From positions 1-64,000 of the forward strand of contig CABYHW010000003.1 of the NCBI GenBank assembly GCA_902518705.1: DNA of 64,000 nucleotides. The letters run 5' to 3'. Each line of letters starts with the position of its first letter. Positions within the stretch are counted from its first letter, which is position 1. The translations under genes and the position numbers were made by a program. Source of the DNA: an uncultured Alphaproteobacteria bacterium. GTDB lineage: Bacteria > Pseudomonadota > Alphaproteobacteria > HIMB59 > GCA-002718135. Below are positions 1 through 64,000 of this stretch, one piece after another. The notes beneath the pieces are model-generated. The model was not told where the DNA came from and made no database searches. It saw only the letters and a program-made list of their open reading frames with translations.

Positions 1-473
1 GGGTTTGCATGCCTAAAAGATATCTTTGCATAATGTGGTTTAATTAACTTCTCTTTATTTATAATTTCTTTTAATTTTAATAGAGGGCTTTGCCATCTAA
101 AATTCTCATGAACCATAAGTGGAGTCTTGTTTTTTTTATATAAAGAAACAATTTTTTTTGCATTAGATAAATTTTCAGCAAATGGTTTTTGTATAGAAGT
201 TGGAATTTTATACTTTGATAAAATTTTACCAATATTCAAGTGTGTCTCCATAGTTGTTACAACATCAACAAAGTCAATTTTATGTTTTTTTAACATTAAT
301 TCTATGGATGAATAAGAATGCAAAATATTAAATTTAGATTTAAATTTATTAGCTTTTTTTATATCTAAATCACAAACACATATTATTTCTATATTTCTTA
401 ATTCTTTCCAAGCTAAAATATGATTTTCTGCAAAGAAACCACAACCGATTAATGCTCCTTTTAATTTTTTCAT
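1..473 (-). CDS. Gfo/Idh/MocA family oxidoreductase (N-terminal part, runs off window start)
   Basis: Reverse-strand translation from the cat at 471-473 gives MKKLKGALIGCGFFAENHILAWKELRNIEIICVCDLD..., a Rossmann GxGxxA-type N-terminus typical of Gfo/Idh/MocA; not in the ORF track because it is truncated. Confidence 0.7.
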   Translation of the reverse strand, partial: MKKLKGALIGCGFFAENHILAWKELRNIEIICVCDLDIKKANKFKSKFNILHSYSSIELMLKKHKIDFVDVVTTMETHLNIGKILSKYKIPTSIQKPFAENLSNAKKIVSLYKKNKTPLMVHENFRWQSPLLKLKEIINKEKLIKPHYAKISFRHAN

Positions 474-2311
474 TTATCTTCTATAAATTTAATTTCTAAT
501 GGCTCAAACGCATATGGATTTGTATCTGTTTTAAAATTAAAAAAAGAAAAATCATTCTTAAAAATATCGATAAAATTTTTTAAATTAAGCCTATATTGAT
601 AAATAAAATTTAACTCAGGAATATAAATTTCCTTTTTTTGATTTGAAGAATTTACAAATAAATAATACTTTTTATCTTTTAATACAATTTTTAATCCATA
701 TACTTCATTAATTGGATTAAATTTATAAATTTCTGAATTTGATAATGAAATAAGAAAATTATTTAAATGATATAATGGTCTTTTGGTATTATCTTTATTT
801 AATATTCCATGATGTCCATAAATAGAATTAAAAGTAAAAAATTTTGACTCTTTATTTATTGATTGAATAAAAACTGCCAATGTCCAAGTTAGTGAAAATA
901 ATTGATCATGTCTTGGGTCACTATCAGCCATCTCTAATCTTATTTGCTTTTTATTATTTACAAGACTTTCGCCATACGGATTAAAATGCATACCGATAGA
1001 AATTGGGCCAATATGAACATCGGAATTATTAGAAAAATTTTTTAATGTTTTAAGGATATAAGGTATAGTTTCAGGTGTATTTAAAACACCAAAATCACTA
1101 GAATCATGAACAATTGGAGTGAAGGAAAAACTAACCAAATCATAAAACATTTTTGGTCTTTTTCTATTTAATTCTGTAAAATTAGTGACCATTCCAGAAA
1201 CAATTTCACTGTTAGAAAATATCTTTTTCGCAATTTTATAATATTCATTTAATTCCGGAACTTTAGGCCATTGACCAGCTGGTTGATAACTATTCAAATA
1301 TATTTTTGGACAAATTAATATTTTATCTAAATTAAAAGTATTTTCAGTTACAAAATTGTAAATTTTTTTTAATTCATCATCAGGATTATTAGTATGATCA
1401 ACTAAAGCTACAAGAAATACTTTGTTCTGAGATCTTGAAGTTATATTTGTAAAATCTTCAGTAAAATCAACAAGATAGTAATAATAATCAAAGTTATTTA
1501 TTAAATTATCATCAGGAATAATTAAAGAATCAATTTTTATACCAATTTTAGGAAATTTATAAGAAGTATTATGATCAATTTTTACAATATTGTTAGACGG
1601 AAAAGATCTTTGTTTTTTATTTACTACGTCTATTTTAACAGTTTGAGAGAATTTAGTTCCTCCTTTTTCTACATATGGGAAAGGATCTAATAAAGAACCA
1701 CTATATATTTTGAAAGAGGCATCACCCCAGTTTCTTTGATCCTCCATTTCAAATAAAATACCGTCAAAATTAATATTAACCAACAAACTATCGTCTAAAG
1801 TATAAGCAAGGTTTTTAAATTTAAAAAATGGTTGGTCGGGTTTTATATTTACTGGAAATTTTTTTTCCTCTTTTAAACCGGTCTCCTTTGTTACAATGAT
1901 GTTTGAGCCAACATGATTTTGTAATGGAATTAATAAATTAAAACCTATTCTATTAGTCCAAAAATCAGTTAAAAATTCTCCTTCAGAAGATAAAGTTATA
2001 GAATTTTCAGAAAATAATATAGTGTTTCTAGTTTTAAGAATTTCATCTATACCATATTCTAAGTCGAATATATATTCTAAGGATGTATCAAAGTTTTCTT
2101 CATAATTTAAAATTTTAGGGTCATAGTTATTCCAATTTTTGTCTCTTACCAAAAATGATATCATCTTTAAAATTTGAAAGTTTTGAAAAGTAATATTTCG
2201 AAAAAAAAGATTATCTTTTAGTAAGGTAAAATTATTATTTGAATTTTTGATAAATTTTTCTTCCAACAATTTAGAGTTATACATATAATTTTGATACTGA
2301 TTTATAATCAT
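470..2311 (-). CDS. Possible D-apionate lactonase-like protein
   Basis: 613 aa ORF; the FEMEDQRNWGDASFKIYSGSL segment resembles my recollection of ApnL-type proteins; overlaps the Gfo/Idh gene by ATGA. Confidence 0.5.
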   Translation of the reverse strand: MIINQYQNYMYNSKLLEEKFIKNSNNNFTLLKDNLFFRNITFQNFQILKMISFLVRDKNWNNYDPKILNYEENFDTSLEYIFDLEYGIDEILKTRNTILFSENSITLSSEGEFLTDFWTNRIGFNLLIPLQNHVGSNIIVTKETGLKEEKKFPVNIKPDQPFFKFKNLAYTLDDSLLVNINFDGILFEMEDQRNWGDASFKIYSGSLLDPFPYVEKGGTKFSQTVKIDVVNKKQRSFPSNNIVKIDHNTSYKFPKIGIKIDSLIIPDDNLINNFDYYYYLVDFTEDFTNITSRSQNKVFLVALVDHTNNPDDELKKIYNFVTENTFNLDKILICPKIYLNSYQPAGQWPKVPELNEYYKIAKKIFSNSEIVSGMVTNFTELNRKRPKMFYDLVSFSFTPIVHDSSDFGVLNTPETIPYILKTLKNFSNNSDVHIGPISIGMHFNPYGESLVNNKKQIRLEMADSDPRHDQLFSLTWTLAVFIQSINKESKFFTFNSIYGHHGILNKDNTKRPLYHLNNFLISLSNSEIYKFNPINEVYGLKIVLKDKKYYLFVNSSNQKKEIYIPELNFIYQYRLNLKNFIDIFKNDFSFFNFKTDTNPYAFEPLEIKFIEDK

Positions 2312-3524
2312 TATATTCTGATATTAAATCTGATTTATTTTTTTCATATTTTGTATTTTGGATTAAACTTAAAAAAATAAGTTCTCGTTGAGCAAAACTA
2401 CCTCCAAGGTATTTAAATTGTGATTTAATTATATTTTCATTTAATAATTCATTTGTTTTCATACTGTGAATAATTGGCTTTAAGTAATTAATATAATTTT
2501 CTTTAAAAGAATTTTCTAAATAATTTTCTTCCATTCTTTCTTCAAGTTGCTGAAAATAATCTTGGTCATTATAGTATAAGTAATAAAAAATAAGATGATA
2601 ATCAATGAATGGAAGTATGTGTTGATTTTTAAAATATTCAGCATAATCTTTTAACTTATCCATTTTTTCTTTAACATCCACTCCTTTGTAATGAAGTCTT
2701 AATAAAAAAGAACAGGCATTACAAAAATCTAAATAAAAAATTTCTGAAGAAGAGAAATAATTATCAAATAGTTTTAAACTTTTCTCATATTCTTGATTAT
2801 AGAATAATATTAATGATTGGTGCCACCATATATGTCTTTTTATTGGTCCATAAATTGACCAATTAATTTTATTAAAATTATCATTGTTTTTAATTGAGTC
2901 GTTATTCTCATTATCGTGTACATGCAAAAGTGCATGCCAACTCCACAAATCATTAGATGATTGTTTTAGTGAATTTAAGGCTAAAAGCTTAGCTTTATCA
3001 ATTATATTATTTTCTTCAAAAGCATAGCTAGTCATTCCTAATAGTAAATTATAATGCTGATCATTTTCAGACCACTTACTTAGTATTTCTTCATGTTTAT
3101 TTAAAAATTTACTATTAATACCCAAGAAAATATTATTAAAATGAAATAATCTGATTGCAAAAATATCTTTGGGATTATCTTTGATAATTAATTCCAATTT
3201 ATTTAATAAATTTTTTAAATCATTTTTAATCCAGAGATTTACTATCTCTAAATAATGATGAAAATAATCATTTACTTCTTCAATAGAAATTGATTTTAAT
3301 GTTTCTCTAGCTAATGAAATTTTTTTTACATCTCTAGAAAAAAGCAATAAAACTATTTTTAATAATTTTGGAGCATTAAATTCTGGTTTTTTTTTTATTA
3401 ATTTGTTAGTTTTATAAAAAGCATCTTTCTTAAAATAAATATATGAATCGATACATTCTTTGAAACTATTTATTTCATCATCTTTATTACTATCTATCCA
3501 TTTATAAAAATAATTATTTTGCAT
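2277..3524 (-). CDS. TPR-repeat protein, TTC38-like
   Basis: 415 aa; LLLGMTSYAFEENNIIDKAKLLALNSLKQSSNDLWSWHALLHV and IWWHQSLILFYNQEYEKSLKLFD are TPR/TTC38-like. Confidence 0.6.
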   Translation of the reverse strand: MQNNYFYKWIDSNKDDEINSFKECIDSYIYFKKDAFYKTNKLIKKKPEFNAPKLLKIVLLLFSRDVKKISLARETLKSISIEEVNDYFHHYLEIVNLWIKNDLKNLLNKLELIIKDNPKDIFAIRLFHFNNIFLGINSKFLNKHEEILSKWSENDQHYNLLLGMTSYAFEENNIIDKAKLLALNSLKQSSNDLWSWHALLHVHDNENNDSIKNNDNFNKINWSIYGPIKRHIWWHQSLILFYNQEYEKSLKLFDNYFSSSEIFYLDFCNACSFLLRLHYKGVDVKEKMDKLKDYAEYFKNQHILPFIDYHLIFYYLYYNDQDYFQQLEERMEENYLENSFKENYINYLKPIIHSMKTNELLNENIIKSQFKYLGGSFAQRELIFLSLIQNTKYEKNKSDLISEYNDYKSVSKLYV

Positions 3525-3566
3525 TTACTAATAATACACATAATCTAACGATGTTAAATATTAATA

Positions 3567-4457
3567 TTATGAATTAATATTTAATCTCTTTCTTATAATT
3601 TCTTTATTTAATTGAAGTTCTCTGTAAGAAATTAGAAGCACACCACAAAAAATTACACAGGCACCTAACCAGGTATAAAAATCAGGTTTATCACTAAAGA
3701 CAAAATATCCAATTATTGATGAAACTACTAATCCTAAAAATGAATAAGGTTGAGTCATAGTTACATCAACTAATTTATATGCATGATTTAATGCAATATG
3801 TAATATAGTTCCTGACATTGCAGCACATAATATAAAAATAATTGTTTTTAAGCTTGGCTGATCCCAAAAATATATTACTAATGGAAATGAAAAAAGACTC
3901 ATATAAACATACTGGTGTGATAATATTGTTATAGCGCTATCATCCTTAGATACTTTTTTAGTTAAAATTATAACTACTGACCAAATTAGTGATGAAATAA
4001 GCGCCATATATATTCCAATAGAAATATCTATAATACCGGGTCGCAATATTATTAACATTCCTAGAAAACCCATCACTAATGCAATTGACCTATATAAATA
4101 GATTTTTTCTTTTAAAAATATCACAGCTAAGATTGTAACAATGATAGGAACTATAAAATGAATGGCTGTCATTTTCTCTAATGGAAGCATAGCTAAAGCT
4201 GCAAAACCAAGAAGCATTGCAGGTAAGTTTAGTGCTGACCGTAAAATATGAATTTTTAAATTTTTTGTACTAAATACTTCAAATTTTGTTTTTAGAATGT
4301 AAGGGGTGATGATTAAAAATCCAAAGAAAAAACGTAAAAAACCAGTTGTAAATACATTTAATTCTTCTTGAGCTAATTTTATAAATGTACCCATAAGAGT
4401 ACCAAAAATAATTGATATAATAATTAAAAAAATTGCAAATTGATTATTGTTTAACAA
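3567..4457 (-). CDS. DMT superfamily (EamA) transporter
   Basis: 296 aa, ~10 hydrophobic segments, EKMTAIHFIVPIIVTILAVIFLKEKI and LGMLIILRPG motifs. Confidence 0.85.
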   Translation of the reverse strand: MLNNNQFAIFLIIISIIFGTLMGTFIKLAQEELNVFTTGFLRFFFGFLIITPYILKTKFEVFSTKNLKIHILRSALNLPAMLLGFAALAMLPLEKMTAIHFIVPIIVTILAVIFLKEKIYLYRSIALVMGFLGMLIILRPGIIDISIGIYMALISSLIWSVVIILTKKVSKDDSAITILSHQYVYMSLFSFPLVIYFWDQPSLKTIIFILCAAMSGTILHIALNHAYKLVDVTMTQPYSFLGLVVSSIIGYFVFSDKPDFYTWLGACVIFCGVLLISYRELQLNKEIIRKRLNINS

Positions 4458-4554
4458 ATAATATTCCTAGCTAAAAAGAATTAGGATAAACATAACACAA
4501 TTTTTCCTTATTTATATCTCTATTAAAACAAAATTTGATTATATTTTAAAAATC

Positions 4555-4641
4555 GTGGCACTTATCAAAAGAATAGTTCTTTTTTTCATAACATTAATTT
4601 TCATTATAATTCTCCTTGTAGGTGCCACGACTTCATTTTAA
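4555..4641 (+). CDS. Putative small membrane protein (28 aa), GTG start
   Basis: Hand translation: MALIKRIVLFFITLIFIIILLVGATTSF*; single TM helix with positive N-terminus; stops 9 nt before the ATG at 4651; absent from ORF track. Confidence 0.4.
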   Translation: MALIKRIVLFFITLIFIIILLVGATTSF

Positions 4642-4650
4642 GATTATAAA

Positions 4651-5070
4651 ATGTTAAATTTACAAGATGAATTGATAATTTCTAATAATGGACAGGGAAT
4701 GTATGAAATTACAAATAATGTTCATGATTGGATTGTAAAAAATAATATAATTAAAGGTCAGGTAAATTTATTTATACAACACACTTCTGCTTCATTAACG
4801 ATAATGGAAAACGCTAGCTCTGATGTATTAGATGATATTAATTCTTTTTTTCAAAGAATAGTTCCTGAAGATGCTTCATTATATAAACACGGTTATGAAG
4901 GAGATGATGATATGCCTGCTCACATAAAATCTATGCTTACTCAAACCTCATTAACAATTCCTATAAACAATAAAGAAATGAAATTAGGGATGTGGCAGGG
5001 AATATATCTAATTGAACACAGGTACAGTAAATACAAAAGAAAAATAATTCTTAGTTATATAGGTGAGTAA
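4651..5070 (+). CDS. YjbQ / UPF0047 family protein (secondary thiamine-phosphate synthase-type)
   Basis: 139 aa; VNLFIQHTSASLTIMENASSDVLDDI...GTW-like MWQGIYLIEHR are family hallmarks. Confidence 0.9.
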   Translation: MLNLQDELIISNNGQGMYEITNNVHDWIVKNNIIKGQVNLFIQHTSASLTIMENASSDVLDDINSFFQRIVPEDASLYKHGYEGDDDMPAHIKSMLTQTSLTIPINNKEMKLGMWQGIYLIEHRYSKYKRKIILSYIGE

Positions 5071-5071
5071 A

Positions 5072-6259
5072 TTATATTCTTACTTTTTTTAAATTACTTT
5101 CATCTAAAATAATCTTTGATAAATTATTAGGTAAAAAAAATGAAGCGATTAAAGATAGTAGAGCAAACAATGATCCAATTAAAAAAACTATTGAATGAGA
5201 ATTAATCCAAACAAATCCTAAAAGTACTGGAATAAATACTGCAGCTATATGATTGATAGTAAATGAAACACCTGCAGTGCTTGCAATATCTTTTGGATCA
5301 GCAATTTTTTGAAAATATGTATTAATTGCAATAGCTAATGCAAAAAACATATGATCAATAATATATAAACCTGCAGCAATATAAGCATTAGTCACGAATG
5401 CATAAGATGTAAAAACTATAACGAGTCCAATATATTCAAATATAAGACATTTTTTCTCACCAAATATATTTATTAACTTTCCAATACGTTCTGCAAAAAA
5501 CCAATTAAAAATATAATTAACCAAAAATAGTAAAGTAACTTGTGATGCTGAATATCCAAATTTCTCTACCATTAAAAAAGCTGCAAAAACTACAAAAATT
5601 TGTCTTCTAGCACCTGATAAAAAAATTAAGATATAATAAAGAGAATATTCTTTTTTTAGAATTATATTTTTATGTTGTTTATTTTTGATTTCAAAAAAAG
5701 GAAAGGATATTAAAAGGTGTATGGAAATAAGAATGCAAATTAATCCTGCAATTAAAAATATAAACTTATAATCTAAATTAAAGATTTCTAATAAACTCCA
5801 AATTATACAATACAAAAATAAAGACGTAATTGAGCTAATAGCTATTAATTTTCCTAGAACTGGTGGAGCTTCTTCTTTTGAAAGCCATTGTAAACTCAAA
5901 GAATTTTTGGCTGTTTCACAATAATGAAAGCCAGTACTCATAATAATTGTTGTAAAATACAAACCATAAACAGTTGGTAAGAAACCTGTAATTGCAACAC
6001 CAAAACCAGTTAAGGCTAAAGAAAAAATAGCAAAATATTGTTCTTTAAAATAGAACAATAAAAAAATAATAGTAAATGCTAGGAAGCCAGGTATCTCTCT
6101 GATACTTTGAAGTATTCCAATTTCAACTCCAGTAAAACTTGCTCTTTCAACTGAGAAATTATTTAACAAAACCATCCAAGTACTAAAAGCGATAGGCATG
6201 GCTATTGATGATAAAATTAGTAAAGTTATTGGATTTTTATTATTTATTAAATTTTTCAT
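5072..6259 (-). CDS. MFS transporter
   Basis: 395 aa polytopic membrane protein with MFS-like organisation. Confidence 0.75.
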   Translation of the reverse strand: MKNLINNKNPITLLILSSIAMPIAFSTWMVLLNNFSVERASFTGVEIGILQSIREIPGFLAFTIIFLLFYFKEQYFAIFSLALTGFGVAITGFLPTVYGLYFTTIIMSTGFHYCETAKNSLSLQWLSKEEAPPVLGKLIAISSITSLFLYCIIWSLLEIFNLDYKFIFLIAGLICILISIHLLISFPFFEIKNKQHKNIILKKEYSLYYILIFLSGARRQIFVVFAAFLMVEKFGYSASQVTLLFLVNYIFNWFFAERIGKLINIFGEKKCLIFEYIGLVIVFTSYAFVTNAYIAAGLYIIDHMFFALAIAINTYFQKIADPKDIASTAGVSFTINHIAAVFIPVLLGFVWINSHSIVFLIGSLFALLSLIASFFLPNNLSKIILDESNLKKVRI

Positions 6260-6312
6260 AATAATTTTATGTAATTAAAATATTATCACAAAGTTGATTT
6301 ATAATTATTAAT

Positions 6313-7224
6313 TTAGTGACCTCTATTAAATTGGTCACGAAATCTTGAATCTTCTTTAATATATGGTCTAACCCCTATTTTTGTTTCTCTAATTATTATA
6401 TAAATTCCACTTCCAACAATAATTAATGATCCTATAATTTCATAAATATCTGGAATATCAGCAAAAAATAAATAACCTAAAATTGCTCCAGAAATTAATT
6501 GTGTATATTGAATAGGAGCAAAAACACTAGACTCTAAAAATTTTGAGGCGATTGTTAAACAATTACCCCCTATTCCACAAATAATACCACAAAAAACAAG
6601 TATCATTAGATCATTAAAAGATAATGCGATGTGGCTATTAAAACTAAGTAATCCATTGAAAATAGTTGCAGATAAAAAAGCATAAAAAGTAAATGCTATT
6701 GATGATTGATTATTTGAATACTTTCTTACTAAAGTAATATTTATCGCCATTAGTAATGCGGAAAAAAATAAACCAAATAGACTTAATGAAAAATGAATAG
6801 TGCCAGGTCTACTAACTATTAATACACCAATAAATCCAACTGTTACCGCTGACCATCTTCTAATACCAACTTTTTCATCTAAAAAAAAATGGGATAACAT
6901 TGTTATCATTAATGGAGCACTAAATAATATTGGATAAATTTCACTAAATGCATGTTCTCTAAATGAATAAACTACTAAAGCCCCTGAAATTAATCCAAAT
7001 AATCCTCTAAGAAGCTGTATATGAATAATATCATTTTTTAGTGAGCTCCATTTGTTTAAAAAATAAAGAGTTAATAATGTTGGTATAAAACTAAAAAGAC
7101 AAATATAAAAATTTATTTGAAAAACATAATATTCATTAACTAGGTATTTTTTAATTATTGTATCTAAAATAACAAATATCGTGTAACCAATAAATCCGAT
7201 ACTAATTCCAGATAAAACATTCAT
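6313..7224 (-). CDS. DMT superfamily (EamA) transporter
   Basis: DEKVGIRRWSAVTVGFIGVLIVSRPG motif; two EamA halves. Confidence 0.88.
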   Translation of the reverse strand: MNVLSGISIGFIGYTIFVILDTIIKKYLVNEYYVFQINFYICLFSFIPTLLTLYFLNKWSSLKNDIIHIQLLRGLFGLISGALVVYSFREHAFSEIYPILFSAPLMITMLSHFFLDEKVGIRRWSAVTVGFIGVLIVSRPGTIHFSLSLFGLFFSALLMAINITLVRKYSNNQSSIAFTFYAFLSATIFNGLLSFNSHIALSFNDLMILVFCGIICGIGGNCLTIASKFLESSVFAPIQYTQLISGAILGYLFFADIPDIYEIIGSLIIVGSGIYIIIRETKIGVRPYIKEDSRFRDQFNRGH

Positions 7225-7286
7225 ATGATTTGATTAAATAGAAGTTAATTTTTTGATTTCTTATTTCAGATTCTAATAAATAAATA

Positions 7287-8126
7287 TTAATTTTTTCTTA
7301 TTGTTTCATTATAATGATTATTTAATACTAAAAGATGTTGATAAGCCTCATGATCAAAGTCATCTTCAGCTACTTGATCTGTCTTAAAATTTTTATACTT
7401 ATCATCTCCTCTTACACAAATAGCACTATCATTTTTGCTTTTTAGTTGTTGCATATCAGTAGAAATAAATTGAAAATTTAATCCTATTCTTCTGTCATTA
7501 CTAAAATTAGGTTGAGATGCGTGTAATGTTAGACCATGATGAAAAGAAACTTCACCGGGTTCTAACGGACATGATACTGCTTTATTTATATCAATATCTT
7601 TTACAGTTTGACCTCTAGATAAAACATTATTTTTATCTTCAGTTGAATGATGTTCAAAAAATCCATTTTTATGGGAACCTGGAATCATTTGCATACAACC
7701 ACTTTGGTCATTAGCTTTGGATAAAGCTAACCATGCACTTACTTGTTTTTCATTATTATCAAAACCCCAATAGGTAAGATCTTGATGCCAACTGACGTGT
7801 GTTTTAGTGTTTGGTTCTTTTATTATAAAAGTAGCATTATATAATAATATATTTTTACCAATTATTTCTTCGACAAAATCAAGCAATATTTTATTAGTTG
7901 CTATTTCATACACCCATTTCATTATTGTATAAGTTTTCACAATATAATGAAGTTTACCTAATTTTTTTTCTGAGTCTTCTAATTTATTTCTAAAAAAATT
8001 TGCTTCTTTTGCATTATAAATTTTTAATGGTGAAAAATAGCCATTTCGATCATAAAAATCTTTCATTCTTAAAATATTATTTAAATTGATTATTAATTCA
8101 ACAAAAATTGACAATAAAAAAACCAA
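7287..8126 (-). CDS. Phytanoyl-CoA dioxygenase (PhyH) family protein; start probably near 8066 (MKDFYDRNGYF)
   Basis: HVSWHQDLTYWGFD (HxD) and HHGLTLHASQPNFSNDRRIGLNFQFI motifs. Confidence 0.85.
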   Translation of the reverse strand: MVFLLSIFVELIINLNNILRMKDFYDRNGYFSPLKIYNAKEANFFRNKLEDSEKKLGKLHYIVKTYTIMKWVYEIATNKILLDFVEEIIGKNILLYNATFIIKEPNTKTHVSWHQDLTYWGFDNNEKQVSAWLALSKANDQSGCMQMIPGSHKNGFFEHHSTEDKNNVLSRGQTVKDIDINKAVSCPLEPGEVSFHHGLTLHASQPNFSNDRRIGLNFQFISTDMQQLKSKNDSAICVRGDDKYKNFKTDQVAEDDFDHEAYQHLLVLNNHYNETIRKN

Positions 8127-8175
8127 TTAAACAAATAATTAATAAATCAAATATTAAAACAAATTCCATATTGGT

Positions 8176-8244
8176 TGTGACACTAATTCTTTATGGATAG
8201 AATACATTTACTCACTAAATATATATTGGTAGATTAGTGCCACA
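8176..8244. promoter_or_regulatory. 12-nt imperfect inverted repeat in divergent intergenic region
   Basis: TGTGACACTAAT (8176-8187) and ATTAGTGCCACA (8233-8244); 11 of 12 positions complementary. Confidence 0.35.
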
Positions 8245-8298
8245 GAAACTATGTACAAAATAAATTAGGCATAAATTAAGTTAAAAAGAGGCAAATTT

Positions 8299-9207
8299 AT
8301 GAAAAAAATCAGTTGGGTAACACATGAAGATTATGACATTCCTCTACCTGAAAATCATAAATTTACTGCCAGTAAGTTTTCAGATTTATATAATGAATTA
8401 AAAATTTCAGATTCTTATTATCGAGCAAACATTCTAAGTCCTCAAAAAGCAAGTGTTGATGAGGTTTCTATCTGCCATGATTTGGATTATGTATTAAAAA
8501 TTAAAAATGGTACTTTATCCGACAAAGAAATAAGAAGACTGGGTTTTAAATGGTCAGAAACACTTTCTAATCGTTCCTTTTTAGCAGTTAATGGAACTCT
8601 ATTAACATGCAAAGAAGCAATTAAGAATGGTATAGCAAATCATTTAGCTGGTGGTACACACCATAGTCATAGAAATTTTGGTTCAGGATATTGTGTTTTT
8701 AACGATATGGCTTATGCTTCATTACATCTAATAAGAACGCATCAAGTAAAAAAAATATTAATTTTTGACACTGATGTTCATCAAGGAGATGGTACAGCTT
8801 CAATCCTTAAGGATAATGATAAAATTTTTACATGTTCTATTCATTGTAAAAATAATTTTCCCTTTAGAAAATCAATAAGTGACATGGATGTTGAATTAGA
8901 TGATAATTTAAAAGATGATAAATATTTAGAAATATTAAATCAAACACTTACTAGTTGTTTAAAAAATTTTAATCCTGATTTAGTAATTTTTGATACGGGT
9001 GTTGATATTCATGAGAATGATAAATTAGGAAATTTAAAAATAACAACAGAAGGGGTATTAAAAAGAGATATTACAGTGTTAGAATTTTTTAAAAATAAAT
9101 CAATTCCTATTGCTACAGTAATAGGTGGTGGATATTCAAATGATAAGTTAGAGTTAGCTAAAAGACACAGTTTAATTTTTAAAGCTACATCAATGGTTTT
9201 CGATTAA
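8299..9207 (+). CDS. Histone deacetylase / acetoin utilization family deacetylase
   Basis: AGGTHHSHRNFGSGYCVFNDMAYA, DTDVHQGDGTA, GGGYS. Confidence 0.9.
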   Translation: MKKISWVTHEDYDIPLPENHKFTASKFSDLYNELKISDSYYRANILSPQKASVDEVSICHDLDYVLKIKNGTLSDKEIRRLGFKWSETLSNRSFLAVNGTLLTCKEAIKNGIANHLAGGTHHSHRNFGSGYCVFNDMAYASLHLIRTHQVKKILIFDTDVHQGDGTASILKDNDKIFTCSIHCKNNFPFRKSISDMDVELDDNLKDDKYLEILNQTLTSCLKNFNPDLVIFDTGVDIHENDKLGNLKITTEGVLKRDITVLEFFKNKSIPIATVIGGGYSNDKLELAKRHSLIFKATSMVFD

Positions 9208-9608
9208 TTACATTTTAAAATAACTACTTGAATAGAGTTATCATTTTGGAAATATTCAAAACAAAAATTTTTAAATGAATTAAAATGTTCATTTATAATT
9301 CTTAAATTTTCTTTTTTATAATCAAAAATATATTCAAATATAATTTTATCAACAATGTTATTAGAAAATATTGGCATTATAATTATTTGAACATCATTAA
9401 ATATTGATTTTAAATAAAACGTATCTGAGTTATTTTCTACTTTTGAAAATGAATTCTTTTTTATAAGAAAAAGAACATTTTCATTCCAATCATTTTTTTT
9501 AAAATTAAAAAGAATATTTAAATCATTAAAATTTATTAATTTATTAGAATCTATAGCATTTGTATTAAACGAAATAAAAATTAAACATATAAAAAGTAAC
9601 TTTTTCAT
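9204..9608 (-). CDS. Hypothetical exported protein
   Basis: 134 aa with signal peptide MKKLLFICLIFISFNTNA. Confidence 0.6.
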   Translation of the reverse strand: MKKLLFICLIFISFNTNAIDSNKLINFNDLNILFNFKKNDWNENVLFLIKKNSFSKVENNSDTFYLKSIFNDVQIIIMPIFSNNIVDKIIFEYIFDYKKENLRIINEHFNSFKNFCFEYFQNDNSIQVVILKCN

Positions 9609-9638
9609 AAAAATAAGTGTGATTTAAAGTATGATACT

Positions 9639-9657
9639 GATAGATATATTATCTATC
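9639..9657. promoter_or_regulatory. Operator-like inverted repeat between divergent genes
   Basis: GATAGAT (9639-9645) / ATCTATC (9651-9657), perfect 7-bp arms with 5-nt spacer. Confidence 0.25.
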
Positions 9658-9676
9658 TATTTATTTTCAAATATTT

Positions 9677-10531
9677 ATGAAAACAAGAAATAAAGGTCTT
9701 ATATTATCATTTATTGGAGTTTTAATACTTAGTCCTGACAGTTTATTAATTAGATTAGTAAATTTAGATGATTTTAGTTTAATATTTTATAGAAGCGCAT
9801 TACCAATTGTTACAATATTAATTTTTCTTATTTATACTTACCAAAAATCTTTTCTTAAATCATTTTATCTAATTGGTATACCAGGGGTAATATATGCCAT
9901 TCTTTATGCTATAACGCATATTTGTTTTGTATACTCAATTCAGAACACTGCTGTAGCAAATACATTAGTATTAATTGCTTCAGCACCAATTTTTGCAGCT
10001 TTATTTTCGGTTTTTATACTTAAAGAAATACCTAGTCTTTTTACGTGGATAGTAATTTTAATAGCAATGTTTGCAATGATAATAATTGGTATAGGTAGCT
10101 TTACAACTACGGGTTTATATGGAGATTTAATGGCACTTATTGTGGCTATAGGTATGGGTTTTAGTATGGTGCTTGTGAGGTTATATAAAAATAGAGATTT
10201 AGTACCGGCGTGTTTATTAGGATGTTTAATTGCAGCACTTTATGCCGTACCATTTGGTATAAATTTTAATTTAAATAGTAATCAATTTATTTTGATTTTA
10301 ATTATGTGCTTAATAATTTTGCCAATACCATTTATGATTATGACGATTTCTCCTAAATTTGCTCCAGCACATGAAGTAGCTTTAATTTTTTTACTAGAAA
10401 GTGTTTTAGGCACAACATGGGTTTGGTTTGTTATTAAAGAAGTTCCTCCATTGAATACTATCATAGGTGGTATTTTGCTACTAGGATCAGTGACTATATT
10501 TATTTATCACACAACTAAAAAAACAATTTAA
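9677..10531 (+). CDS. DMT superfamily (EamA) transporter
   Basis: 284 aa polytopic; NTLVLIASAPIFAALFSVFILKEIP. Confidence 0.85.
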   Translation: MKTRNKGLILSFIGVLILSPDSLLIRLVNLDDFSLIFYRSALPIVTILIFLIYTYQKSFLKSFYLIGIPGVIYAILYAITHICFVYSIQNTAVANTLVLIASAPIFAALFSVFILKEIPSLFTWIVILIAMFAMIIIGIGSFTTTGLYGDLMALIVAIGMGFSMVLVRLYKNRDLVPACLLGCLIAALYAVPFGINFNLNSNQFILILIMCLIILPIPFMIMTISPKFAPAHEVALIFLLESVLGTTWVWFVIKEVPPLNTIIGGILLLGSVTIFIYHTTKKTI

Positions 10532-10532
10532 T

Positions 10533-11375
10533 TTAAGTTTTTTTATTCTCTCTAATAAATATATAAATACCGCTAAATACTATTAAAGATAAGCCTAAAT
10601 AAATCCAAATATCTGGTAGATCACCAAAAAACATATAACCAACAAGTATATTTGTAGATATTTCAAAATAACCTAGGGGGGCTAATTTAGAAGCTTCACC
10701 AAGTCTTAAAGATAAAATAATCAAAAAATGACCTAAAGTTCCTATAGAAGCTAACAAAATTAATAATAATAATTGTCTCATATCTAAATTTATCCAATAG
10801 AAAGGTAATATAATTGATATTAATATACATCCTACTACACCTGTAAAAAGCAATGTGACTATAGGACTATCAATAAATGATAGTTTACGAGTGTATATAA
10901 TATAGAATGCATATGCTGTTCCTGCACCTATAGCTGAAATAGACGCAAAATTGATTTCCAAAAATCCTGGTCTTATAATTATTAATACACCAATAAAACC
11001 AATGATAACTGCAGACCATCGATGAATTCCAACTTTTTCTTTTAAATAAAATATTGATAATATTGTTACTATTATTGGAGATACAAAAGCAAGAGTCAGA
11101 GCTTGTGCCAAAGATATAATTGAAATTGAATAAAAGAAAAACACTGTTGAAAGGAATAAAAAAAATCCTCTAAATAATTGTACTGAAATATTTTTAGGAA
11201 ATTTAATTTCTTTTCTAAAAAAAATTAAAGCTAAAGGAAAACTTACTAAAATCATAAAAAAATATCTACCCCAAATAATTTGTATAAAATGCATTTCAGA
11301 AGATAGGTATTTAGCTATACCATCCATGAAAGGTAATAAAAGCCAACCAGATATATTAAGGATGTAAGCTAGCAT
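10533..11375 (-). CDS. DMT superfamily (EamA) transporter
   Basis: KEKVGIHRWSAVIIGFIGVLIIIRPG motif. Confidence 0.88.
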   Translation of the reverse strand: MLAYILNISGWLLLPFMDGIAKYLSSEMHFIQIIWGRYFFMILVSFPLALIFFRKEIKFPKNISVQLFRGFFLFLSTVFFFYSISIISLAQALTLAFVSPIIVTILSIFYLKEKVGIHRWSAVIIGFIGVLIIIRPGFLEINFASISAIGAGTAYAFYIIYTRKLSFIDSPIVTLLFTGVVGCILISIILPFYWINLDMRQLLLLILLASIGTLGHFLIILSLRLGEASKLAPLGYFEISTNILVGYMFFGDLPDIWIYLGLSLIVFSGIYIFIRENKKT

Positions 11376-11383
11376 TAATTAAA

Positions 11384-11779
11384 TTAAAAAGCATTAGGGT
11401 CACAAATTTTGCAAACTAAATTACCCACTCCTTTTTGAGGATTGTATGTTTGATAAAAAATATCTTTTGATTGAATTTTTTTTTCATATAAATATTTTTC
11501 AATTTCCCAATAAAAACGGTAACATCTTGAGCATTTTGGAGCATCTAACTTATGAGCTGGTTTATAAATATTAATCCATAATTTGTGAAATTTATCTAAA
11601 TTTTTTATATTAATATTTTCAGATAAATTGGATGGAATATCCATAAAACAAATAGAACACTGAATTTCTGAAACAACATCTTTATATGGTCCTTCATTAT
11701 ATTTTTTACCCATTGTTGTTTTAGATTTATATTTATTTGAATTACAGTTTGGGCAATTAAAATTTATATCTTTTTGCAT
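11384..11779 (-). CDS. Uncharacterised zinc-ribbon-like protein
   Basis: 131 aa with CPNC, CSIC, CSRC, CKIC CxxC pairs. Confidence 0.55.
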   Translation of the reverse strand: MQKDINFNCPNCNSNKYKSKTTMGKKYNEGPYKDVVSEIQCSICFMDIPSNLSENINIKNLDKFHKLWINIYKPAHKLDAPKCSRCYRFYWEIEKYLYEKKIQSKDIFYQTYNPQKGVGNLVCKICDPNAF

Positions 11780-11834
11780 AAAAAACTATGATGAAATTTC
11801 CATATCACTTATAGATGTATAATAATATACTTTT

Positions 11835-12686
11835 GTGATGAATTTGTATTTTCCTTATCTTTTTGTTTTTTTTTGGAGTTCAGCATTTATCAGTGGACAA
11901 TTTATAGTTCAGTCAGCAAGTCCATTTGCAGCATTATCGTTTAGATTTTTAATCGTTTCTATTTTTTTTTTATTGTTTGCTTTTTTCTTTAGAGAAAAAA
12001 TTTTAGTTAATTATAAATTAATATTACAAGCATCTATAACAGGTGTTCTTTTTCATGGTTTTTATCTCGGTGGTGTTTTTTTTTCATATTCAATTGGTTT
12101 ATCAGCTACATTATCTGCTCTAATAGTTGGCTTACAACCTATTCTAACAAATATTTTTAGTGGACCAATATTAAAAGAAAGAGTAACACTAGTTCAGTGG
12201 ATAGGAATAGCACTTGGATTTATTGGGACAGTATTAGTAATTGGTTATGATATTGGTAAAAGCATTCCAGTTTTAGGTGTAATTGCCTCAATAGTAGCTC
12301 TACTTGGCGCAACTACTGCAACAATTTGGCAAAAGAAATTTACAAGTGAAATTACATTATCGGTAAATAATTTTTATCAAGCAATTGCTGCAACACTTTT
12401 CTTAATTATTGTTTCTTTTACATTTGAAGTTTCATTTATAAATTTTGATAAAAGATTCATTTTGTCAATGGGGTGGCAAATAATTATGGTATCTTTTGGA
12501 GCATATGCAATTTTAATGTATTTAATTAAAACCGGAACAGCAAGTAAAACATCAAATTTATTTTTCTTAATACCGCCAACTACTGGTGTAATGGCATATT
12601 TCGTACTAGGTGAAGATTTAGATTTAATTGATCTTATAGGTTTAATTATATGCACTTTTGGCGTTTATATAGCTACAAGGAAATGA
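11835..12686 (+). CDS. DMT superfamily (EamA) transporter
   Basis: 283 aa; ALIVGLQPILTNIFSGPILKERVTLVQWIGIALGFIGTVLVI. Confidence 0.88.
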   Translation: MMNLYFPYLFVFFWSSAFISGQFIVQSASPFAALSFRFLIVSIFFLLFAFFFREKILVNYKLILQASITGVLFHGFYLGGVFFSYSIGLSATLSALIVGLQPILTNIFSGPILKERVTLVQWIGIALGFIGTVLVIGYDIGKSIPVLGVIASIVALLGATTATIWQKKFTSEITLSVNNFYQAIAATLFLIIVSFTFEVSFINFDKRFILSMGWQIIMVSFGAYAILMYLIKTGTASKTSNLFFLIPPTTGVMAYFVLGEDLDLIDLIGLIICTFGVYIATRK

Positions 12687-12688
12687 TT

Positions 12689-12934
12689 TTAATTAAATTT
12701 TTTTGTTATTTTATCTGCAATTTTCTGAATAAAAGGACTTAATAATAATGAGACAGGTATGGCTATTGAGCATGCAATTAACCAAGCTAAAAGCCATTTA
12801 TATAAAAAAATATTTGAAAAACCAATATTACTTAATGTAACTGCAAAAGTCATAATCATAGTCATTGCAATTGAAAGCAAAAAAACAAATATCAATCGAT
12901 TGATTAATTTTTTATCCATATAGGGGATGACCAA
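12689..12934 (-). CDS. DUF2798-like small membrane protein
   Basis: 81 aa, two TM segments, SIAMTMIMTFAVTL...FLYKWLLAWLIACSIAIPVSLLLSPFIQKI. Confidence 0.6.
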   Translation of the reverse strand: MVIPYMDKKLINRLIFVFLLSIAMTMIMTFAVTLSNIGFSNIFLYKWLLAWLIACSIAIPVSLLLSPFIQKIADKITKKFN

Positions 12935-14388
12935 GCTCTATGATTATTTTTTTGAATAATCTCAACTCTATATCTGTCATTATTTTTCATTTTTATTTTT
13001 TCTTTTTTATATTTTAAAAAATTTAAATGATCATAGCTAAAAGGGCCAACTTTAAATAATTGACTTAACCATTTATCAGTAAATATTGTTTTACTACCTT
13101 CATTAATTATATCCTCTAAACATATTTTGTAAGATTTTTTATTTATCTTGAGAATTATATATGAATTATTTTGAAACTTGATTCTTAATTTTACAGCCTG
13201 TGTATTGTCATCTTTTAATGTTGAGTTTCCAATAGTTTTAGATTTTATAACTAATTTATTCCTATATTTTATTAAGTTGCTTGGTAAAGCAATATTATTA
13301 ATCTTTAAAATTTTAGAATCATTTGGTGAAAGTTTAGGAATTCCTTTGAAACAAGTTTGGTATTCTAGAATAGTTGTATTTATAAATTTAATTTCAATTC
13401 TCCAATTAAATACTTTGTTTTTATCTCCCCATCCCCATTCAAAATTTAAACTACCAGAATTTTTTATTTTTTTGTTATCAGGAGTAAATAAATCAAACTT
13501 TTTATCATTTTTGAATAAAATACCATGTGATATTTCATTTAATGATTTTGCATAAACAGAAATATTGTTCAGTTTTTGTTTTTTTATTTCACTTCCCATA
13601 ATTTTATTATTGATATTAAAAAATAATTCTATTTTATCTCCAGATACAGCATAAACATTTTTATTTTTAAGTGATGACCATAAAGTTGATTTTTTTTTAT
13701 TTTTTGCAATAACACCTATTAATCCTGAACCATAAGAACCTGGATAACCTGCATGATGATCAGTACTACCTATTATTCCAAACTTATAACCTTTTGACCA
13801 TCCATAAGTAGCAGTTCCATCGCCAGATAATGTGCCCATGTCGTGTAACATTTTAAATGAATTTATTTCTTCTAATGAAAGACCATGCATTGAAAATATT
13901 TCAACGAATGGTGATTTGGTTTCATTAAAATATTCCCAATTTATACCTCTTTTGTTTTTTCCATAACCAATATGATGTGGAATAACAAAACTATCTTTTG
14001 AAATATTTTTCTTTAACGTATTTATATTATCAGCTGATATTAATTTTAAATTAAAATTTTTATTTATTACATTATGATCACCATATTTTAAACTATGCCA
14101 CTCATAACTTGGAAAAATATTTATTATGTACTTTTTTTCTAGTTTTTTTAAGTCAATTAAAATTTTGTTCCATTTTCTTTTCAATTTTTGAAATCCTTTT
14201 AAATGATAATTTTTAATAGATTTCAAATGATTAATTTCAGATATATCTGGCCAGAATGCATGACCAGTAATAGTACAAAAATCTAATTGTTTAGATGCTC
14301 TATGAACTGCATGTGATAATTTTCCATCACCATAACTAATATTACAATGTGAATGTAAATCGCCCCAAAAAACTTTATTGTTTTTCAC
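12904..14388 (-). CDS. DUF3604 / CehA-McbA-like PHP-type metallohydrolase
   Basis: WGDLHSHCNISYGDG N-terminal motif, GSTDHHAGYPGSYG. Confidence 0.7.
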   Translation of the reverse strand: MKNNKVFWGDLHSHCNISYGDGKLSHAVHRASKQLDFCTITGHAFWPDISEINHLKSIKNYHLKGFQKLKRKWNKILIDLKKLEKKYIINIFPSYEWHSLKYGDHNVINKNFNLKLISADNINTLKKNISKDSFVIPHHIGYGKNKRGINWEYFNETKSPFVEIFSMHGLSLEEINSFKMLHDMGTLSGDGTATYGWSKGYKFGIIGSTDHHAGYPGSYGSGLIGVIAKNKKKSTLWSSLKNKNVYAVSGDKIELFFNINNKIMGSEIKKQKLNNISVYAKSLNEISHGILFKNDKKFDLFTPDNKKIKNSGSLNFEWGWGDKNKVFNWRIEIKFINTTILEYQTCFKGIPKLSPNDSKILKINNIALPSNLIKYRNKLVIKSKTIGNSTLKDDNTQAVKLRIKFQNNSYIILKINKKSYKICLEDIINEGSKTIFTDKWLSQLFKVGPFSYDHLNFLKYKKEKIKMKNNDRYRVEIIQKNNHRAWSSPIWIKN

Positions 14389-14397
14389 TAATTTATT

Positions 14398-15921
14398 TTA
14401 TTTTTTAAAAAAACGGTTTACTACCTCTTTAGGAGCATCATTTTCAATCATTTTATTATGAATCAAATCATTCATTTTAGAGATTATAATTTCATCATCT
14501 AATTTATTTAATTGACCAGGATCATTGATCATATCGTATAAAGCTGACTCTGTATCAACAAATCCCATATTGTCTCCACCATTACTATTCCCAATTGATG
14601 GTCCTTTATCATCATTTTTAATCTTCATAACTGGAACACCTTTTGTGAAACTAAAAGGTTTTTCCATTTGGGCAGTTTTTAATTCTTCAAGAGTAAAAAA
14701 TTGCCTTAGATGTGTGGGCATTAAAGTATATTGAAATGGATCTTTCCTACTCATATTGTCAGGGTATTTAAAGTAAGTGTATTTACCATCTGTAATATTA
14801 ACTCCACCACCCCAATAACCAAATAAAGCTGAGTGATTAGTCGATTTTTCTTTATCTAAAAAACTTAAAAGTGACTTACCTTGAACTTCCTTTGGAATAT
14901 TAATGTTATGATTTTCTAAAAATGTTGGCATCAAATCAATATTTTGAGTCACAACACTTCTTCTTTGACCATTATTATTTTTATAATCAGGATGATAAAT
15001 AAAAAGAGGTATGTGAGATATTTCGTTGTATAATGGCATTCTATTTTTTGCCCACCAATCATGTTCTCCTAACATGAAACCATGATCTGTTGTTAAAATT
15101 AAAGTTGTATCTTCCCATAAATTATTTTCATCAAAGAAATCTAAAACTGAACCTAATAAAAAATCACATAAACTGATTAAAGCAAAGTAATTAGCTTTTA
15201 ATTCAGCAACCTCATCCGGCGTTTCTTTTACCCTATCATATTGAGGCCAATCTAAACGTGGTCCAGAATAATTAGTTTTAAATTTTTTCCTAAATCTTTC
15301 AGGAGCAAAAAATGGTTCATGAGGGTCAAATGTTTCAATTTGAAGGAACCAATCCTTTGCTGATTTATTTGTCTTTAAAAATTCAAGACCAGATGAAAAA
15401 CATTGGACTGAAGGAAAATCTTTTTCTTCTTTTATATATTCACTGTTTATAGGATAAAAATAAAATCTTGATTCTCTATCAGTAAAGTCAGATTGACTCT
15501 TATGATACATTTCTTTAAATCTTTCAATTGGTGGTTCTACCATTGCTTTCCAAGGATCTCTCTCTTGTCCTCGAATAAAATCGAAGGAATTATATCTGTT
15601 ATGATAAGTAGATCCACCATCTTCAAAATAATGATTATGATCTGTAACAAGATGAGTATAAGTATTTTTTAATCTTAGTATTTCAGGAAAAGAATTATCA
15701 AATGGTTCTAATGGCCCCCAACTTCTGTGTAAAAAACTTAATCTACCACTTTGCATATCTCGTCTAGCTGGCATACAAGGCATACTTCCAATAAAATGAT
15801 TATCAAAGGTTATTGAATTTTTTGCCAGTCTATTAAAATTTGGGGTGTCTACAAAAGTTCCGCCATATGGATTGAGCATTCTTCTGTTAAGTGAATCAAA
15901 AAGTAGAAAAACGGTTTTCAT
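14398..15921 (-). CDS. Type I sulfatase
   Basis: 507 aa; FGly-type CxPxR motif in PCMPARRDMQSGR; TTDHGFMLGEHDWWAKN. Confidence 0.9.
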   Translation of the reverse strand: MKTVFLLFDSLNRRMLNPYGGTFVDTPNFNRLAKNSITFDNHFIGSMPCMPARRDMQSGRLSFLHRSWGPLEPFDNSFPEILRLKNTYTHLVTDHNHYFEDGGSTYHNRYNSFDFIRGQERDPWKAMVEPPIERFKEMYHKSQSDFTDRESRFYFYPINSEYIKEEKDFPSVQCFSSGLEFLKTNKSAKDWFLQIETFDPHEPFFAPERFRKKFKTNYSGPRLDWPQYDRVKETPDEVAELKANYFALISLCDFLLGSVLDFFDENNLWEDTTLILTTDHGFMLGEHDWWAKNRMPLYNEISHIPLFIYHPDYKNNNGQRRSVVTQNIDLMPTFLENHNINIPKEVQGKSLLSFLDKEKSTNHSALFGYWGGGVNITDGKYTYFKYPDNMSRKDPFQYTLMPTHLRQFFTLEELKTAQMEKPFSFTKGVPVMKIKNDDKGPSIGNSNGGDNMGFVDTESALYDMINDPGQLNKLDDEIIISKMNDLIHNKMIENDAPKEVVNRFFKK

Positions 15922-16074
15922 ATAATTTAATTTTAAATAAAACTTTTTAAAACCTAAATAATTTTTTTATATTTATCAAAATAAAAATTATTTTTATTAT
16001 AGATTTCTTGATTTAGTTTTTATGGATATATATAGAGTATTAAAAAACTAAGAGAATTACTTGTTTTTTTGAAT

Positions 16075-16129
16075 TTGACATAATTTTTAATGGATGATTA
16101 GATATATCTATAATTAAATAGGAGGAATT
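16075..16129 (+). promoter_or_regulatory. Possible promoter region and Shine-Dalgarno of SBP gene
   Basis: TTGACA at 16075-16080, AT-rich downstream with palindrome AGATATATCT (16100-16109), GGAGG at 16121-16125 ahead of ATG 16130. Confidence 0.35.
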
Positions 16130-17437
16130 ATGAAAAAAATTATTTCTACAATTTCGATTTTTCTATTTAGCATAACTTTTGTTGGAGAGGTTTTTGCCGG
16201 TCCAAAATTAACTATGTTAATAAATCAATCTCCTTGGTTTGATGGTTTTAGAAAAACATTAGAAATGTATGAAGAAGAAACAGGAGCAAGTATTGAGTTA
16301 GATGTTAACCCATATCCTGCTATGTCTGAAAAAATAAGAAATTCTATAAGAGCACCTGAAGGTATTTACGATATTGTTATTACTTCTACTGAATTTATGT
16401 CGACTTATTCTGATAGTGGTGAATTTAGAAATATTAATGACATTGATCCTAATTATAAATTAGATCCAGGAATTTGTAGTTATCAAAATACTAGTTATTG
16501 GAACTATGATACTCAATCTTATGATCCTGTAAATGGAGAATTTATTGGCATTCCTGTTAATGGAAATGTTCAAGTTCTTTACTACAGAAGAGATCTTTAT
16601 GAAGAAAAAGGATTAACTCCACCTAAAACATGGGATGATTTAATTGCAAATGCAGCAGTGTTTCACAATCCTCCTCAAATGTATGGTATGATTCAAAGAG
16701 CTGAAAGATCATCAGTTACTTATAACTTCGGACCGTATATGTTTAGTCATGGTGGTGCTGTATACAAAGATCCAGCTAATGGAGATTTTTCTATAGTATT
16801 TAATAGTCCTGAAGTGAAAGCGGCAATGGAAGCTTATCTGAAAGTTAGAGATACAGTTGGGCATCCAAATGCACACGCTATTGGACAAGGTGAAATGATA
16901 CAGTATTTAAGAACTGGAAAAGCTGCTCATGCAATAGCTGTAATTGCTGCATGGGGTGGTATGGACGATCCAAATAAATCAGCTGTTATTGGCAAAATGG
17001 GAGCTGCTCTAAATCCTGCTGGACCAATGGGTAGTGCTAGTAGTCTAGGGCACTGGGAAGCACATATTCCTAAAAACATACCTGATGAAAATGCAGTTGA
17101 AGCACTAGATTTTCTAAAATGGTTAGTCACTAAAGAAAATCAAATTAAATACATTGAAAATGGTGCTGTGCCAGTAAGATGTGACTTAATTGACTCTCCA
17201 ATGGCTAAACAGGATGAATTTAGATTCTTAGAAGCTTTAGGTCAAAACTCAGATGTAGCACAATTTATTGCACCTAACGTAGAGGCTGTCGAATCAACTT
17301 CAATTACTAACCTATACTTAAATAAAATTGTTGCAGGTGAAGTTTCAATTGAAGAAGGTTTAAATGCGGCTGCAGAAGAACTTTATCAACTTTTAACGAA
17401 AGCTGGTAAAAAGACAGGAAAATTACCTGATCTGTAA
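16130..17437 (+). CDS. Extracellular solute-binding protein of a carbohydrate-type (CUT1) ABC transporter
   Basis: 435 aa, signal peptide, family 1 SBP features (FGYDGTIYGIPVN-like GEFIGIPVNGNVQVLYYRRDLYEEKGLTPPKTWDDL). Confidence 0.92.
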   Translation: MKKIISTISIFLFSITFVGEVFAGPKLTMLINQSPWFDGFRKTLEMYEEETGASIELDVNPYPAMSEKIRNSIRAPEGIYDIVITSTEFMSTYSDSGEFRNINDIDPNYKLDPGICSYQNTSYWNYDTQSYDPVNGEFIGIPVNGNVQVLYYRRDLYEEKGLTPPKTWDDLIANAAVFHNPPQMYGMIQRAERSSVTYNFGPYMFSHGGAVYKDPANGDFSIVFNSPEVKAAMEAYLKVRDTVGHPNAHAIGQGEMIQYLRTGKAAHAIAVIAAWGGMDDPNKSAVIGKMGAALNPAGPMGSASSLGHWEAHIPKNIPDENAVEALDFLKWLVTKENQIKYIENGAVPVRCDLIDSPMAKQDEFRFLEALGQNSDVAQFIAPNVEAVESTSITNLYLNKIVAGEVSIEEGLNAAAEELYQLLTKAGKKTGKLPDL

Positions 17438-17448
17438 AATATATTTGT

Positions 17449-17484
17449 GTAGCACCTTTGTTTATAAAGGTGCTACTTTTTTTT
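17449..17484 (+). terminator. Rho-independent terminator/attenuator between SBP and permease genes
   Basis: GTAGCACCTTT-gtttat-AAAGGTGCTAC perfect 11-bp stem followed by T8. Confidence 0.85.
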
Positions 17485-17492
17485 AAAAAATT

Positions 17493-18374
17493 ATGAATAC
17501 AAAAGATAAAAGTTGGAAAATATTATCATTAATACCAATTATTGCCGTTTTAGTGATTCTAACTTTAGTTCCGCTTGTAAATATTTTTTATAATTCTTTT
17601 TTTGATATACGTTGGGATGATGGAAAATATAATTATACATATATCGGTTTAGAAAATTATATCGAACTTCCAAATAATAAATTTTATCTCCCAGGCCTTA
17701 TAAATACTATAAAATTATCAATCTTCGCTGTATTTTTTCAAATGCTATTCGGTTTTTTAATTGCATTAGGCATAAGTAAAATAAAACGTGGAAAGGGATT
17801 TTTTATATCTCTATTTTTATTACCAATATTACTTCCTCCAATTGTAATTGGATCAATATGGAGACTTATGTATGGATTTGATTTTGGAATTTTTAATTAT
17901 CTACTATCTTTTTTTGGTATATTCCCTTTAGATTGGTTAGGCAGTTCAAGTCTAGCTTTTACATCAATAGTAATTGTAGATATCTGGCATTGGACACCAT
18001 TTGTTGTTTTGCTTTTACTTGCAGGTTTAGAATCATTACCAACAGATGTTTATGAAGCAGCAAGAGTTGATGGTACATCTGGTTGGAATGAGATTATCTA
18101 CATTACTATACCATTAATGATACCAACAATTATAGTAACAATGGTCTTTAGATTTATATTATCTTTTAAGGTATTTGATGAAATTTACTTATTAACACAG
18201 GGAGGACCAGGTACGTCAACTGAGGTAATTAGTTTTTCAATTTATGAAACGTTTTTTGAGTCAGATAATATGGGATTGGGATCCGTAATGTCTGTTGTGT
18301 CACTATTCGTAGTTTCACTACTAATAATAATAGTTTTAAATGTAATTAGAAGAGTAAATAAATATGCGAACTAG
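17493..18374 (+). CDS. ABC transporter permease (MalF/UgpA type)
   Basis: EAARVDGTSGWNEIIYITIPLMIPTI EAA loop. Confidence 0.93.
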   Translation: MNTKDKSWKILSLIPIIAVLVILTLVPLVNIFYNSFFDIRWDDGKYNYTYIGLENYIELPNNKFYLPGLINTIKLSIFAVFFQMLFGFLIALGISKIKRGKGFFISLFLLPILLPPIVIGSIWRLMYGFDFGIFNYLLSFFGIFPLDWLGSSSLAFTSIVIVDIWHWTPFVVLLLLAGLESLPTDVYEAARVDGTSGWNEIIYITIPLMIPTIIVTMVFRFILSFKVFDEIYLLTQGGPGTSTEVISFSIYETFFESDNMGLGSVMSVVSLFVVSLLIIIVLNVIRRVNKYAN

Positions 18375-19188
18375 CACTGAAAAATTAATAAACTACATTA
18401 TGCTTTCTTTTTTTGCAATTTTAGTTCTTGCGCCATTTTTATGGATAGCCACAATAGCTTTTAAAACGCAAATAGATATAATGATGATGAAAATTATATT
18501 CAAACCAACTTTATTTAATTTTGATAAATTATTTTTTTCTAAAGAAGCAACTTTTTTCAGAGATATTTTTAATTCATTATTTGTAGGAATAATTTCAACT
18601 TTAATTATTTTAATTGTTTGCAGTATGGCATCTTTTACAATGATCAGAACTAAAATCTCAAATTGGATTACAGCAGTTCTTTTTCTGTGGGTAATAGTTT
18701 TTCATATGTTGCCACCAATTACCTTTGTTGGATCATGGTTTCAAATGGCTAATTCTGTTGGATTATTTAATTCTAGAATTGCTTTAATTCTTGCTCATGT
18801 GACTGTAAACTTACCTTTGGGTTTGTTAATTATTTCATCTTTTATGAGAGATGTACCAACTGAAATACAAGAAGCTGCATATATTGATGGGTGTAGTAAT
18901 AGACAAGTTTACTTAAAAGTAATGCTTCCATTACTAGGACCTGGATTATTTGCAACTGCAGTAATTGTGTTTTTGTTTAGTTGGAATGATTTTATGGTTG
19001 CAATGAACCTTACAGCAAAGGCAACTCAAACAGTACCAGTTTCCATAGCAACCTTTTCTCAGCAATATGAAGTTAGATATGGAGAAATGGCAGCAGGTTC
19101 TTTAGTATCACTTGTTCCTGCATTAATCCTTACATTTTTTGCACAAAAATATATTGTAAAAGGATTAACTGCTGGAGCAGTAAAATAA
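18364..19188 (+). CDS. ABC transporter permease (MalG/UgpE type)
   Basis: EAAYIDGCSNRQVYLKVMLPLLGPGL EAA loop. Confidence 0.93.
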   Translation: MRTSTEKLINYIMLSFFAILVLAPFLWIATIAFKTQIDIMMMKIIFKPTLFNFDKLFFSKEATFFRDIFNSLFVGIISTLIILIVCSMASFTMIRTKISNWITAVLFLWVIVFHMLPPITFVGSWFQMANSVGLFNSRIALILAHVTVNLPLGLLIISSFMRDVPTEIQEAAYIDGCSNRQVYLKVMLPLLGPGLFATAVIVFLFSWNDFMVAMNLTAKATQTVPVSIATFSQQYEVRYGEMAAGSLVSLVPALILTFFAQKYIVKGLTAGAVK

Positions 19189-19215
19189 ATAATTTGAAAA
19201 ATAAACCTAACATAA

Positions 19216-20544
19216 TTGTTTTTTTTTACCGATCAACAAAGATGGGATACTTCCGGTTTACATGGAAATCCATTATCTTTGATGGAAAATTTTGATCATT
19301 ACGCACAAGAGGGAACGCATTTATTTAATTCATTTACATGTCAGCCAGTATGCGGACCTGCAAGAGCTTCATTACAGACTGGTAAATATGCAACTAAAAC
19401 TGGAGTATTTAGAAATCATATTACATTAAATAAAAATCAAAAAACATTAGCTCAGTATTTAAATAAAGAAGGGTATGAAACAGCTTATATTGGAAAATGG
19501 CATTTAGGATCATCTGATCCTGTAAAAAAAAATGAAAGAGGTGGATATAATTATTGGCTTGCATCAAATTTACTTGAATTCACTTCAGACTCTTACGACA
19601 CTATTATCTATGATAAAAACAACAAAAGAATCAAACTTCCTGGATACAGAATTGATGCGATAGTTGATGCTGCAATTAGATATATTAATCAAAAAAGAAA
19701 GAAGCCATTTTTTTTATTTATTTCATTAATAGAACCGCATCATCAAAATCATACAGATGATTACCCTCCTCCAATTGGATACCGAGAGAAATATGCAGGA
19801 CGTTGGATACCGCCAGATTTACAAACTTTAAAAGGATCTGCACATCAACATTTAGCTGGATATTTTGGAATGACAAAAAGAATTGATGAAGCATATGGTA
19901 GGTTAATAGACAGTTTATTAAGTTTAAAATTAATGGACGACAGTGTTTTATTTTTTACTTCAGATCATGGTAATAACTTTAAAACTCGTAATGAAGAATA
20001 TAAAAGATCATGTCATGAAAGTTCAATAAGGGTTCCTTCTTCAATTGTTGGGAATATTTTTGAACAAGGTGGTAGAATAAAAAATTTAATAAGCATATTG
20101 GATATACATGCAACAATACTTGATATTGCAGGTGTAAAAAATTTCCAAAGTGACGGTAAATCAATTTTACCATTAGTGTTGAAAAAAAATATTAAATGGA
20201 TTGATGAAATATTTATTCAAATTAGTGAAAGTCAAGTTGGTAGATCATTAAGAACTAAAAAATGGAAGTATAGTATCAATAGCCCTGAGTCAGATCCATG
20301 GAATGAAAAAGGATCAAATAATTATATTGAGCAATTTTTATATAATTTAGATGCTGATCCCTATGAGTTAAATAATTTAATTGGAATTAAAGAATTTAGT
20401 ACTATTACAACAAAATTAAGGGGCAAATTAACTCAATATATAAATAAACACGAAAATTTAAAAACTAATATTAAAAAAGCAAAAAACGTAGATAATCCTG
20501 GACAATTAGGTTTAGAGCCTGGATCATTCATGGATGGTTACTAA
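19216..20544 (+). CDS. Type I sulfatase; native N-terminus probably at TTG 19194 but in another frame across a T9 run
   Basis: FFTDQQRWDTSGLHGN, CGPARASLQTGKY (CxPxR), TSDHGNN; see frameshift finding. Confidence 0.88.
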   Translation: MFFFTDQQRWDTSGLHGNPLSLMENFDHYAQEGTHLFNSFTCQPVCGPARASLQTGKYATKTGVFRNHITLNKNQKTLAQYLNKEGYETAYIGKWHLGSSDPVKKNERGGYNYWLASNLLEFTSDSYDTIIYDKNNKRIKLPGYRIDAIVDAAIRYINQKRKKPFFLFISLIEPHHQNHTDDYPPPIGYREKYAGRWIPPDLQTLKGSAHQHLAGYFGMTKRIDEAYGRLIDSLLSLKLMDDSVLFFTSDHGNNFKTRNEEYKRSCHESSIRVPSSIVGNIFEQGGRIKNLISILDIHATILDIAGVKNFQSDGKSILPLVLKKNIKWIDEIFIQISESQVGRSLRTKKWKYSINSPESDPWNEKGSNNYIEQFLYNLDADPYELNNLIGIKEFSTITTKLRGKLTQYINKHENLKTNIKKAKNVDNPGQLGLEPGSFMDGY

Positions 20545-20891
20545 TGTATATCATTTTAAAAACATTAATATCCGCATTAATTATAGTAGCAGTTTCAGAA
20601 ATAGCTAAAAAATATACTTGGACCGCAGCAATTATTGTTTCTTTACCATTAACTTCACTATTGGCATTTGTTTGGTTGTATTGGGATACAAAAGACTCTC
20701 AAAAAGTTATAGAACTATCTTATAGTACATTAGTTATGACAGTTCCTTCAATAGTCTTTTTTATTATTTTACCAACTCTTTTAAAATTAAAACAAAACTT
20801 TATTTTTTCTCTGATAGTTTCAATTATTAGCACTGCAATAGCTTATGCTATTTTCATGTTTATAATTAAAAAATTTAATTTTAATTTTTAA
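20544..20891 (+). CDS. DUF3147 family membrane protein
   Basis: 115 aa; TWTAAIIVSLPLTSLLAFVWLYWDTKD. Confidence 0.65.
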   Translation: MYIILKTLISALIIVAVSEIAKKYTWTAAIIVSLPLTSLLAFVWLYWDTKDSQKVIELSYSTLVMTVPSIVFFIILPTLLKLKQNFIFSLIVSIISTAIAYAIFMFIIKKFNFNF

Positions 20892-21066
20892 TTACATTCT
20901 CTTTATTCATTAAAATTGGCCTTCCATCGTGTGCTGTATTTAATGGATAATATTCATCATTATATTTAACACATAATGTTAAGCCATTTCTTTTTTCTTT
21001 ACCTAAATTTACCTCTAAATCGACTATTACTAATTCAGTTTTTTCTAAAACTTTAATAATTCTCAT
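20881..21066 (-). CDS. Hypothetical small protein
   Basis: 61 aa ORF filling intergenic region; overlaps convergent neighbour by 11 nt. Confidence 0.5.
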   Translation of the reverse strand: MRIIKVLEKTELVIVDLEVNLGKEKRNGLTLCVKYNDEYYPLNTAHDGRPILMNKENVIKN

Positions 21067-21125
21067 AACTATCCTTTCAAAATATATAAATATATTTAGT
21101 AAGTACTATATGATGTATCAAGTTT

Positions 21126-21920
21126 ATGATTAGAGTTTTATTAATATGTTGTTTAATATTCTTAATAAAGAGTGCTCTTGCAGATAATAAATATATAACC
21201 ATAGCAAGCACAACTTCTACACACGATACGGGTTTATTAGAATATATCAATAAAGAATTTGAAAAAAAATATAATATAAAAGTTAGAGCTCTATCTCTTG
21301 GAACAGGGCAGGCAATTAAAGTTGCAATGGATGGAAATGTAGAAATTTTATTAGTTCATCATAAAAAATCAGAGCTAGAATTTATAAATAAGGGATATGG
21401 CACCCTAAGATATGATTTGATGTACAATGATTTTGTATTAATTGGGCCAAAACAAGATAATAAAAATTGCTCATCGATTGAAAATAAAATGATTGAAATA
21501 AAAGAATCAAAATTATTATTTATATCTAGGGGTGATGAGAGTGGAACACATAAAAAAGAAAAAGAACTATGGGAATTATCAAATATAAAAATACCATTTA
21601 AAAAAAAATGGTATCTAAGTGTAGGTCAGGGAATGGGATCTACATTGTTAATAGCCAATCAAAAAAAAGCTTACACTCTTAGTGATCGTAGTACTTGGAT
21701 AGCTTTTAATAAAAAAGAAAATCTACAAATTGTTTGTGAAAATTTACCACCATTATTTAATCAATATGGGATAATTTTAGTAAGCAATAAGATAAATAAT
21801 AATTTAAATATTGAAGAAGCTAAAAAATATATTGATTGGATTACGTCAGAAGAAGCAAAAAAATTGATTAATAATTATCGAGTAAATGGAAAACAATTAT
21901 TTTTCTTTAATCATAATTAA
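21126..21920 (+). CDS. Tungstate-type (TupA-like) ABC transporter substrate-binding protein
   Basis: ITIASTTSTHDTGLLEYINKEFEKKYNIKVRALSLGTGQAIKVAMDGNVEILLVH; SRGDESGTHKKE. Confidence 0.8.
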   Translation: MIRVLLICCLIFLIKSALADNKYITIASTTSTHDTGLLEYINKEFEKKYNIKVRALSLGTGQAIKVAMDGNVEILLVHHKKSELEFINKGYGTLRYDLMYNDFVLIGPKQDNKNCSSIENKMIEIKESKLLFISRGDESGTHKKEKELWELSNIKIPFKKKWYLSVGQGMGSTLLIANQKKAYTLSDRSTWIAFNKKENLQIVCENLPPLFNQYGIILVSNKINNNLNIEEAKKYIDWITSEEAKKLINNYRVNGKQLFFFNHN

Positions 21921-22699
21921 TTAATTCTACCAAAAAATGTTAATCTTGCATTTTCTGAAAGCATTGTGCTCTCTTCTTCATTATAATTAAGTGTTACTAA
22001 TATTCTTGGTTTTTCAGACTCTACTGGTGTTACACGATGTAAATAATTTCTACCATAAAATAATATAAGAGTACCGGCATCAACATCTGCTTTTTGTGGT
22101 AAAATTTTTCTATCTAAAATATCTTTAATATATGATTTATCGATATAGTTTTTAGAAAAATTTCTACCTTTGCTAACATATTCAAATTCACCACCTTTAT
22201 CTGATGATTGTATCATTAAAGTGATAGCAAATGATGCATTATCAAAATGCCATCCTAGCTGTTGTGATTTTTGATAATAATTATAATTTATGGAAGATAA
22301 GGTATCACTGTATGGATAAATATCTTTTAAATTTAAGACACCTTTTAAAAAATTTTTAAAAATATTTGATTGATATAAAATATTTAATTTTGATTGCTGA
22401 TTTAACAGATCATGAGGGACACAACCTTTATCACTAACGACCTCTCTATTTAAAGGATCATTCAAGTCACTTAATTTATCTTGTTTATTAAGTAAGATAG
22501 TATGATTTTGAGAACAATAGAAAGCTTGATCTTGTAATCCATGTGCTTCAGTAATTAATTCACTTAAGCAGTCATTTTTTAAAAAATCATTTAATATTAG
22601 TATAGAATTTTTTTTAATTTCATCATTGCAATATTGTATATATTCATCGCTATCTATTGGATGTTTTGACTGATTAACTATATCAATTATGGTATTCAT
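21917..22699 (-). CDS. 2-oxoglutarate/Fe(II) oxygenase-like protein (HalD/ArpA-type)
   Basis: LGWHFDNASFAITLMIQSSDKGGEFEYV ... GTLILFYGRNYLHRVTPVESEKPRILVTLNY. Confidence 0.75.
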   Translation of the reverse strand: MNTIIDIVNQSKHPIDSDEYIQYCNDEIKKNSILILNDFLKNDCLSELITEAHGLQDQAFYCSQNHTILLNKQDKLSDLNDPLNREVVSDKGCVPHDLLNQQSKLNILYQSNIFKNFLKGVLNLKDIYPYSDTLSSINYNYYQKSQQLGWHFDNASFAITLMIQSSDKGGEFEYVSKGRNFSKNYIDKSYIKDILDRKILPQKADVDAGTLILFYGRNYLHRVTPVESEKPRILVTLNYNEEESTMLSENARLTFFGRIN

Positions 22700-22769
22700 T
22701 ACTGACTTAATACTTATATACTAAAGTTGTAGATGTTAAATTTAAAAAATTTATATATATTTATTCAAT

Positions 22770-24158
22770 ATGGTTTGGAATTTTCAAGATAGTTATACGA
22801 AACTACCTAGTATTTTTTATAGTAAAGTTAATCCTGAAAATTTTAGTAATAAAAAATTAGTTTTGTTTAATAGCGATCTTGCAAGGGACTTAAATTTAGA
22901 TTTTAGTAAATATGATGATGATGAGAAGTGTAATATTCTTTTGGGAAAAAATAAATTAAATAAAAATTACTTTTCTCAAGCTTATGCTGGACATCAATTT
23001 GGAAATTTTACAATTTTAGGCGATGGTAGAGCTGTTATTATTGGTGAACATATTACTAATAATAAACAAAGGGTAGATATACAGTTAAAAGGATCAGGAC
23101 AAACACCCTATTCTAGAAATGGAGACGGAAAGGCTGCATTAGGTCCAATGATAAGGGAATACATATTAAGTGAAGCTATGCATAATCTTGGCATATCATC
23201 GACTAGAGCACTAGCAGTTATTACTACAGGTGAAAATGTATTGCGTGATAGATTAGAGCCTGGTGCAATTTTAATTAGAGTTGCGAATTCGCATATTAGA
23301 GTAGGAACTTTTCAATTTGGAAGCCTTTTAAAAAATAGAGAGGAATTTCAAAACTTTATATCTTATACAATATCAAGGCTTTATCCTGATATAGGTAATA
23401 ATAATGATAAATATTTAAAATTTTATGAGACAATCTGTGATTTACAAATTAAGTTAGTCGTAGATTGGATGAGAGTTGGTTTTATTCATGGTGTTATGAA
23501 TACCGATAATATGTCTTTATCTGGTGAAACTATAGATTATGGTCCAGCAGCATATCTGGATGAATATAATCCAAAAAAAGTTTTTAGCTCAATTGATAAA
23601 ATGGGAAGATATTCTTTTGAAAATCAATCAAAAATAACGTTGTGGAATTTAGCAAGATTTGCTGAAACTTTTCTTCATTTAATTGATTCAAATGAAAAAA
23701 CAGCAATTAAAAAAATCGAAGATATATTAAATAAATATAAAAAATTGTTTGATCAATCTTGGTTAGTAATGATGTCTATGAAATTAAATTTAGATACTAA
23801 TAATAATAATGAAGAAATTGTTAAAGAATTTTTAGATTTGATGCATATTTATAAACTTGATTATACAAATACTTTTTTAGATTTAGAAAATAATACTCTT
23901 GATAAAAAGATTTTTAAAAATTGGGAAGAAAAATATAAAAATAATAAAATAAGAAAATTTAAAAATGTTAATCCTCAAATTATACCTAGGAATCATATTA
24001 TTGAAGAAATAATTAATGAAGTGTACAGCAATAATTACAGTCAATTATATGAATTCGAAAAATTACTAAAAAATCCTTATGAGAAAATAGAAAATAAAAA
24101 ATATATTACCCCACCTCATGAAAGTGAAAAAGTATTTGAAACTTTTTGTGGTACTTAA
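22770..24158 (+). CDS. selO: SelO/YdiU family protein adenylyltransferase
   Basis: SQAYAGHQFGNFTILGDGRAVIIGE, QLKGSGQTPYSRNGDGKAALGPMIREYI, HGVMNTDNMSLSGETIDYGP. Confidence 0.95.
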   Translation: MVWNFQDSYTKLPSIFYSKVNPENFSNKKLVLFNSDLARDLNLDFSKYDDDEKCNILLGKNKLNKNYFSQAYAGHQFGNFTILGDGRAVIIGEHITNNKQRVDIQLKGSGQTPYSRNGDGKAALGPMIREYILSEAMHNLGISSTRALAVITTGENVLRDRLEPGAILIRVANSHIRVGTFQFGSLLKNREEFQNFISYTISRLYPDIGNNNDKYLKFYETICDLQIKLVVDWMRVGFIHGVMNTDNMSLSGETIDYGPAAYLDEYNPKKVFSSIDKMGRYSFENQSKITLWNLARFAETFLHLIDSNEKTAIKKIEDILNKYKKLFDQSWLVMMSMKLNLDTNNNNEEIVKEFLDLMHIYKLDYTNTFLDLENNTLDKKIFKNWEEKYKNNKIRKFKNVNPQIIPRNHIIEEIINEVYSNNYSQLYEFEKLLKNPYEKIENKKYITPPHESEKVFETFCGT

Positions 24159-25535
24159 TTAAATAGCTATATTGTATCTAAAATTTTTTTGAAAAGGATA
24201 AATTGGTTTTTCCCTAAATAAATTTTTAATTCTTTTAAAATCTTGGGTAACAAATCCATCTGTTAAAATCATAAAATTATCTGCTTTAAGTTTTTTAAGT
24301 TCTGGTGAAAGATATCCTGATTTTACAATCAATATTTTATATTTTTTTAAATTTATATTTAATTCCCTAAAATCACTCAGATAATGAAAAGGTTTTCTGT
24401 ATTTAGTAAAAATTACTGTATTATTATTTGAGAGTACAATCGCATTATTATTTTTTAGATAAAATTTATCAATTGAAATAGAAATTTTCTTTTTTGAGAT
24501 ATTATCTTTTATGACAATTTTGTTTTTTTTATTTTTTAACTCTCTAAAAATTTCTTCATTATAAATTCCTGCAAATAGAGTGTTCTCTATCTTGTTTTTA
24601 AATACGTACTCTAATACATCAATTCTACTACCTACTCCTCCAGCTGTTGGATTGTCTCCGCTATCGGCTAAAATTGTAAATCTTTTTTTATTAACTACAT
24701 GAAAAATCTTATTTAATTTATAAGATTTCATATCATAAACTAAATTAAACCTATTATTCCAATAACTTAGTGCTATTTTCTTACAAATTCTTTTACCGAT
24801 ATTAACATCTGTACAATTTACAATTGCAGAAGCTGTTGCCCTCTTAGTATCAGCCCAAACATATCCTATAAGTAAATTACAATCATTAATCCCATTCAAT
24901 TTATTAAAAATATTAAGATTTTTATAAATTTTTTTACATGGCTCAACTATTGTAGATGACATTTCGCCTGAAACTAAAACTGGTATTTTTTCCCAAATAA
25001 TATGATTTTTTTTATTTTTTAATATTCCATCTATTAACATTTTCAATGACCTTGAATAAGTTTGCTTAACATCGATATGTGGGGCTGTTTTATATGCTGC
25101 AAAATAATCGATATTTTTTATAATCGAATCAGTCATCTGCCCGTGAAGATCATAAGATAATGATATTTTACAGTTTTTAGATACTTTAGAGCGAATTTTT
25201 TTAATAAAAAAACCTTCGGGATCACTAATATCTTTGACATACATAGCACCATGCATAATTAGCAAAATACCATCAATAGGTTTTGATTTTATTAAATCAT
25301 TTGTGATATTGCTAATTGTTTTTATAAAAAATTTTTTATCTACAGGCCCGCCAGGTAAACTTCTATAAAATTTATTTGGTATAAAAGTTATATTATTATG
25401 TTTGGAATATGGAAAATTTATATATTTTAAAAGTTTTTTTCCACTTAAAACTTCAAAATCTTTTTTATTTTGTATTAATGTTGAATAAGAGCAGCATTCA
25501 GTACTAATACCGCAAATAAAAATTTTTTTTTTCAT
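24159..25535 (-). CDS. M81 family metallopeptidase (MlrC-like)
   Basis: DGILLIMHGAMYVKD...DPEGFFIKKIRSKV, SYDLHGQMT, DSGDNPTAGGVG. Confidence 0.85.
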   Translation of the reverse strand: MKKKIFICGISTECCSYSTLIQNKKDFEVLSGKKLLKYINFPYSKHNNITFIPNKFYRSLPGGPVDKKFFIKTISNITNDLIKSKPIDGILLIMHGAMYVKDISDPEGFFIKKIRSKVSKNCKISLSYDLHGQMTDSIIKNIDYFAAYKTAPHIDVKQTYSRSLKMLIDGILKNKKNHIIWEKIPVLVSGEMSSTIVEPCKKIYKNLNIFNKLNGINDCNLLIGYVWADTKRATASAIVNCTDVNIGKRICKKIALSYWNNRFNLVYDMKSYKLNKIFHVVNKKRFTILADSGDNPTAGGVGSRIDVLEYVFKNKIENTLFAGIYNEEIFRELKNKKNKIVIKDNISKKKISISIDKFYLKNNNAIVLSNNNTVIFTKYRKPFHYLSDFRELNINLKKYKILIVKSGYLSPELKKLKADNFMILTDGFVTQDFKRIKNLFREKPIYPFQKNFRYNIAI

Positions 25536-25541
25536 TAAAAA

Positions 25542-25877
25542 TTAACTATTAATTAAATCAATTTTGGAAGCTAATATAAAATCATTAACTGATAATCCCT
25601 CTATTGCGTGAGTATGGACCATAACTAAACAATAACCCCATCCTATTGATATATCGGGATGATGACCTTCTTTTTCTGCTACTTCTCCTACCTCATTTGC
25701 AAATGATATAGCTTTTTTAAAATTGCTAAATTTAAATTTTTTGAAAATCATTTCTTGATTGTCATTGACTGACCATTCATTAAGTTCAGATAAAAATTTA
25801 CTAATTTCTTGATAATCTAATTTAGGAGTGTTCCCATTGCATGGTTCACACTTTCCTGAAGATAAAGGTTTATTCAT
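25542..25877 (-). CDS. 4a-hydroxytetrahydrobiopterin dehydratase
   Basis: FKFSNFKKAISFANEVGEVAEKEGHHPDISIGWGYCLVMVHTHAIEGLSVNDFILASKID. Confidence 0.93.
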   Translation of the reverse strand: MNKPLSSGKCEPCNGNTPKLDYQEISKFLSELNEWSVNDNQEMIFKKFKFSNFKKAISFANEVGEVAEKEGHHPDISIGWGYCLVMVHTHAIEGLSVNDFILASKIDLINS

Positions 25878-26823
25878 AAAATCTGGCGCCTTGTTGATTT
25901 AATTCAATTGAATATAAACTAGTTGTGGCTGTTATGTACAAGATATTTCCTTCCACTCCTCCAAATTCTAAATTTGATACTAATTCAGGGATTATAAGTT
26001 GCCCAATTAATTCATTTTGAGGATTAAAACATTTAATTGCTTTTCCTGCACTTGTCCAAACATTGCCATCTTTATCACATCTAAAACCATCTGAGAAAAA
26101 GGGTTTAAAATCATAAATTAATTTTCTGTTAATGGGTAATCCGTCAATCATATCATAAACATACAAATGTTTGATATTTTCTCCAGTATCTGCAACATAT
26201 AATTTTTTTTCATCTGGAGAAATGGCAATTCCATTTGGTTTATCAAGGTCGTCAATCATAACTTTTAAAGTATTTAATTTAGGATCAAAAGAAAACACAT
26301 TACAGCCACCATATTCTTGCTCACCAGGATATCCCTCATAATCTGATAGAATACCATACGGTGGATCTGTAAACCAAATTGTATCATCCGATTTAACAAA
26401 TAGGTCATTTGGAGAGTTAAGTTTCTTACCATTATAATTATCAACTAAGACTTCCACTTCTAAATTATCATTAGTTTTATAGATACATCTTCCTCCATGT
26501 GAACAAGAAATTACATTCTCTTCTTTATCAATAGTATTTCCATTACAATAGTTGGAAGGATTTTTATATTCGGATACTATGTCATTTGATAACTTTAGCA
26601 TTCTGTTATTTGGTATATCGCTCCAGACTAATGTATCTAAATGAGGAATATAAGCTGGTCCTTCTCCCCATAACATTTCAGAAAAAACTTTTTTAACTTC
26701 AGTAGACTTTAAATAGTTATTGAATTGATCAGTATTTTCTACATTTTCATTATATTTATTTTTGTACGCATAACTTGGATTTCTTGGATCTAAATCGGCA
26801 GGTAATAATTTTTTATCTGACAT
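25870..26823 (-). CDS. SMP-30/gluconolactonase/LRE family protein
   Basis: MLWGEGPAYIPHLDTLVWSDIPNNR, LNSPNDLFVKSDDTIWFTDPPYG, KPNGIAISPDEKKLYVADTG. Confidence 0.92.
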   Translation of the reverse strand: MSDKKLLPADLDPRNPSYAYKNKYNENVENTDQFNNYLKSTEVKKVFSEMLWGEGPAYIPHLDTLVWSDIPNNRMLKLSNDIVSEYKNPSNYCNGNTIDKEENVISCSHGGRCIYKTNDNLEVEVLVDNYNGKKLNSPNDLFVKSDDTIWFTDPPYGILSDYEGYPGEQEYGGCNVFSFDPKLNTLKVMIDDLDKPNGIAISPDEKKLYVADTGENIKHLYVYDMIDGLPINRKLIYDFKPFFSDGFRCDKDGNVWTSAGKAIKCFNPQNELIGQLIIPELVSNLEFGGVEGNILYITATTSLYSIELNQQGARFYE

Positions 26824-26824
26824 A

Positions 26825-27760
26825 TTATACTTCTACACCTTTTTGTTTTTTTTGTTTATCAATTAATTGTTTTGGGAAATTTTTTGCTCTTAATTTAATT
26901 TTTTCATCTTTTTCAATTAATTTAATAATACTAGTACTAAATGATCTTTCACCTAAAATTTTCATACCAAGTTTAAATTTTTTACTTAGATAATTTCCCA
27001 GTTCTAATTTTATATTTTTTCCAAGTTTATTAAAAAGATTTATATCTTTATTGACTAGATCCATTGTAAATCCAACATCATAACTACCTCCAAGTATAAC
27101 CTTAGTTTCAGTTTCATTAACAAAACTATTTCCAGAGCTTATTTTTATAGCTTTATACGTTAAGCCTAAATCAATTTTATTTTTTTTTGCAACACTAAGT
27201 GCCTCACCTATACCTACTAAATGTAATGATGCTAAATAATTTGTAATTACTTTTAATATTGAGGCATTTCCAATTTTTCCACAGTATAAAATTTCATGAC
27301 CAAGCAATGATAATATTGGAAAACATTTTTTGAAAATTGATTTTTTGCCAGCAGCTAAAATAGATATATTACCTGATTTAGCTCTATGCTCCCCCCCGGT
27401 AATTGGGCATTCTAATACGTTAGCACCTTTTGAATTAACTTTTTTTGATAATCTAATCATTTCATCTTTATCTGTTGTACTCATTTCAATCCAAATATTT
27501 TTTTTTGTTAAATATTTTAATAAAGTTTCAATAACGTTATTAACTGATTTGGGAGAAGGTAGGCAAGTTATTATGATATTACTTTTTTCTACTAATTCAT
27601 CTAAAGTCTTACAAGGTTTGTTTTTTAATTTTTTTAATCTTGAATAAGATTTTTTATTTTTATCATAAACAAATACATTGTTATTTGATTTTAATAAATT
27701 ATTTGCAAGGTTTGAACCAACGTTTCCTATACCTATGAAACCAATAGATTCTGATTTCAT
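26825..27760 (-). CDS. NAD(P)-dependent beta-hydroxyacid dehydrogenase family
   Basis: IGFIGIGNVGSNLANNLLKSN, CPITGGEHRAKSGNISILAAG. Confidence 0.9.
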   Translation of the reverse strand: MKSESIGFIGIGNVGSNLANNLLKSNNNVFVYDKNKKSYSRLKKLKNKPCKTLDELVEKSNIIITCLPSPKSVNNVIETLLKYLTKKNIWIEMSTTDKDEMIRLSKKVNSKGANVLECPITGGEHRAKSGNISILAAGKKSIFKKCFPILSLLGHEILYCGKIGNASILKVITNYLASLHLVGIGEALSVAKKNKIDLGLTYKAIKISSGNSFVNETETKVILGGSYDVGFTMDLVNKDINLFNKLGKNIKLELGNYLSKKFKLGMKILGERSFSTSIIKLIEKDEKIKLRAKNFPKQLIDKQKKQKGVEV

Positions 27761-28509
27761 AAATCAATAGACATACCATCATATCCAGGTCTAACATTAG
27801 GTGGACATTTTGCAATTAATTTTTTTTCATCTAGTAAAGCTGTCATATGCGTAAAAATAGTTTGTTTAGGCTGAATATAAGAAATAAAATCCATTATTTG
27901 ATCAAATCCAGCGTGTGAAGGATGTGAATCATCTCTTAACAAACCAACTATCCATAGATCTAGATTTTTCAATTTATCAATATCTTTATTATAAAATTTT
28001 TTTAAATCTGTAGAATAAGCAAATTTTCCAATCTTGTATGTTTGCACATCTATAGAACCATGATTATGTTTAAATGTTTCAATATTTAAATTCTGAAAAT
28101 TGATACTGGAATCTAATTCTTTGATTTCCATAAATGGTAAATAATCTTTTTCTCCTTTAAAAATATATTTATAATTTGTCTCCATCTCAGGAATCATTTC
28201 TTTTGGCATATATGCAGGGATAATTTTTTTATTTATCAAAGACATTGCTCTCATATCTGGCACGCCTGATGTATGATCAGAATGAATATGAGTATAAAGT
28301 ACTGCATCAATATTTGTACATTTAGCATTATAAAGTTGTTGTCTAAGGTCTGGACTAGTATCAATTAGAATATTTGTATGTTTATATTCAATTAGTACAG
28401 ATGATCTTGTTCGAAAATTTCTTTTATTATTAAGATCAATATTACCATGTCTATTCCACGCTAAAGGTGATCCAAAAGATCCTCCACAGCCTAAAATAGT
28501 TATTTTCAT
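27757..28509 (-). CDS. MBL-fold metallo-hydrolase (PhnP-like)
   Basis: LGCGGSFGSPLAWNRHG, LYTHIHSDHTSGVPDMRAM. Confidence 0.9.
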   Translation of the reverse strand: MKITILGCGGSFGSPLAWNRHGNIDLNNKRNFRTRSSVLIEYKHTNILIDTSPDLRQQLYNAKCTNIDAVLYTHIHSDHTSGVPDMRAMSLINKKIIPAYMPKEMIPEMETNYKYIFKGEKDYLPFMEIKELDSSINFQNLNIETFKHNHGSIDVQTYKIGKFAYSTDLKKFYNKDIDKLKNLDLWIVGLLRDDSHPSHAGFDQIMDFISYIQPKQTIFTHMTALLDEKKLIAKCPPNVRPGYDGMSIDL

Positions 28510-29291
28510 TACAGATAATTATCTCTTTTAGCTTTCGTAAACAAATTAAAAAAATTATTATCAGTGATTTTTTCGAATTCTTCTAAGGATAATTTAAAAA
28601 ATTTTGCCAAATATTCAGCTGTGTATTTTACAAAAGATGGCTCATTAACTTTACCTCTCATTGGTTCAGGTGCTAAAAAAGGACTATCAGTTTCTATAAG
28701 TATAGAATCTAAAGGAGCGTTCTTTATTATATCTCTTAAATTTGATGCATTTTTAAATGTTATTATTCCAGAAATAGAAATGTAGTAGTTATTCTCTAAA
28801 CAAAAATTTAATAGTTGATTTGAACCGGTGAAACAGTGAAAAATTAATTTTAAATTATTTGATTTATAATTTTTTAAAATATCTACAATTTCTTTTTCAG
28901 AATTTCTTTGATGAATGATAATTGGTAATGAATGTTTTATTGAAGCTTCAATATGGGTTTCAAAAACTTGTGTTTGTTCTTTGAGAAATTGATCATTATG
29001 ATACAAGTCAATGCCCGTTTCGCCTATTCCTATTACTTTTTCGTTATTACAGTATTGATCAAAGTTTTGTAATTCAATTTGTTTGATTGATTGAACATTA
29101 CTTGGATGAAGTCCATATGAAAGATAAATAGAATTATAATTTTTTATTAAATTTAAATGATCCTGGAAATCTTCAGGATTGGTATTGATTGATAATATTG
29201 AGCTAATATTATTTTTTTTGGAATTATTAATTATATTCTCAAAATTTTCTGATAATTTTTTAAAATTTAAATGACAATGTGAGTCAATCAT
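28509..29291 (-). CDS. TatD family deoxyribonuclease
   Basis: MIDSHCHLNF, IGETGIDLYH, IIHQRN, ETDSPFLAPEPMRGKVNEPSFV. Confidence 0.93.
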   Translation of the reverse strand: MIDSHCHLNFKKLSENFENIINNSKKNNISSILSINTNPEDFQDHLNLIKNYNSIYLSYGLHPSNVQSIKQIELQNFDQYCNNEKVIGIGETGIDLYHNDQFLKEQTQVFETHIEASIKHSLPIIIHQRNSEKEIVDILKNYKSNNLKLIFHCFTGSNQLLNFCLENNYYISISGIITFKNASNLRDIIKNAPLDSILIETDSPFLAPEPMRGKVNEPSFVKYTAEYLAKFFKLSLEEFEKITDNNFFNLFTKAKRDNYL

Positions 29292-30804
29292 TCAATATTC
29301 TTGGAAATATTGGTTCTGGATTATTTATTTTTATATTTTGATTGATTGGTTTAGTAAAATTTTCAAATTTATTATTATCCATATTATAATTAAAAATATT
29401 AAGAATTTTTTTTGAACTAGTTGGTATTATTGGATAGAGCATAATAGCTGATTTAATAATTATATTAGTAACAATATATAAAACTTCTTCCATTCTAATT
29501 TTATTTGTTTTTTTCAGTGCCCATGGTGCTTGAGTGTCAACATATGCGTTACCTGCAGATATTAACTCCAAGACAGACTTAATTGCTCTATCAATTTGTT
29601 GATTATTCATAAATTTACAATATTCATCAAATTTATTCTGAAGAATATTAATTAAATCCTGATCTTCATTAGTTAAATTTTCTGCTGGTCTAAGTAAAGA
29701 ATCATTATTTTTTACAGCAAAGGATGAAATTCTTTGTACTAAATTACCAAAATTATTCGATAAATCTGCGTTAATTCTATTTGCGATTGCTTTTTTTGAA
29801 AAATCTCCATCATTTCCAAATGGTACTTCTCTAAATAAAAAAAACCTAATTTGATCCAACCCATATTCATTAATAATATCGTAAGGATCGATGACATTAC
29901 CAAGTGATTTAGAAATTTTTTGACCTTCATTAGTCCACCAACCATGCGCAAATATTCTTTTAGGAGGCTCGATACCCGCAGCCATTAAAAAAGCTGGCCA
30001 ATACACTGCATGAAATCTTAATATATCTTTTCCTACAATGTGTGTTGCAGGCCAAAATTTCTTGTAATTATTATTATTTATATCTGGATAACCAATTGCA
30101 GTTAAGTAGTTACATAATGCATCAATCCAAACATACATAACATGCTTAGGATTATTTGGAACTGGCACTCCCCAATTAAAAGTTGTTCTTGAAATAGAAA
30201 GATCTTTTAATCCACCTTTAATAAAACTTAATACTTCATTATATCGTGTTTTTGGTAAGATTGATTCTGGATTTTTTTCATAATAATTGATCAACTTATC
30301 TTGCCATTCTGAAAGCTTAAAAAAATAACTCTCCTCCTTAACCCACTCTACAGGTGATCCATTATCGGTAACATAATTACCATCAATCTTTTTTAATTCA
30401 TTTTCTAAATAAAATGCCTCATCTCTAACCGAGTACCAACCTTCATAATTTGAAAGATATATTTGATTATTTTTTTCTAATTGCTTCCAAAGTTCTTGTG
30501 AAGCTTTAATATGTCTTTCTTCAGTAGTTCTTATAAAATCATCTATTTCACATCCTAAGAAAGGTATTAAATTAACAAAATTAACTGAAAGTTTATCAAC
30601 AAATTCTTTAGGTTTTAAGTTTGAATTAATGGCAGCTTTTTCTACTTTTTGCCCATGCTCATCTGTTCCTGTTAAAAAGAATACATTTTTACCTAATAAT
30701 TTATTATATCGCGCAATAATATCACAGGCTATACTTGTATATGCGTGTCCTATATGAGGAATATCGTTGGTATAGTAAATTGGTGTTGTAATATAAAAAT
30801 TCAT
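29284..30804 (-). CDS. metG: Methionyl-tRNA synthetase
   Basis: TTPIYYTNDIPHIGHAYTSIACD, TGTDEHGQK, KISKSLGNVIDP. Confidence 0.97.
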   Translation of the reverse strand: MNFYITTPIYYTNDIPHIGHAYTSIACDIIARYNKLLGKNVFFLTGTDEHGQKVEKAAINSNLKPKEFVDKLSVNFVNLIPFLGCEIDDFIRTTEERHIKASQELWKQLEKNNQIYLSNYEGWYSVRDEAFYLENELKKIDGNYVTDNGSPVEWVKEESYFFKLSEWQDKLINYYEKNPESILPKTRYNEVLSFIKGGLKDLSISRTTFNWGVPVPNNPKHVMYVWIDALCNYLTAIGYPDINNNNYKKFWPATHIVGKDILRFHAVYWPAFLMAAGIEPPKRIFAHGWWTNEGQKISKSLGNVIDPYDIINEYGLDQIRFFLFREVPFGNDGDFSKKAIANRINADLSNNFGNLVQRISSFAVKNNDSLLRPAENLTNEDQDLINILQNKFDEYCKFMNNQQIDRAIKSVLELISAGNAYVDTQAPWALKKTNKIRMEEVLYIVTNIIIKSAIMLYPIIPTSSKKILNIFNYNMDNNKFENFTKPINQNIKINNPEPIFPRILND

Positions 30805-30805
30805 T

Positions 30806-31789
30806 TTATTGAGTTAAAAAATTTAATATAAATATTTTCTTATCAAGATTTAAACTAAATAATTCTTTTTGGTTATTAGTTAAATAATCAAATCTATCAA
30901 TAAGATTTTTTTGGGTAAGATTTGTAGATAAGGACTCTAACTCTAGGTAATTTGGCATATTAACGAAGCTTTTATTATCTCTGTTTACTTTTAGCTTATT
31001 AGCAACAATTAGAATAAATTTAAGCATTGATAAATAATTATTAAATTCATCATTAGTAAGTTTTGATAATATATTTGATAAATTTATTTTATCATCATCT
31101 AGATCATTTGATAAAAGACATTTAATTGATAATTGGAAAATATCCAAGAAATCATTATTGTAATAAAGAATAGCAGTTCCTGGTGATCCATATGTTAATT
31201 CAAAATAAAAATTTATCTCATCACTAGATATTTCATCGATATTATTTTTAATGATTTTAGTAAAGTTAGTTAAATTATGAGAATTAAATTTAATTTTCAA
31301 ACATCTTGATCTGATTGTTGGCAAAAGTAATGAAATTTGATTTGATATTAAAAAGATATAGGTACTTTCATTTGATTCTTCTAAAATCTTGAGCATACTA
31401 TTTGCTGAACTGATGTTTAAATAATCAGCAGAATCAACGATAACTATTTTAGAAGAATTTTGCATTATTGATGTTGAATTTAAAAATGTTTTTAATCTTC
31501 TAATTTGATCAATTGTTATATTAGATTTAATTTTTCCAGTTTTGCTATCAAGCTCTTTTTCAATAATTTTTATATTTGGATGTGTATTATTTTTAAATAA
31601 ATTTAAATGATGTTCCAAATTACTATTTTTAAATTCTATATTTAAAATATTTTTAACTAATTTGTTGAGAAAAGTTCTTTTACCTATACCGTTCAGTCCA
31701 TGAATTAAAATTGAATTTGGAAGATTATTTGATTTGTATCTTTTAATTAAATCATTATACTGTTTATCAAAACCTATTAATTCTATCAT
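30806..31789 (-). CDS. holB: DNA polymerase III delta' subunit
   Basis: ILIHGLNGIGKRTFLNKL; SANSMLKILEESNESTYIFLIS; adjacent to tmk. Confidence 0.85.
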   Translation of the reverse strand: MIELIGFDKQYNDLIKRYKSNNLPNSILIHGLNGIGKRTFLNKLVKNILNIEFKNSNLEHHLNLFKNNTHPNIKIIEKELDSKTGKIKSNITIDQIRRLKTFLNSTSIMQNSSKIVIVDSADYLNISSANSMLKILEESNESTYIFLISNQISLLLPTIRSRCLKIKFNSHNLTNFTKIIKNNIDEISSDEINFYFELTYGSPGTAILYYNNDFLDIFQLSIKCLLSNDLDDDKINLSNILSKLTNDEFNNYLSMLKFILIVANKLKVNRDNKSFVNMPNYLELESLSTNLTQKNLIDRFDYLTNNQKELFSLNLDKKIFILNFLTQ

Positions 31790-31792
31790 TAA

Positions 31793-32404
31793 TTATAACT
31801 TTAATTTTTTAATAATATTTTTGTGGATTATATCTTTAGATAAAGAAGCATCTACCGTTATATATCTTTTTTGAGTTGATATTTGTTTATATCCTTGAAT
31901 TACTTTTTGATGAAATAATAAGTTAGATTTATCATATTTGTTTTTAACTTTCCTCTGTTTTAATCTTTTAATTATTTCTTTTGGATTGATTTTAAAAATA
32001 AAAGTATAGTCAGGAAAGAAATTGTTTAGAAGTTCTTTATGAAGTTTTTGAGCTCTTTTAATTCCAAATTTATTTACATATCCTTGATAAACAAAAGAAG
32101 AATCTGCATATCGATCTGTAATGACAATCTTACCTTTTTTAAGATTAGGAATAATAACTTCATTAATATGATTTGATCTAGCTGCCATAAGAAGAAGCAA
32201 TTCTTCTATATTATTAATTGTAGATTTATTATCTAAAATTAATTTTCTTAATTTTTCTGCAAAATCAGTTCCTCCTGGTTCTCTAGATATAATAAAAGAA
32301 ATTTTATTTTTTTTTAAATATTTAGATAAAAGTAATATTTGAGATGATTTTCCACTTGCCTCAGGTCCTTCAAAACTAATAAACAAACCTTTATTTAATT
32401 TCAT
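31793..32404 (-). CDS. tmk: Thymidylate kinase
   Basis: ISFEGPEASGKSSQILLL, SREPGGTDFAEKLRKLIL, DRYADSSFVYQG. Confidence 0.96.
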   Translation of the reverse strand: MKLNKGLFISFEGPEASGKSSQILLLSKYLKKNKISFIISREPGGTDFAEKLRKLILDNKSTINNIEELLLLMAARSNHINEVIIPNLKKGKIVITDRYADSSFVYQGYVNKFGIKRAQKLHKELLNNFFPDYTFIFKINPKEIIKRLKQRKVKNKYDKSNLLFHQKVIQGYKQISTQKRYITVDASLSKDIIHKNIIKKLKL

Positions 32405-33533
32405 CTAAACTTCTTCCAAAAATTAAGTATTTTGCTGCAGCAAAAATTTTAAATAGAGGATTAACTTCAGTTACATCTTTTTCAGCTATAAGCGGTACTT
32501 CTATTTTTGGTTTTCCATCTATATTTATAATTAATTTTCCTAATTCAGCACCTTTTTTAATTGGAGCAGATATTGGTTTTGTATATGTTATAGAAGAATT
32601 CATTAATTGAATTTGATCAAATGATAATGTTGATACTAATTTTTGTGCACTAATTAAATTAATACTACTCTCACTACCCAGCCATACATCTACTTCTTTA
32701 ATAAATTGATCTTTTTCAACTAATGTTTGTTGAGAAGTTTGGTTAAATGCCCAATTTATTAAATTAGATGACTCATTTAACCTCGATCTTGAACTATTTG
32801 TACCATTTATAACAACTGTAATCCTTCTATCATTCCTTAACGCTGTAGCAGCTATTCCCCACCCAGATTCTTTTGTAAAACCTGTTTTTAAACCATCAGC
32901 TCCTTGAACTTGATATAAAAGTTTATTCCTATTTGGTTGAGTAATATCATTATAACTAAATTCTTCCATTTTGAAATATGTATAAAGATTTGGAAAATCT
33001 CTAATTATTGCATTTGAAAGAATTCCAAGATCATAAACAGTGGAATAGTGATTATCATCAGGCCAGCCTGACGAATTAACAAAATTTGTATTTGTCATTC
33101 CTAAACGTTCTGCATAAACATTCATGAGTTTAGCAAAGTCTTCTTCGGTACCCCCTAAACATTCTGCTAAAGCTATAGAAGCATCATTACCAGATTGAAC
33201 AATTATACCTTTTAATAAATCATCAACTGCTACTTTATCATCTATCTCTAAAAATGTTCTGGAACCTCCCTTTTTATAAGCCTTAGGAGAAACTCTGCAT
33301 TCATTAGAAATTGCAAAATTTGTATTCTTTATTCTATCAAATGCAACGTAAACAGTCATAATTTTAGTCATCGAAGCAGGAATAATTTTTGCATTAGAAT
33401 TTTTTTCAAAAAGAACTTCATTTGTATCAAAATCAATGACAACTGCTTGCTCAGCCTTTGTATCAATGGCGTAAAGTTTTAAAGAAATAATAAAAAATAA
33501 AAAAAAGCTAAAAATTTTTACCATAAATATCAA
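32391..33533 (-). CDS. D-alanyl-D-alanine carboxypeptidase (DacA/DacC type)
   Basis: IIPASMTKIMTVYVAFD (SxxK), IVQSGNDASIALAE (SxN), GLKTGFT (KTG). Confidence 0.95.
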   Translation of the reverse strand: MIFMVKIFSFFLFFIISLKLYAIDTKAEQAVVIDFDTNEVLFEKNSNAKIIPASMTKIMTVYVAFDRIKNTNFAISNECRVSPKAYKKGGSRTFLEIDDKVAVDDLLKGIIVQSGNDASIALAECLGGTEEDFAKLMNVYAERLGMTNTNFVNSSGWPDDNHYSTVYDLGILSNAIIRDFPNLYTYFKMEEFSYNDITQPNRNKLLYQVQGADGLKTGFTKESGWGIAATALRNDRRITVVINGTNSSRSRLNESSNLINWAFNQTSQQTLVEKDQFIKEVDVWLGSESSINLISAQKLVSTLSFDQIQLMNSSITYTKPISAPIKKGAELGKLIINIDGKPKIEVPLIAEKDVTEVNPLFKIFAAAKYLIFGRSLDEIK

Positions 33534-33559
33534 TAGTTCTTAATTATGACCTTTGTTTG

Positions 33560-34495
33560 TTATTCAATAAGAATTTCTGTCTCTTTATAACCTTTTGAGA
33601 TAAAGTATGAAACCAAATTATTTGCTTCTGTATTTTCAAGAGGACCAATAATTACGTCATATTCAGAATTATTTTTTTCAGAAGTATATTTTAAATTGTT
33701 ATCATAGTTATTCAATAGGATTACAATACTCTCATAATTTTCAAATCCTGAAACTCTTAAATATAATTTGAAATCAGTTATTTTTTCTGAATTTAGCTCA
33801 ATTGGCTCCTCAACAATAGAATTAGTTTCATCATTTATTTCTATAATTTCATCGATTTCTTCTATAGATACAATATCTGTTGGAGCAGATGAGATAGTTT
33901 CATCAAAATTTTCTTCATTTAAAGAATTTGCAACACTCTTCCATTGCTTACTAGCATCAGAAAGTATTTCTACTTTAACAGTGGCAATTTTAGATTTATA
34001 AAACCCAAGAAGTTGTGCAACTTTTCTTGAAACCTGAATAATAACTGCATTATCATCATGTCTATCTATAATTTTTACATTTATAGAAAGACCGTTATCT
34101 AAGTTCGTAACCTTAACCATACTTGGGATAGGAAGTGTTTTATGTCTTCCAAGTAATTCTGTAACTTTATTTATATCATTATTTACAGTTTTAATATTGT
34201 GCAATTGTTTACCATAAAAAGAAGATAGTCCAATTTCTGAATAATTATAATTTTCCTCTGGAATATAACTTACCCCTTCAATAAAATAAGGTTCACCAAC
34301 ATAATAAAAAATATTATCTTTTATTTGATTATTGTTTGATTGTTTTTTTTCTTTTTTATGATCTTTTTTATTTTCGATTATTTCTTCAATTTTATTAGTA
34401 CTATTTTCTACAACATCAGAAACATTATCAAGATTTAATTCATTACAAGAAAATAAAAGAAAAATAAAAATTAAACTAATTAGATATTTTGTCAC
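33560..34495 (-). CDS. RlpA-like lipoprotein with SPOR-like C-terminus
   Basis: Lipobox LLFSCN; IGLSSFYGKQLHNIKT, HKTLPIPSMVKVTNLDNGLSINVKIIDRHDD. Confidence 0.85.
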   Translation of the reverse strand: MTKYLISLIFIFLLFSCNELNLDNVSDVVENSTNKIEEIIENKKDHKKEKKQSNNNQIKDNIFYYVGEPYFIEGVSYIPEENYNYSEIGLSSFYGKQLHNIKTVNNDINKVTELLGRHKTLPIPSMVKVTNLDNGLSINVKIIDRHDDNAVIIQVSRKVAQLLGFYKSKIATVKVEILSDASKQWKSVANSLNEENFDETISSAPTDIVSIEEIDEIIEINDETNSIVEEPIELNSEKITDFKLYLRVSGFENYESIVILLNNYDNNLKYTSEKNNSEYDVIIGPLENTEANNLVSYFISKGYKETEILIE

Positions 34496-35513
34496 TTAGA
34501 AGACCTACTGATATAGCGTAATATGATGAACAATTGTAATAAAGAATATTTTTGTAATTTGGATAAACTATGAACATTCTTCCGTCTATCCCATCTGGCA
34601 TTATTAATCTAGCCTCTAAATCATCCCTTATTGGTAAAGGATCTCCGTTGATTTTTGTAAATCCTAATTTTGACCATTCTGATAGTGTTTTAGGAATTGA
34701 TCTACGTTTAACTGCACCGCAACCTTTGGGGTTTATTTGTTTTATAGAATCAAAAAATGATGAAGAAATATTTTTTGGAGGGAGTACTTCTCTTCCCCAA
34801 GTACTATCATTAGACCATGGATTTTTATCTAAAGAAGTTAAATAATTTGCAGTACTTGCAAAAGCATCTGCATAACTATTCCATATGTCAATTCCATCAC
34901 CATCCCAGTCATATGCTGTTTCTAAAAAGGTTGTTGGTATCATTTGTGTCATACCAACTGCCCCACCCCAACTTCCTTTTAATTCTCCACTAGGAACAAG
35001 ATTTTTGTCTAAAATTTCAAGAGCTGCAAATAATTGTTTTTTATAAAAATCACTTCTTCTTCTATCAAATGCAAGAGTTGTTATTGCAATTATGGAATTA
35101 ATTTTTCCTTGATTTCTTCCATAATAACTTTCCATACCTAATACAGCTACTATAAACCTAGGTTGTATTTTAAAATGTTCTCCAATTTCTTTTAGTAAAT
35201 CTTCATGTTTTTTTAAAAAATTTTTTCCCGCAAATATTTTATCTTTTGTAATTGTATAAAATAAATACTCACCTAAAGTCATTGTTGATGCTGGTTGGCA
35301 TCGATCACGCATAATAATTTTACTTTGTGGTTTAACATTATTTAATTGTTTTAAGATAGTATTTTGACTTATGCCCATTTCTAAGGCCTCTTTTTTAATA
35401 TTTGAAAGCCAACTATTCCATTCTTCATCAGTTGGCATTTTTGGTTTTTCACAATCTGCTGAATAAAGATTAAATGATATAAATAAAAATAATATAACAA
35501 ACCTAAAAATCAT
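34476..35513 (-). CDS. Lytic murein transglycosylase (MltB family)
   Basis: FIVAVLGMESYYGRNQGKINSIIAITTLAFDRRRSDFY, GSWGGAVGMTQMIPTTFL. Confidence 0.93.
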   Translation of the reverse strand: MIFRFVILFLFISFNLYSADCEKPKMPTDEEWNSWLSNIKKEALEMGISQNTILKQLNNVKPQSKIIMRDRCQPASTMTLGEYLFYTITKDKIFAGKNFLKKHEDLLKEIGEHFKIQPRFIVAVLGMESYYGRNQGKINSIIAITTLAFDRRRSDFYKKQLFAALEILDKNLVPSGELKGSWGGAVGMTQMIPTTFLETAYDWDGDGIDIWNSYADAFASTANYLTSLDKNPWSNDSTWGREVLPPKNISSSFFDSIKQINPKGCGAVKRRSIPKTLSEWSKLGFTKINGDPLPIRDDLEARLIMPDGIDGRMFIVYPNYKNILYYNCSSYYAISVGLLSDKISN

Positions 35514-35606
35514 TATATAAAAATACCAAAACTATCGTTAATTAGGAAATGATATATGCTTAATATTTTGACATTTTTATGTTGAAACTATACTAAGCTC
35601 TTAAAC

Positions 35607-35696
35607 GGAGAGATGGCTGAGCGGTTGAAAGCACTGGTCTTGAAAACCAGCAACGGGGCAACTCGTTCGTGAGTTCGAATCTCACTCTCTCCGCCA
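35607..35696 (+). tRNA. tRNA-Ser(UGA), CCA encoded
   Basis: GGAGAGA/TCTCTCC acceptor, CTGGT-CTTGAAA-ACCAG anticodon arm (anticodon TGA), long variable arm, GTTCGAAT T-loop, CCA. Confidence 0.96.
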
Positions 35697-35698
35697 TT
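35622..35698 (+). repeat. Left att-like direct repeat (3' part of tRNA-Ser)
   Basis: 77 bp repeated at 40642-40718 with 2 mismatches. Confidence 0.93.
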
Positions 35699-35749
35699 TT
35701 CAAGCATAATTTTAATAACTTTAAATAAATTTTGTGGTAAGATTTATTT

Positions 35750-36004
35750 ATGGTCAAGATTTTGAAATTTCCTAATAGAAATTCACCTGCCTCTAAAGAA
35801 AGAATGGAAGAACTACTAATAGCTAATGAAGAATTTAATAAAAAAGAAGATGAATTTGATAAAGCTCTATTTGATTTATTTAAAAAATATAAAAAAATAA
35901 GTAAGTATTTAAAATCAACGAAAAAAGAAAATAATGAACTTTTAAGAGGTTTAAGAAATAGTTTTAAATCTAAATTAGAGGATATAAAAAAGATATTAGA
36001 GTAA
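35750..36004 (+). CDS. Island hypothetical protein, coiled-coil-rich (84 aa)
   Basis: Charged helical sequence NEEFNKKEDEFDKALFDLFKKYKKISKYLKSTKKEN; overlaps next ORF start by ATGA-like junction. Confidence 0.6.
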   Translation: MVKILKFPNRNSPASKERMEELLIANEEFNKKEDEFDKALFDLFKKYKKISKYLKSTKKENNELLRGLRNSFKSKLEDIKKILE

Positions 36005-36585
36005 TGAAAAATTTTTTTAATCCTAACTCTATTGAATCCAAAAGTTTACAAAAAATTTTAAAAAGCAAGAAGAGTAAAATTTTAAAATATAGATATGAAG
36101 GTGAAACAAAAAATAAAATTCCTCATACACCAGAAAGTTTTGGAACTAAATTTTTTGAAGAACAAGATAGAAACGATTATACTGAAGCAGGCTTTCCATA
36201 TGATTTAGAAATGTTGCAAAATTATTTTACTAATACTTATGCTCAAGAATCTTTTTATTTTATGGGTCAAAGGTATGTTGAAGAGGCAAGATATATTAAT
36301 GGAGTTCCAGAAGGTGCTGTAAAGCTAACAATCGGCATTGAAGGCTTAGATTATAATCATTATTTATATTGTAATTTTAAAAATGGTTTACCTAATGGCT
36401 CAGCAATGCTCTATGAGTCTTATAAACTTTCACATGATCTTTATGAATTTGACAATGGATCAATAGTTAATGCTACTAGTTTTGATAATCTAACTGATCT
36501 TGAATTGAACAAAATAACTGATAATTGGAAGAAAAATAAAAATCTCTATAATCTTATGAAGGAAGATTTAGAGTTATATGAATGA
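36004..36585 (+). CDS. Island MORN-like protein, paralog of 37677-38291
   Basis: YRYEGETKNKIPHTPESFG, ARYINGVPEGAVKL, YLYCNFKNGLPNGSAMLYE. Confidence 0.65.
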   Translation: MKNFFNPNSIESKSLQKILKSKKSKILKYRYEGETKNKIPHTPESFGTKFFEEQDRNDYTEAGFPYDLEMLQNYFTNTYAQESFYFMGQRYVEEARYINGVPEGAVKLTIGIEGLDYNHYLYCNFKNGLPNGSAMLYESYKLSHDLYEFDNGSIVNATSFDNLTDLELNKITDNWKKNKNLYNLMKEDLELYE

Positions 36586-36613
36586 GATAAATTATTAATA
36601 ATTTTAATGTTTT

Positions 36614-37657
36614 TTGTTGTCATTATTAACACTGTTAGAAGATATTAGAATAAAACTATTTATGTATCAATTAATTAAAAGTATTGAACTTGAGCCAAGA
36701 AATAACAACGAAGGATACATTTATTTTTTTGATGATTCTTTAAAGACAGATAATATTGATTTTTTAAAGACATTTAAAAAAGGGACAGATAATAAAATTT
36801 TAAGATTTAATAGAAACTTTCAGATATTTAAAAGTTTTGGTATTGTAAGAAAAAAAGGAGTTAAATTTTTTTCAATTTCCAATAATAAAAAAGAAGTAAC
36901 AGATTTGATTATTTCAACTACTAGTTCAAAAATATCTTACAAACAAAAAATTGATATTGATGAAAGTATGAAGGAATTAATAAAATATAAAATTTTAAAT
37001 TATAAAAAATCAAAAAATGAAACATTGAATTTTATGAATGTGTTTAGGACAGAAAATATTAATGAAAAATGTAATATTTTAGACTTGATGAAAGTTAAAA
37101 CATTTTCATTAAAAATGATTGGAATTAAAGATAGAGAAGTTTCTGATAAAAATTTTTTGTTATTGGCAGAAAAGATAGGTAATAAAAATATCATAGCTAA
37201 ATTTCTTGATTCTTTAATCAGATTTGAATTTGGTGTGGCTGAAATATCACTTCAAGAAGGTAATATAGATAAGTTTTTAAATCATTGTCAATTTACGCAA
37301 GAACTAGAGTCAACAGAGTTTTACAAAGATAAAAAAATAAAATCTAATTGTAATATAAATATTAAATCGGGAAATTTGTGCATTCAGACTCTTGGTGAAA
37401 CATTTGAAATAAATATGAAACCAGGAAAATATAAAATGTATGAAATTTTTGATGAGGGTTTTAAAAATAACAAAGAAAAACAATATAAAAGAGTTAAGGA
37501 AGATGAAGAGTATGAAAAATTTAAAAAAAAATATCCTAATATGGAAATGGATGATTATGAATTAGCTATGGCATACAAGGATGGTTATGACCCATGGACC
37601 CCTGCTTTTATCCCTGAAACACCGAGCAATCATTTTCTTCTTTTATCACCCAAATAA
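36614..37657 (+). CDS. Island hypothetical protein (347 aa; start uncertain)
   Basis: Long ORF in operon orientation; no family recognised. Confidence 0.6.
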   Translation: MLSLLTLLEDIRIKLFMYQLIKSIELEPRNNNEGYIYFFDDSLKTDNIDFLKTFKKGTDNKILRFNRNFQIFKSFGIVRKKGVKFFSISNNKKEVTDLIISTTSSKISYKQKIDIDESMKELIKYKILNYKKSKNETLNFMNVFRTENINEKCNILDLMKVKTFSLKMIGIKDREVSDKNFLLLAEKIGNKNIIAKFLDSLIRFEFGVAEISLQEGNIDKFLNHCQFTQELESTEFYKDKKIKSNCNINIKSGNLCIQTLGETFEINMKPGKYKMYEIFDEGFKNNKEKQYKRVKEDEEYEKFKKKYPNMEMDDYELAMAYKDGYDPWTPAFIPETPSNHFLLLSPK

Positions 37658-37676
37658 TTAAATATGGTATCTGAGA

Positions 37677-38291
37677 ATGTTTAAAGATGACGAAAAAATT
37701 GTAATTAAGAGAATTCTTGATGACAAAGATAAGCAGTTTTTAGATTTTACATATACTGGCGATACTAAGAAAGACAACAAAACTCCACACGGTAGAGGTA
37801 ACAAAAAATTTGACTTTGAATATAAGTCTGGAATTTATTACGATTTAGAGAACATCAATTGTAGCAGACATATGGATACAAAAATATATTTTTTAAATTT
37901 AGGTTTACGAGAATATGAAAGTGCAGAATATAAAAATGGTGTAAGAAATGGAACGGCTATGATGCATATGATGGAGTATAGATCGGGTGAAGTAAGAAAT
38001 ACTTTTTATTGTTCATTTAAAAACGGTATTCCCCATGGTTACGCTCTACATCAAGGAATTTTTGATGATAATTTTAGAGAACATCTAGTTTTATATTTTG
38101 AAAAAGGAAAAATATTACACCATTTCTGGAATACAGATAAATCACGAACTAAACATTTAAAAAGATTAGAAAAAAATGATGATGGACATATCTACAGTAT
38201 TGTATCAGGACAGTTAGACGTATTTTTTACAGATGAAAGTTATATATCTCCTCAAGATAGATCGTTCACTCATAAGGATTTTAAGTTATAA
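37677..38291 (+). CDS. Island MORN-like protein, paralog of 36004-36585
   Basis: FTYTGDTKKDNKTPHGRGNKKF, AEYKNGVRNGTAMM, FYCSFKNGIPHGYALHQG. Confidence 0.68.
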   Translation: MFKDDEKIVIKRILDDKDKQFLDFTYTGDTKKDNKTPHGRGNKKFDFEYKSGIYYDLENINCSRHMDTKIYFLNLGLREYESAEYKNGVRNGTAMMHMMEYRSGEVRNTFYCSFKNGIPHGYALHQGIFDDNFREHLVLYFEKGKILHHFWNTDKSRTKHLKRLEKNDDGHIYSIVSGQLDVFFTDESYISPQDRSFTHKDFKL

Positions 38292-38303
38292 TTAAGTTAA
38301 TTT

Positions 38304-38819
38304 ATGAATATTAAAAAAATTTTAGATGAAGAGGAAGATAAACAGAAATCAATAGAGTTAGATAAAATCAAAAAAGAAGAGGAAAGAAAATCTGAGTTAG
38401 AAAAAAACAAAAAATTAATGCAAAAAGGTATTGAGGAAATATTTGATACCGTAAAGTTAAAAATCAATAATTATATTTTACAACTTAAAGATTATCCTAT
38501 TGAGTTTAACAGTCCGTCAAAAATAAATGATGACACTTTTATTTCTTGGATAATTCTTATTGTTGATAAAAAAGAAGCTGAAGACACTCAAGAGCTAGAA
38601 GTTGAATTCTATATAAGTAATTATGATAAACCAAAATATAAATTAATAACAAATAATCAAAATATTAATTTTTCACAGGATTTGTATTTACTTTCGGGAA
38701 AAATTAAAAAATTAGAAAATAAAGAATTCAATGATCTGGATAGTCTGTTTGAAAATTTTATTCAAGTTTCAAAAGAGATATTGGTTAAATTAAAAAATCA
38801 TGAAGTTGATAAACTTTAG
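38304..38819 (+). CDS. Island hypothetical protein (171 aa), charged N-terminal helix
   Basis: DEEEDKQKSIELDKIKKEEERKSELEKNKKL then mixed alpha/beta-like region. Confidence 0.6.
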   Translation: MNIKKILDEEEDKQKSIELDKIKKEEERKSELEKNKKLMQKGIEEIFDTVKLKINNYILQLKDYPIEFNSPSKINDDTFISWIILIVDKKEAEDTQELEVEFYISNYDKPKYKLITNNQNINFSQDLYLLSGKIKKLENKEFNDLDSLFENFIQVSKEILVKLKNHEVDKL

Positions 38820-38859
38820 GATCACTTTTGCTCCATTCTTTATTTACAAAAGTATTCAT

Positions 38860-40059
38860 TTATTCAAAAAAACTTAGACTTTCTTTATCAGTATCAAATA
38901 ATTCAGGACACACATTTCTTATTTTTTCTACTCTCCTCTTTTGAATAAGTATTGTTAATGGGAAGAGTGGTAAAACTTCCTCAATTTTTTTATATTTTTG
39001 TCTATTCTTATTAAATTCTTCCTCTAATTTTGCTGGTTCTGCTTTTTGCCTTCTTATATTTTCTAAATGGTCCATAATGTTCATAGATTTTGTAGTAGTT
39101 TTTTCTGCATTTATAAATTCATTTATATCTTTGAAGTAAATTTCCATGAGGACATGAGTTTCATTAATAGTATCTTGAAATATTCTATATCTTAGTTCAC
39201 TAATAAACCGTGAATATGCTCCTAAATTATTGTTATGAATATCTTCAATCTTTTTTTGAAGCTTTTTTCCTTCACTGACAAAATTCAAAAATTCTTTTTG
39301 TTTTTTATCATAAATCCAATCCCTAATTTGGTTAAAATTTGGAGCAAAATACAGTTCTTGTAAATCTGAATGAAATTCAGTCAATTCGTGAATTTGCGCT
39401 TCAATATATTCTTTTTTAATAATTTTTTTAAAAAGAGACGGGTGAATACTTAAGTCTGATTTAATTTTAAATGGAAGGTTTTTGATATTAATGTGAGATA
39501 TATCTTTTGAAGAAAAATTTAAAATTTGGAGATTACCCATATTTAAAATATTGCTGCTAGAAGTATCTTTGTTAAAAACTATTTGATCACTCTCTAGTTT
39601 TATTTCATATGTAGTATAATTATTGTTTTTGTGAGATAAATCAGCTGCATCAACATCATGATATTCCAAACCTAAGCTTTTTTTTATATTTTTTCTTTCT
39701 TCAATTTCTTTATCAGTTCTATTAACTAACAATGGATCAAGATGATAAAAAAATATTCCAATAGATGAAACTGTTTCTAGATGATCTTCTTTAAATTTTT
39801 GAATATATTTTAATTTGTTATAGCACTCTTCAAGAAATTCTCTGTATTCATCTATGTTTAGTTTGCTTTCTATTTTTATTTTACCTTCAGCTTCTAGTAA
39901 TTTTTTATTTATAAGTTCTTCATTTGATAGATTATAAACTAAATCACTAGTCTTAACCAATAAGTCGTCATTTTTTTGATTACCATTTCCATCCAAATGT
40001 TTACCAATATCTTTTTTTAAAAGTGTCAAAATGCTACTATCAATAGTTATCTCTTTCAT
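38860..40059 (-). CDS. Island hypothetical protein (399 aa)
   Basis: Long ORF, no family recognised; opposite strand to the other island operon. Confidence 0.6.
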   Translation of the reverse strand: MKEITIDSSILTLLKKDIGKHLDGNGNQKNDDLLVKTSDLVYNLSNEELINKKLLEAEGKIKIESKLNIDEYREFLEECYNKLKYIQKFKEDHLETVSSIGIFFYHLDPLLVNRTDKEIEERKNIKKSLGLEYHDVDAADLSHKNNNYTTYEIKLESDQIVFNKDTSSSNILNMGNLQILNFSSKDISHINIKNLPFKIKSDLSIHPSLFKKIIKKEYIEAQIHELTEFHSDLQELYFAPNFNQIRDWIYDKKQKEFLNFVSEGKKLQKKIEDIHNNNLGAYSRFISELRYRIFQDTINETHVLMEIYFKDINEFINAEKTTTKSMNIMDHLENIRRQKAEPAKLEEEFNKNRQKYKKIEEVLPLFPLTILIQKRRVEKIRNVCPELFDTDKESLSFFE

Positions 40060-40083
40060 CTTTTTAATTTCAAATTTGTTTTA

Positions 40084-40557
40084 TCATTGGATTTTGTTAC
40101 AGTGTCCGTAAACATAAAATATGTTTCTATACAAATTATCACTAAATTTTTCTCTAATTTGTAATTCAAAATAATTATCTAAAACTAAATTAATTTCGTA
40201 ATTATCTAAATAGCCAAAATAACTCATGGATCCTTTTTTGAAATCTGTTATCTCAATATTTTGTTCATACTTATCTTTTATAGTAATTTTATTATTATCT
40301 ACTTTTATAGTAGAAAAGAGCAAACCTTTTTCAGGTATTACATCATCATTAAAAGTACAAGTTGGAACAATTTTTCCATCTATATATTCAAGTAGAGATG
40401 CCTGGCAATATTTTTTAGCAATACAATTATAAATTTCTTCCTTTGCAAATAATGATTTGGTAGAGAAAAATAAAAAGATAACTAGAATTATTCGTACAGA
40501 TCTGTGTTTAAGGATTTTATTAATCTCCTTCATTTCTTCTTTTTTCAAATTCATCAA
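40084..40557 (-). CDS. Island hypothetical exported protein (157 aa)
   Basis: Hydrophobic segment SVRIILVIFLFFSTKSLFA followed by Cys-containing mature region. Confidence 0.6.
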   Translation of the reverse strand: MMNLKKEEMKEINKILKHRSVRIILVIFLFFSTKSLFAKEEIYNCIAKKYCQASLLEYIDGKIVPTCTFNDDVIPEKGLLFSTIKVDNNKITIKDKYEQNIEITDFKKGSMSYFGYLDNYEINLVLDNYFELQIREKFSDNLYRNIFYVYGHCNKIQ

Positions 40558-40585
40558 TTAAAGATTAATATAATTTATACCAAAT

Positions 40586-40607
40586 ATCTACACGACATCT
40601 ACACGAC
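40586..40607. repeat. Two perfect tandem copies of an 11-mer near right att-like repeat
   Basis: ATCTACACGAC-ATCTACACGAC. Confidence 0.85.
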
Positions 40608-40608
40608 A

Positions 40609-40623
40609 TGCCATTTTATGGCA
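40609..40623. repeat. Short inverted repeat next to right att-like repeat
   Basis: TGCCAT-TTT-ATGGCA. Confidence 0.6.
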
Positions 40624-40641
40624 GAAATAAAGGACAAAAAA

Positions 40642-40718
40642 CGGTTGAAAGCACCGGTCTTGAAAACCGGCAACGGGGCAACTCGTTCGTGAGTTCGAAT
40701 CTCACTCTCTCCGCCATT
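40642..40718 (+). repeat. Right att-like direct repeat (truncated tRNA-Ser copy)
   Basis: 75/77 identical to 35622-35698; lacks the 5' acceptor strand and D-arm start. Confidence 0.93.
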
Positions 40719-40748
40719 ATTAATTAAAGATTTAATATTTTAAAAAAA

Positions 40749-40865
40749 TTATTTTTTATCTTCAAGTTTATCTACTCTTTTTTTTAAATCTTGAACTAAA
40801 AAATAAATATAGACAATTGGCCCCATAATCATGACTCCAACTAAAAAGGCTAAAAATTCAAACAT
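40749..40865 (-). CDS. Putative small membrane protein (38 aa)
   Basis: Hand translation: MFEFLAFLVGVMIMGPIVYIYFLVQDLKKRVDKLEDKK*; TM helix plus charged tail; absent from ORF track. Confidence 0.55.
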   Translation of the reverse strand: MFEFLAFLVGVMIMGPIVYIYFLVQDLKKRVDKLEDKK

Positions 40866-40912
40866 ATTAATATTATAAATCAAAAAGAATTTTTCTCAAT
40901 AGACACAAAAAA

Positions 40913-42007
40913 TTATTTTTTTTCAAATAACCATAATTTATCTTGAGCTAAAAAAAATATTTTACCATTATCTGGATGAATTTTAATATCTCTTATTCTT
41001 CCTATTTCTTTTTTAAAAATAATATCTTCTTTTACATTATCTAAATTTGAAAAATCTAATGAACGTAAAGATTGATCTTTTAAAGATGTTATAAGTGCTA
41101 ATCCTTTAAATTCTGGAAATTCTTCTCCATCATATATCGTAATAGCACTAACAGCAATTGAAGGCACCCAGTAATGAATTGCTTTAGTATAACCCGGTAA
41201 CCATTTGGGTCCAATGTTGGAATTATCATAATTAGTTCCACCCCAACCTAAAATTTTCCAACCATAATTTTCACCCTTTTTTACTTCACCAAACCAATCA
41301 CCGCCTTTTGCTCCATGATTACTAATATAAATTTTATTATCAAAAGGTGAGACGGACATTCCTTGAGGATTTCTTACACCGATTTGATATATTTCTGGTA
41401 ACCAGGTTTCTTGTGAAATGTAATGAGGGTTATCTTTAGGTGAAGTTCCGTCTAATTTAATTCGAATGATACTTCCAGGATGTTGTTTTGCATCCTGAGC
41501 TATCATTCCTTTCCCTCTTTCGCCCACAGATGCATATAAATAATCATCATGAATAGCTATTCTAGAACCATAGTGATAAGGAGATCTTATAGGTGGATTA
41601 GCCCTAAAAATGTTTTCAAAATCTAAGAAATTTAAATCTAAATCAGCTTTTGCAATAGATGTGGTTGAAGGACTAAATAATTTATCACCAATCTTTTCGG
41701 AGTAGGATATAAAAATCTGATCATTATAAAAGTAAACATCTAAAAGGCCGCCTTGCGAATTTTTATCTCTAATAAAATTTAAGTTATGATCTATTACTGT
41801 TATCTTATTATTTTGAATATCATATAGCTTAATTTTTCCTGTTTTTTCACTTATTAAAATCTGATTATTATTTATAAATGTGAAACTCCAAGGAGAACTT
41901 AAGTTTGATTTTAAAATTTCAAGCTTATATTTGTTGTCTAAAGACAAAGCATTTTTACCAAATAATAAAAAAATTAAAAAATTAAATATGATAATAAATT
42001 TAACCAT
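40913..42007 (-). CDS. PQQ-dependent sugar dehydrogenase (glucose/sorbosone dehydrogenase family)
   Basis: Signal peptide; SPWSFTFINNNQILISEKTGKI, YGSRIAIHDDYLYASVGERG, GVRNPQGMSVSPFDNKIYISNHGAKGGDW. Confidence 0.92.
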   Translation of the reverse strand: MVKFIIIFNFLIFLLFGKNALSLDNKYKLEILKSNLSSPWSFTFINNNQILISEKTGKIKLYDIQNNKITVIDHNLNFIRDKNSQGGLLDVYFYNDQIFISYSEKIGDKLFSPSTTSIAKADLDLNFLDFENIFRANPPIRSPYHYGSRIAIHDDYLYASVGERGKGMIAQDAKQHPGSIIRIKLDGTSPKDNPHYISQETWLPEIYQIGVRNPQGMSVSPFDNKIYISNHGAKGGDWFGEVKKGENYGWKILGWGGTNYDNSNIGPKWLPGYTKAIHYWVPSIAVSAITIYDGEEFPEFKGLALITSLKDQSLRSLDFSNLDNVKEDIIFKKEIGRIRDIKIHPDNGKIFFLAQDKLWLFEKK

Positions 42008-45000
42008 TATTTAATCAAATTAATCACATTTTTAGATAATTCAAATCTGTCATTAATTAAATTACCATCAAAATCATAAAAAATTTTTTGATCAGGTCTT
42101 AATATTAAAGAACTATTATTTGATAATGAGAGTTCTAATAATTTTTCTGGATTTTTTGGTTTATTTTGAAAAAAACTAATTAATATACCTTTTCTACTAA
42201 ATTCAAACTTTTCAATATTATTTTTTAAACAAATAATTTTTATTTCTACTAATTTTAGTAAATTAATTAATTGTTTAGGTAATTTACCAAACCTATCTAT
42301 TAATTCTATTTTAATCTCTTCAATTTCTTTTTTATTATTTATATTTGAGATTCTTTTATAAATAGAAAGCCTTAGATCAACATCGTTAATAAAATCTTCA
42401 GGTATATAAATTTCAACAGGGATTTTAATAATTGGTTGAAAACTATCTTTTTTTATAAAATCTGAATTAATTTTACTTTTTTGTAAATTTATCTCTTCTT
42501 CAAGCATTTGATGATAAAGCTCAGTTCCAATTTCTTTGATAAAACCACTCTGTTCCTCTCCAATTATAGAACCACCACCTCGAAGATCAAGATCTTGAGA
42601 TGCTATATTAAAACCTGCACCAAGATGATCGGAAGAGTTTATTATTGATAATCTTTTTCTACCATTATCTTTTAGTTCACTTTCTTTGTATGTAATGTAT
42701 GCGTATCCACGTTTGGAAGATCGACCTACCCTTCCTTTCAATTGATATAAAGCTGCTAAAGAAAATATATTTGATCGGTAAACAATAATTGTATTTACAT
42801 GAGGCAAATCCAAACCATTTTCAATAATATTTGTGCTTAACATTAAAGGTACTTCTTGGTTATAAAATTTTGATATTCTACTTTCTAATAATTTAGGACT
42901 AAGCTGACCGTGTGTAATTACATATTTAATTTCTGGTAAATTATCATTTAAAAATTGCTCAACAAAAGGTAAGTCCTTTTTTCTTGGAACAACAAAATAA
43001 ACGCCGTTTTTTCTTCCATATATTTCTCTTTTTATAGCTTCTGTGATAGTCATAGGATCAAATGGGGAAACGTAAGTCCTAACCGCCATTCTTTCAAATG
43101 GAGCTGTGAGAATCAGACTTAGATCTCTTATTCCTGAAAGAGACATACTTAAAGTTCTTGGAATAGGTGTTGCACTAAGCGAGATACAATGAGCTTTTGG
43201 TGCAATTTCTTTAAATTTTTCTTTTTGAATTGTTCCTAGTTTTTGCTCTTCATCGTAAACTATTAGACCGAGCCTATTAAATTTTAATTTATCATTTAAT
43301 AAAGCATGAGTTCCTACTAAAACATCTATTTTACCAGTATTACATTTTTCAAAAATTTCTTTTTTATCTTTCAATGATACTAATCTAGAAATTTCTGCAA
43401 TATTAATTCCAAAAATAGATAACCTTTTTTTAAAATTAATAAAATGCTGCCTAGATAAAATTGTAGTTGGCACTAAAACTACAGATTGTAAATTTGATTT
43501 TGCAGCTAGAAAAATAGCTCTTAAAATTACTTCTGTTTTTCCAAATGCAACATCGCCTACAATTAATCTATCGGATGGTATCATCTTAGAAAAATCATTA
43601 ATTACATCTTGAATTGCATTCAATTGATCATCGGTTTCGACATATGGGAAAGTACTAACAAATTTATCGTATTCAGAGATATTAGTATTAATTTCATAAG
43701 ATTGAGATTGAAGCCTCTTAGAAGCTATTGAAATAAGTTTTTTTGCAGCATCCCTAATTTTCTTTTTTGCATCTGCTTTCCTTTTTTGCCAATGCGAAGC
43801 ACCGAGTTTATCTAAAATAATATTTCCATCAGTATCATCACTGTATTTTGATACATAACTTAAATTTTCAACTGGTAAAAAAAGTCTTTGATTTTCAAAA
43901 AATTCTAACTCTAAACACTCATGAATTGAGTCATTTAATTCAATTTTTCTAATATTATTAAACTTACAAAGACCGTACTCAGAATGAACCAGAATAGAAT
44001 CAATTGATAATTTATTTAATTCTTCAAAAAATATAGTTTGTTTGCGTGATTTAGATTTTTGAGTATTAAAAAAATAACCAAATAAGGATTTTTCATTAAT
44101 AAAAATATATTTATTTAGTTTAAATGACTCATCAATATCTAAAATAGTTAAAAGAATGTTATCTGGCAATGAATGATTAAAATTTGTTACATCATTTAAA
44201 TTTAAGCTTAAATTATTTTCTAATATTTTAGATACCCTGTCTAAACTTCCTTTACTACGACAACATATATAAATAATATTATCTTTAGAATTAGTTTTAA
44301 AAAATTGATTTATAAAAGTAAAATCTATTTCCTTTTTAATAGATGATAAATTATGAATAATATTTACATCAATATGAATATGATTATTTTTATCAAATGT
44401 ATTGAAATAAAAGTGTTCGTTATTTTCTAAATATTTTTTGAATATTTCTTTGTTTAAGTAAAAATATTCAGGTGATAGAAAAAAACTTTCTTTATTATTT
44501 TTTCTTGCTAAATAAAAATCATTTATATTTTCTAATCTATTTTCAAATATATTTTTAAATTCGTCATTTAAAAGTATTTTATAGTCTTTAACATAATCAA
44601 ACAATGTTTCGAGATTATCATAGAATAAAGGCAAAAACTGTTCACCACCAGATGGAATAATATTTTCAGAAAAAAGATTATAAACTTGACTATTTCTATA
44701 ATCTGGAAATATTTCCCTAAAATTTTTTCTAAATAAGTTAAGATTATTTTCATTAAGAATTAATTCATTAATAATATTAAACTCTAAATCACTATTTATT
44801 TCTTTTAATCTTTTTTGAGTAATTGGATCAAATTCAAAAATCGTCTCTATTTCTTCATCAAAAAAATCTATTCTTATTGGCTTAGATCTATCATTTGGAA
44901 AAATATCCAGAATTGATCCTCTTACAGAAAATTCTGATTTATCACGCACTAAAGATGTTCTTTGGAATCCTAAGAGGACAAGGTTATTAATAAGATCCTC

Positions 45001-45387
45001 AAATTTAAATTTTTTATTTTTTGAAATTTTAAAAAGTTGTGAATTAATAATTGATTTAGGGATTATTTTTTGAGTTATTGAATTAATTGTAGTGAGTATT
45101 ATTCTTTTTGCTTTAGAATTTGATAGAATTTTAAGTGTTTTTAATCTTTCTATTTGAACTTCTTTTGAAGGAGAGACATTATCATATGGAATTTGATCCC
45201 AAGATTTAAATAATAAAATTTCAACATCAGGTAATAACCATTTAATTTTTTGTTCCATAGATGATATTTCTCTCTCATCTTTTCCAATATATAAAATTGA
45301 TTTATTAGAATTTTGATAGAACTGAGAAATGAAAAAGGGCTCAACATTGTGAATTGATGGACCGATTGTATTTTTATTCTTCATCAA
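42007..45387 (-). CDS. mfd: Transcription-repair coupling factor
   Basis: 1126 aa; GDVAFGKTEVILRA, DEEQKLGTIQKEK, SATPIPRTLSMSLSGIRDLS, QLKGRVGRSSKRGYAYI. Confidence 0.97.
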   Translation of the reverse strand: MMKNKNTIGPSIHNVEPFFISQFYQNSNKSILYIGKDEREISSMEQKIKWLLPDVEILLFKSWDQIPYDNVSPSKEVQIERLKTLKILSNSKAKRIILTTINSITQKIIPKSIINSQLFKISKNKKFKFEDLINNLVLLGFQRTSLVRDKSEFSVRGSILDIFPNDRSKPIRIDFFDEEIETIFEFDPITQKRLKEINSDLEFNIINELILNENNLNLFRKNFREIFPDYRNSQVYNLFSENIIPSGGEQFLPLFYDNLETLFDYVKDYKILLNDEFKNIFENRLENINDFYLARKNNKESFFLSPEYFYLNKEIFKKYLENNEHFYFNTFDKNNHIHIDVNIIHNLSSIKKEIDFTFINQFFKTNSKDNIIYICCRSKGSLDRVSKILENNLSLNLNDVTNFNHSLPDNILLTILDIDESFKLNKYIFINEKSLFGYFFNTQKSKSRKQTIFFEELNKLSIDSILVHSEYGLCKFNNIRKIELNDSIHECLELEFFENQRLFLPVENLSYVSKYSDDTDGNIILDKLGASHWQKRKADAKKKIRDAAKKLISIASKRLQSQSYEINTNISEYDKFVSTFPYVETDDQLNAIQDVINDFSKMIPSDRLIVGDVAFGKTEVILRAIFLAAKSNLQSVVLVPTTILSRQHFINFKKRLSIFGINIAEISRLVSLKDKKEIFEKCNTGKIDVLVGTHALLNDKLKFNRLGLIVYDEEQKLGTIQKEKFKEIAPKAHCISLSATPIPRTLSMSLSGIRDLSLILTAPFERMAVRTYVSPFDPMTITEAIKREIYGRKNGVYFVVPRKKDLPFVEQFLNDNLPEIKYVITHGQLSPKLLESRISKFYNQEVPLMLSTNIIENGLDLPHVNTIIVYRSNIFSLAALYQLKGRVGRSSKRGYAYITYKESELKDNGRKRLSIINSSDHLGAGFNIASQDLDLRGGGSIIGEEQSGFIKEIGTELYHQMLEEEINLQKSKINSDFIKKDSFQPIIKIPVEIYIPEDFINDVDLRLSIYKRISNINNKKEIEEIKIELIDRFGKLPKQLINLLKLVEIKIICLKNNIEKFEFSRKGILISFFQNKPKNPEKLLELSLSNNSSLILRPDQKIFYDFDGNLINDRFELSKNVINLIK

Positions 45388-45622
45388 GTATTTTATTAAA
45401 TATTTCCTTAAATTCTAATGGGATAACTACTTTAGAAGTGAGAAAATCATAAATCTCATTATCGGAGAATTGATTAAATATCGATTTAATATCCTCAAGA
45501 TCTTTTTCAGTAAATTTATCTAACTGATTTATAAAATATCTTTTGTATAAAATATCTGTCTCTTTTGTTCCAGAGTAAGAAACCCTATATTTTATTGTTT
45601 TTTTTAGTGAATTGAATGACAT
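45374..45622 (-). CDS. sdhE: FAD assembly factor SdhE
   Basis: KRRxxYRGTKE-like KKTIKYRVSYSGTKETDILYKRYF. Confidence 0.8.
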   Translation of the reverse strand: MSFNSLKKTIKYRVSYSGTKETDILYKRYFINQLDKFTEKDLEDIKSIFNQFSDNEIYDFLTSKVVIPLEFKEIFNKILDEE

Positions 45623-45665
45623 AAAAATTGAATATAGAATATAGTTGATAATTTTATAAAAATCT

Positions 45666-47747
45666 ATGCGACCAGAAAAATTAAACTACATATTATCTTC
45701 AATATCTTCTCTTAAAGGAGTTGGTCCAAAGTTAGAACAAATTATTAATAAATTAGGTATATACAAGAATATTCATTTTGTTTGGAATATACCAAATAAT
45801 ATTCTTGAAAGAAAATTCTATGAAAATATTCATGATGCTGAGATTAATTCTTTAGTAACATTAAATTTAAAAATAATTAAACATGAACCTTCAAGGTTTA
45901 AAAGGCAACCCTACAAAATTAAATGTATCTGTGGAGATACAAATATTGATTTAGTTTATTTTAATGCAAGACATCCTATGTTGAGACAAATGCTTCCAAC
46001 AAATGAAAATAGATTAATATCTGGAAAATTAGAATATTTTAGAAACACATTTCAAATAACGCACCCTAGTCATGTAAGTGCTTTAAACAATAATAAAATA
46101 ATCAAAAGTAAAGAGGCAGTTTACAGTTTAACTAGTGGTCTAAATCAAAAAATAATGAATAAATTAACCGATCAAATATTAAATAATTTACCAAATTTTA
46201 ATGAATGGATAGAAGCTTCAATATTAAATAAATATAAATTTAAACAATGGAATGAAGCAGTTAAAAATCTTCATAATCCAAGTGATAATAGTATAAAAAA
46301 TAAAAATTTACTAAGAAGAAGACTAGCATTTGATGAATTATTATCTCATCAATTAGCTATAGGCATTATGAGAAATTTTAATCAAAAGAAAAAAGGTCTT
46401 AAAATTGCAAGTGAAAATAAAATATTAAATAAATTTTATAGTAATTTGGATTTTCAACTCACAAATTCACAAAATAATGTAATCAAAGAAATACTTCAGG
46501 ACTTAGGAAGTTCTAATCAAATGATCAGATTGTTGCAAGGAGATGTTGGGTCTGGAAAAACTATTGTAGCTTTAATATCAATGATAAAAGTATTTGAAAG
46601 TAATTTTCAATCTGCTTTAATGGTGCCTACTACAATTCTTGCATTTCAGCATTATGAAAATATTTTAAATTTATTAAAAGATTCAAAAATAAATGTGCTT
46701 GTTCTTACAGGAAAGGATAAGGGCAAGGAAAGGAAAGAAAAATTAGATGAAATTGCAAATGGAAAAGCAGATATTATAATTGGGACACATGCTTTAATAC
46801 AAGATACTGTTAAATTTAAAAATTTAGGTTTAGCTGTTATTGATGAACAACATAGATTTGGTGTTTATCAAAGAATGGTATTTAACCATAAAAATCATAA
46901 ACCAAATATATTAGTAATGAGTGCGACTCCCATTCCAAGAACATTAACTTTAGCAGCATATGGAGATATGAAAGAGAGTAAATTAATTGAAAAACCTTTA
47001 GGTCGTAAACCAATTATAACTAGCTCTTTGTCATTAAAAAAAGAAAATCAACTTATTGATAGAATAAAAGAAAAAATTAAAAATTCATCTTCAAAATTTT
47101 ACTGGGTATGCCCTTTAATTGAAGAATCTGAAGAGTTAGATCTAAAAGCTGCGGAGGAAAGATACAAAATTTTAAAAAAATTTTTCAAAAATAAAGTTCT
47201 TTTAATGCATGGACGTTTAAGTGAAATAGAAAAAGAAGAAATAATGACAAAATTTAAAAATGAGGATTATAGAATTTTAGTTTCAACAACTGTTATTGAA
47301 GTTGGTGTAGATATTCCTTCTGCAACAACAATTGTAATTGAACATGCAGAAAGATTCGGTTTAGCTCAACTTCATCAATTGAGAGGTCGTGTTGGTAGAA
47401 ATGATATTCAATCATATTGCATACTTTTACATAAAGATAATATTGGGGAAATTTCAAAACAAAGAATTGATATAATGAAGCAAACAAATGATGGTTTTAA
47501 AATTGCTGAAGAAGATCTAAAAATAAGAGGTCCAGGAGAAATTTTAGGTAAAAAACAATCTGGCAGCCCATCTTTTTATGTAGCTGATCTTAGTTTTGAT
47601 TACGATCTATTAGAAGATGCAAAAATTATGGTAGAAGATATATTATCCAAAAATCCAAAATTAGAAAACATAGAAGGAGAAAATCTTCGAAACTTATTGT
47701 ATCTTCAAGAAAGAGATGCAGCAATTTTAACACTGACTGCTGGATAA
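45666..47747 (+). CDS. recG: ATP-dependent DNA helicase RecG
   Basis: RLLQGDVGSGKTIVAL, DEQHRFGVYQR, SATPIPRTLTLAAYGDM. Confidence 0.97.
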   Translation: MRPEKLNYILSSISSLKGVGPKLEQIINKLGIYKNIHFVWNIPNNILERKFYENIHDAEINSLVTLNLKIIKHEPSRFKRQPYKIKCICGDTNIDLVYFNARHPMLRQMLPTNENRLISGKLEYFRNTFQITHPSHVSALNNNKIIKSKEAVYSLTSGLNQKIMNKLTDQILNNLPNFNEWIEASILNKYKFKQWNEAVKNLHNPSDNSIKNKNLLRRRLAFDELLSHQLAIGIMRNFNQKKKGLKIASENKILNKFYSNLDFQLTNSQNNVIKEILQDLGSSNQMIRLLQGDVGSGKTIVALISMIKVFESNFQSALMVPTTILAFQHYENILNLLKDSKINVLVLTGKDKGKERKEKLDEIANGKADIIIGTHALIQDTVKFKNLGLAVIDEQHRFGVYQRMVFNHKNHKPNILVMSATPIPRTLTLAAYGDMKESKLIEKPLGRKPIITSSLSLKKENQLIDRIKEKIKNSSSKFYWVCPLIEESEELDLKAAEERYKILKKFFKNKVLLMHGRLSEIEKEEIMTKFKNEDYRILVSTTVIEVGVDIPSATTIVIEHAERFGLAQLHQLRGRVGRNDIQSYCILLHKDNIGEISKQRIDIMKQTNDGFKIAEEDLKIRGPGEILGKKQSGSPSFYVADLSFDYDLLEDAKIMVEDILSKNPKLENIEGENLRNLLYLQERDAAILTLTAG

Positions 47748-47752
47748 TAGTT

Positions 47753-48190
47753 ATGGATATAGAAAAAGGTATTAGATTTGAATGCCAGGGTTCTGGAAAT
47801 TGTTGTGTTTCAAGAGGTACCTATGGTTTTGTTTATTTAAGTAAGAAAGATATTAAAAAATTGTCAGATGGATTTAAAATAACTGAACAAAACTTTGTAA
47901 AAAACTATTGTCAAAAAACTGATGGTTTCATTCACTTAAAGGAACTAAAAAAAAATAATGGAAATTGCATATTTTTGAAAGATAACAAATGCACTGTTTA
48001 TAAGTCGAGACCTATACAATGTAGAACTTGGCCTTTTTGGCCTGAAAATATGAATACAAAAACTTGGAATAACGATATTGCTAAAAATTGCCCTGGTGTA
48101 GGTAAAGGTAAAGTAAAAACGAAAAAAGAAATTTTAAAGCAAGTACAAATTGATTATGAAAACGAATTAAATATTAGGAATAAAAATTAA
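47753..48190 (+). CDS. YkgJ family cysteine cluster protein
   Basis: FECQGSGNCC, CIFLKDNKCTVYKSRPIQCRTWPFW. Confidence 0.92.
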   Translation: MDIEKGIRFECQGSGNCCVSRGTYGFVYLSKKDIKKLSDGFKITEQNFVKNYCQKTDGFIHLKELKKNNGNCIFLKDNKCTVYKSRPIQCRTWPFWPENMNTKTWNNDIAKNCPGVGKGKVKTKKEILKQVQIDYENELNIRNKN

Positions 48191-48369
48191 CCTTCAGACT
48201 CAAATTCCATTTCTTTAAAATATCCAATATATTTATTAGTCTTTTTCTTAAGCAATATCTTTATTGTTGTTCCTTCAAGAACTACCTCAAGAATGTTGTC
48301 ATTTTTTTTTAAAATATCACAATTTTTCTCAATACCAGATGCAATATTTTTAATTTTTGCTTTTTTCAT
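48187..48369 (-). CDS. Hypothetical small protein
   Basis: 60 aa ORF sharing TTAA stop overlap with YkgJ gene. Confidence 0.5.
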   Translation of the reverse strand: MKKAKIKNIASGIEKNCDILKKNDNILEVVLEGTTIKILLKKKTNKYIGYFKEMEFESEG

Positions 48370-48375
48370 TTTGGA

Positions 48376-48451
<76 letters not shown>

Positions 48452-48501
48452 ATCAAGTTTGTATTCTATATAGTTCAAATATTGTAAGCGCAAGTGATTA
48501 A

Positions 48502-48993
48502 CTAAGAGTTTTTTTTATTAAGTTGTTCTAAAGTATTTTTAGAAACAAAATTTGAAACATCCCCGCCTAGTTTGTGAACTTCTTTAACAAAATTAGATGA
48601 AATGAATGAGTTTTTTTCAGAAGTCATAAGAAATATTGTCTCGATATCGGGGTTAAGTTGGTAGTTCATACCTGTCATTTGAAATTCGTACTCAAAATCG
48701 GATACTGCTCGTAAACCACGAATTATACATGTGGCATTTTGATCTTTAGCAAAAGTTGTAAGTAATCCTGATAATTCAGTAACATTAATTTTTGAATTTA
48801 ATTCATTTACAGAACTGATATCACTTTTGATAATATTAATTCTTTCTTGAACACTAAACAATGAATCTTTGCTAATATTATTAGCAACAGCTATTACTAA
48901 ATTATCTACTATTCTTAATGATCTTTTAATTATGTCCATATGACCTGCGGTCATGGGATCAAAAGTGCCCGGATATATTCCAATTTTATTCAT
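48502..48993 (-). CDS. coaD: Pantetheine-phosphate adenylyltransferase
   Basis: [28 protein letters not shown]; start moved inside the ORF-track model, which begins within gyrA. Confidence 0.95.
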
Positions 48994-51664
48994 CATTTTC
49001 AAATTCTTGTATTCTAGAAACAGAAACAATTCTATCACTTTGAGGAATTTTAAAAATACTCACACCTTTTGTGGATCTTCCAGCTATTCTAATTTGATTT
49101 ACATTAACTCTAATAATTTGACCTTTATCACTAACAAGAATAATTTCATCATTGTCCTGAACAACAAAACAATCGACAACTTCACCATTTTTTTCAGATG
49201 TCATTATTCCAGTTATACCTTTTCCTCCTCTGTTTGAAATTCTATATTCATAAGCGGATGATCTTTTTCCAAAACCCTTTGATGTTATAGCTAAAAGAAA
49301 TTCCTCATTATTATTTAATTCTTCAAATCCATTTTTAAGTGATGAAGTTTCTTTTCTACTTTGAGATGCCGCTCTTAAATATTCTTGTCGAATACTCATA
49401 TCAATCACTGAGTGTTTCAAGATTGCTAGAGAAATAATAGTATTTCCTTTATCTAATTTTATACCTCTAACACCAGATGAATTTAAACCAGAAAATAATC
49501 TTAATTTTTCAACTGGAAAACGTAAACATTTTCCATTTGATGAAGAAAGTAAAATATCGTCATCTATAGTACAAAGTTTAACACCAATTAATTCATCTTT
49601 TTCATCAAGCTTAATAGATACTTTGCCTGAGTCCCTCAGTTCTCTTTTTCCACTCTTAGCAATATCAATTAATTTATTTTTTCTAACCATTCCATTTTTG
49701 GTTGTAAAAATAACATAAAATTTTTCCCACTGATTTTCATCCAGAGGTAACGGTAGAAAAGTTGATATTTTTTCAGAATCTTTAAATGGCAATAAATTTA
49801 CTATAGGCTTTCCTCTTGCCTTTAAGCTAGCTTCAGGAACATCATGAGATTTTAGAGAATAAACTTTTCCTAATGAAGAAAAAACTAAAAGTTTAGTATG
49901 AGTATCTGCAAAGTGAATTTCTTTAACAAAATCTTCTTCTCTTGTTGACATGCCAGTTTTACCTTTGCCTCCTCTATTTTGAGAACGATAATTAGATAAT
50001 AGTGATCTTTTTATGTATCCATTATTTGAAATAGTTAAAACTACATCTTCTTGTTGAATATATCTTAAATCATCTACTTGCTCATATTCTTGATCAATAA
50101 TCTCACTACGTCTTTTAGTTGCAAATTCTTTTTTTATTTCAGTTAATTCATTTTCTATTTCCTTTAGAAGAATGTCTCTTGAATTAAGTATAGATAAGTA
50201 ATTTTTAATCTCTAAAATTAAACTTTCTAAATCTTTTTGTATATCTTCTCTTTCTAAAGCAGTTAATTTTTGCAGTCTTAATTCTAAAATAGCTTTAGAC
50301 TGTGCGTCAGAGAAATTAAAAGTGTTGCTTTTTAACTCTACAGTATCATCCTCAACTAATTTAATAAAATTAATATTTTGTTTAGATACTTTCCATTTCT
50401 TTTTAATTAATTTTTCTTTTGCTTCTTTTGTATCTTTTGAACTTTTTATTAATTCTATAATTTCATCAATATGTTCATTAGTAACAACTAATCCAACTAA
50501 AATATGAGCTTTTTCTCTAGCTTTTTTAAGATCAAATAATGTTCTTTTTATTATTACTTCTTCTCTGAAATCTAAAAATGAAGATAAAATTTCTTTTAAA
50601 TTCATTTGTTCCGGCTTACCTTTATTTAAAGCAAGCATATTAGAATTAAATGTAGTTTGGATTAATGTATGCTTATAGAGTTGATTGAGAATAATGTTTG
50701 AGTCTACATCTTTTTTTAATTCTATCACAACCCTCACACCGTTTCTATCTGACTCATCTCTTAAATCTGAAATTCCTTCAACAATTCCATTTTTTACAAT
50801 TTCTGCAATCCTTTCTAATAATTTTGATTTATTAACCTGATAAGGTATTTCATGGAGAATAATTGCTTCTCGGTCTTTTTTGAAATTTTCAATACTGGTT
50901 TTCGATCTAACTACACACCCTCCTTTTCCAGTTTCAAAAGCTTCAGTTATGCCTTTTTTACCAATTATTTGACCTCCTGTTGGAAAATCAGGACCAAAAA
51001 TATATTTTTGAAGATCTGATATTTTACAATCTGGATTTTTAATAAGATATAAAGATGCATCTATTACTTCTCCTAAGTTATGTGGGGCAATATTAGTAGC
51101 CATTCCAACTGCAATTCCCGATGCGCCATTTACTAAAAGATTTGGAAATTGAGATGGCAAAACTGATGGTTCTTTTGTTGTGTCATCATAATTAGGTTGA
51201 AACGTAACAGTATTTTTATCAATATCCTCAACAAGCCTCTCGGATACTTTAGCAAGTCGTGCCTCAGTGTATCTCATTGCTGCAGGAGGGTCTCCATCTA
51301 AAGATCCAAAATTTCCTTGACCATCAACTAACTCTAATCGCATAGAAAAATCTTGTGCCATTCTAACCATAGAATTGTAAATAGCTGAGTCTCCATGAGG
51401 ATGATATTTACCCATTACATCACCGACTATTCTTGCAGATTTTTTGTATGGTTTATTAAAATTGTACCCTGACTCACTCATAGAATACAATATTCTTCTA
51501 TGAACTGGCTTTAAGCCATCTCTACAGTCTGGAAGTGCCCTACTAACTATTACGGACATTGCATAATCCAGGTAGGATTTTTGCATTTCTTGCTCTAAAC
51601 TTACTGAAGGTATATTAGTAGGTTCTTGATTGTCGTTATTTGATGTATCTAAATCGTCAGGCAC
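48986..51664 (-). CDS. gyrA: DNA gyrase subunit A
   Basis: [48 protein letters not shown]. Confidence 0.97.
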
Positions 51665-51806
51665 TAAAAAAATCCAAGTTTTCTAAGAAAAATTAAGAGT
51701 TTTTTATATCAAAAAGCACAATTTAAACCAATATAAATAAATGATTAAATTATATTAAAAAAATTATATTTTTCAGTAATTAAATAATAATATCTAATAT
51801 AAAAAT

Positions 51807-52301
51807 TTAAAAAGGGATATCTTCATCTAAATCATCAGAATCACCTGATTGATTTCCAAAAGAATTATCTTCAATTGGCTTGGATTGATCCATTTCTTGA
51901 GAATTATCTGATACCTGAGAATTATTATTTCTGCTGTCCAAGAGGGTTAAATTACAATTATATCCCTGTAAAATTACCTCTGTAGTGTATCTATCATTTC
52001 CATCTTTATCTTGCCATTTCCTTGTTTGAAGTTCTCCTTCAACATAAATTTTAGAGCCCTTTTTTACATATTTTTCTACTATATCGACTAAGCCGTCTCC
52101 AAAAACAACAATGTTATGCCAAGATGTTTTTTCTTTTTGTTCTTGAGTGTTTCTATCTTTCCATCTCTTTGAGGTAGCTATCGAAAATGAAGCCATTTTA
52201 GCTCCAGACTGCATAGATCTAATTTCAGGATCTCTTCCCAAGTTTCCTAATAAAATTGTTTTATTAACACTACCAACCATAAGAATTCTATATATATCCA
52301 T
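51807..52301 (-). CDS. ssb: Single-stranded DNA-binding protein
   Basis: VNKTILLGNLGRDPEIRSMQSGAKMASFSIATSKRWKD; acidic C-terminus DDLDEDIPF. Confidence 0.97.
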   Translation of the reverse strand: MDIYRILMVGSVNKTILLGNLGRDPEIRSMQSGAKMASFSIATSKRWKDRNTQEQKEKTSWHNIVVFGDGLVDIVEKYVKKGSKIYVEGELQTRKWQDKDGNDRYTTEVILQGYNCNLTLLDSRNNNSQVSDNSQEMDQSKPIEDNSFGNQSGDSDDLDEDIPF

Positions 52302-52337
52302 ATAACATATTAACGTTATTAGATAACACTAATATTC

Positions 52338-55142
52338 ATGAATTTAGATAAAATTGTTATAAAAGGTGCGAGAGAGCACAATCTTAAAAATATAAACTTA
52401 GAAATACCAAAGAATAAACTCGTAGTAATAACTGGTGTAAGTGGCTCAGGAAAATCGACATTAGCATTTGATACAATTTATTCTGAGGGACAAAGAAAAT
52501 ATGTTGAAAGTCTTTCTGCATATGCAAGACAATTTCTTCAAATGATGAATAAGCCTGATGTAGACAGTATTGACGGTCTATCACCAGCTATTTCTATTGA
52601 ACAAAAAACTACTCAAAAAAATCCAAGAAGCACCGTTGGAACTGTTACGGAAATCTACGATTACCTAAGAGTACTATATGCTAGAGTCGGTGTTCCATAC
52701 TCTCCAACAACAGGTAAACCAATTAAATCACAATCAGTAAGTGAAATGACTGATCTTATAATTAAAAATAATATTGATAAGAGAATTTATATTTTATCTC
52801 CAATAGTTAGGGATAGAAAAGGTGAATATCGAAAAGAAATCGAAGATTTAAAAAAAAGAGGTTATCAGCGTCTCAAAGTTGATAATGTTGTCTATGATAT
52901 AGATGAAGTGCCTTCACTAAAAAAGAATTTTAAACATAATATTGATGTTGTAATTGATCGACTTGTTGTAAAAAAAAATATCCAACAAAGGCTGAGTGAA
53001 AGCATAGAAGTTGCTTTAACACTATCAGATGGTTTGTTATATTTAGAAAATTTGGATACAAATAAAATATCTGTGTTTTCATCAAAATTTGCATGTCCTG
53101 TATCTGGATTTAGTATCGAAGAAATTGAACCTCGATTATTTAGTTTTAATGCACCGCAAGGTGCGTGTTCTGAGTGTGATGGATTAGGAGTTGAAAAATA
53201 TTTTGACGAAAACAAGATTGTGCCAGATGAGACTAGATCGATTTCTGATGGAGCTATTAAACCATGGGAAACAAAAGTATTTGGGTATCAAAAAAAATAT
53301 TTTGTTGAAACAATAGATAAAATTTTAAAACAATTCAAAGTTAAGAAAAATGTTCCATGGAGTGAAATTCCAAAAAAAGTAAAAAATATAATTCTTTATG
53401 GAGATGAGAATAGTGAACTAAATTTTTTATATGATTTTGAGGGAATAATTAACTTTATTGATCGAAAATATGAGGAAACAGAGAGATGGTGGCTTCAGTA
53501 TGAATTAGAAAAATATTTATCAGAAAGAGACTGTGAAGTTTGCAATGGTTTCCGTCTTAATGAGAAAGCTTTAGCAGTAAGAATTGATGAAAATCATATT
53601 GGTAATATTACTAAAAAATCAATTAGCGAATGTTTATACTGGTTTTCATCACTTGAAAGTAAACTTGATAAAAATAATAAAAAAGTTGCTGAAGGAGTTA
53701 TTAAAGAAATAAAAGATAGATTAGTTTTTTTAAATAGAGTTGGTTTAGATTATTTATCATTAGCAAGAGCTAGTAAAACTTTATCAGGTGGGGAAAGTCA
53801 AAGAATTAGATTAGCAAGTCAAATTGGTTCAGGTTTAACAGGAGTTTTATATGTTTTGGATGAACCTTCTATTGGGTTACATCAAAAAGATAATCAACAA
53901 CTAATTGAAACTTTATTTCGATTAAGAGATTTAGGAAATACAGTAATTGTTGTTGAGCATGATGAAGATGCAATAAGACAATCAGATCATATAATTGATA
54001 TTGGTGTTAAAGCTGGCGTTAATGGAGGTCACATAATTGCAGAAGGAGGACTTAAAAAAATACTAAAAAATAATAAAAGTTTGACAGCAAAATATTTGAA
54101 TAAATCCTTAGAAATAGAAGTTCCAAAAAATAGAAGAAAATTTAATAAAAATAAAGTTTTTAAACTTAACAAAATAAAAACAAACAACTTAGATAATCTT
54201 AATATAACGTTACCTTTAGGGAATTTTATTACTGTGACTGGTGTTTCTGGAAGTGGTAAATCCTCATTGATTATTGATACTTTGTATCAAAGATTAGATG
54301 AGTATTTCAATAAATCATTAAATAAAGATGAAAGTCGTTTTAACTTTAAAGGTATTAATCATATTGATAAAGTAATTGATATTGATCAATCTCCTATTGG
54401 AAGAACACCAAGATCTAACCCAGCAACATATACAGGATGTTTTACTCCAATAAGAGATTGGTTTGCAAACTTAAATGAATCGAGTGCTAGAGGCTATAAA
54501 CCAGGTCGTTTTTCATTTAACGTTAAGGGTGGTAGATGTGAATCATGTGAAGGTGATGGTGTAAAAAAAATAGAAATGCATTTTTTAGCTGATGTTTATG
54601 TAGAGTGTGATATCTGCAAAGGTAAAAGGTATAATAGAGAGACTTTAGAAGTAAAATATAAAGATAAATCAATTTCTGATGTTTTAGAAATGACCGTTGA
54701 GGAAGGTTACAAATTTTTTGATAAAATTCCTGCAATAAAACAAAAATTACAAACTTTAATGGATGTCGGATTAGATTATATAAAAATAGGTCAATCAGCT
54801 ACTACTTTGTCAGGTGGTGAGGCGCAAAGAATAAAATTATCAAAAGAATTATCAAAAAGATCTACAGGAAAAACATTATATATTCTTGATGAGCCAACAA
54901 CTGGCCTTCATTTTGATGATGTTAAAAAATTACTTAAAATTCTTCATACCCTCGTTGACGAAGGAAACACTGTAATCGTGATTGAACACAATCTTGATGT
55001 TATTAAAACAGCTGATCATATAATTGATCTTGGTCCACTAGGAGGTGTTAATGGTGGCCAAATTGTTGGAACAGGAACACCTGAAGATATTGCAAATAAT
55101 AAAAAAAGCTATACAGGTGAATTTTTAAAGAAAATTTTATAA
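52338..55142 (+). CDS. uvrA: Excinuclease ABC subunit A
   Basis: [54 protein letters not shown]. Confidence 0.98.
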
Positions 55143-55157
55143 ATCAAAGGAAACAAA

Positions 55158-55754
55158 ATGATAAATCTAGAGTTACCAGATCTACCCTACAGTAAAGATG
55201 CTCTAATGCCGTATATGTCGGCTGAAACTTTGGAGTTGCATCATGATAAGCACCACATGGCTTACATTACTAATGGAAATAAGTTTATTAAAGAACAAAA
55301 TATATCAGATGATAATGTTAATGATATAGTAATCAACTCTTATCAAAAAAATGCTCCAATATTCAACAATGTAGCTCAGCATATAAATCATGTTCATTTT
55401 TGGGAAGTAATGAAAAATAATCCAGATGGTAAAATTCCCTCTGAGCTCGAAAGTAAGATAGTTTCAGATATTGGTTCAGTTGAAAAAATGAAAGAAGATT
55501 TTATAAATGCTGGTATTGGACAATTTGGGTCAGGTTGGTGTTGGTTAGTCTTAAATAATGGAAAATTAGAAATTACTAAAACACCAAATGGGGAAAACCC
55601 AATCGTACATGGTCATACTCCTCTACTTGGTTGTGATGTTTGGGAACACTCATATTATGTTGATTATAGAAATAGAAGACCTGATTATTTAAAAGCTTTT
55701 ATCGATAATTTAGTTAATTGGGAAAAAGTTACAGAAAACTTAAATAACGCTTAA
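55158..55754 (+). CDS. sodB: Fe/Mn superoxide dismutase
   Basis: LELPDLPYSKDALMPYMSAETLELHHDKHHMAYI; GCDVWEHSYYVDYRNRRPDYL. Confidence 0.95.
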   Translation: MINLELPDLPYSKDALMPYMSAETLELHHDKHHMAYITNGNKFIKEQNISDDNVNDIVINSYQKNAPIFNNVAQHINHVHFWEVMKNNPDGKIPSELESKIVSDIGSVEKMKEDFINAGIGQFGSGWCWLVLNNGKLEITKTPNGENPIVHGHTPLLGCDVWEHSYYVDYRNRRPDYLKAFIDNLVNWEKVTENLNNA

Positions 55755-56650
55755 TCATCTTCATCTTGCGGTCTAAACTTAAAAATTAATAAAGTTGGGA
55801 CCGCAATAAAAACAGATGAATAAGTACCAATTATTACACCTATAATCATTGTTAAAGCAAAAGGTCTAATAACCTCTCCACCAAATATAAATAAAGAAAC
55901 TAATGCAAGAAGCGTTGTTAAACTTGTCATTATAGTTCTGGATAAAGTGTTATTAACTGATAAGTTAAATAAATCTACCAATTCTAGTTTTTTATATTTT
56001 CTTAAGTTTTCACGAACTCTATCAAAGATCACTACTGTATCATTAATAGAATATCCAGCAATTGTAAGAATTGCTGCTATTGTTGCAAGAGAAAATTCTA
56101 CATTAAGAATAGATAGCAATCCAAGAGTAAACAATACATCATGAGTTAATGCAACAACTGCGCCGAAACCAAATTGCCATTCAAAACGCAACCAAATGTA
56201 AATTAAAATGGCAATTAGTGCAAAAGAAACAGCTTGAAATCCTCTAAACAGAAGCTCAGAACTAATTGTAGGACCAACAAATTCAGACCTTCTAAACTCA
56301 ACAACCTTGTCTTGAATTAAATTTTTGACAGAATTAACTGTTTGAATACTTTCTTGATTACTTTTATTTTGAAGTCGAATTAAAATAATATTCTCATTAC
56401 CAAATTCCTGTAAAGATACATCACTATAAGAAGAAGATAAAATTTCTCTTAGCTCACCAATTGAAGTATTTTTTGTACTTACTTCAATTAAAGTACCTCC
56501 TTTAAAATCAATTCCAAGATTTAAACCCTTTATACTTAATAAGCATATTGAGATTAATATGGCTAAAATAGAAAAAATTAAAAAATTTCTTCTTAAGCCT
56601 AAAAAATTAATATTAGGCTCAACTGGAATAATTTTATTTAAACCAAACAT
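55751..56650 (-). CDS. secF: Protein translocase subunit SecF
   Basis: LGIDFKGGTLIEV; AGYSINDTVVIFDRVREN. Confidence 0.97.
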   Translation of the reverse strand: MFGLNKIIPVEPNINFLGLRRNFLIFSILAILISICLLSIKGLNLGIDFKGGTLIEVSTKNTSIGELREILSSSYSDVSLQEFGNENIILIRLQNKSNQESIQTVNSVKNLIQDKVVEFRRSEFVGPTISSELLFRGFQAVSFALIAILIYIWLRFEWQFGFGAVVALTHDVLFTLGLLSILNVEFSLATIAAILTIAGYSINDTVVIFDRVRENLRKYKKLELVDLFNLSVNNTLSRTIMTSLTTLLALVSLFIFGGEVIRPFALTMIIGVIIGTYSSVFIAVPTLLIFKFRPQDEDD

Positions 56651-58200
56651 TATAGTTTTAATTCCTTTTTATTTGCAAATGATAAGTACATATAAACTAA
56701 AAAATTTGTAAGCATTAAAGCGGTGAACATAGATGCTATTACACCCAGAGACAGTGTAATTGAAAAACCTCTAATTGGACCAGAACCAAATGCAAATAGT
56801 AAAACAGCAGCAATCAAAGTAGTAATATTGGCGTCGAGTATAGTTGACATAGCTCTGTCAAAGCCATTTTTTACAATCTGAAAAACTTTTGTTTGTTTTA
56901 AACTCTCTTCTTTAATTCTTTCAAAAATTAGAACATTTGCGTCCACTGCCATACCAATTGTTAATACAATTCCAGCTATACCAGGTAATGTTAATGTTGC
57001 ACCAATAGTTCCTAATAATGAAATAATTATAAATAAATTTACAATTAATGAAACATTAGCTAAGGCACCAAAAGTTCCATATATGAGCATCATAAATATA
57101 CATACTAAAACCATACCAATAATAGCAGCTATTTGACCAGCAGCAATAGAGTCTGCTCCTAAACCAGCCCCTACTGATCTTTCTTCAACTATTTCTAAAG
57201 GTGCTGGCAAGGCACCAGCTCTTAATAAAACAGCTAAATCAGATGCTTCCTGAGCATTAAAATTTCCAGTTATGATTCCTGAGCCTCCTGTAATAGCACT
57301 ACTAATTCTAGGAGCTGTAATAACAACACCATCTAATACAACAGCAAGATTTTTACCGATATTATTTGTTGTGACTTTACCAAATTTTTGAGCACCTTCA
57401 GTATCAAAACGAAATGACACTGCATGACCTTCTGTTTGATCAAATGAACCTTTAGCATCTACTAAATTTTCTCCACCAACAACTGCTCTTTTATCTAATA
57501 AATATTTTGTATTTTCATCATACATGTCTGGAACAATAATTTTTCCAAAAGGAGCTAAGTTATTTTGAAGAGCTGAAGTATTCTCATTATCTACAATGTG
57601 AAAAGTTAATTTTGCAGTTTTACCCAATAAATCTTTAATTCTTTCAGGATCCTTTACTCCTGGTAATTGTAAGAGTATTCTCTTTTTACCAGATCTTTGA
57701 ATTAAAGGTTCTTTGGTTCCAGATTCATCAATCCTTTTTCTAACAATTTCAAGTGATTGTTTAATTGCTGAGTCTTGAATAATTTTTCTATATTCATCAT
57801 TTAACTTTATACTAAGTCTATTATTACTAATTTGTAAAGAAACTCCTCTATACATTTGAAAAAAGCTATCTCTAATATCTTTTATTTTGTCTTTATTAGC
57901 AAAAAAAACTAAAACTTCATTTTCTTGAATATCAATTTTTTCAATTTTAACAGCTTGATCTCTAGAAATTAAACGAACACTATCGACAAAATTATCTAAC
58001 TCTTCTTTATATAAAACATCTAGTTGAACTTCTAATAATAAATAAGAACCACCTTGTAAGTCTAAACCTAAATTAATCTTGTTTTTTAAAAACCAATTTT
58101 CTGAATTTTCATCATAAATAATTGAAGGAATTGAAAAAATTATTCCTAATAAGACTAATGATACTACTGTAAATGATTTCCAGATGGGATAATTTTTCAT
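56650..58200 (-). CDS. secD: Protein translocase subunit SecD
   Basis: LGLDLQGGSYLLLEV; GMAVDANVLIFERIKEE. Confidence 0.97.
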   Translation of the reverse strand: MKNYPIWKSFTVVSLVLLGIIFSIPSIIYDENSENWFLKNKINLGLDLQGGSYLLLEVQLDVLYKEELDNFVDSVRLISRDQAVKIEKIDIQENEVLVFFANKDKIKDIRDSFFQMYRGVSLQISNNRLSIKLNDEYRKIIQDSAIKQSLEIVRKRIDESGTKEPLIQRSGKKRILLQLPGVKDPERIKDLLGKTAKLTFHIVDNENTSALQNNLAPFGKIIVPDMYDENTKYLLDKRAVVGGENLVDAKGSFDQTEGHAVSFRFDTEGAQKFGKVTTNNIGKNLAVVLDGVVITAPRISSAITGGSGIITGNFNAQEASDLAVLLRAGALPAPLEIVEERSVGAGLGADSIAAGQIAAIIGMVLVCIFMMLIYGTFGALANVSLIVNLFIIISLLGTIGATLTLPGIAGIVLTIGMAVDANVLIFERIKEESLKQTKVFQIVKNGFDRAMSTILDANITTLIAAVLLFAFGSGPIRGFSITLSLGVIASMFTALMLTNFLVYMYLSFANKKELKL

Positions 58201-58212
58201 TAATAAAAAAAT

Positions 58213-58554
58213 TTATTTTTTTCTAGAAAATAAAGAGAAGCCAGATTTACTTTTATTCTCTTCTTTTGGTGGTTCTTTTTTTTGAACTTCTGGCATTGCA
58301 TATAAATCTGCAACCATTCCGGATGCAATTTTTATTTCAACATTTTCAGCAACTTCTAAGGTTAATTCCCTATTATCAGCTACCTTATTTATAGTTCCGA
58401 TAATTCCACCTGAAGTTACTATTTTATCACCTCTTTTGAGATTGGATAGCATTTCTTTGTGCTGTTTAACTTTTCTTTGTTGTGGTCTAATTAATAAAAA
58501 ATAAAAAACTACAAATATTAATATAAGTGGTAAAAATGTTCCAAATGCTTCCAT
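58213..58554 (-). CDS. yajC: Preprotein translocase subunit YajC
   Basis: FYFLLIRPQQRKVKQHKEMLSNLKRGDKIVTSGGIIGTI. Confidence 0.96.
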   Translation of the reverse strand: MEAFGTFLPLILIFVVFYFLLIRPQQRKVKQHKEMLSNLKRGDKIVTSGGIIGTINKVADNRELTLEVAENVEIKIASGMVADLYAMPEVQKKEPPKEENKSKSGFSLFSRKK

Positions 58555-58629
58555 AATAGTACCTATGATGATTTAATTTGAGAGATTTATTATACTGTGT
58601 AATAAGAAAAATCAAATAAAGTATTTATA

Positions 58630-59433
58630 ATGTTTTTAAGCAATTTTTTATCAAATCTTACACTCTCAAGAGGAAATTCATTTATTTGGGATAGTAAAAT
58701 AAAAAACCTCAAAATAATCAATCATTTTAGATTTATAGATCTTGATCTTTTAATTGGAATAGAAAGGCAAAAGAAAACTATTTATGATAATACGATAAAT
58801 TTTGCTGAAGGAAATTTTACAAATAATGCCTTGTTATGGGGATCAAGAGGTAATGGTAAAAGCTCACTAATTAAATCAGTTTTTAATGAAATAAATAAAA
58901 AAAATAAGAATTTAAAATTAATACAATTAAATAAAAATAATATTTTTGATATTGAAATTATTTATGAAAAATATGCAAATTTAAAAAATTATAATTTTAT
59001 AATTTTTATTGATGATTTATCATTTGAAAAAATAGATAGCGATTACAAAATAATTAAATCTACTTTAGATGGAAGTATACAAAATCAGCCTAAAAATATT
59101 GTTCTTTATGTAACTTCTAATAGAAGACATTTAATGCCAAGAGATATGATAGAAAATGAAAGATCCTCTGCTATTCATACAGATGAAAGTGTTGAAGAAA
59201 AAATAAGTTTAAGTGATCGTTTTGGTCTATGGATTGGCTTTCATAATATTTCTCAAAATGATTTTGTTAATATAATTTTTAGGTATTGTGAAAAATTTAA
59301 ACTTCCTTTTAATGATAAGATTGAAAAAGAAGCAATTAAATGGAGTTTACAAAGAGGTAATAGAACTGGTAGATCAGCATGGCAATTTATTATTAATTAT
59401 GCAGCTGAAAATAATAAAAAAATAGATATTTAA
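58630..59433 (+). CDS. DUF815 family AAA ATPase
   Basis: ALLWGSRGNGKSSLIKSV; NIVLYVTSNRRHLMPRDMIENE. Confidence 0.9.
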   Translation: MFLSNFLSNLTLSRGNSFIWDSKIKNLKIINHFRFIDLDLLIGIERQKKTIYDNTINFAEGNFTNNALLWGSRGNGKSSLIKSVFNEINKKNKNLKLIQLNKNNIFDIEIIYEKYANLKNYNFIIFIDDLSFEKIDSDYKIIKSTLDGSIQNQPKNIVLYVTSNRRHLMPRDMIENERSSAIHTDESVEEKISLSDRFGLWIGFHNISQNDFVNIIFRYCEKFKLPFNDKIEKEAIKWSLQRGNRTGRSAWQFIINYAAENNKKIDI

Positions 59434-59434
59434 T

Positions 59435-60157
59435 TTACTCAAAATCAAAATTTATTTTTTCTAAACCTGATACTCCGTCCTTTAAATGATAAATATTTAC
59501 TTGATTAAGCTGCTCAACAAATCCATTAGCTAAAATTGAAGATATGTCTCCATTTTGGCTTATAAAAATAACTTTCTCTCCTATTTGAATATTTTCTTTA
59601 TACTTTTCAAAAAAATCTGGAAAAAAATTACCATTTTTATCAAATGCTGTTATCTGTATTGCTCCTGGGATTTTATTTTTATTAGTTATTTGATCTGCAT
59701 TTCTAATATCTATAATTTTAAAATCATCTGTAATCGCTAATTTTAATTGGTAACCATCTATTTCCTTATATCCAGGTGGAATTACTTTTATTACTTCAAT
59801 ATCAAAAATAAGATTTGATTTTGGTGGAATTAAATTTCCTGCCCCACTTTCTCCGTAAGCTAATTGATAAGGAATAAATATTGTTCTTTTTCCACCTTCT
59901 CTCATACCAAGTAACCCAGTTTCCCAACCTAGGATTACTTTCCTTACTCCTATTTGAAAATCAAAAAATTGCCCCCTATCGTATGAACTATCAAAAACGG
60001 TATTGTCCTCGAGTCTACCGATGTAATGAACAGATAATTTTGAATGATTTTTTACCTCTAAACCATTACCAACGGTTTCATTTAAGATCTTAACTTCGAT
60101 AGAAAAAGATTTATAGCTAAAAAAGATAAGAAATAAAAATAATAAGATTTTATACAT
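59435..60157 (-). CDS. FKBP-type peptidyl-prolyl isomerase fused to rhodanese-like domain
   Basis: LSVHYIGRLEDNTVFDSSYDRGQFFDFQIGVRKVILGWETGLLGMREGGKRTIFIPYQLAYGESG then IIDIRNADQITNKNKIPGAIQI. Confidence 0.88.
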   Translation of the reverse strand: MYKILLFLFLIFFSYKSFSIEVKILNETVGNGLEVKNHSKLSVHYIGRLEDNTVFDSSYDRGQFFDFQIGVRKVILGWETGLLGMREGGKRTIFIPYQLAYGESGAGNLIPPKSNLIFDIEVIKVIPPGYKEIDGYQLKLAITDDFKIIDIRNADQITNKNKIPGAIQITAFDKNGNFFPDFFEKYKENIQIGEKVIFISQNGDISSILANGFVEQLNQVNIYHLKDGVSGLEKINFDFE

Positions 60158-61035
60158 TAATTTGCTTCCTTTAATTGTTTGATTTGCGAAGGTAATGAAA
60201 CAATTCCACTTAAAACTATAAATATTGCTCCAATATAAGCATATAAATTCATATATTCATTAAATATAAATATTCCAACTAAAGATGACCATAAAACCTG
60301 GAGGTAAACTAAGCTAAATACTGATGCATAATGTTTTTGCGCAATCTTAAAAGCAGTAGTTGCAAAAAACATTGCTGAATTAATAAATAATGCAGCAGTT
60401 GAAATTAAAATAAATTCAAAAAGAGTTACTTTTAATGGATTCATAAAAAATAAAGGTATTGAAATAAAGTGAACAAAGAAACCACCATAAAGAAAATAAC
60501 CAATATTTGTAGTTACATGATTATATTTATTTACAATAAATGTTGTAATTGTAATTAATAATACCCCGATAAGAACAATTAGATAATAAATATTAAAGCT
60601 TTCAAATCCCGGCTGTATAACAAATATCACACCTAAAAAACCAATGAACAAAGATATGTAAGTTAAAAAATTTAATTTTTCATTTAGTAAAAAAATGGCA
60701 AATATTGTTCCCATCAATGGAGCAGTCATATTTAATGTTGTAAATTCTGGAAGTTTAATTTGTTCAAGTGTTATAAAGGCAATAAAAGGCAAAGGGATAT
60801 TTAAAAAACCTCTAAAAATAGGTGGATAATAATTAGTGCATTTTATATTTTTTTTTAAAGTTCCATTAAAAAATAAATATAAGGGGAAACTTAAATAAAT
60901 GGGTATTCCATAAAAGATGAAATGATAAAATTTTACATCTGTTTGGGTTAGGTAGTTTATTATCGCATCATTTGTTACAAAAAAAATTCCAGCAAAAAAT
61001 AAAAGAATTGAAGAATAAATTATACTTTTTTTCAT
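60157..61035 (-). CDS. DMT superfamily (EamA) transporter
   Basis: Start at MKKSIIYSS preferred over the ORF-track start at 61098; ENxTxxxAPLMGTIFAIFLLNEKL, FLGVIFVIQPG. Confidence 0.85.
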   Translation of the reverse strand: MKKSIIYSSILLFFAGIFFVTNDAIINYLTQTDVKFYHFIFYGIPIYLSFPLYLFFNGTLKKNIKCTNYYPPIFRGFLNIPLPFIAFITLEQIKLPEFTTLNMTAPLMGTIFAIFLLNEKLNFLTYISLFIGFLGVIFVIQPGFESFNIYYLIVLIGVLLITITTFIVNKYNHVTTNIGYFLYGGFFVHFISIPLFFMNPLKVTLFEFILISTAALFINSAMFFATTAFKIAQKHYASVFSLVYLQVLWSSLVGIFIFNEYMNLYAYIGAIFIVLSGIVSLPSQIKQLKEAN

Positions 61036-61088
61036 ATAATGAATTGAAGGATTGTATGATAAAAAAAAGTACTTATATTGATACTTCA

Positions 61089-61385
61089 ATGAATACAAAT
61101 GAAATAAAAACTTATCGACTTATAATTAAAGGAAAAGTTCAGGGAGTGGGCTTTAGACATTGGTTTAGTGATTTAGCAATATCTTTGGGATTAAATGGTT
61201 ATATTCAAAATAAAGAAAGTAAAGATGAAGTAGAGGCTATAATTCAAGGAGATATGCAAAGTATACTATCTATTACTGAAAAAGCTAAAGATGGTCCATC
61301 ACTAGCTCTAGTTGAAGGAGTTATTCCAAATAGTATCATTAGTAATGTTAAGTATTCAGGTTTTATAGTTAAATACGAAACTTAA
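61089..61385 (+). CDS. Acylphosphatase
   Basis: KTYRLIIKGKVQGVGFRHWFSDLAISLGLNGYIQNKESKDEVEAIIQG; upstream extension in ORF track is antisense to the neighbour. Confidence 0.93.
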   Translation: MNTNEIKTYRLIIKGKVQGVGFRHWFSDLAISLGLNGYIQNKESKDEVEAIIQGDMQSILSITEKAKDGPSLALVEGVIPNSIISNVKYSGFIVKYET

Positions 61386-62716
61386 TTAAAAACTTGCTTT
61401 ATAGTTTTGTGAAGAGAATCAAATATTTCATCAATTTGATTTTTAGTAATTATAAATTGAGGACACAAAACAATTGCAGGACCTAAAGGTCTGCAAATTA
61501 ATCCGTTATCAATTGATAAATTAGCAACTTTATCTCCCATATTAAGATGAGCTTCAAATGGTTCTTTTAAATCTTTATTTTTTACCATCTCTAGTGCAGC
61601 CATAAGACCTATACCTCTAGTTTCTCCAATGTGTTCATAATCATTAAATTCATTTAATCTTTCAAAAAAATAGGGCTCCATTAACTTTACATTATCTAAT
61701 AAACCTTCATTCATAATTACATCTATTGCTTTCAAAGCAATTGCACATCCAACAGGATGACCGCCAGCTGTAAAACCATGTGGGAATTCTTCTGCTTCTT
61801 CTGATACTTCAACAAATTTATCTGAAAACTCTTTATTAACTATAACTGCACCCATAGGAAAATACCCAGCTGTCAAACATTTAGATGAAATAATTATATC
61901 TGGTTTGATATTGTATGTATCACAGCCCCATAAATTTCCCGTTCTACCAAATCCACAAATTACTTCATCTGCGATAAAAGGAATATTATATTTTTTTAAT
62001 ATAGGCTGAACTAAATCAAAATACGATTTTGAAGGAGGTATACAACCTCCTGCACCTTGAACAGGTTCAGCAACAAAACCTGCAATAGTTTCAGGATCCT
62101 CTTTGATGATTTTTTCTTCTAAATTTTTGGCCATCCTAAGAGAAAATTCTTCTTCTGTTTCATTCTTTAATCCATATTTCCAATAATGAGGACATTCAAT
62201 ATGAATAAATTCTTCAGATGGTAAACCAAACTCTTTATTGTATGGTTTAGCTGTCATTGAAGAAGCTCCTAAAGTAACACCATGATATCCATTAATTCTT
62301 GTTATAATTTTTCGTCTATTTGGCTTTCCAATTCTTGAATTTAACATCCATAACATCTTGACCATGGTGTCATTTGCTTCAGATCCTGAATTACAAAAGA
62401 ATACACGACCTTGATCAAAAGGTGATACTTCAATTATTTTTTCAGATAGCTGCAACGTTTCTTCAGACAATCTTCCAAATAGAGAATGATAACCAGCAAA
62501 TTTTTCATACTGTTTTTTTGCAACTTCAATTAATCCAGGATGATCAAAACCAGCACACTGATTCCATAGACCAGAATTCCCATCTAGATATTTATTACCT
62601 TTAGTATCGTAAACATAAATTCCTTTTCCATAAGAAATAACTAAAGGACCTCTTTCATTTAATGACTTCAAGTCAGTAAATCCATATAAATGGCTAGAAG
62701 TATTTCTTTGTAACAT
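61382..62716 (-). CDS. Class III (aspartate aminotransferase-fold) aminotransferase
   Basis: FCNSGSEANDTMVKM; PFIADEVICGFGRTG; SSKCLTAGYFPMGAVIV (PLP Lys). Confidence 0.94.
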   Translation of the reverse strand: MLQRNTSSHLYGFTDLKSLNERGPLVISYGKGIYVYDTKGNKYLDGNSGLWNQCAGFDHPGLIEVAKKQYEKFAGYHSLFGRLSEETLQLSEKIIEVSPFDQGRVFFCNSGSEANDTMVKMLWMLNSRIGKPNRRKIITRINGYHGVTLGASSMTAKPYNKEFGLPSEEFIHIECPHYWKYGLKNETEEEFSLRMAKNLEEKIIKEDPETIAGFVAEPVQGAGGCIPPSKSYFDLVQPILKKYNIPFIADEVICGFGRTGNLWGCDTYNIKPDIIISSKCLTAGYFPMGAVIVNKEFSDKFVEVSEEAEEFPHGFTAGGHPVGCAIALKAIDVIMNEGLLDNVKLMEPYFFERLNEFNDYEHIGETRGIGLMAALEMVKNKDLKEPFEAHLNMGDKVANLSIDNGLICRPLGPAIVLCPQFIITKNQIDEIFDSLHKTIKQVFN

Positions 62717-62740
62717 ATCAGTTAAATATTTTTTTTTATT

Positions 62741-63634
62741 ATGAAAAGCAAGAATTTATTTTCAGTTGGGACGATAGGTGTACTTTTTATGATGGCTGGC
62801 CAATTATCATTCTCAATAAATGATAGTTATGTCAAACTTGTTGTAAAAAATATAGGTGATGACAATTCATTATATTCTGTAATTTTTTTAAGAGGTTTAG
62901 TTACATCAAGTTTATTAGGTTTATATTTAGTTTTTTTCGAAAAAAAAAATTTAATTAAAATATTATCAATCAAAAGTTTTCATATAAGAGGTTTGTATGA
63001 AGTTTTAACAGCATTATTTTTTTTGGTTGGATTAATATTACTTCCAATATCTGAGGTTTATACACTTTTAATGACTAATCCTTTCTTTGTCACAATATTT
63101 GCTTTTCTTTTTTTGGGAGAGAAAGTTGGAATAAGAAGATGGTGTGCAGTTATTATTGGTTTTTTAGGTGTGCTAGTAGTTGTAAATCCACAAAATTTTC
63201 AATTTAATTATCTTTTAGTGTTACCGATTTTAGCTGCTATTTTTTTAACTATTAGAGATATTGCTACAAAAAGTTTAGCAACTAAATCAAATAGTGTTGA
63301 AATTACATTTGTGACAGCATTGTTAATTACTGGGTTTGCAGGGTTCGGTTCAATTATTTTTGGCTATCAAGTAAGCGGTGAAGATGTAAATTATATTCTT
63401 GCTTCTAGTATATTTGTTTTATTCGGATATTTATTTTCAGTTTTAACAGTTTTTTATGCACCACTCTCATTAACCGCCTCTGCAAGATACAGTGTAATTA
63501 TATTTGGTATGATTTTTGGGTATTTAATACTAGGTGAAACTCCAACTTATAATATGGTTATTGGTGCAATAATTATTACGTTAAGTGGTTTATTTGTAAT
63601 CAAAAGAGAAAAAGAAATAGGTAAAATTAAATAA
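62741..63634 (+). CDS. DMT superfamily (EamA) transporter
   Basis: GEKVGIRRWCAVIIGFLGVLVVVNPQ. Confidence 0.88.
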   Translation: MKSKNLFSVGTIGVLFMMAGQLSFSINDSYVKLVVKNIGDDNSLYSVIFLRGLVTSSLLGLYLVFFEKKNLIKILSIKSFHIRGLYEVLTALFFLVGLILLPISEVYTLLMTNPFFVTIFAFLFLGEKVGIRRWCAVIIGFLGVLVVVNPQNFQFNYLLVLPILAAIFLTIRDIATKSLATKSNSVEITFVTALLITGFAGFGSIIFGYQVSGEDVNYILASSIFVLFGYLFSVLTVFYAPLSLTASARYSVIIFGMIFGYLILGETPTYNMVIGAIIITLSGLFVIKREKEIGKIK

Positions 63635-63638
63635 AAAT

Positions 63639-64000
63639 TTACTGATCCTTACAAAAATTATAAACTTCTTCAACATGACCTTTAACTTTAACTTTATGCC
63701 AAGAATTTAGAATTTTTCCATTTTTATCGATTACAAATGTAGATCTATCTATCCCAAAATACTTCCTACCATACATAGATTTTTCTATCCAAATACCAAG
63801 TTTATCACAATTTTTTCCTTCATCCGAACCAAGTGGGTATTTCAATTTATACTTATCTGAAAATTTTTTGTTCCGATCAACAGGATCTTTAGAAGCTCCT
63901 ATTACATCAAAGCCAATTTTATTAAATTTTGTTAAATATTTCTGAAAATCTGAAACTTCTACTGAGCATCCACCAGTTAACGCCTTAGGGTAAAAGAATA
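63639..64000 (-). CDS. bcp: Thioredoxin-dependent peroxiredoxin (Bcp type), N-terminus beyond window
   Basis: Extended reverse translation FFYPKALTGGCSVEVSDFQKYLTKFNKIGFDVIGASKDPVDRNKKFSDKYKLKYPLGSDEGK...; runs off window end. Confidence 0.9.
   Translation of the reverse strand, partial: FFYPKALTGGCSVEVSDFQKYLTKFNKIGFDVIGASKDPVDRNKKFSDKYKLKYPLGSDEGKNCDKLGIWIEKSMYGRKYFGIDRSTFVIDKNGKILNSWHKVKVKGHVEEVYNFCKDQ

Follow-up and report, generated by a model that had tools for sequence, protein, structure and literature searches.

An integrase-less genomic island between two tRNA-Ser copies in an uncultured alphaproteobacterium of the HIMB59 lineage

Background

The tRNA islands catalogued by Islander are defined by a tRNA gene, a fragment of it and an integrase gene (PMC4383910). 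Additive flexible genomic islands, for example fGI-2 of the Methylophilaceae, carry repeats of the tRNA end (PMC10872708), and the hallmark of tycheposons is a tyrosine recombinase of their own (PMC10872708 and its reference 61). CALINs and MITEs have been described as hitcher elements (PMC11389934). One study of HIMB59 islands dealt with phosphate and phosphonate islands, and no mention of integrases or recombinases was found in its text (PMC10734472). Integrase-less islands are usually classed as decay or overlooked, and Islander demands the integrase gene.

Here we analyse such an island in the first 64,000 nucleotides of contig CABYHW010000003.1 (assembly GCA_902518705.1), the whole stretch under analysis, called the window below. 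Its genome (G000; 1.16 Mb, 71% complete) was compared with about 100 relatives of the same genus. These are single-cell assemblies (or labelled as such) of uncultured Alphaproteobacteria, probably of the marine HIMB59/AEGEAN-169 group and mostly 55-90% complete, and they supply empty sites, several islands at one tRNA gene and an att signature.

Results and discussion

The island and its cargo

The boundaries of the island are the following:
35607..35696, + strand, intact tRNA-Ser(TGA), the regenerated target gene on the attL side, allele T29-A43 (ARAGORN and allele survey)
35622..35698, + strand, left copy of a 77-bp direct repeat, from tRNA nt 16 to 2 bp past the tRNA end
40642..40718, + strand, displaced copy of the tRNA-Ser 3' part, attR side, allele C29-G43 as in empty relatives

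The initial annotation had read this locus as an intact tRNA-Ser and a copy of its 3' part bracketing seven ORFs with no recombinase, and this was confirmed, ARAGORN finding the intact tRNA gene and BLAST the two repeat copies, identical at 75 of 77 positions (E 4.5e-32). They enclose 4,943 bp, 94% coding and tightly packed (gaps of -1 to 76 bp), in which seven intact ORFs form two convergent groups. The GC content is 24.3% against a window mean of 26.4%, an uninformative difference that lies inside the spread. The island is genuine, well bounded and recurrent. Its genes are:
35750..36004, + strand, ORF1, 84 aa, coiled-coil-like
36004..36585, + strand, ORF2, 193 aa, MORN-like, paralogue of ORF4
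36662..37657, + strand, ORF3, 331 aa, start probably ATG 36662
37677..38291, + strand, ORF4, 204 aa, MORN-like beta-ribbon protein
38304..38819, + strand, ORF5, 171 aa
38860..40059, - strand, ORF6, 399 aa, mostly helical
40084..40557, - strand, ORF7, 157 aa, start 84 bp from the displaced copy

None of the seven ORFs gave a convincing match in Pfam, PHROGs, PADLOC or NCBIfam, nor any match to a recombinase, replication or packaging family. This profile search for a recombinase had been proposed together with the initial annotation. Of that interpretation, the integrated, integrase-less island stood; the label "satellite-like" was not supported, since there is no replication or packaging gene. 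ORF4 matches the Pfam MORN profile weakly (E 0.095), its AlphaFold2 model is a beta-ribbon (pLDDT 70.6), and its matches in the PDB are weak ones to solved MORN proteins. The model of ORF6 reached a pLDDT of only 34. For ORF3, ATG 36662 is probably the start rather than TTG 36614, judging from its relative in G116, which is also 331 aa long and 92% identical.

The ORF1 family is common to the islands of G086, G092, G012, G121 and G113 and occurs also in the cargo of an Int locus (described below) in G116, G101, G109 and G030. Relatives of ORF6 are confined to the islands of G012 and G113, and none of ORF5 was found. The N-terminus of ORF7 recurs in MORN-like genes that occupy the corresponding end of other islands, the remainder being divergent. 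In addition, an island beside tRNA-Leu(CAA) in G036 carries the same MORN-like gene families (L072 1006-1812), with a degenerate 11-bp-spaced pair, ATTACAGGTCA/ACCACAGGGCA, close to the tRNA.

A known defence system as cargo was discarded, no PADLOC match being worth keeping. A viral origin was likewise discarded: scans of IMG/VR with ORF1, ORF6, the MORN family, the fixed recombinase described below, both tRNA-Ser 3' alleles and the right arm returned nothing. Phage records held no relative of ORF3 or ORF6, and their best match to the tRNA-Ser was 83%.

Empty sites and turnover at tRNA-Ser(TGA)

The region slt - tRNA-Ser - sdh - mfd was resolved in about 54 genomes besides that of the window, and 49 genomes of the genus have an empty site with a single tRNA-Ser. 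In G027, G007 and G014 both flanks abut directly and are 94-97% identical to those of the window. Islands occupy the site in six genomes (the window genome G000, G076, G098, G086, G121 and G092), and we infer a seventh in G012, where a 2.6-kb contig starts and stops at the island ends. The island is 2.3 kb long in G076 and 1.2 kb in G098, the site of G086 holds two elements, and the cargo is mostly different from one island to another. No integrase was seen in the islands of the six genomes and G012, those of G092 and G012 reaching contig ends beyond which one might lie.

In a tree of the slt gene (55 rows) the seven occupied genomes need seven gains or losses, at least six of them forced by well-supported branches, and the islands therefore come and go at this tRNA. 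Comparison of the locus across relatives had been set beforehand as the test of the initial annotation, and the same gene block everywhere with no empty site would have counted against it. What we found was 49 empty sites and other islands with alternative cargo, which upholds the site-specific integration of an integrase-less island. The intact ORFs had been taken to speak against simple decay; this also stands, and the variable cargo argues likewise. Altogether, movement of the window island by site-specific recombination is strongly supported.

The second element of G086 is integrase-less too (2.35 kb; L073 6603-8996) and nested at the same tRNA-Ser, where it has left behind a 5' fragment (nt 1-42) of that tRNA, a rare type. 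The same 5'-fragment type occurs in the integrase-bearing G065, at tRNA-Ser(GCT). On one contig (G009:C1; L051, L197) about 82 kb separate slt from tRNA-Ser, its neighbour elsewhere, a rearrangement with its breakpoint at the tRNA. A second, partial tRNA-Ser-like site was seen near tRNA-Gly(GCC) (L194 8309-8370, L195, L196, L226, L228); it is occupied in L193, L213, L218 and L222 and contains a near-full tRNA-Ser copy in G092, G082, G085 and G080. The copy in G092 adjoins a sulfotransferase-like gene that is also present at the main site.

tRNA alleles and the point of strand exchange

The two mismatches between the tRNA copies together make up a single compensatory pair in the anticodon stem, which reads T29-A43 in the intact gene and C29-G43 in the displaced copy. 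G076 and G098 show the same arrangement as G000. Because it recurs while empty relatives are nearly all C29-G43 (the exceptions are G124 and G071), the island brought its own 3' part of the tRNA. The remaining 3' half of the tRNA-Ser also has two alleles across the genus. These alleles are most simply explained by strand exchange somewhere from nt 16, the first position of the repeat, to nt 28, immediately 5' to the anticodon loop. A crossover within the loop was rejected, as it needs either a pre-insertion T29-G43, present in no empty genome, or later compensatory changes.

An att end with 11-bp-spaced arm repeats

Next to the displaced copy lie the following features:
40583..40641, + strand, conserved island end adjoining the displaced copy, 59 bp, 56/59 identical in G076
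40587..40608, + strand, two 11-bp direct repeats TCTACACGACA, candidate arm-type integrase sites
40609..40623, + strand, dyad TGCCATTTTATGGCA, between the arm repeats and the core

G076 keeps this 59-bp end under cargo unrelated to that of the window, and the end was not found in the remaining 100 of 102 same-genus genomes (38-bp core, up to 3 mismatches). A repeat pair at exactly 11 bp is present in 4/4 integrase-less tRNA-Ser ends (window, G076, G086 and G098) and in 12/16 integrase-proximal ends, counts that include some mutually related elements and a motif spotted before the first count; any other period occurred three times at most, and the background is 1.2% of 150-bp windows. In a later check, 8 of 11 more regions upstream of integrases were positive, or 7/10 among those newly examined. 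The version of the arm in the window and G076 differs from that of G086 and both from that of G098.

In G093 the distance from the displaced copy to the start of the integrase is 86 bp, and the arm repeats lie within it. For a cargo gene in the same orientation, the corresponding distance is 84 bp in the window, 86 bp in G086 and 97 bp in G076. As the cargo gene begins where the integrase of related islands would, cargo seems to have replaced the integrase, with core, arms and probably promoter retained. What is new here is that recombination arms and cargo in the integrase slot link the island to integrase-carrying islands of the same genus.

Integrase-carrying islands and candidate movers

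About 25 further integrases (PF00589) were found at other loci across the genus. Several belong to small units of 5-6 kb that combine an intact tRNA, its displaced fragment and the integrase, at tRNA-Arg (G104), tRNA-Gln (G103) and tRNA-Gly (G120, G098 and G078), and the integrase island of G093, at tRNA-Gly, measures 10 kb. Two of these units (G103 and G120) have a primase-like gene along with the integrase and therefore resemble phage satellites. Elements of about 5.7 kb with integrase and primase in tRNA-Gln and tRNA-Gly (L249 1626-7398, L257 1681-7566) have no recognised capsid genes, and L257 includes an extra tandem integrase-less unit of 1.1 kb with a DUF4268 protein. No integrase with arm repeats matching those of the window was found in the 102 genomes, and none was at tRNA-Ser(TGA). 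A search of 10 genomes for serine recombinases gave none.

The window genome shows a single PF00589 protein, on a contig other than that of the island:
G000:C10:16748-17803 (L119), fixed tyrosine recombinase, 352 aa, beside a Sir2 gene

This recombinase is present in 77 of the 102 incomplete genomes and is usually their sole PF00589 protein, also in G000, G086, G092, G076 and G116. Since most genomes show only this one, canonical XerC and XerD seem to be absent from the genus. A complete relative of another family, G037, has two PF00589 proteins. The gene is divergent from Sir2, often accompanied by a terminase-small-subunit-like gene, and keeps one chromosomal position genus-wide (L119, L120-L137, L068, L093-L095). 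The hypervariable cargo beside it includes DNA methylase, Vsr-like and AIPR abortive-infection genes in some genomes.

Mobilisation in trans and its alternatives

Our preferred reading, to which we give a probability of about 60%, is that the window island is a non-autonomous member of a genus-wide set of small tRNA islands, in which cargo has replaced the integrase, the sites have been kept and mobilisation occurs in trans. The island has the landing signals of the genus's mobile islands and no integrase, which suggests that the enzyme is borrowed from other elements, and a tRNA-type integrase of another element is probably what moves it. The integrase gene would have been lost and its slot taken by cargo, the core and arm sites staying in place. 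The island would then be excised and inserted in trans by an arm-binding tRNA integrase that a different element of the same cell supplies; the likeliest such mover may be present only transiently or be missing from the incomplete assemblies. Selection on the cargo might come from the host or from elements competing with one another, and travel between cells could proceed by transduction, vesicles or natural transformation. Chances are about even that such islands form a standing class among the tRNA islands of the genus, with the integrase traded for cargo at the promoter-proximal slot, hitchers of arm-matched tRNA integrases in the manner of MITEs and CALINs, to which all the islands found at tRNA-Ser(TGA) belong.

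The main rival, which we consider unlikely, holds that each island landed with an integrase of its own, lost it later and is now a stranded, immobile remnant. Such a history would fit the window island, whose arm repeats are kept at one end only, as well as G121 (L092), where the displaced copy is gone, and G071 and G124, which resemble deletion scars. Against it, the occupied genomes yielded no integrase, integrase pseudogene or integrase-bearing sibling at the site, the ORFs are intact, and the same integrase-free end is found in G000 and G076 with different cargo. Cargo could also be swapped by homologous recombination between strains through the common flanks, after a site-specific event that happened once, long ago. 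We regard this as improbable: the common flanks, the genes with common N-terminal starts and swapped remainders, and the ORF1, ORF3 and ORF4 relatives, about 92% identical in DNA, that G116 has in its unrelated Int locus speak for such exchange, but neither the different arm versions nor the different tRNA alleles agree with it, nor do the precise empty sites beside each occupied genome.

It is very improbable that the fixed Int-Sir2 recombinase moves the islands in trans, in an integron-like division of labour. Its wide presence, usually as the sole protein of its family, and its fixed position by variable cargo with gene families in common with the island would suit this role. Nevertheless, it is a weak candidate because no 11-bp arm repeats were found upstream of its gene; furthermore, there are no att-like direct repeats around its cargo, no recognised arm-binding domain and no tRNA gene at the locus. 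Under the preferred reading of trans mobilisation by a tRNA integrase, the 11-bp-spaced pair is an att signature by which integrase-less islands can be recognised and helper integrases assigned to them. This would reveal how small blocks of cargo are gained by streamlined ocean bacteria, and the matching of helpers becomes directly testable.

Comparison with known systems

Like the tRNA islands of Islander, the window island has a regenerated tRNA and a correctly oriented displaced fragment marking its ends, and its presence is strain-specific, with an empty site in relatives. It differs from them in having no integrase gene, which Islander requires, and its strand exchange maps most simply to nt 16-28. 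Tycheposons are similar as tRNA-targeted cargo islands of marine picoplankton, but their hallmark tyrosine recombinase is missing here. The size of about 5 kb and the integration at a tRNA recall small phage satellites (PICMI and similar), although the window island has no integrase and no primase or packaging gene of the kind that marks PICI/PICMI-like satellites.

With additive flexible islands it shares different cargo, mostly of no known function, at one tRNA gene, with tRNA 3'-end repeats as bounds, in streamlined aquatic hosts. The islands described here are mostly single units of 1-5 kb with mapped ends, empty sites and arm repeats. CIMEs, CALINs and MITEs resemble it in keeping recombination sites without the enzyme, att sites being kept and recombination genes absent in the window island as well, where mobilisation by a helper is our inference. 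The helper here would be the tRNA integrase of small islands, and no conjugation gene was seen. In behaviour, its nearest counterparts are the additive flexible islands and hitchers of the CALIN and MITE kind.

Follow-up and report, generated by a model that had tools for sequence, protein, structure and literature searches.

An allelic anticodon-stem base pair suggests partial rewriting of a tRNA-Ser(UGA) gene by an integrase-less element in a HIMB59 alphaproteobacterium

Results

Organization of the tRNA-Ser(UGA) locus

The window, the whole stretch of 64,000 nucleotides analyzed here, lies on contig 3 of a 1.16-Mb draft genome (G000) that is 71% complete and appears to belong to the HIMB59/AEGEAN-169 order. 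It contains a tRNA-Ser(UGA) gene preceded by a lytic transglycosylase (SLT) gene and followed by an element with seven open reading frames (ORFs), a second, partial tRNA-Ser copy, a sugar dehydrogenase gene and a further ORF read as mfd. The features of the locus are as follows.

35607..35696, + strand: intact tRNA-Ser(UGA), read as a hybrid (ARAGORN; C-G allele of relatives; flank comparison)
35622..35634, + strand: putative crossover interval CGGTTGAAAGCAC in the D-arm, bounded by the left edge of identity and the first allelic difference
35635..35635, + strand: T28; the distal copy and the host allele have C here
35649..35649, + strand: A42, pairing with T28; the distal copy and the host allele have G here
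35697..40641, no strand: inserted element without an integrase gene, absent from the same site in G027, G014, G007 and G023
35750..36004, + strand: 84-aa coiled-coil-like ORF, common to the elements of G124, G076 and G118
36004..36585, + strand: 193-aa ORF, no assigned function
36614..37657, + strand: 347-aa ORF, with a close relative among the genes of a variable cluster in G077
37677..38291, + strand: 204-aa ORF, weakly MORN-like, close relative in G077
38304..38819, + strand: 171-aa ORF, no assigned function
38860..40059, - strand: 399-aa ORF, with a close relative among the genes of a variable cluster in G089
40084..40557, - strand: 157-aa ORF, no assigned function
40586..40607, + strand: two 11-bp direct repeats ATCTACACGAC, candidate integrase arm sites, also in the G067 element
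40609..40623, no strand: 15-bp palindrome TGCCATTTTATGGCA, kept in the G067 element
40642..40718, + strand: distal partial tRNA-Ser copy with C-G, the displaced host 3' segment; host sequence resumes at 40717

The GC content of the element (24.3%) is like that of its flanks. Pfam, PHROGs and PADLOC searches with the seven ORFs returned nothing above noise, and no relatives of three of the element proteins turned up in viral contigs. Several cargo ORFs have close relatives in the variable clusters of G077 and G089, indicating that this cargo circulates within the genus. Variable clusters encoding secreted or MORN-like proteins were observed beside cobB (L163, L164, L165 and L166) and in L167 (G089); besides relatives of the cargo of the window element, these clusters carry an 84-89-aa coiled-coil-like protein.

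The two tRNA-Ser copies differ by one base pair

Alignment of the proximal (35622-35698) and distal (40642-40718) copies over their 77 bp yields exactly two mismatches, T35635/C40655 and A35649/G40669. In the predicted fold these positions are partners in the anticodon stem (29 and 43 of the 90-nt gene, corresponding to tRNA positions 28 and 42), in agreement with the initial annotation, which had claimed that the copies differ at just two base-paired positions. The probability that two random substitutions in a 75-nt copy land on partners and preserve Watson-Crick pairing is 0.0019. ARAGORN called a tRNA-Ser(UGA) at 35607-35696 only, making the proximal copy the sole complete gene. G067 and G073, two further genomes of the genus, show the same pair of mismatches between their proximal and distal copies, so the difference is not a sequencing error of this assembly.

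The C-G allele belongs to the host

The direction of the exchange was established with element-free relatives whose flanks are ~96% identical and join base-for-base across the insertion point; these present a C-G tRNA-Ser between the same neighbors. The upstream 1200 bp of the window locus are 96.25% identical to the empty site of G027, and so are the downstream 1500 bp, counted from the first base after the distal CCA, at 96.67%, whereas the sequence following the proximal tRNA has no match at that site. The element is missing at the same site, with precise junctions, in G027, G014, G007 and G023. The same flank pattern was observed for G067 against its close relative G112 and for G073 against its close relative G110. 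The nearest relatives of G000, G067 and G073 are all C-G, as are the element-free genomes examined within 3% of G000.

Since the distal copy stands in host context relative to G027, it corresponds to the displaced 3' segment of the host gene, and the T-A pair was borne by the element. Comparison of these sequences thus indicates that the intact chromosomal tRNA is a hybrid, made up of a host 5' part (at least 35607-35621) and an element-borne 3' part that starts at 35635 at the latest and carries T-A. The proposal that both versions derive from working tRNA genes, one of the host and one carried by the element, is supported. A hybrid gene had been raised as a possibility with its direction left open; the direction is now set, with the distal C-G copy as the host's. 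The paired difference had also been taken to date the element as foreign, but the pair provides no date, and on the present evidence the element is foreign only in the sense of coming from another lineage within the same genus-level gene pool.

Distribution of the T-A allele and of the elements in the genus

A scan of 102 genomes of the genus retrieved regions with 71 intact tRNA-Ser genes and 69 SLT-adjacent loci. Among the intact genes, 62 were C-G, eight presented exactly the T-A change and one (G035) was divergent, with T-A at 28-42 plus a further changed pair, and was scored as not T-A. None of the 71 carried only one of the two changes, as a T-G or C-A intermediate would. At SLT-adjacent loci, T-A was found in five of the six with an element and in 3 of 63 without (Fisher p 2.9e-5, uncorrected for kinship); kinship-independent pairs favored the association 3 to 0, too few for a test. 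Element-free relatives are mostly C-G at positions 28-42, yet not uniformly so, with T-A in G125, G084 and G099. On the SLT gene tree the T-A allele is scattered, its eight rows needing seven changes, at least five of them forced by well-supported branches.

In G118 and G076, T-A is accompanied by a different variable arm and T-stem. The upstream flank of G118 is native, being 95.75% identical to that of G014, a genome in which the tRNA carries the other variable arm and T-stem; the G118 tRNA is therefore non-native over a large 3' portion that includes these two parts. A different organization was observed in G124 (L132 2603-6500), where the SLT-adjacent tRNA-Ser has T28 and breaks off past the anticodon arm, and a complete C-G tRNA-Ser, adjoining an element like that of the window, is located 2.4 kb downstream of the broken copy.

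Position of the crossover

Identity between the copies begins at 35622 and is first interrupted at 35635, which defines a 13-bp interval. Since a matched pair is preserved at either junction, the exchange would not have fallen between positions 28 and 42. Given that T28 and A42 were never separated, and that the direction is known, the crossover would map 5' of position 28, within CGGTTGAAAGCAC. The sequence comparison hence makes an exchange in these 13 bp of the D-arm likely, although later gene conversion between the copies could mimic the pattern. At this interval, the C-G allele of the host presents an inverted repeat around 7 bp (CGGT-TGAAAGC-ACCG), a symmetry that would suit a tyrosine recombinase. 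The sub-sites reported for Islander islands within tRNA genes are the anticodon loop, the T loop and the T/acceptor junction (PMC4383910). Unless later conversion blurred its position, the putative D-arm crossover would lie outside these three recognized sub-sites.

Element ends and candidate enzymes

Over 59 bp, the end of the element left of the distal copy is 95% identical to its counterpart in the G067 element, while the element interiors do not match; the end of the G124 element is a diverged version with other repeats. ATCTACACGAC is the only such repeat within the window element. Searches for integrase families found no match in the element, and the only PF00589 match in the genome is on contig 10. 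No integrase was detected in or near any of the tRNA-Ser elements seen, nor was a helper with a tRNA-Ser site and matching repeats among 20 other integrase loci, four of which lie in tRNA-Gly arrays. The combination of attP-like repeats and no integrase points to probable movement of the element in trans.

Most genomes of the genus encode, next to cobB, a 352-aa Xer/Cre-like tyrosine recombinase (L168 8749-9807; G000 contig 10, 16748-17803) that was not found in the sister family; it is possibly a dimer resolvase. The presence of the 84-aa cargo gene only a few kb away in four relatives made this recombinase a candidate resident enzyme, but no link was kept. The variable gene cluster beside cobB explains this proximity better, G000 has the recombinase at cobB without such cargo, and use of arm sites would not be expected of a Cre/Xer-like enzyme.

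Neither the end of the element nor the C-G copy had matches in viral contigs, and no free attP or donor was found. A T-A 35-mer matched a single viral contig (L035), whose tRNA-Ser has another T-stem and acceptor; this contig, from a viral collection, carries a complete T-A tRNA-Ser(UGA) at 3255-3344, a tmRNA, and ClpX-, IF3- and ferredoxin-like ORFs. Among the matches listed, phage records reached at most 83%. The T-A pair is common among the Pelagibacteraceae matches listed, the commonest listed form differing at three bases of the 75-bp segment, and a direct SAR11 donor was rejected on account of these three differences.

tRNA-Gly arrays in the same genus

Tandem arrays of small cassettes (0.56-3.3 kb) were observed after tRNA-Gly(GCC) genes of the genus (L075 12628-16885; L036, L037, L038, L062, L070, L111 and L115). 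Each cassette is closed by an identical 51-bp tRNA-Gly 3' piece preceded by 11-bp direct repeats, and most lack an integrase. In L297, L298, L303 and L309 the 51-bp repeats enclose or adjoin a tyrosine integrase gene; a single site may thus serve both an autonomous element and helper-dependent cassettes. The end cassettes of several arrays contain an inverted tRNA-Ser(UGA) copy (L036 8318-8371, on contig 1 of G000; L062, L075, L094, L111, L115 and L130), near full-length and accompanied by a sulfotransferase gene in some, and limited to the 5' half in others.

Discussion

The insertion at this locus is precise, the host state is C-G and the distal copy lies in host context; the same arrangement is present in G067 and G073, and G118 carries a larger non-native tRNA segment. 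We infer from this pattern an enzyme, its action in trans and a point of crossover, and we consider it probable that the integrase-less element entered the tRNA-Ser(UGA) gene by site-specific integration of the tyrosine-recombinase type, acting in trans on a T28-A42 attP, with exchange in the D-arm. The attP would have carried a tRNA 3' segment from a T28-A42 allele, and an enzyme of the tyrosine-recombinase type, supplied in trans, would have exchanged strands 5' of position 28, in the 13-bp segment CGGTTGAAAGCAC. The gene would thereby have been regenerated with host sequence up to the crossover and element sequence beyond it, the host C-G 3' segment being displaced to 40642-40718. Mobilization in trans is suggested by analogy with the tRNA-Gly arrays, some of which have an integrase.

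Several points stand against this model: no integrase, free attP or donor was found for the tRNA-Ser elements; the kinship-independent pairs are few; gene conversion after integration could resemble a D-arm crossover; the tRNA immediately to the left of the G124 element is C-G, although the broken copy has T28; and three element-free loci are also T-A. These three loci are most simply explained by later loss of the element or by ordinary homologous recombination. Loss would proceed through recombination between the 75-bp direct repeats, with exchange 3' of position 42; alternatively, the allele may have been acquired through ordinary homologous recombination or gene exchange.

The paired difference might also have arisen after integration, if the incoming segment was itself C-G and identical to that of the host, and the intact gene subsequently shifted from C-G to T-A through a wobble intermediate, leaving the distal copy unchanged. 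C-to-T and G-to-A changes are favored in a 26% GC genome, and T-A is viable in many Pelagibacteraceae among the matches listed. Such compensatory evolution would nonetheless demand separate events in G000, G067, G073, G118 and G076, each beside an element; no intermediate appears in the 71 genes, and the non-native variable arm and T-stem of G118 would be left unexplained, so that we regard it as improbable. A host that was itself T-A, entered by a C-G-bearing element through the T loop or the T/acceptor junction, would make the distal copy the element's. Both sites are recognized sub-sites and G125 is T-A without an element, but the nearest relatives of G000, G067 and G073 are C-G, the attP would need ~45 bp of functionless tRNA identity on the far side of the crossover, and the non-native part of G118 starts in or before the variable arm; this scenario appears very improbable.

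A T-A tRNA-Ser circle might instead have been inserted with no site-specific enzyme, through homologous recombination within the 5' half of the tRNA stretch common to both molecules. This would produce the same junctions without any integrase, and none was found. One 59-bp end with arm-like repeats is nevertheless common to elements whose interiors differ, and identity starts at the same, or almost the same, left edge in G000, G067 and G073, which leaves this route with an equally low probability. Least probable of all is a crossover in the anticodon loop with an attP contributing A42 only, followed by host repair of the C28-A42 mismatch to T28-A42. The anticodon loop is a recognized sub-site, and identity in the tRNA-Gly cassettes of these bacteria begins at the anticodon stem; the same repair would, however, be needed in G000, G067 and G073, no unrepaired case was seen, and identity in tRNA-Ser starts ~10 nt further 5' than an anticodon-loop site needs.

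Under the favored site-specific integration, the allele difference acts as a natural marker that parts host from element DNA inside the attachment site and maps the crossover from sequence alone, and, within a single genus, mobile elements would repeatedly have substituted a portion of an essential core gene. A D-arm placement, if correct, would extend the list of sub-sites for tRNA targeting and would caution against assuming vertical inheritance for tRNA genes at island hot spots. More tentatively, integrase-less marine cassettes may use an unlisted D-arm crossover that rewrites most of tRNA-Ser, with core-tRNA alleles turning over horizontally through integration and loss rather than by mutation. 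Were such rewriting true, the anticodon arm, variable arm and T-stem of the working tRNA-Ser would all be replaced.

In the literature on the HIMB59 order, islands are mentioned but none was found at this tRNA-Ser gene. As in Islander tRNA-gene islands (PMC4383910), the element is bounded on one side by a restored tRNA gene and on the other by a displaced 3' tRNA fragment with matching orientation, and it is precisely absent in relatives. Those islands have an integrase gene within the element; this one does not, and the Islander integrase filter would therefore reject it. Two further differences are the putative D-arm crossover, to which the linked T28 and A42 point but which conversion could also yield, and the different allele carried by the restored gene. 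As in helper-dependent elements, attP-like arm repeats are common to elements with different cargo. Small cargo at a tRNA gene of a streamlined aquatic bacterium, with tRNA 3'-end repeats, recalls the additive flexible genomic islands of the Methylophilaceae (PMC10872708), although the tRNA-Ser locus holds a single 5-kb unit and no array; the tRNA-Gly array of the same genus fits those islands better. Tycheposons are likewise cargo elements beside a tRNA gene in marine bacteria, but are described with a tyrosine recombinase (PMC10872708), absent here. In tRNA-dependent lysogeny (PMC10865867), a mobile element also alters which tRNA sequence serves the host, but there a separate phage tRNA takes over with no rebuilding at a junction, whereas here the gene itself is rebuilt. 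The element is thus a variant of the well-known tRNA-gene island, with an unusually clear record of the cut position.
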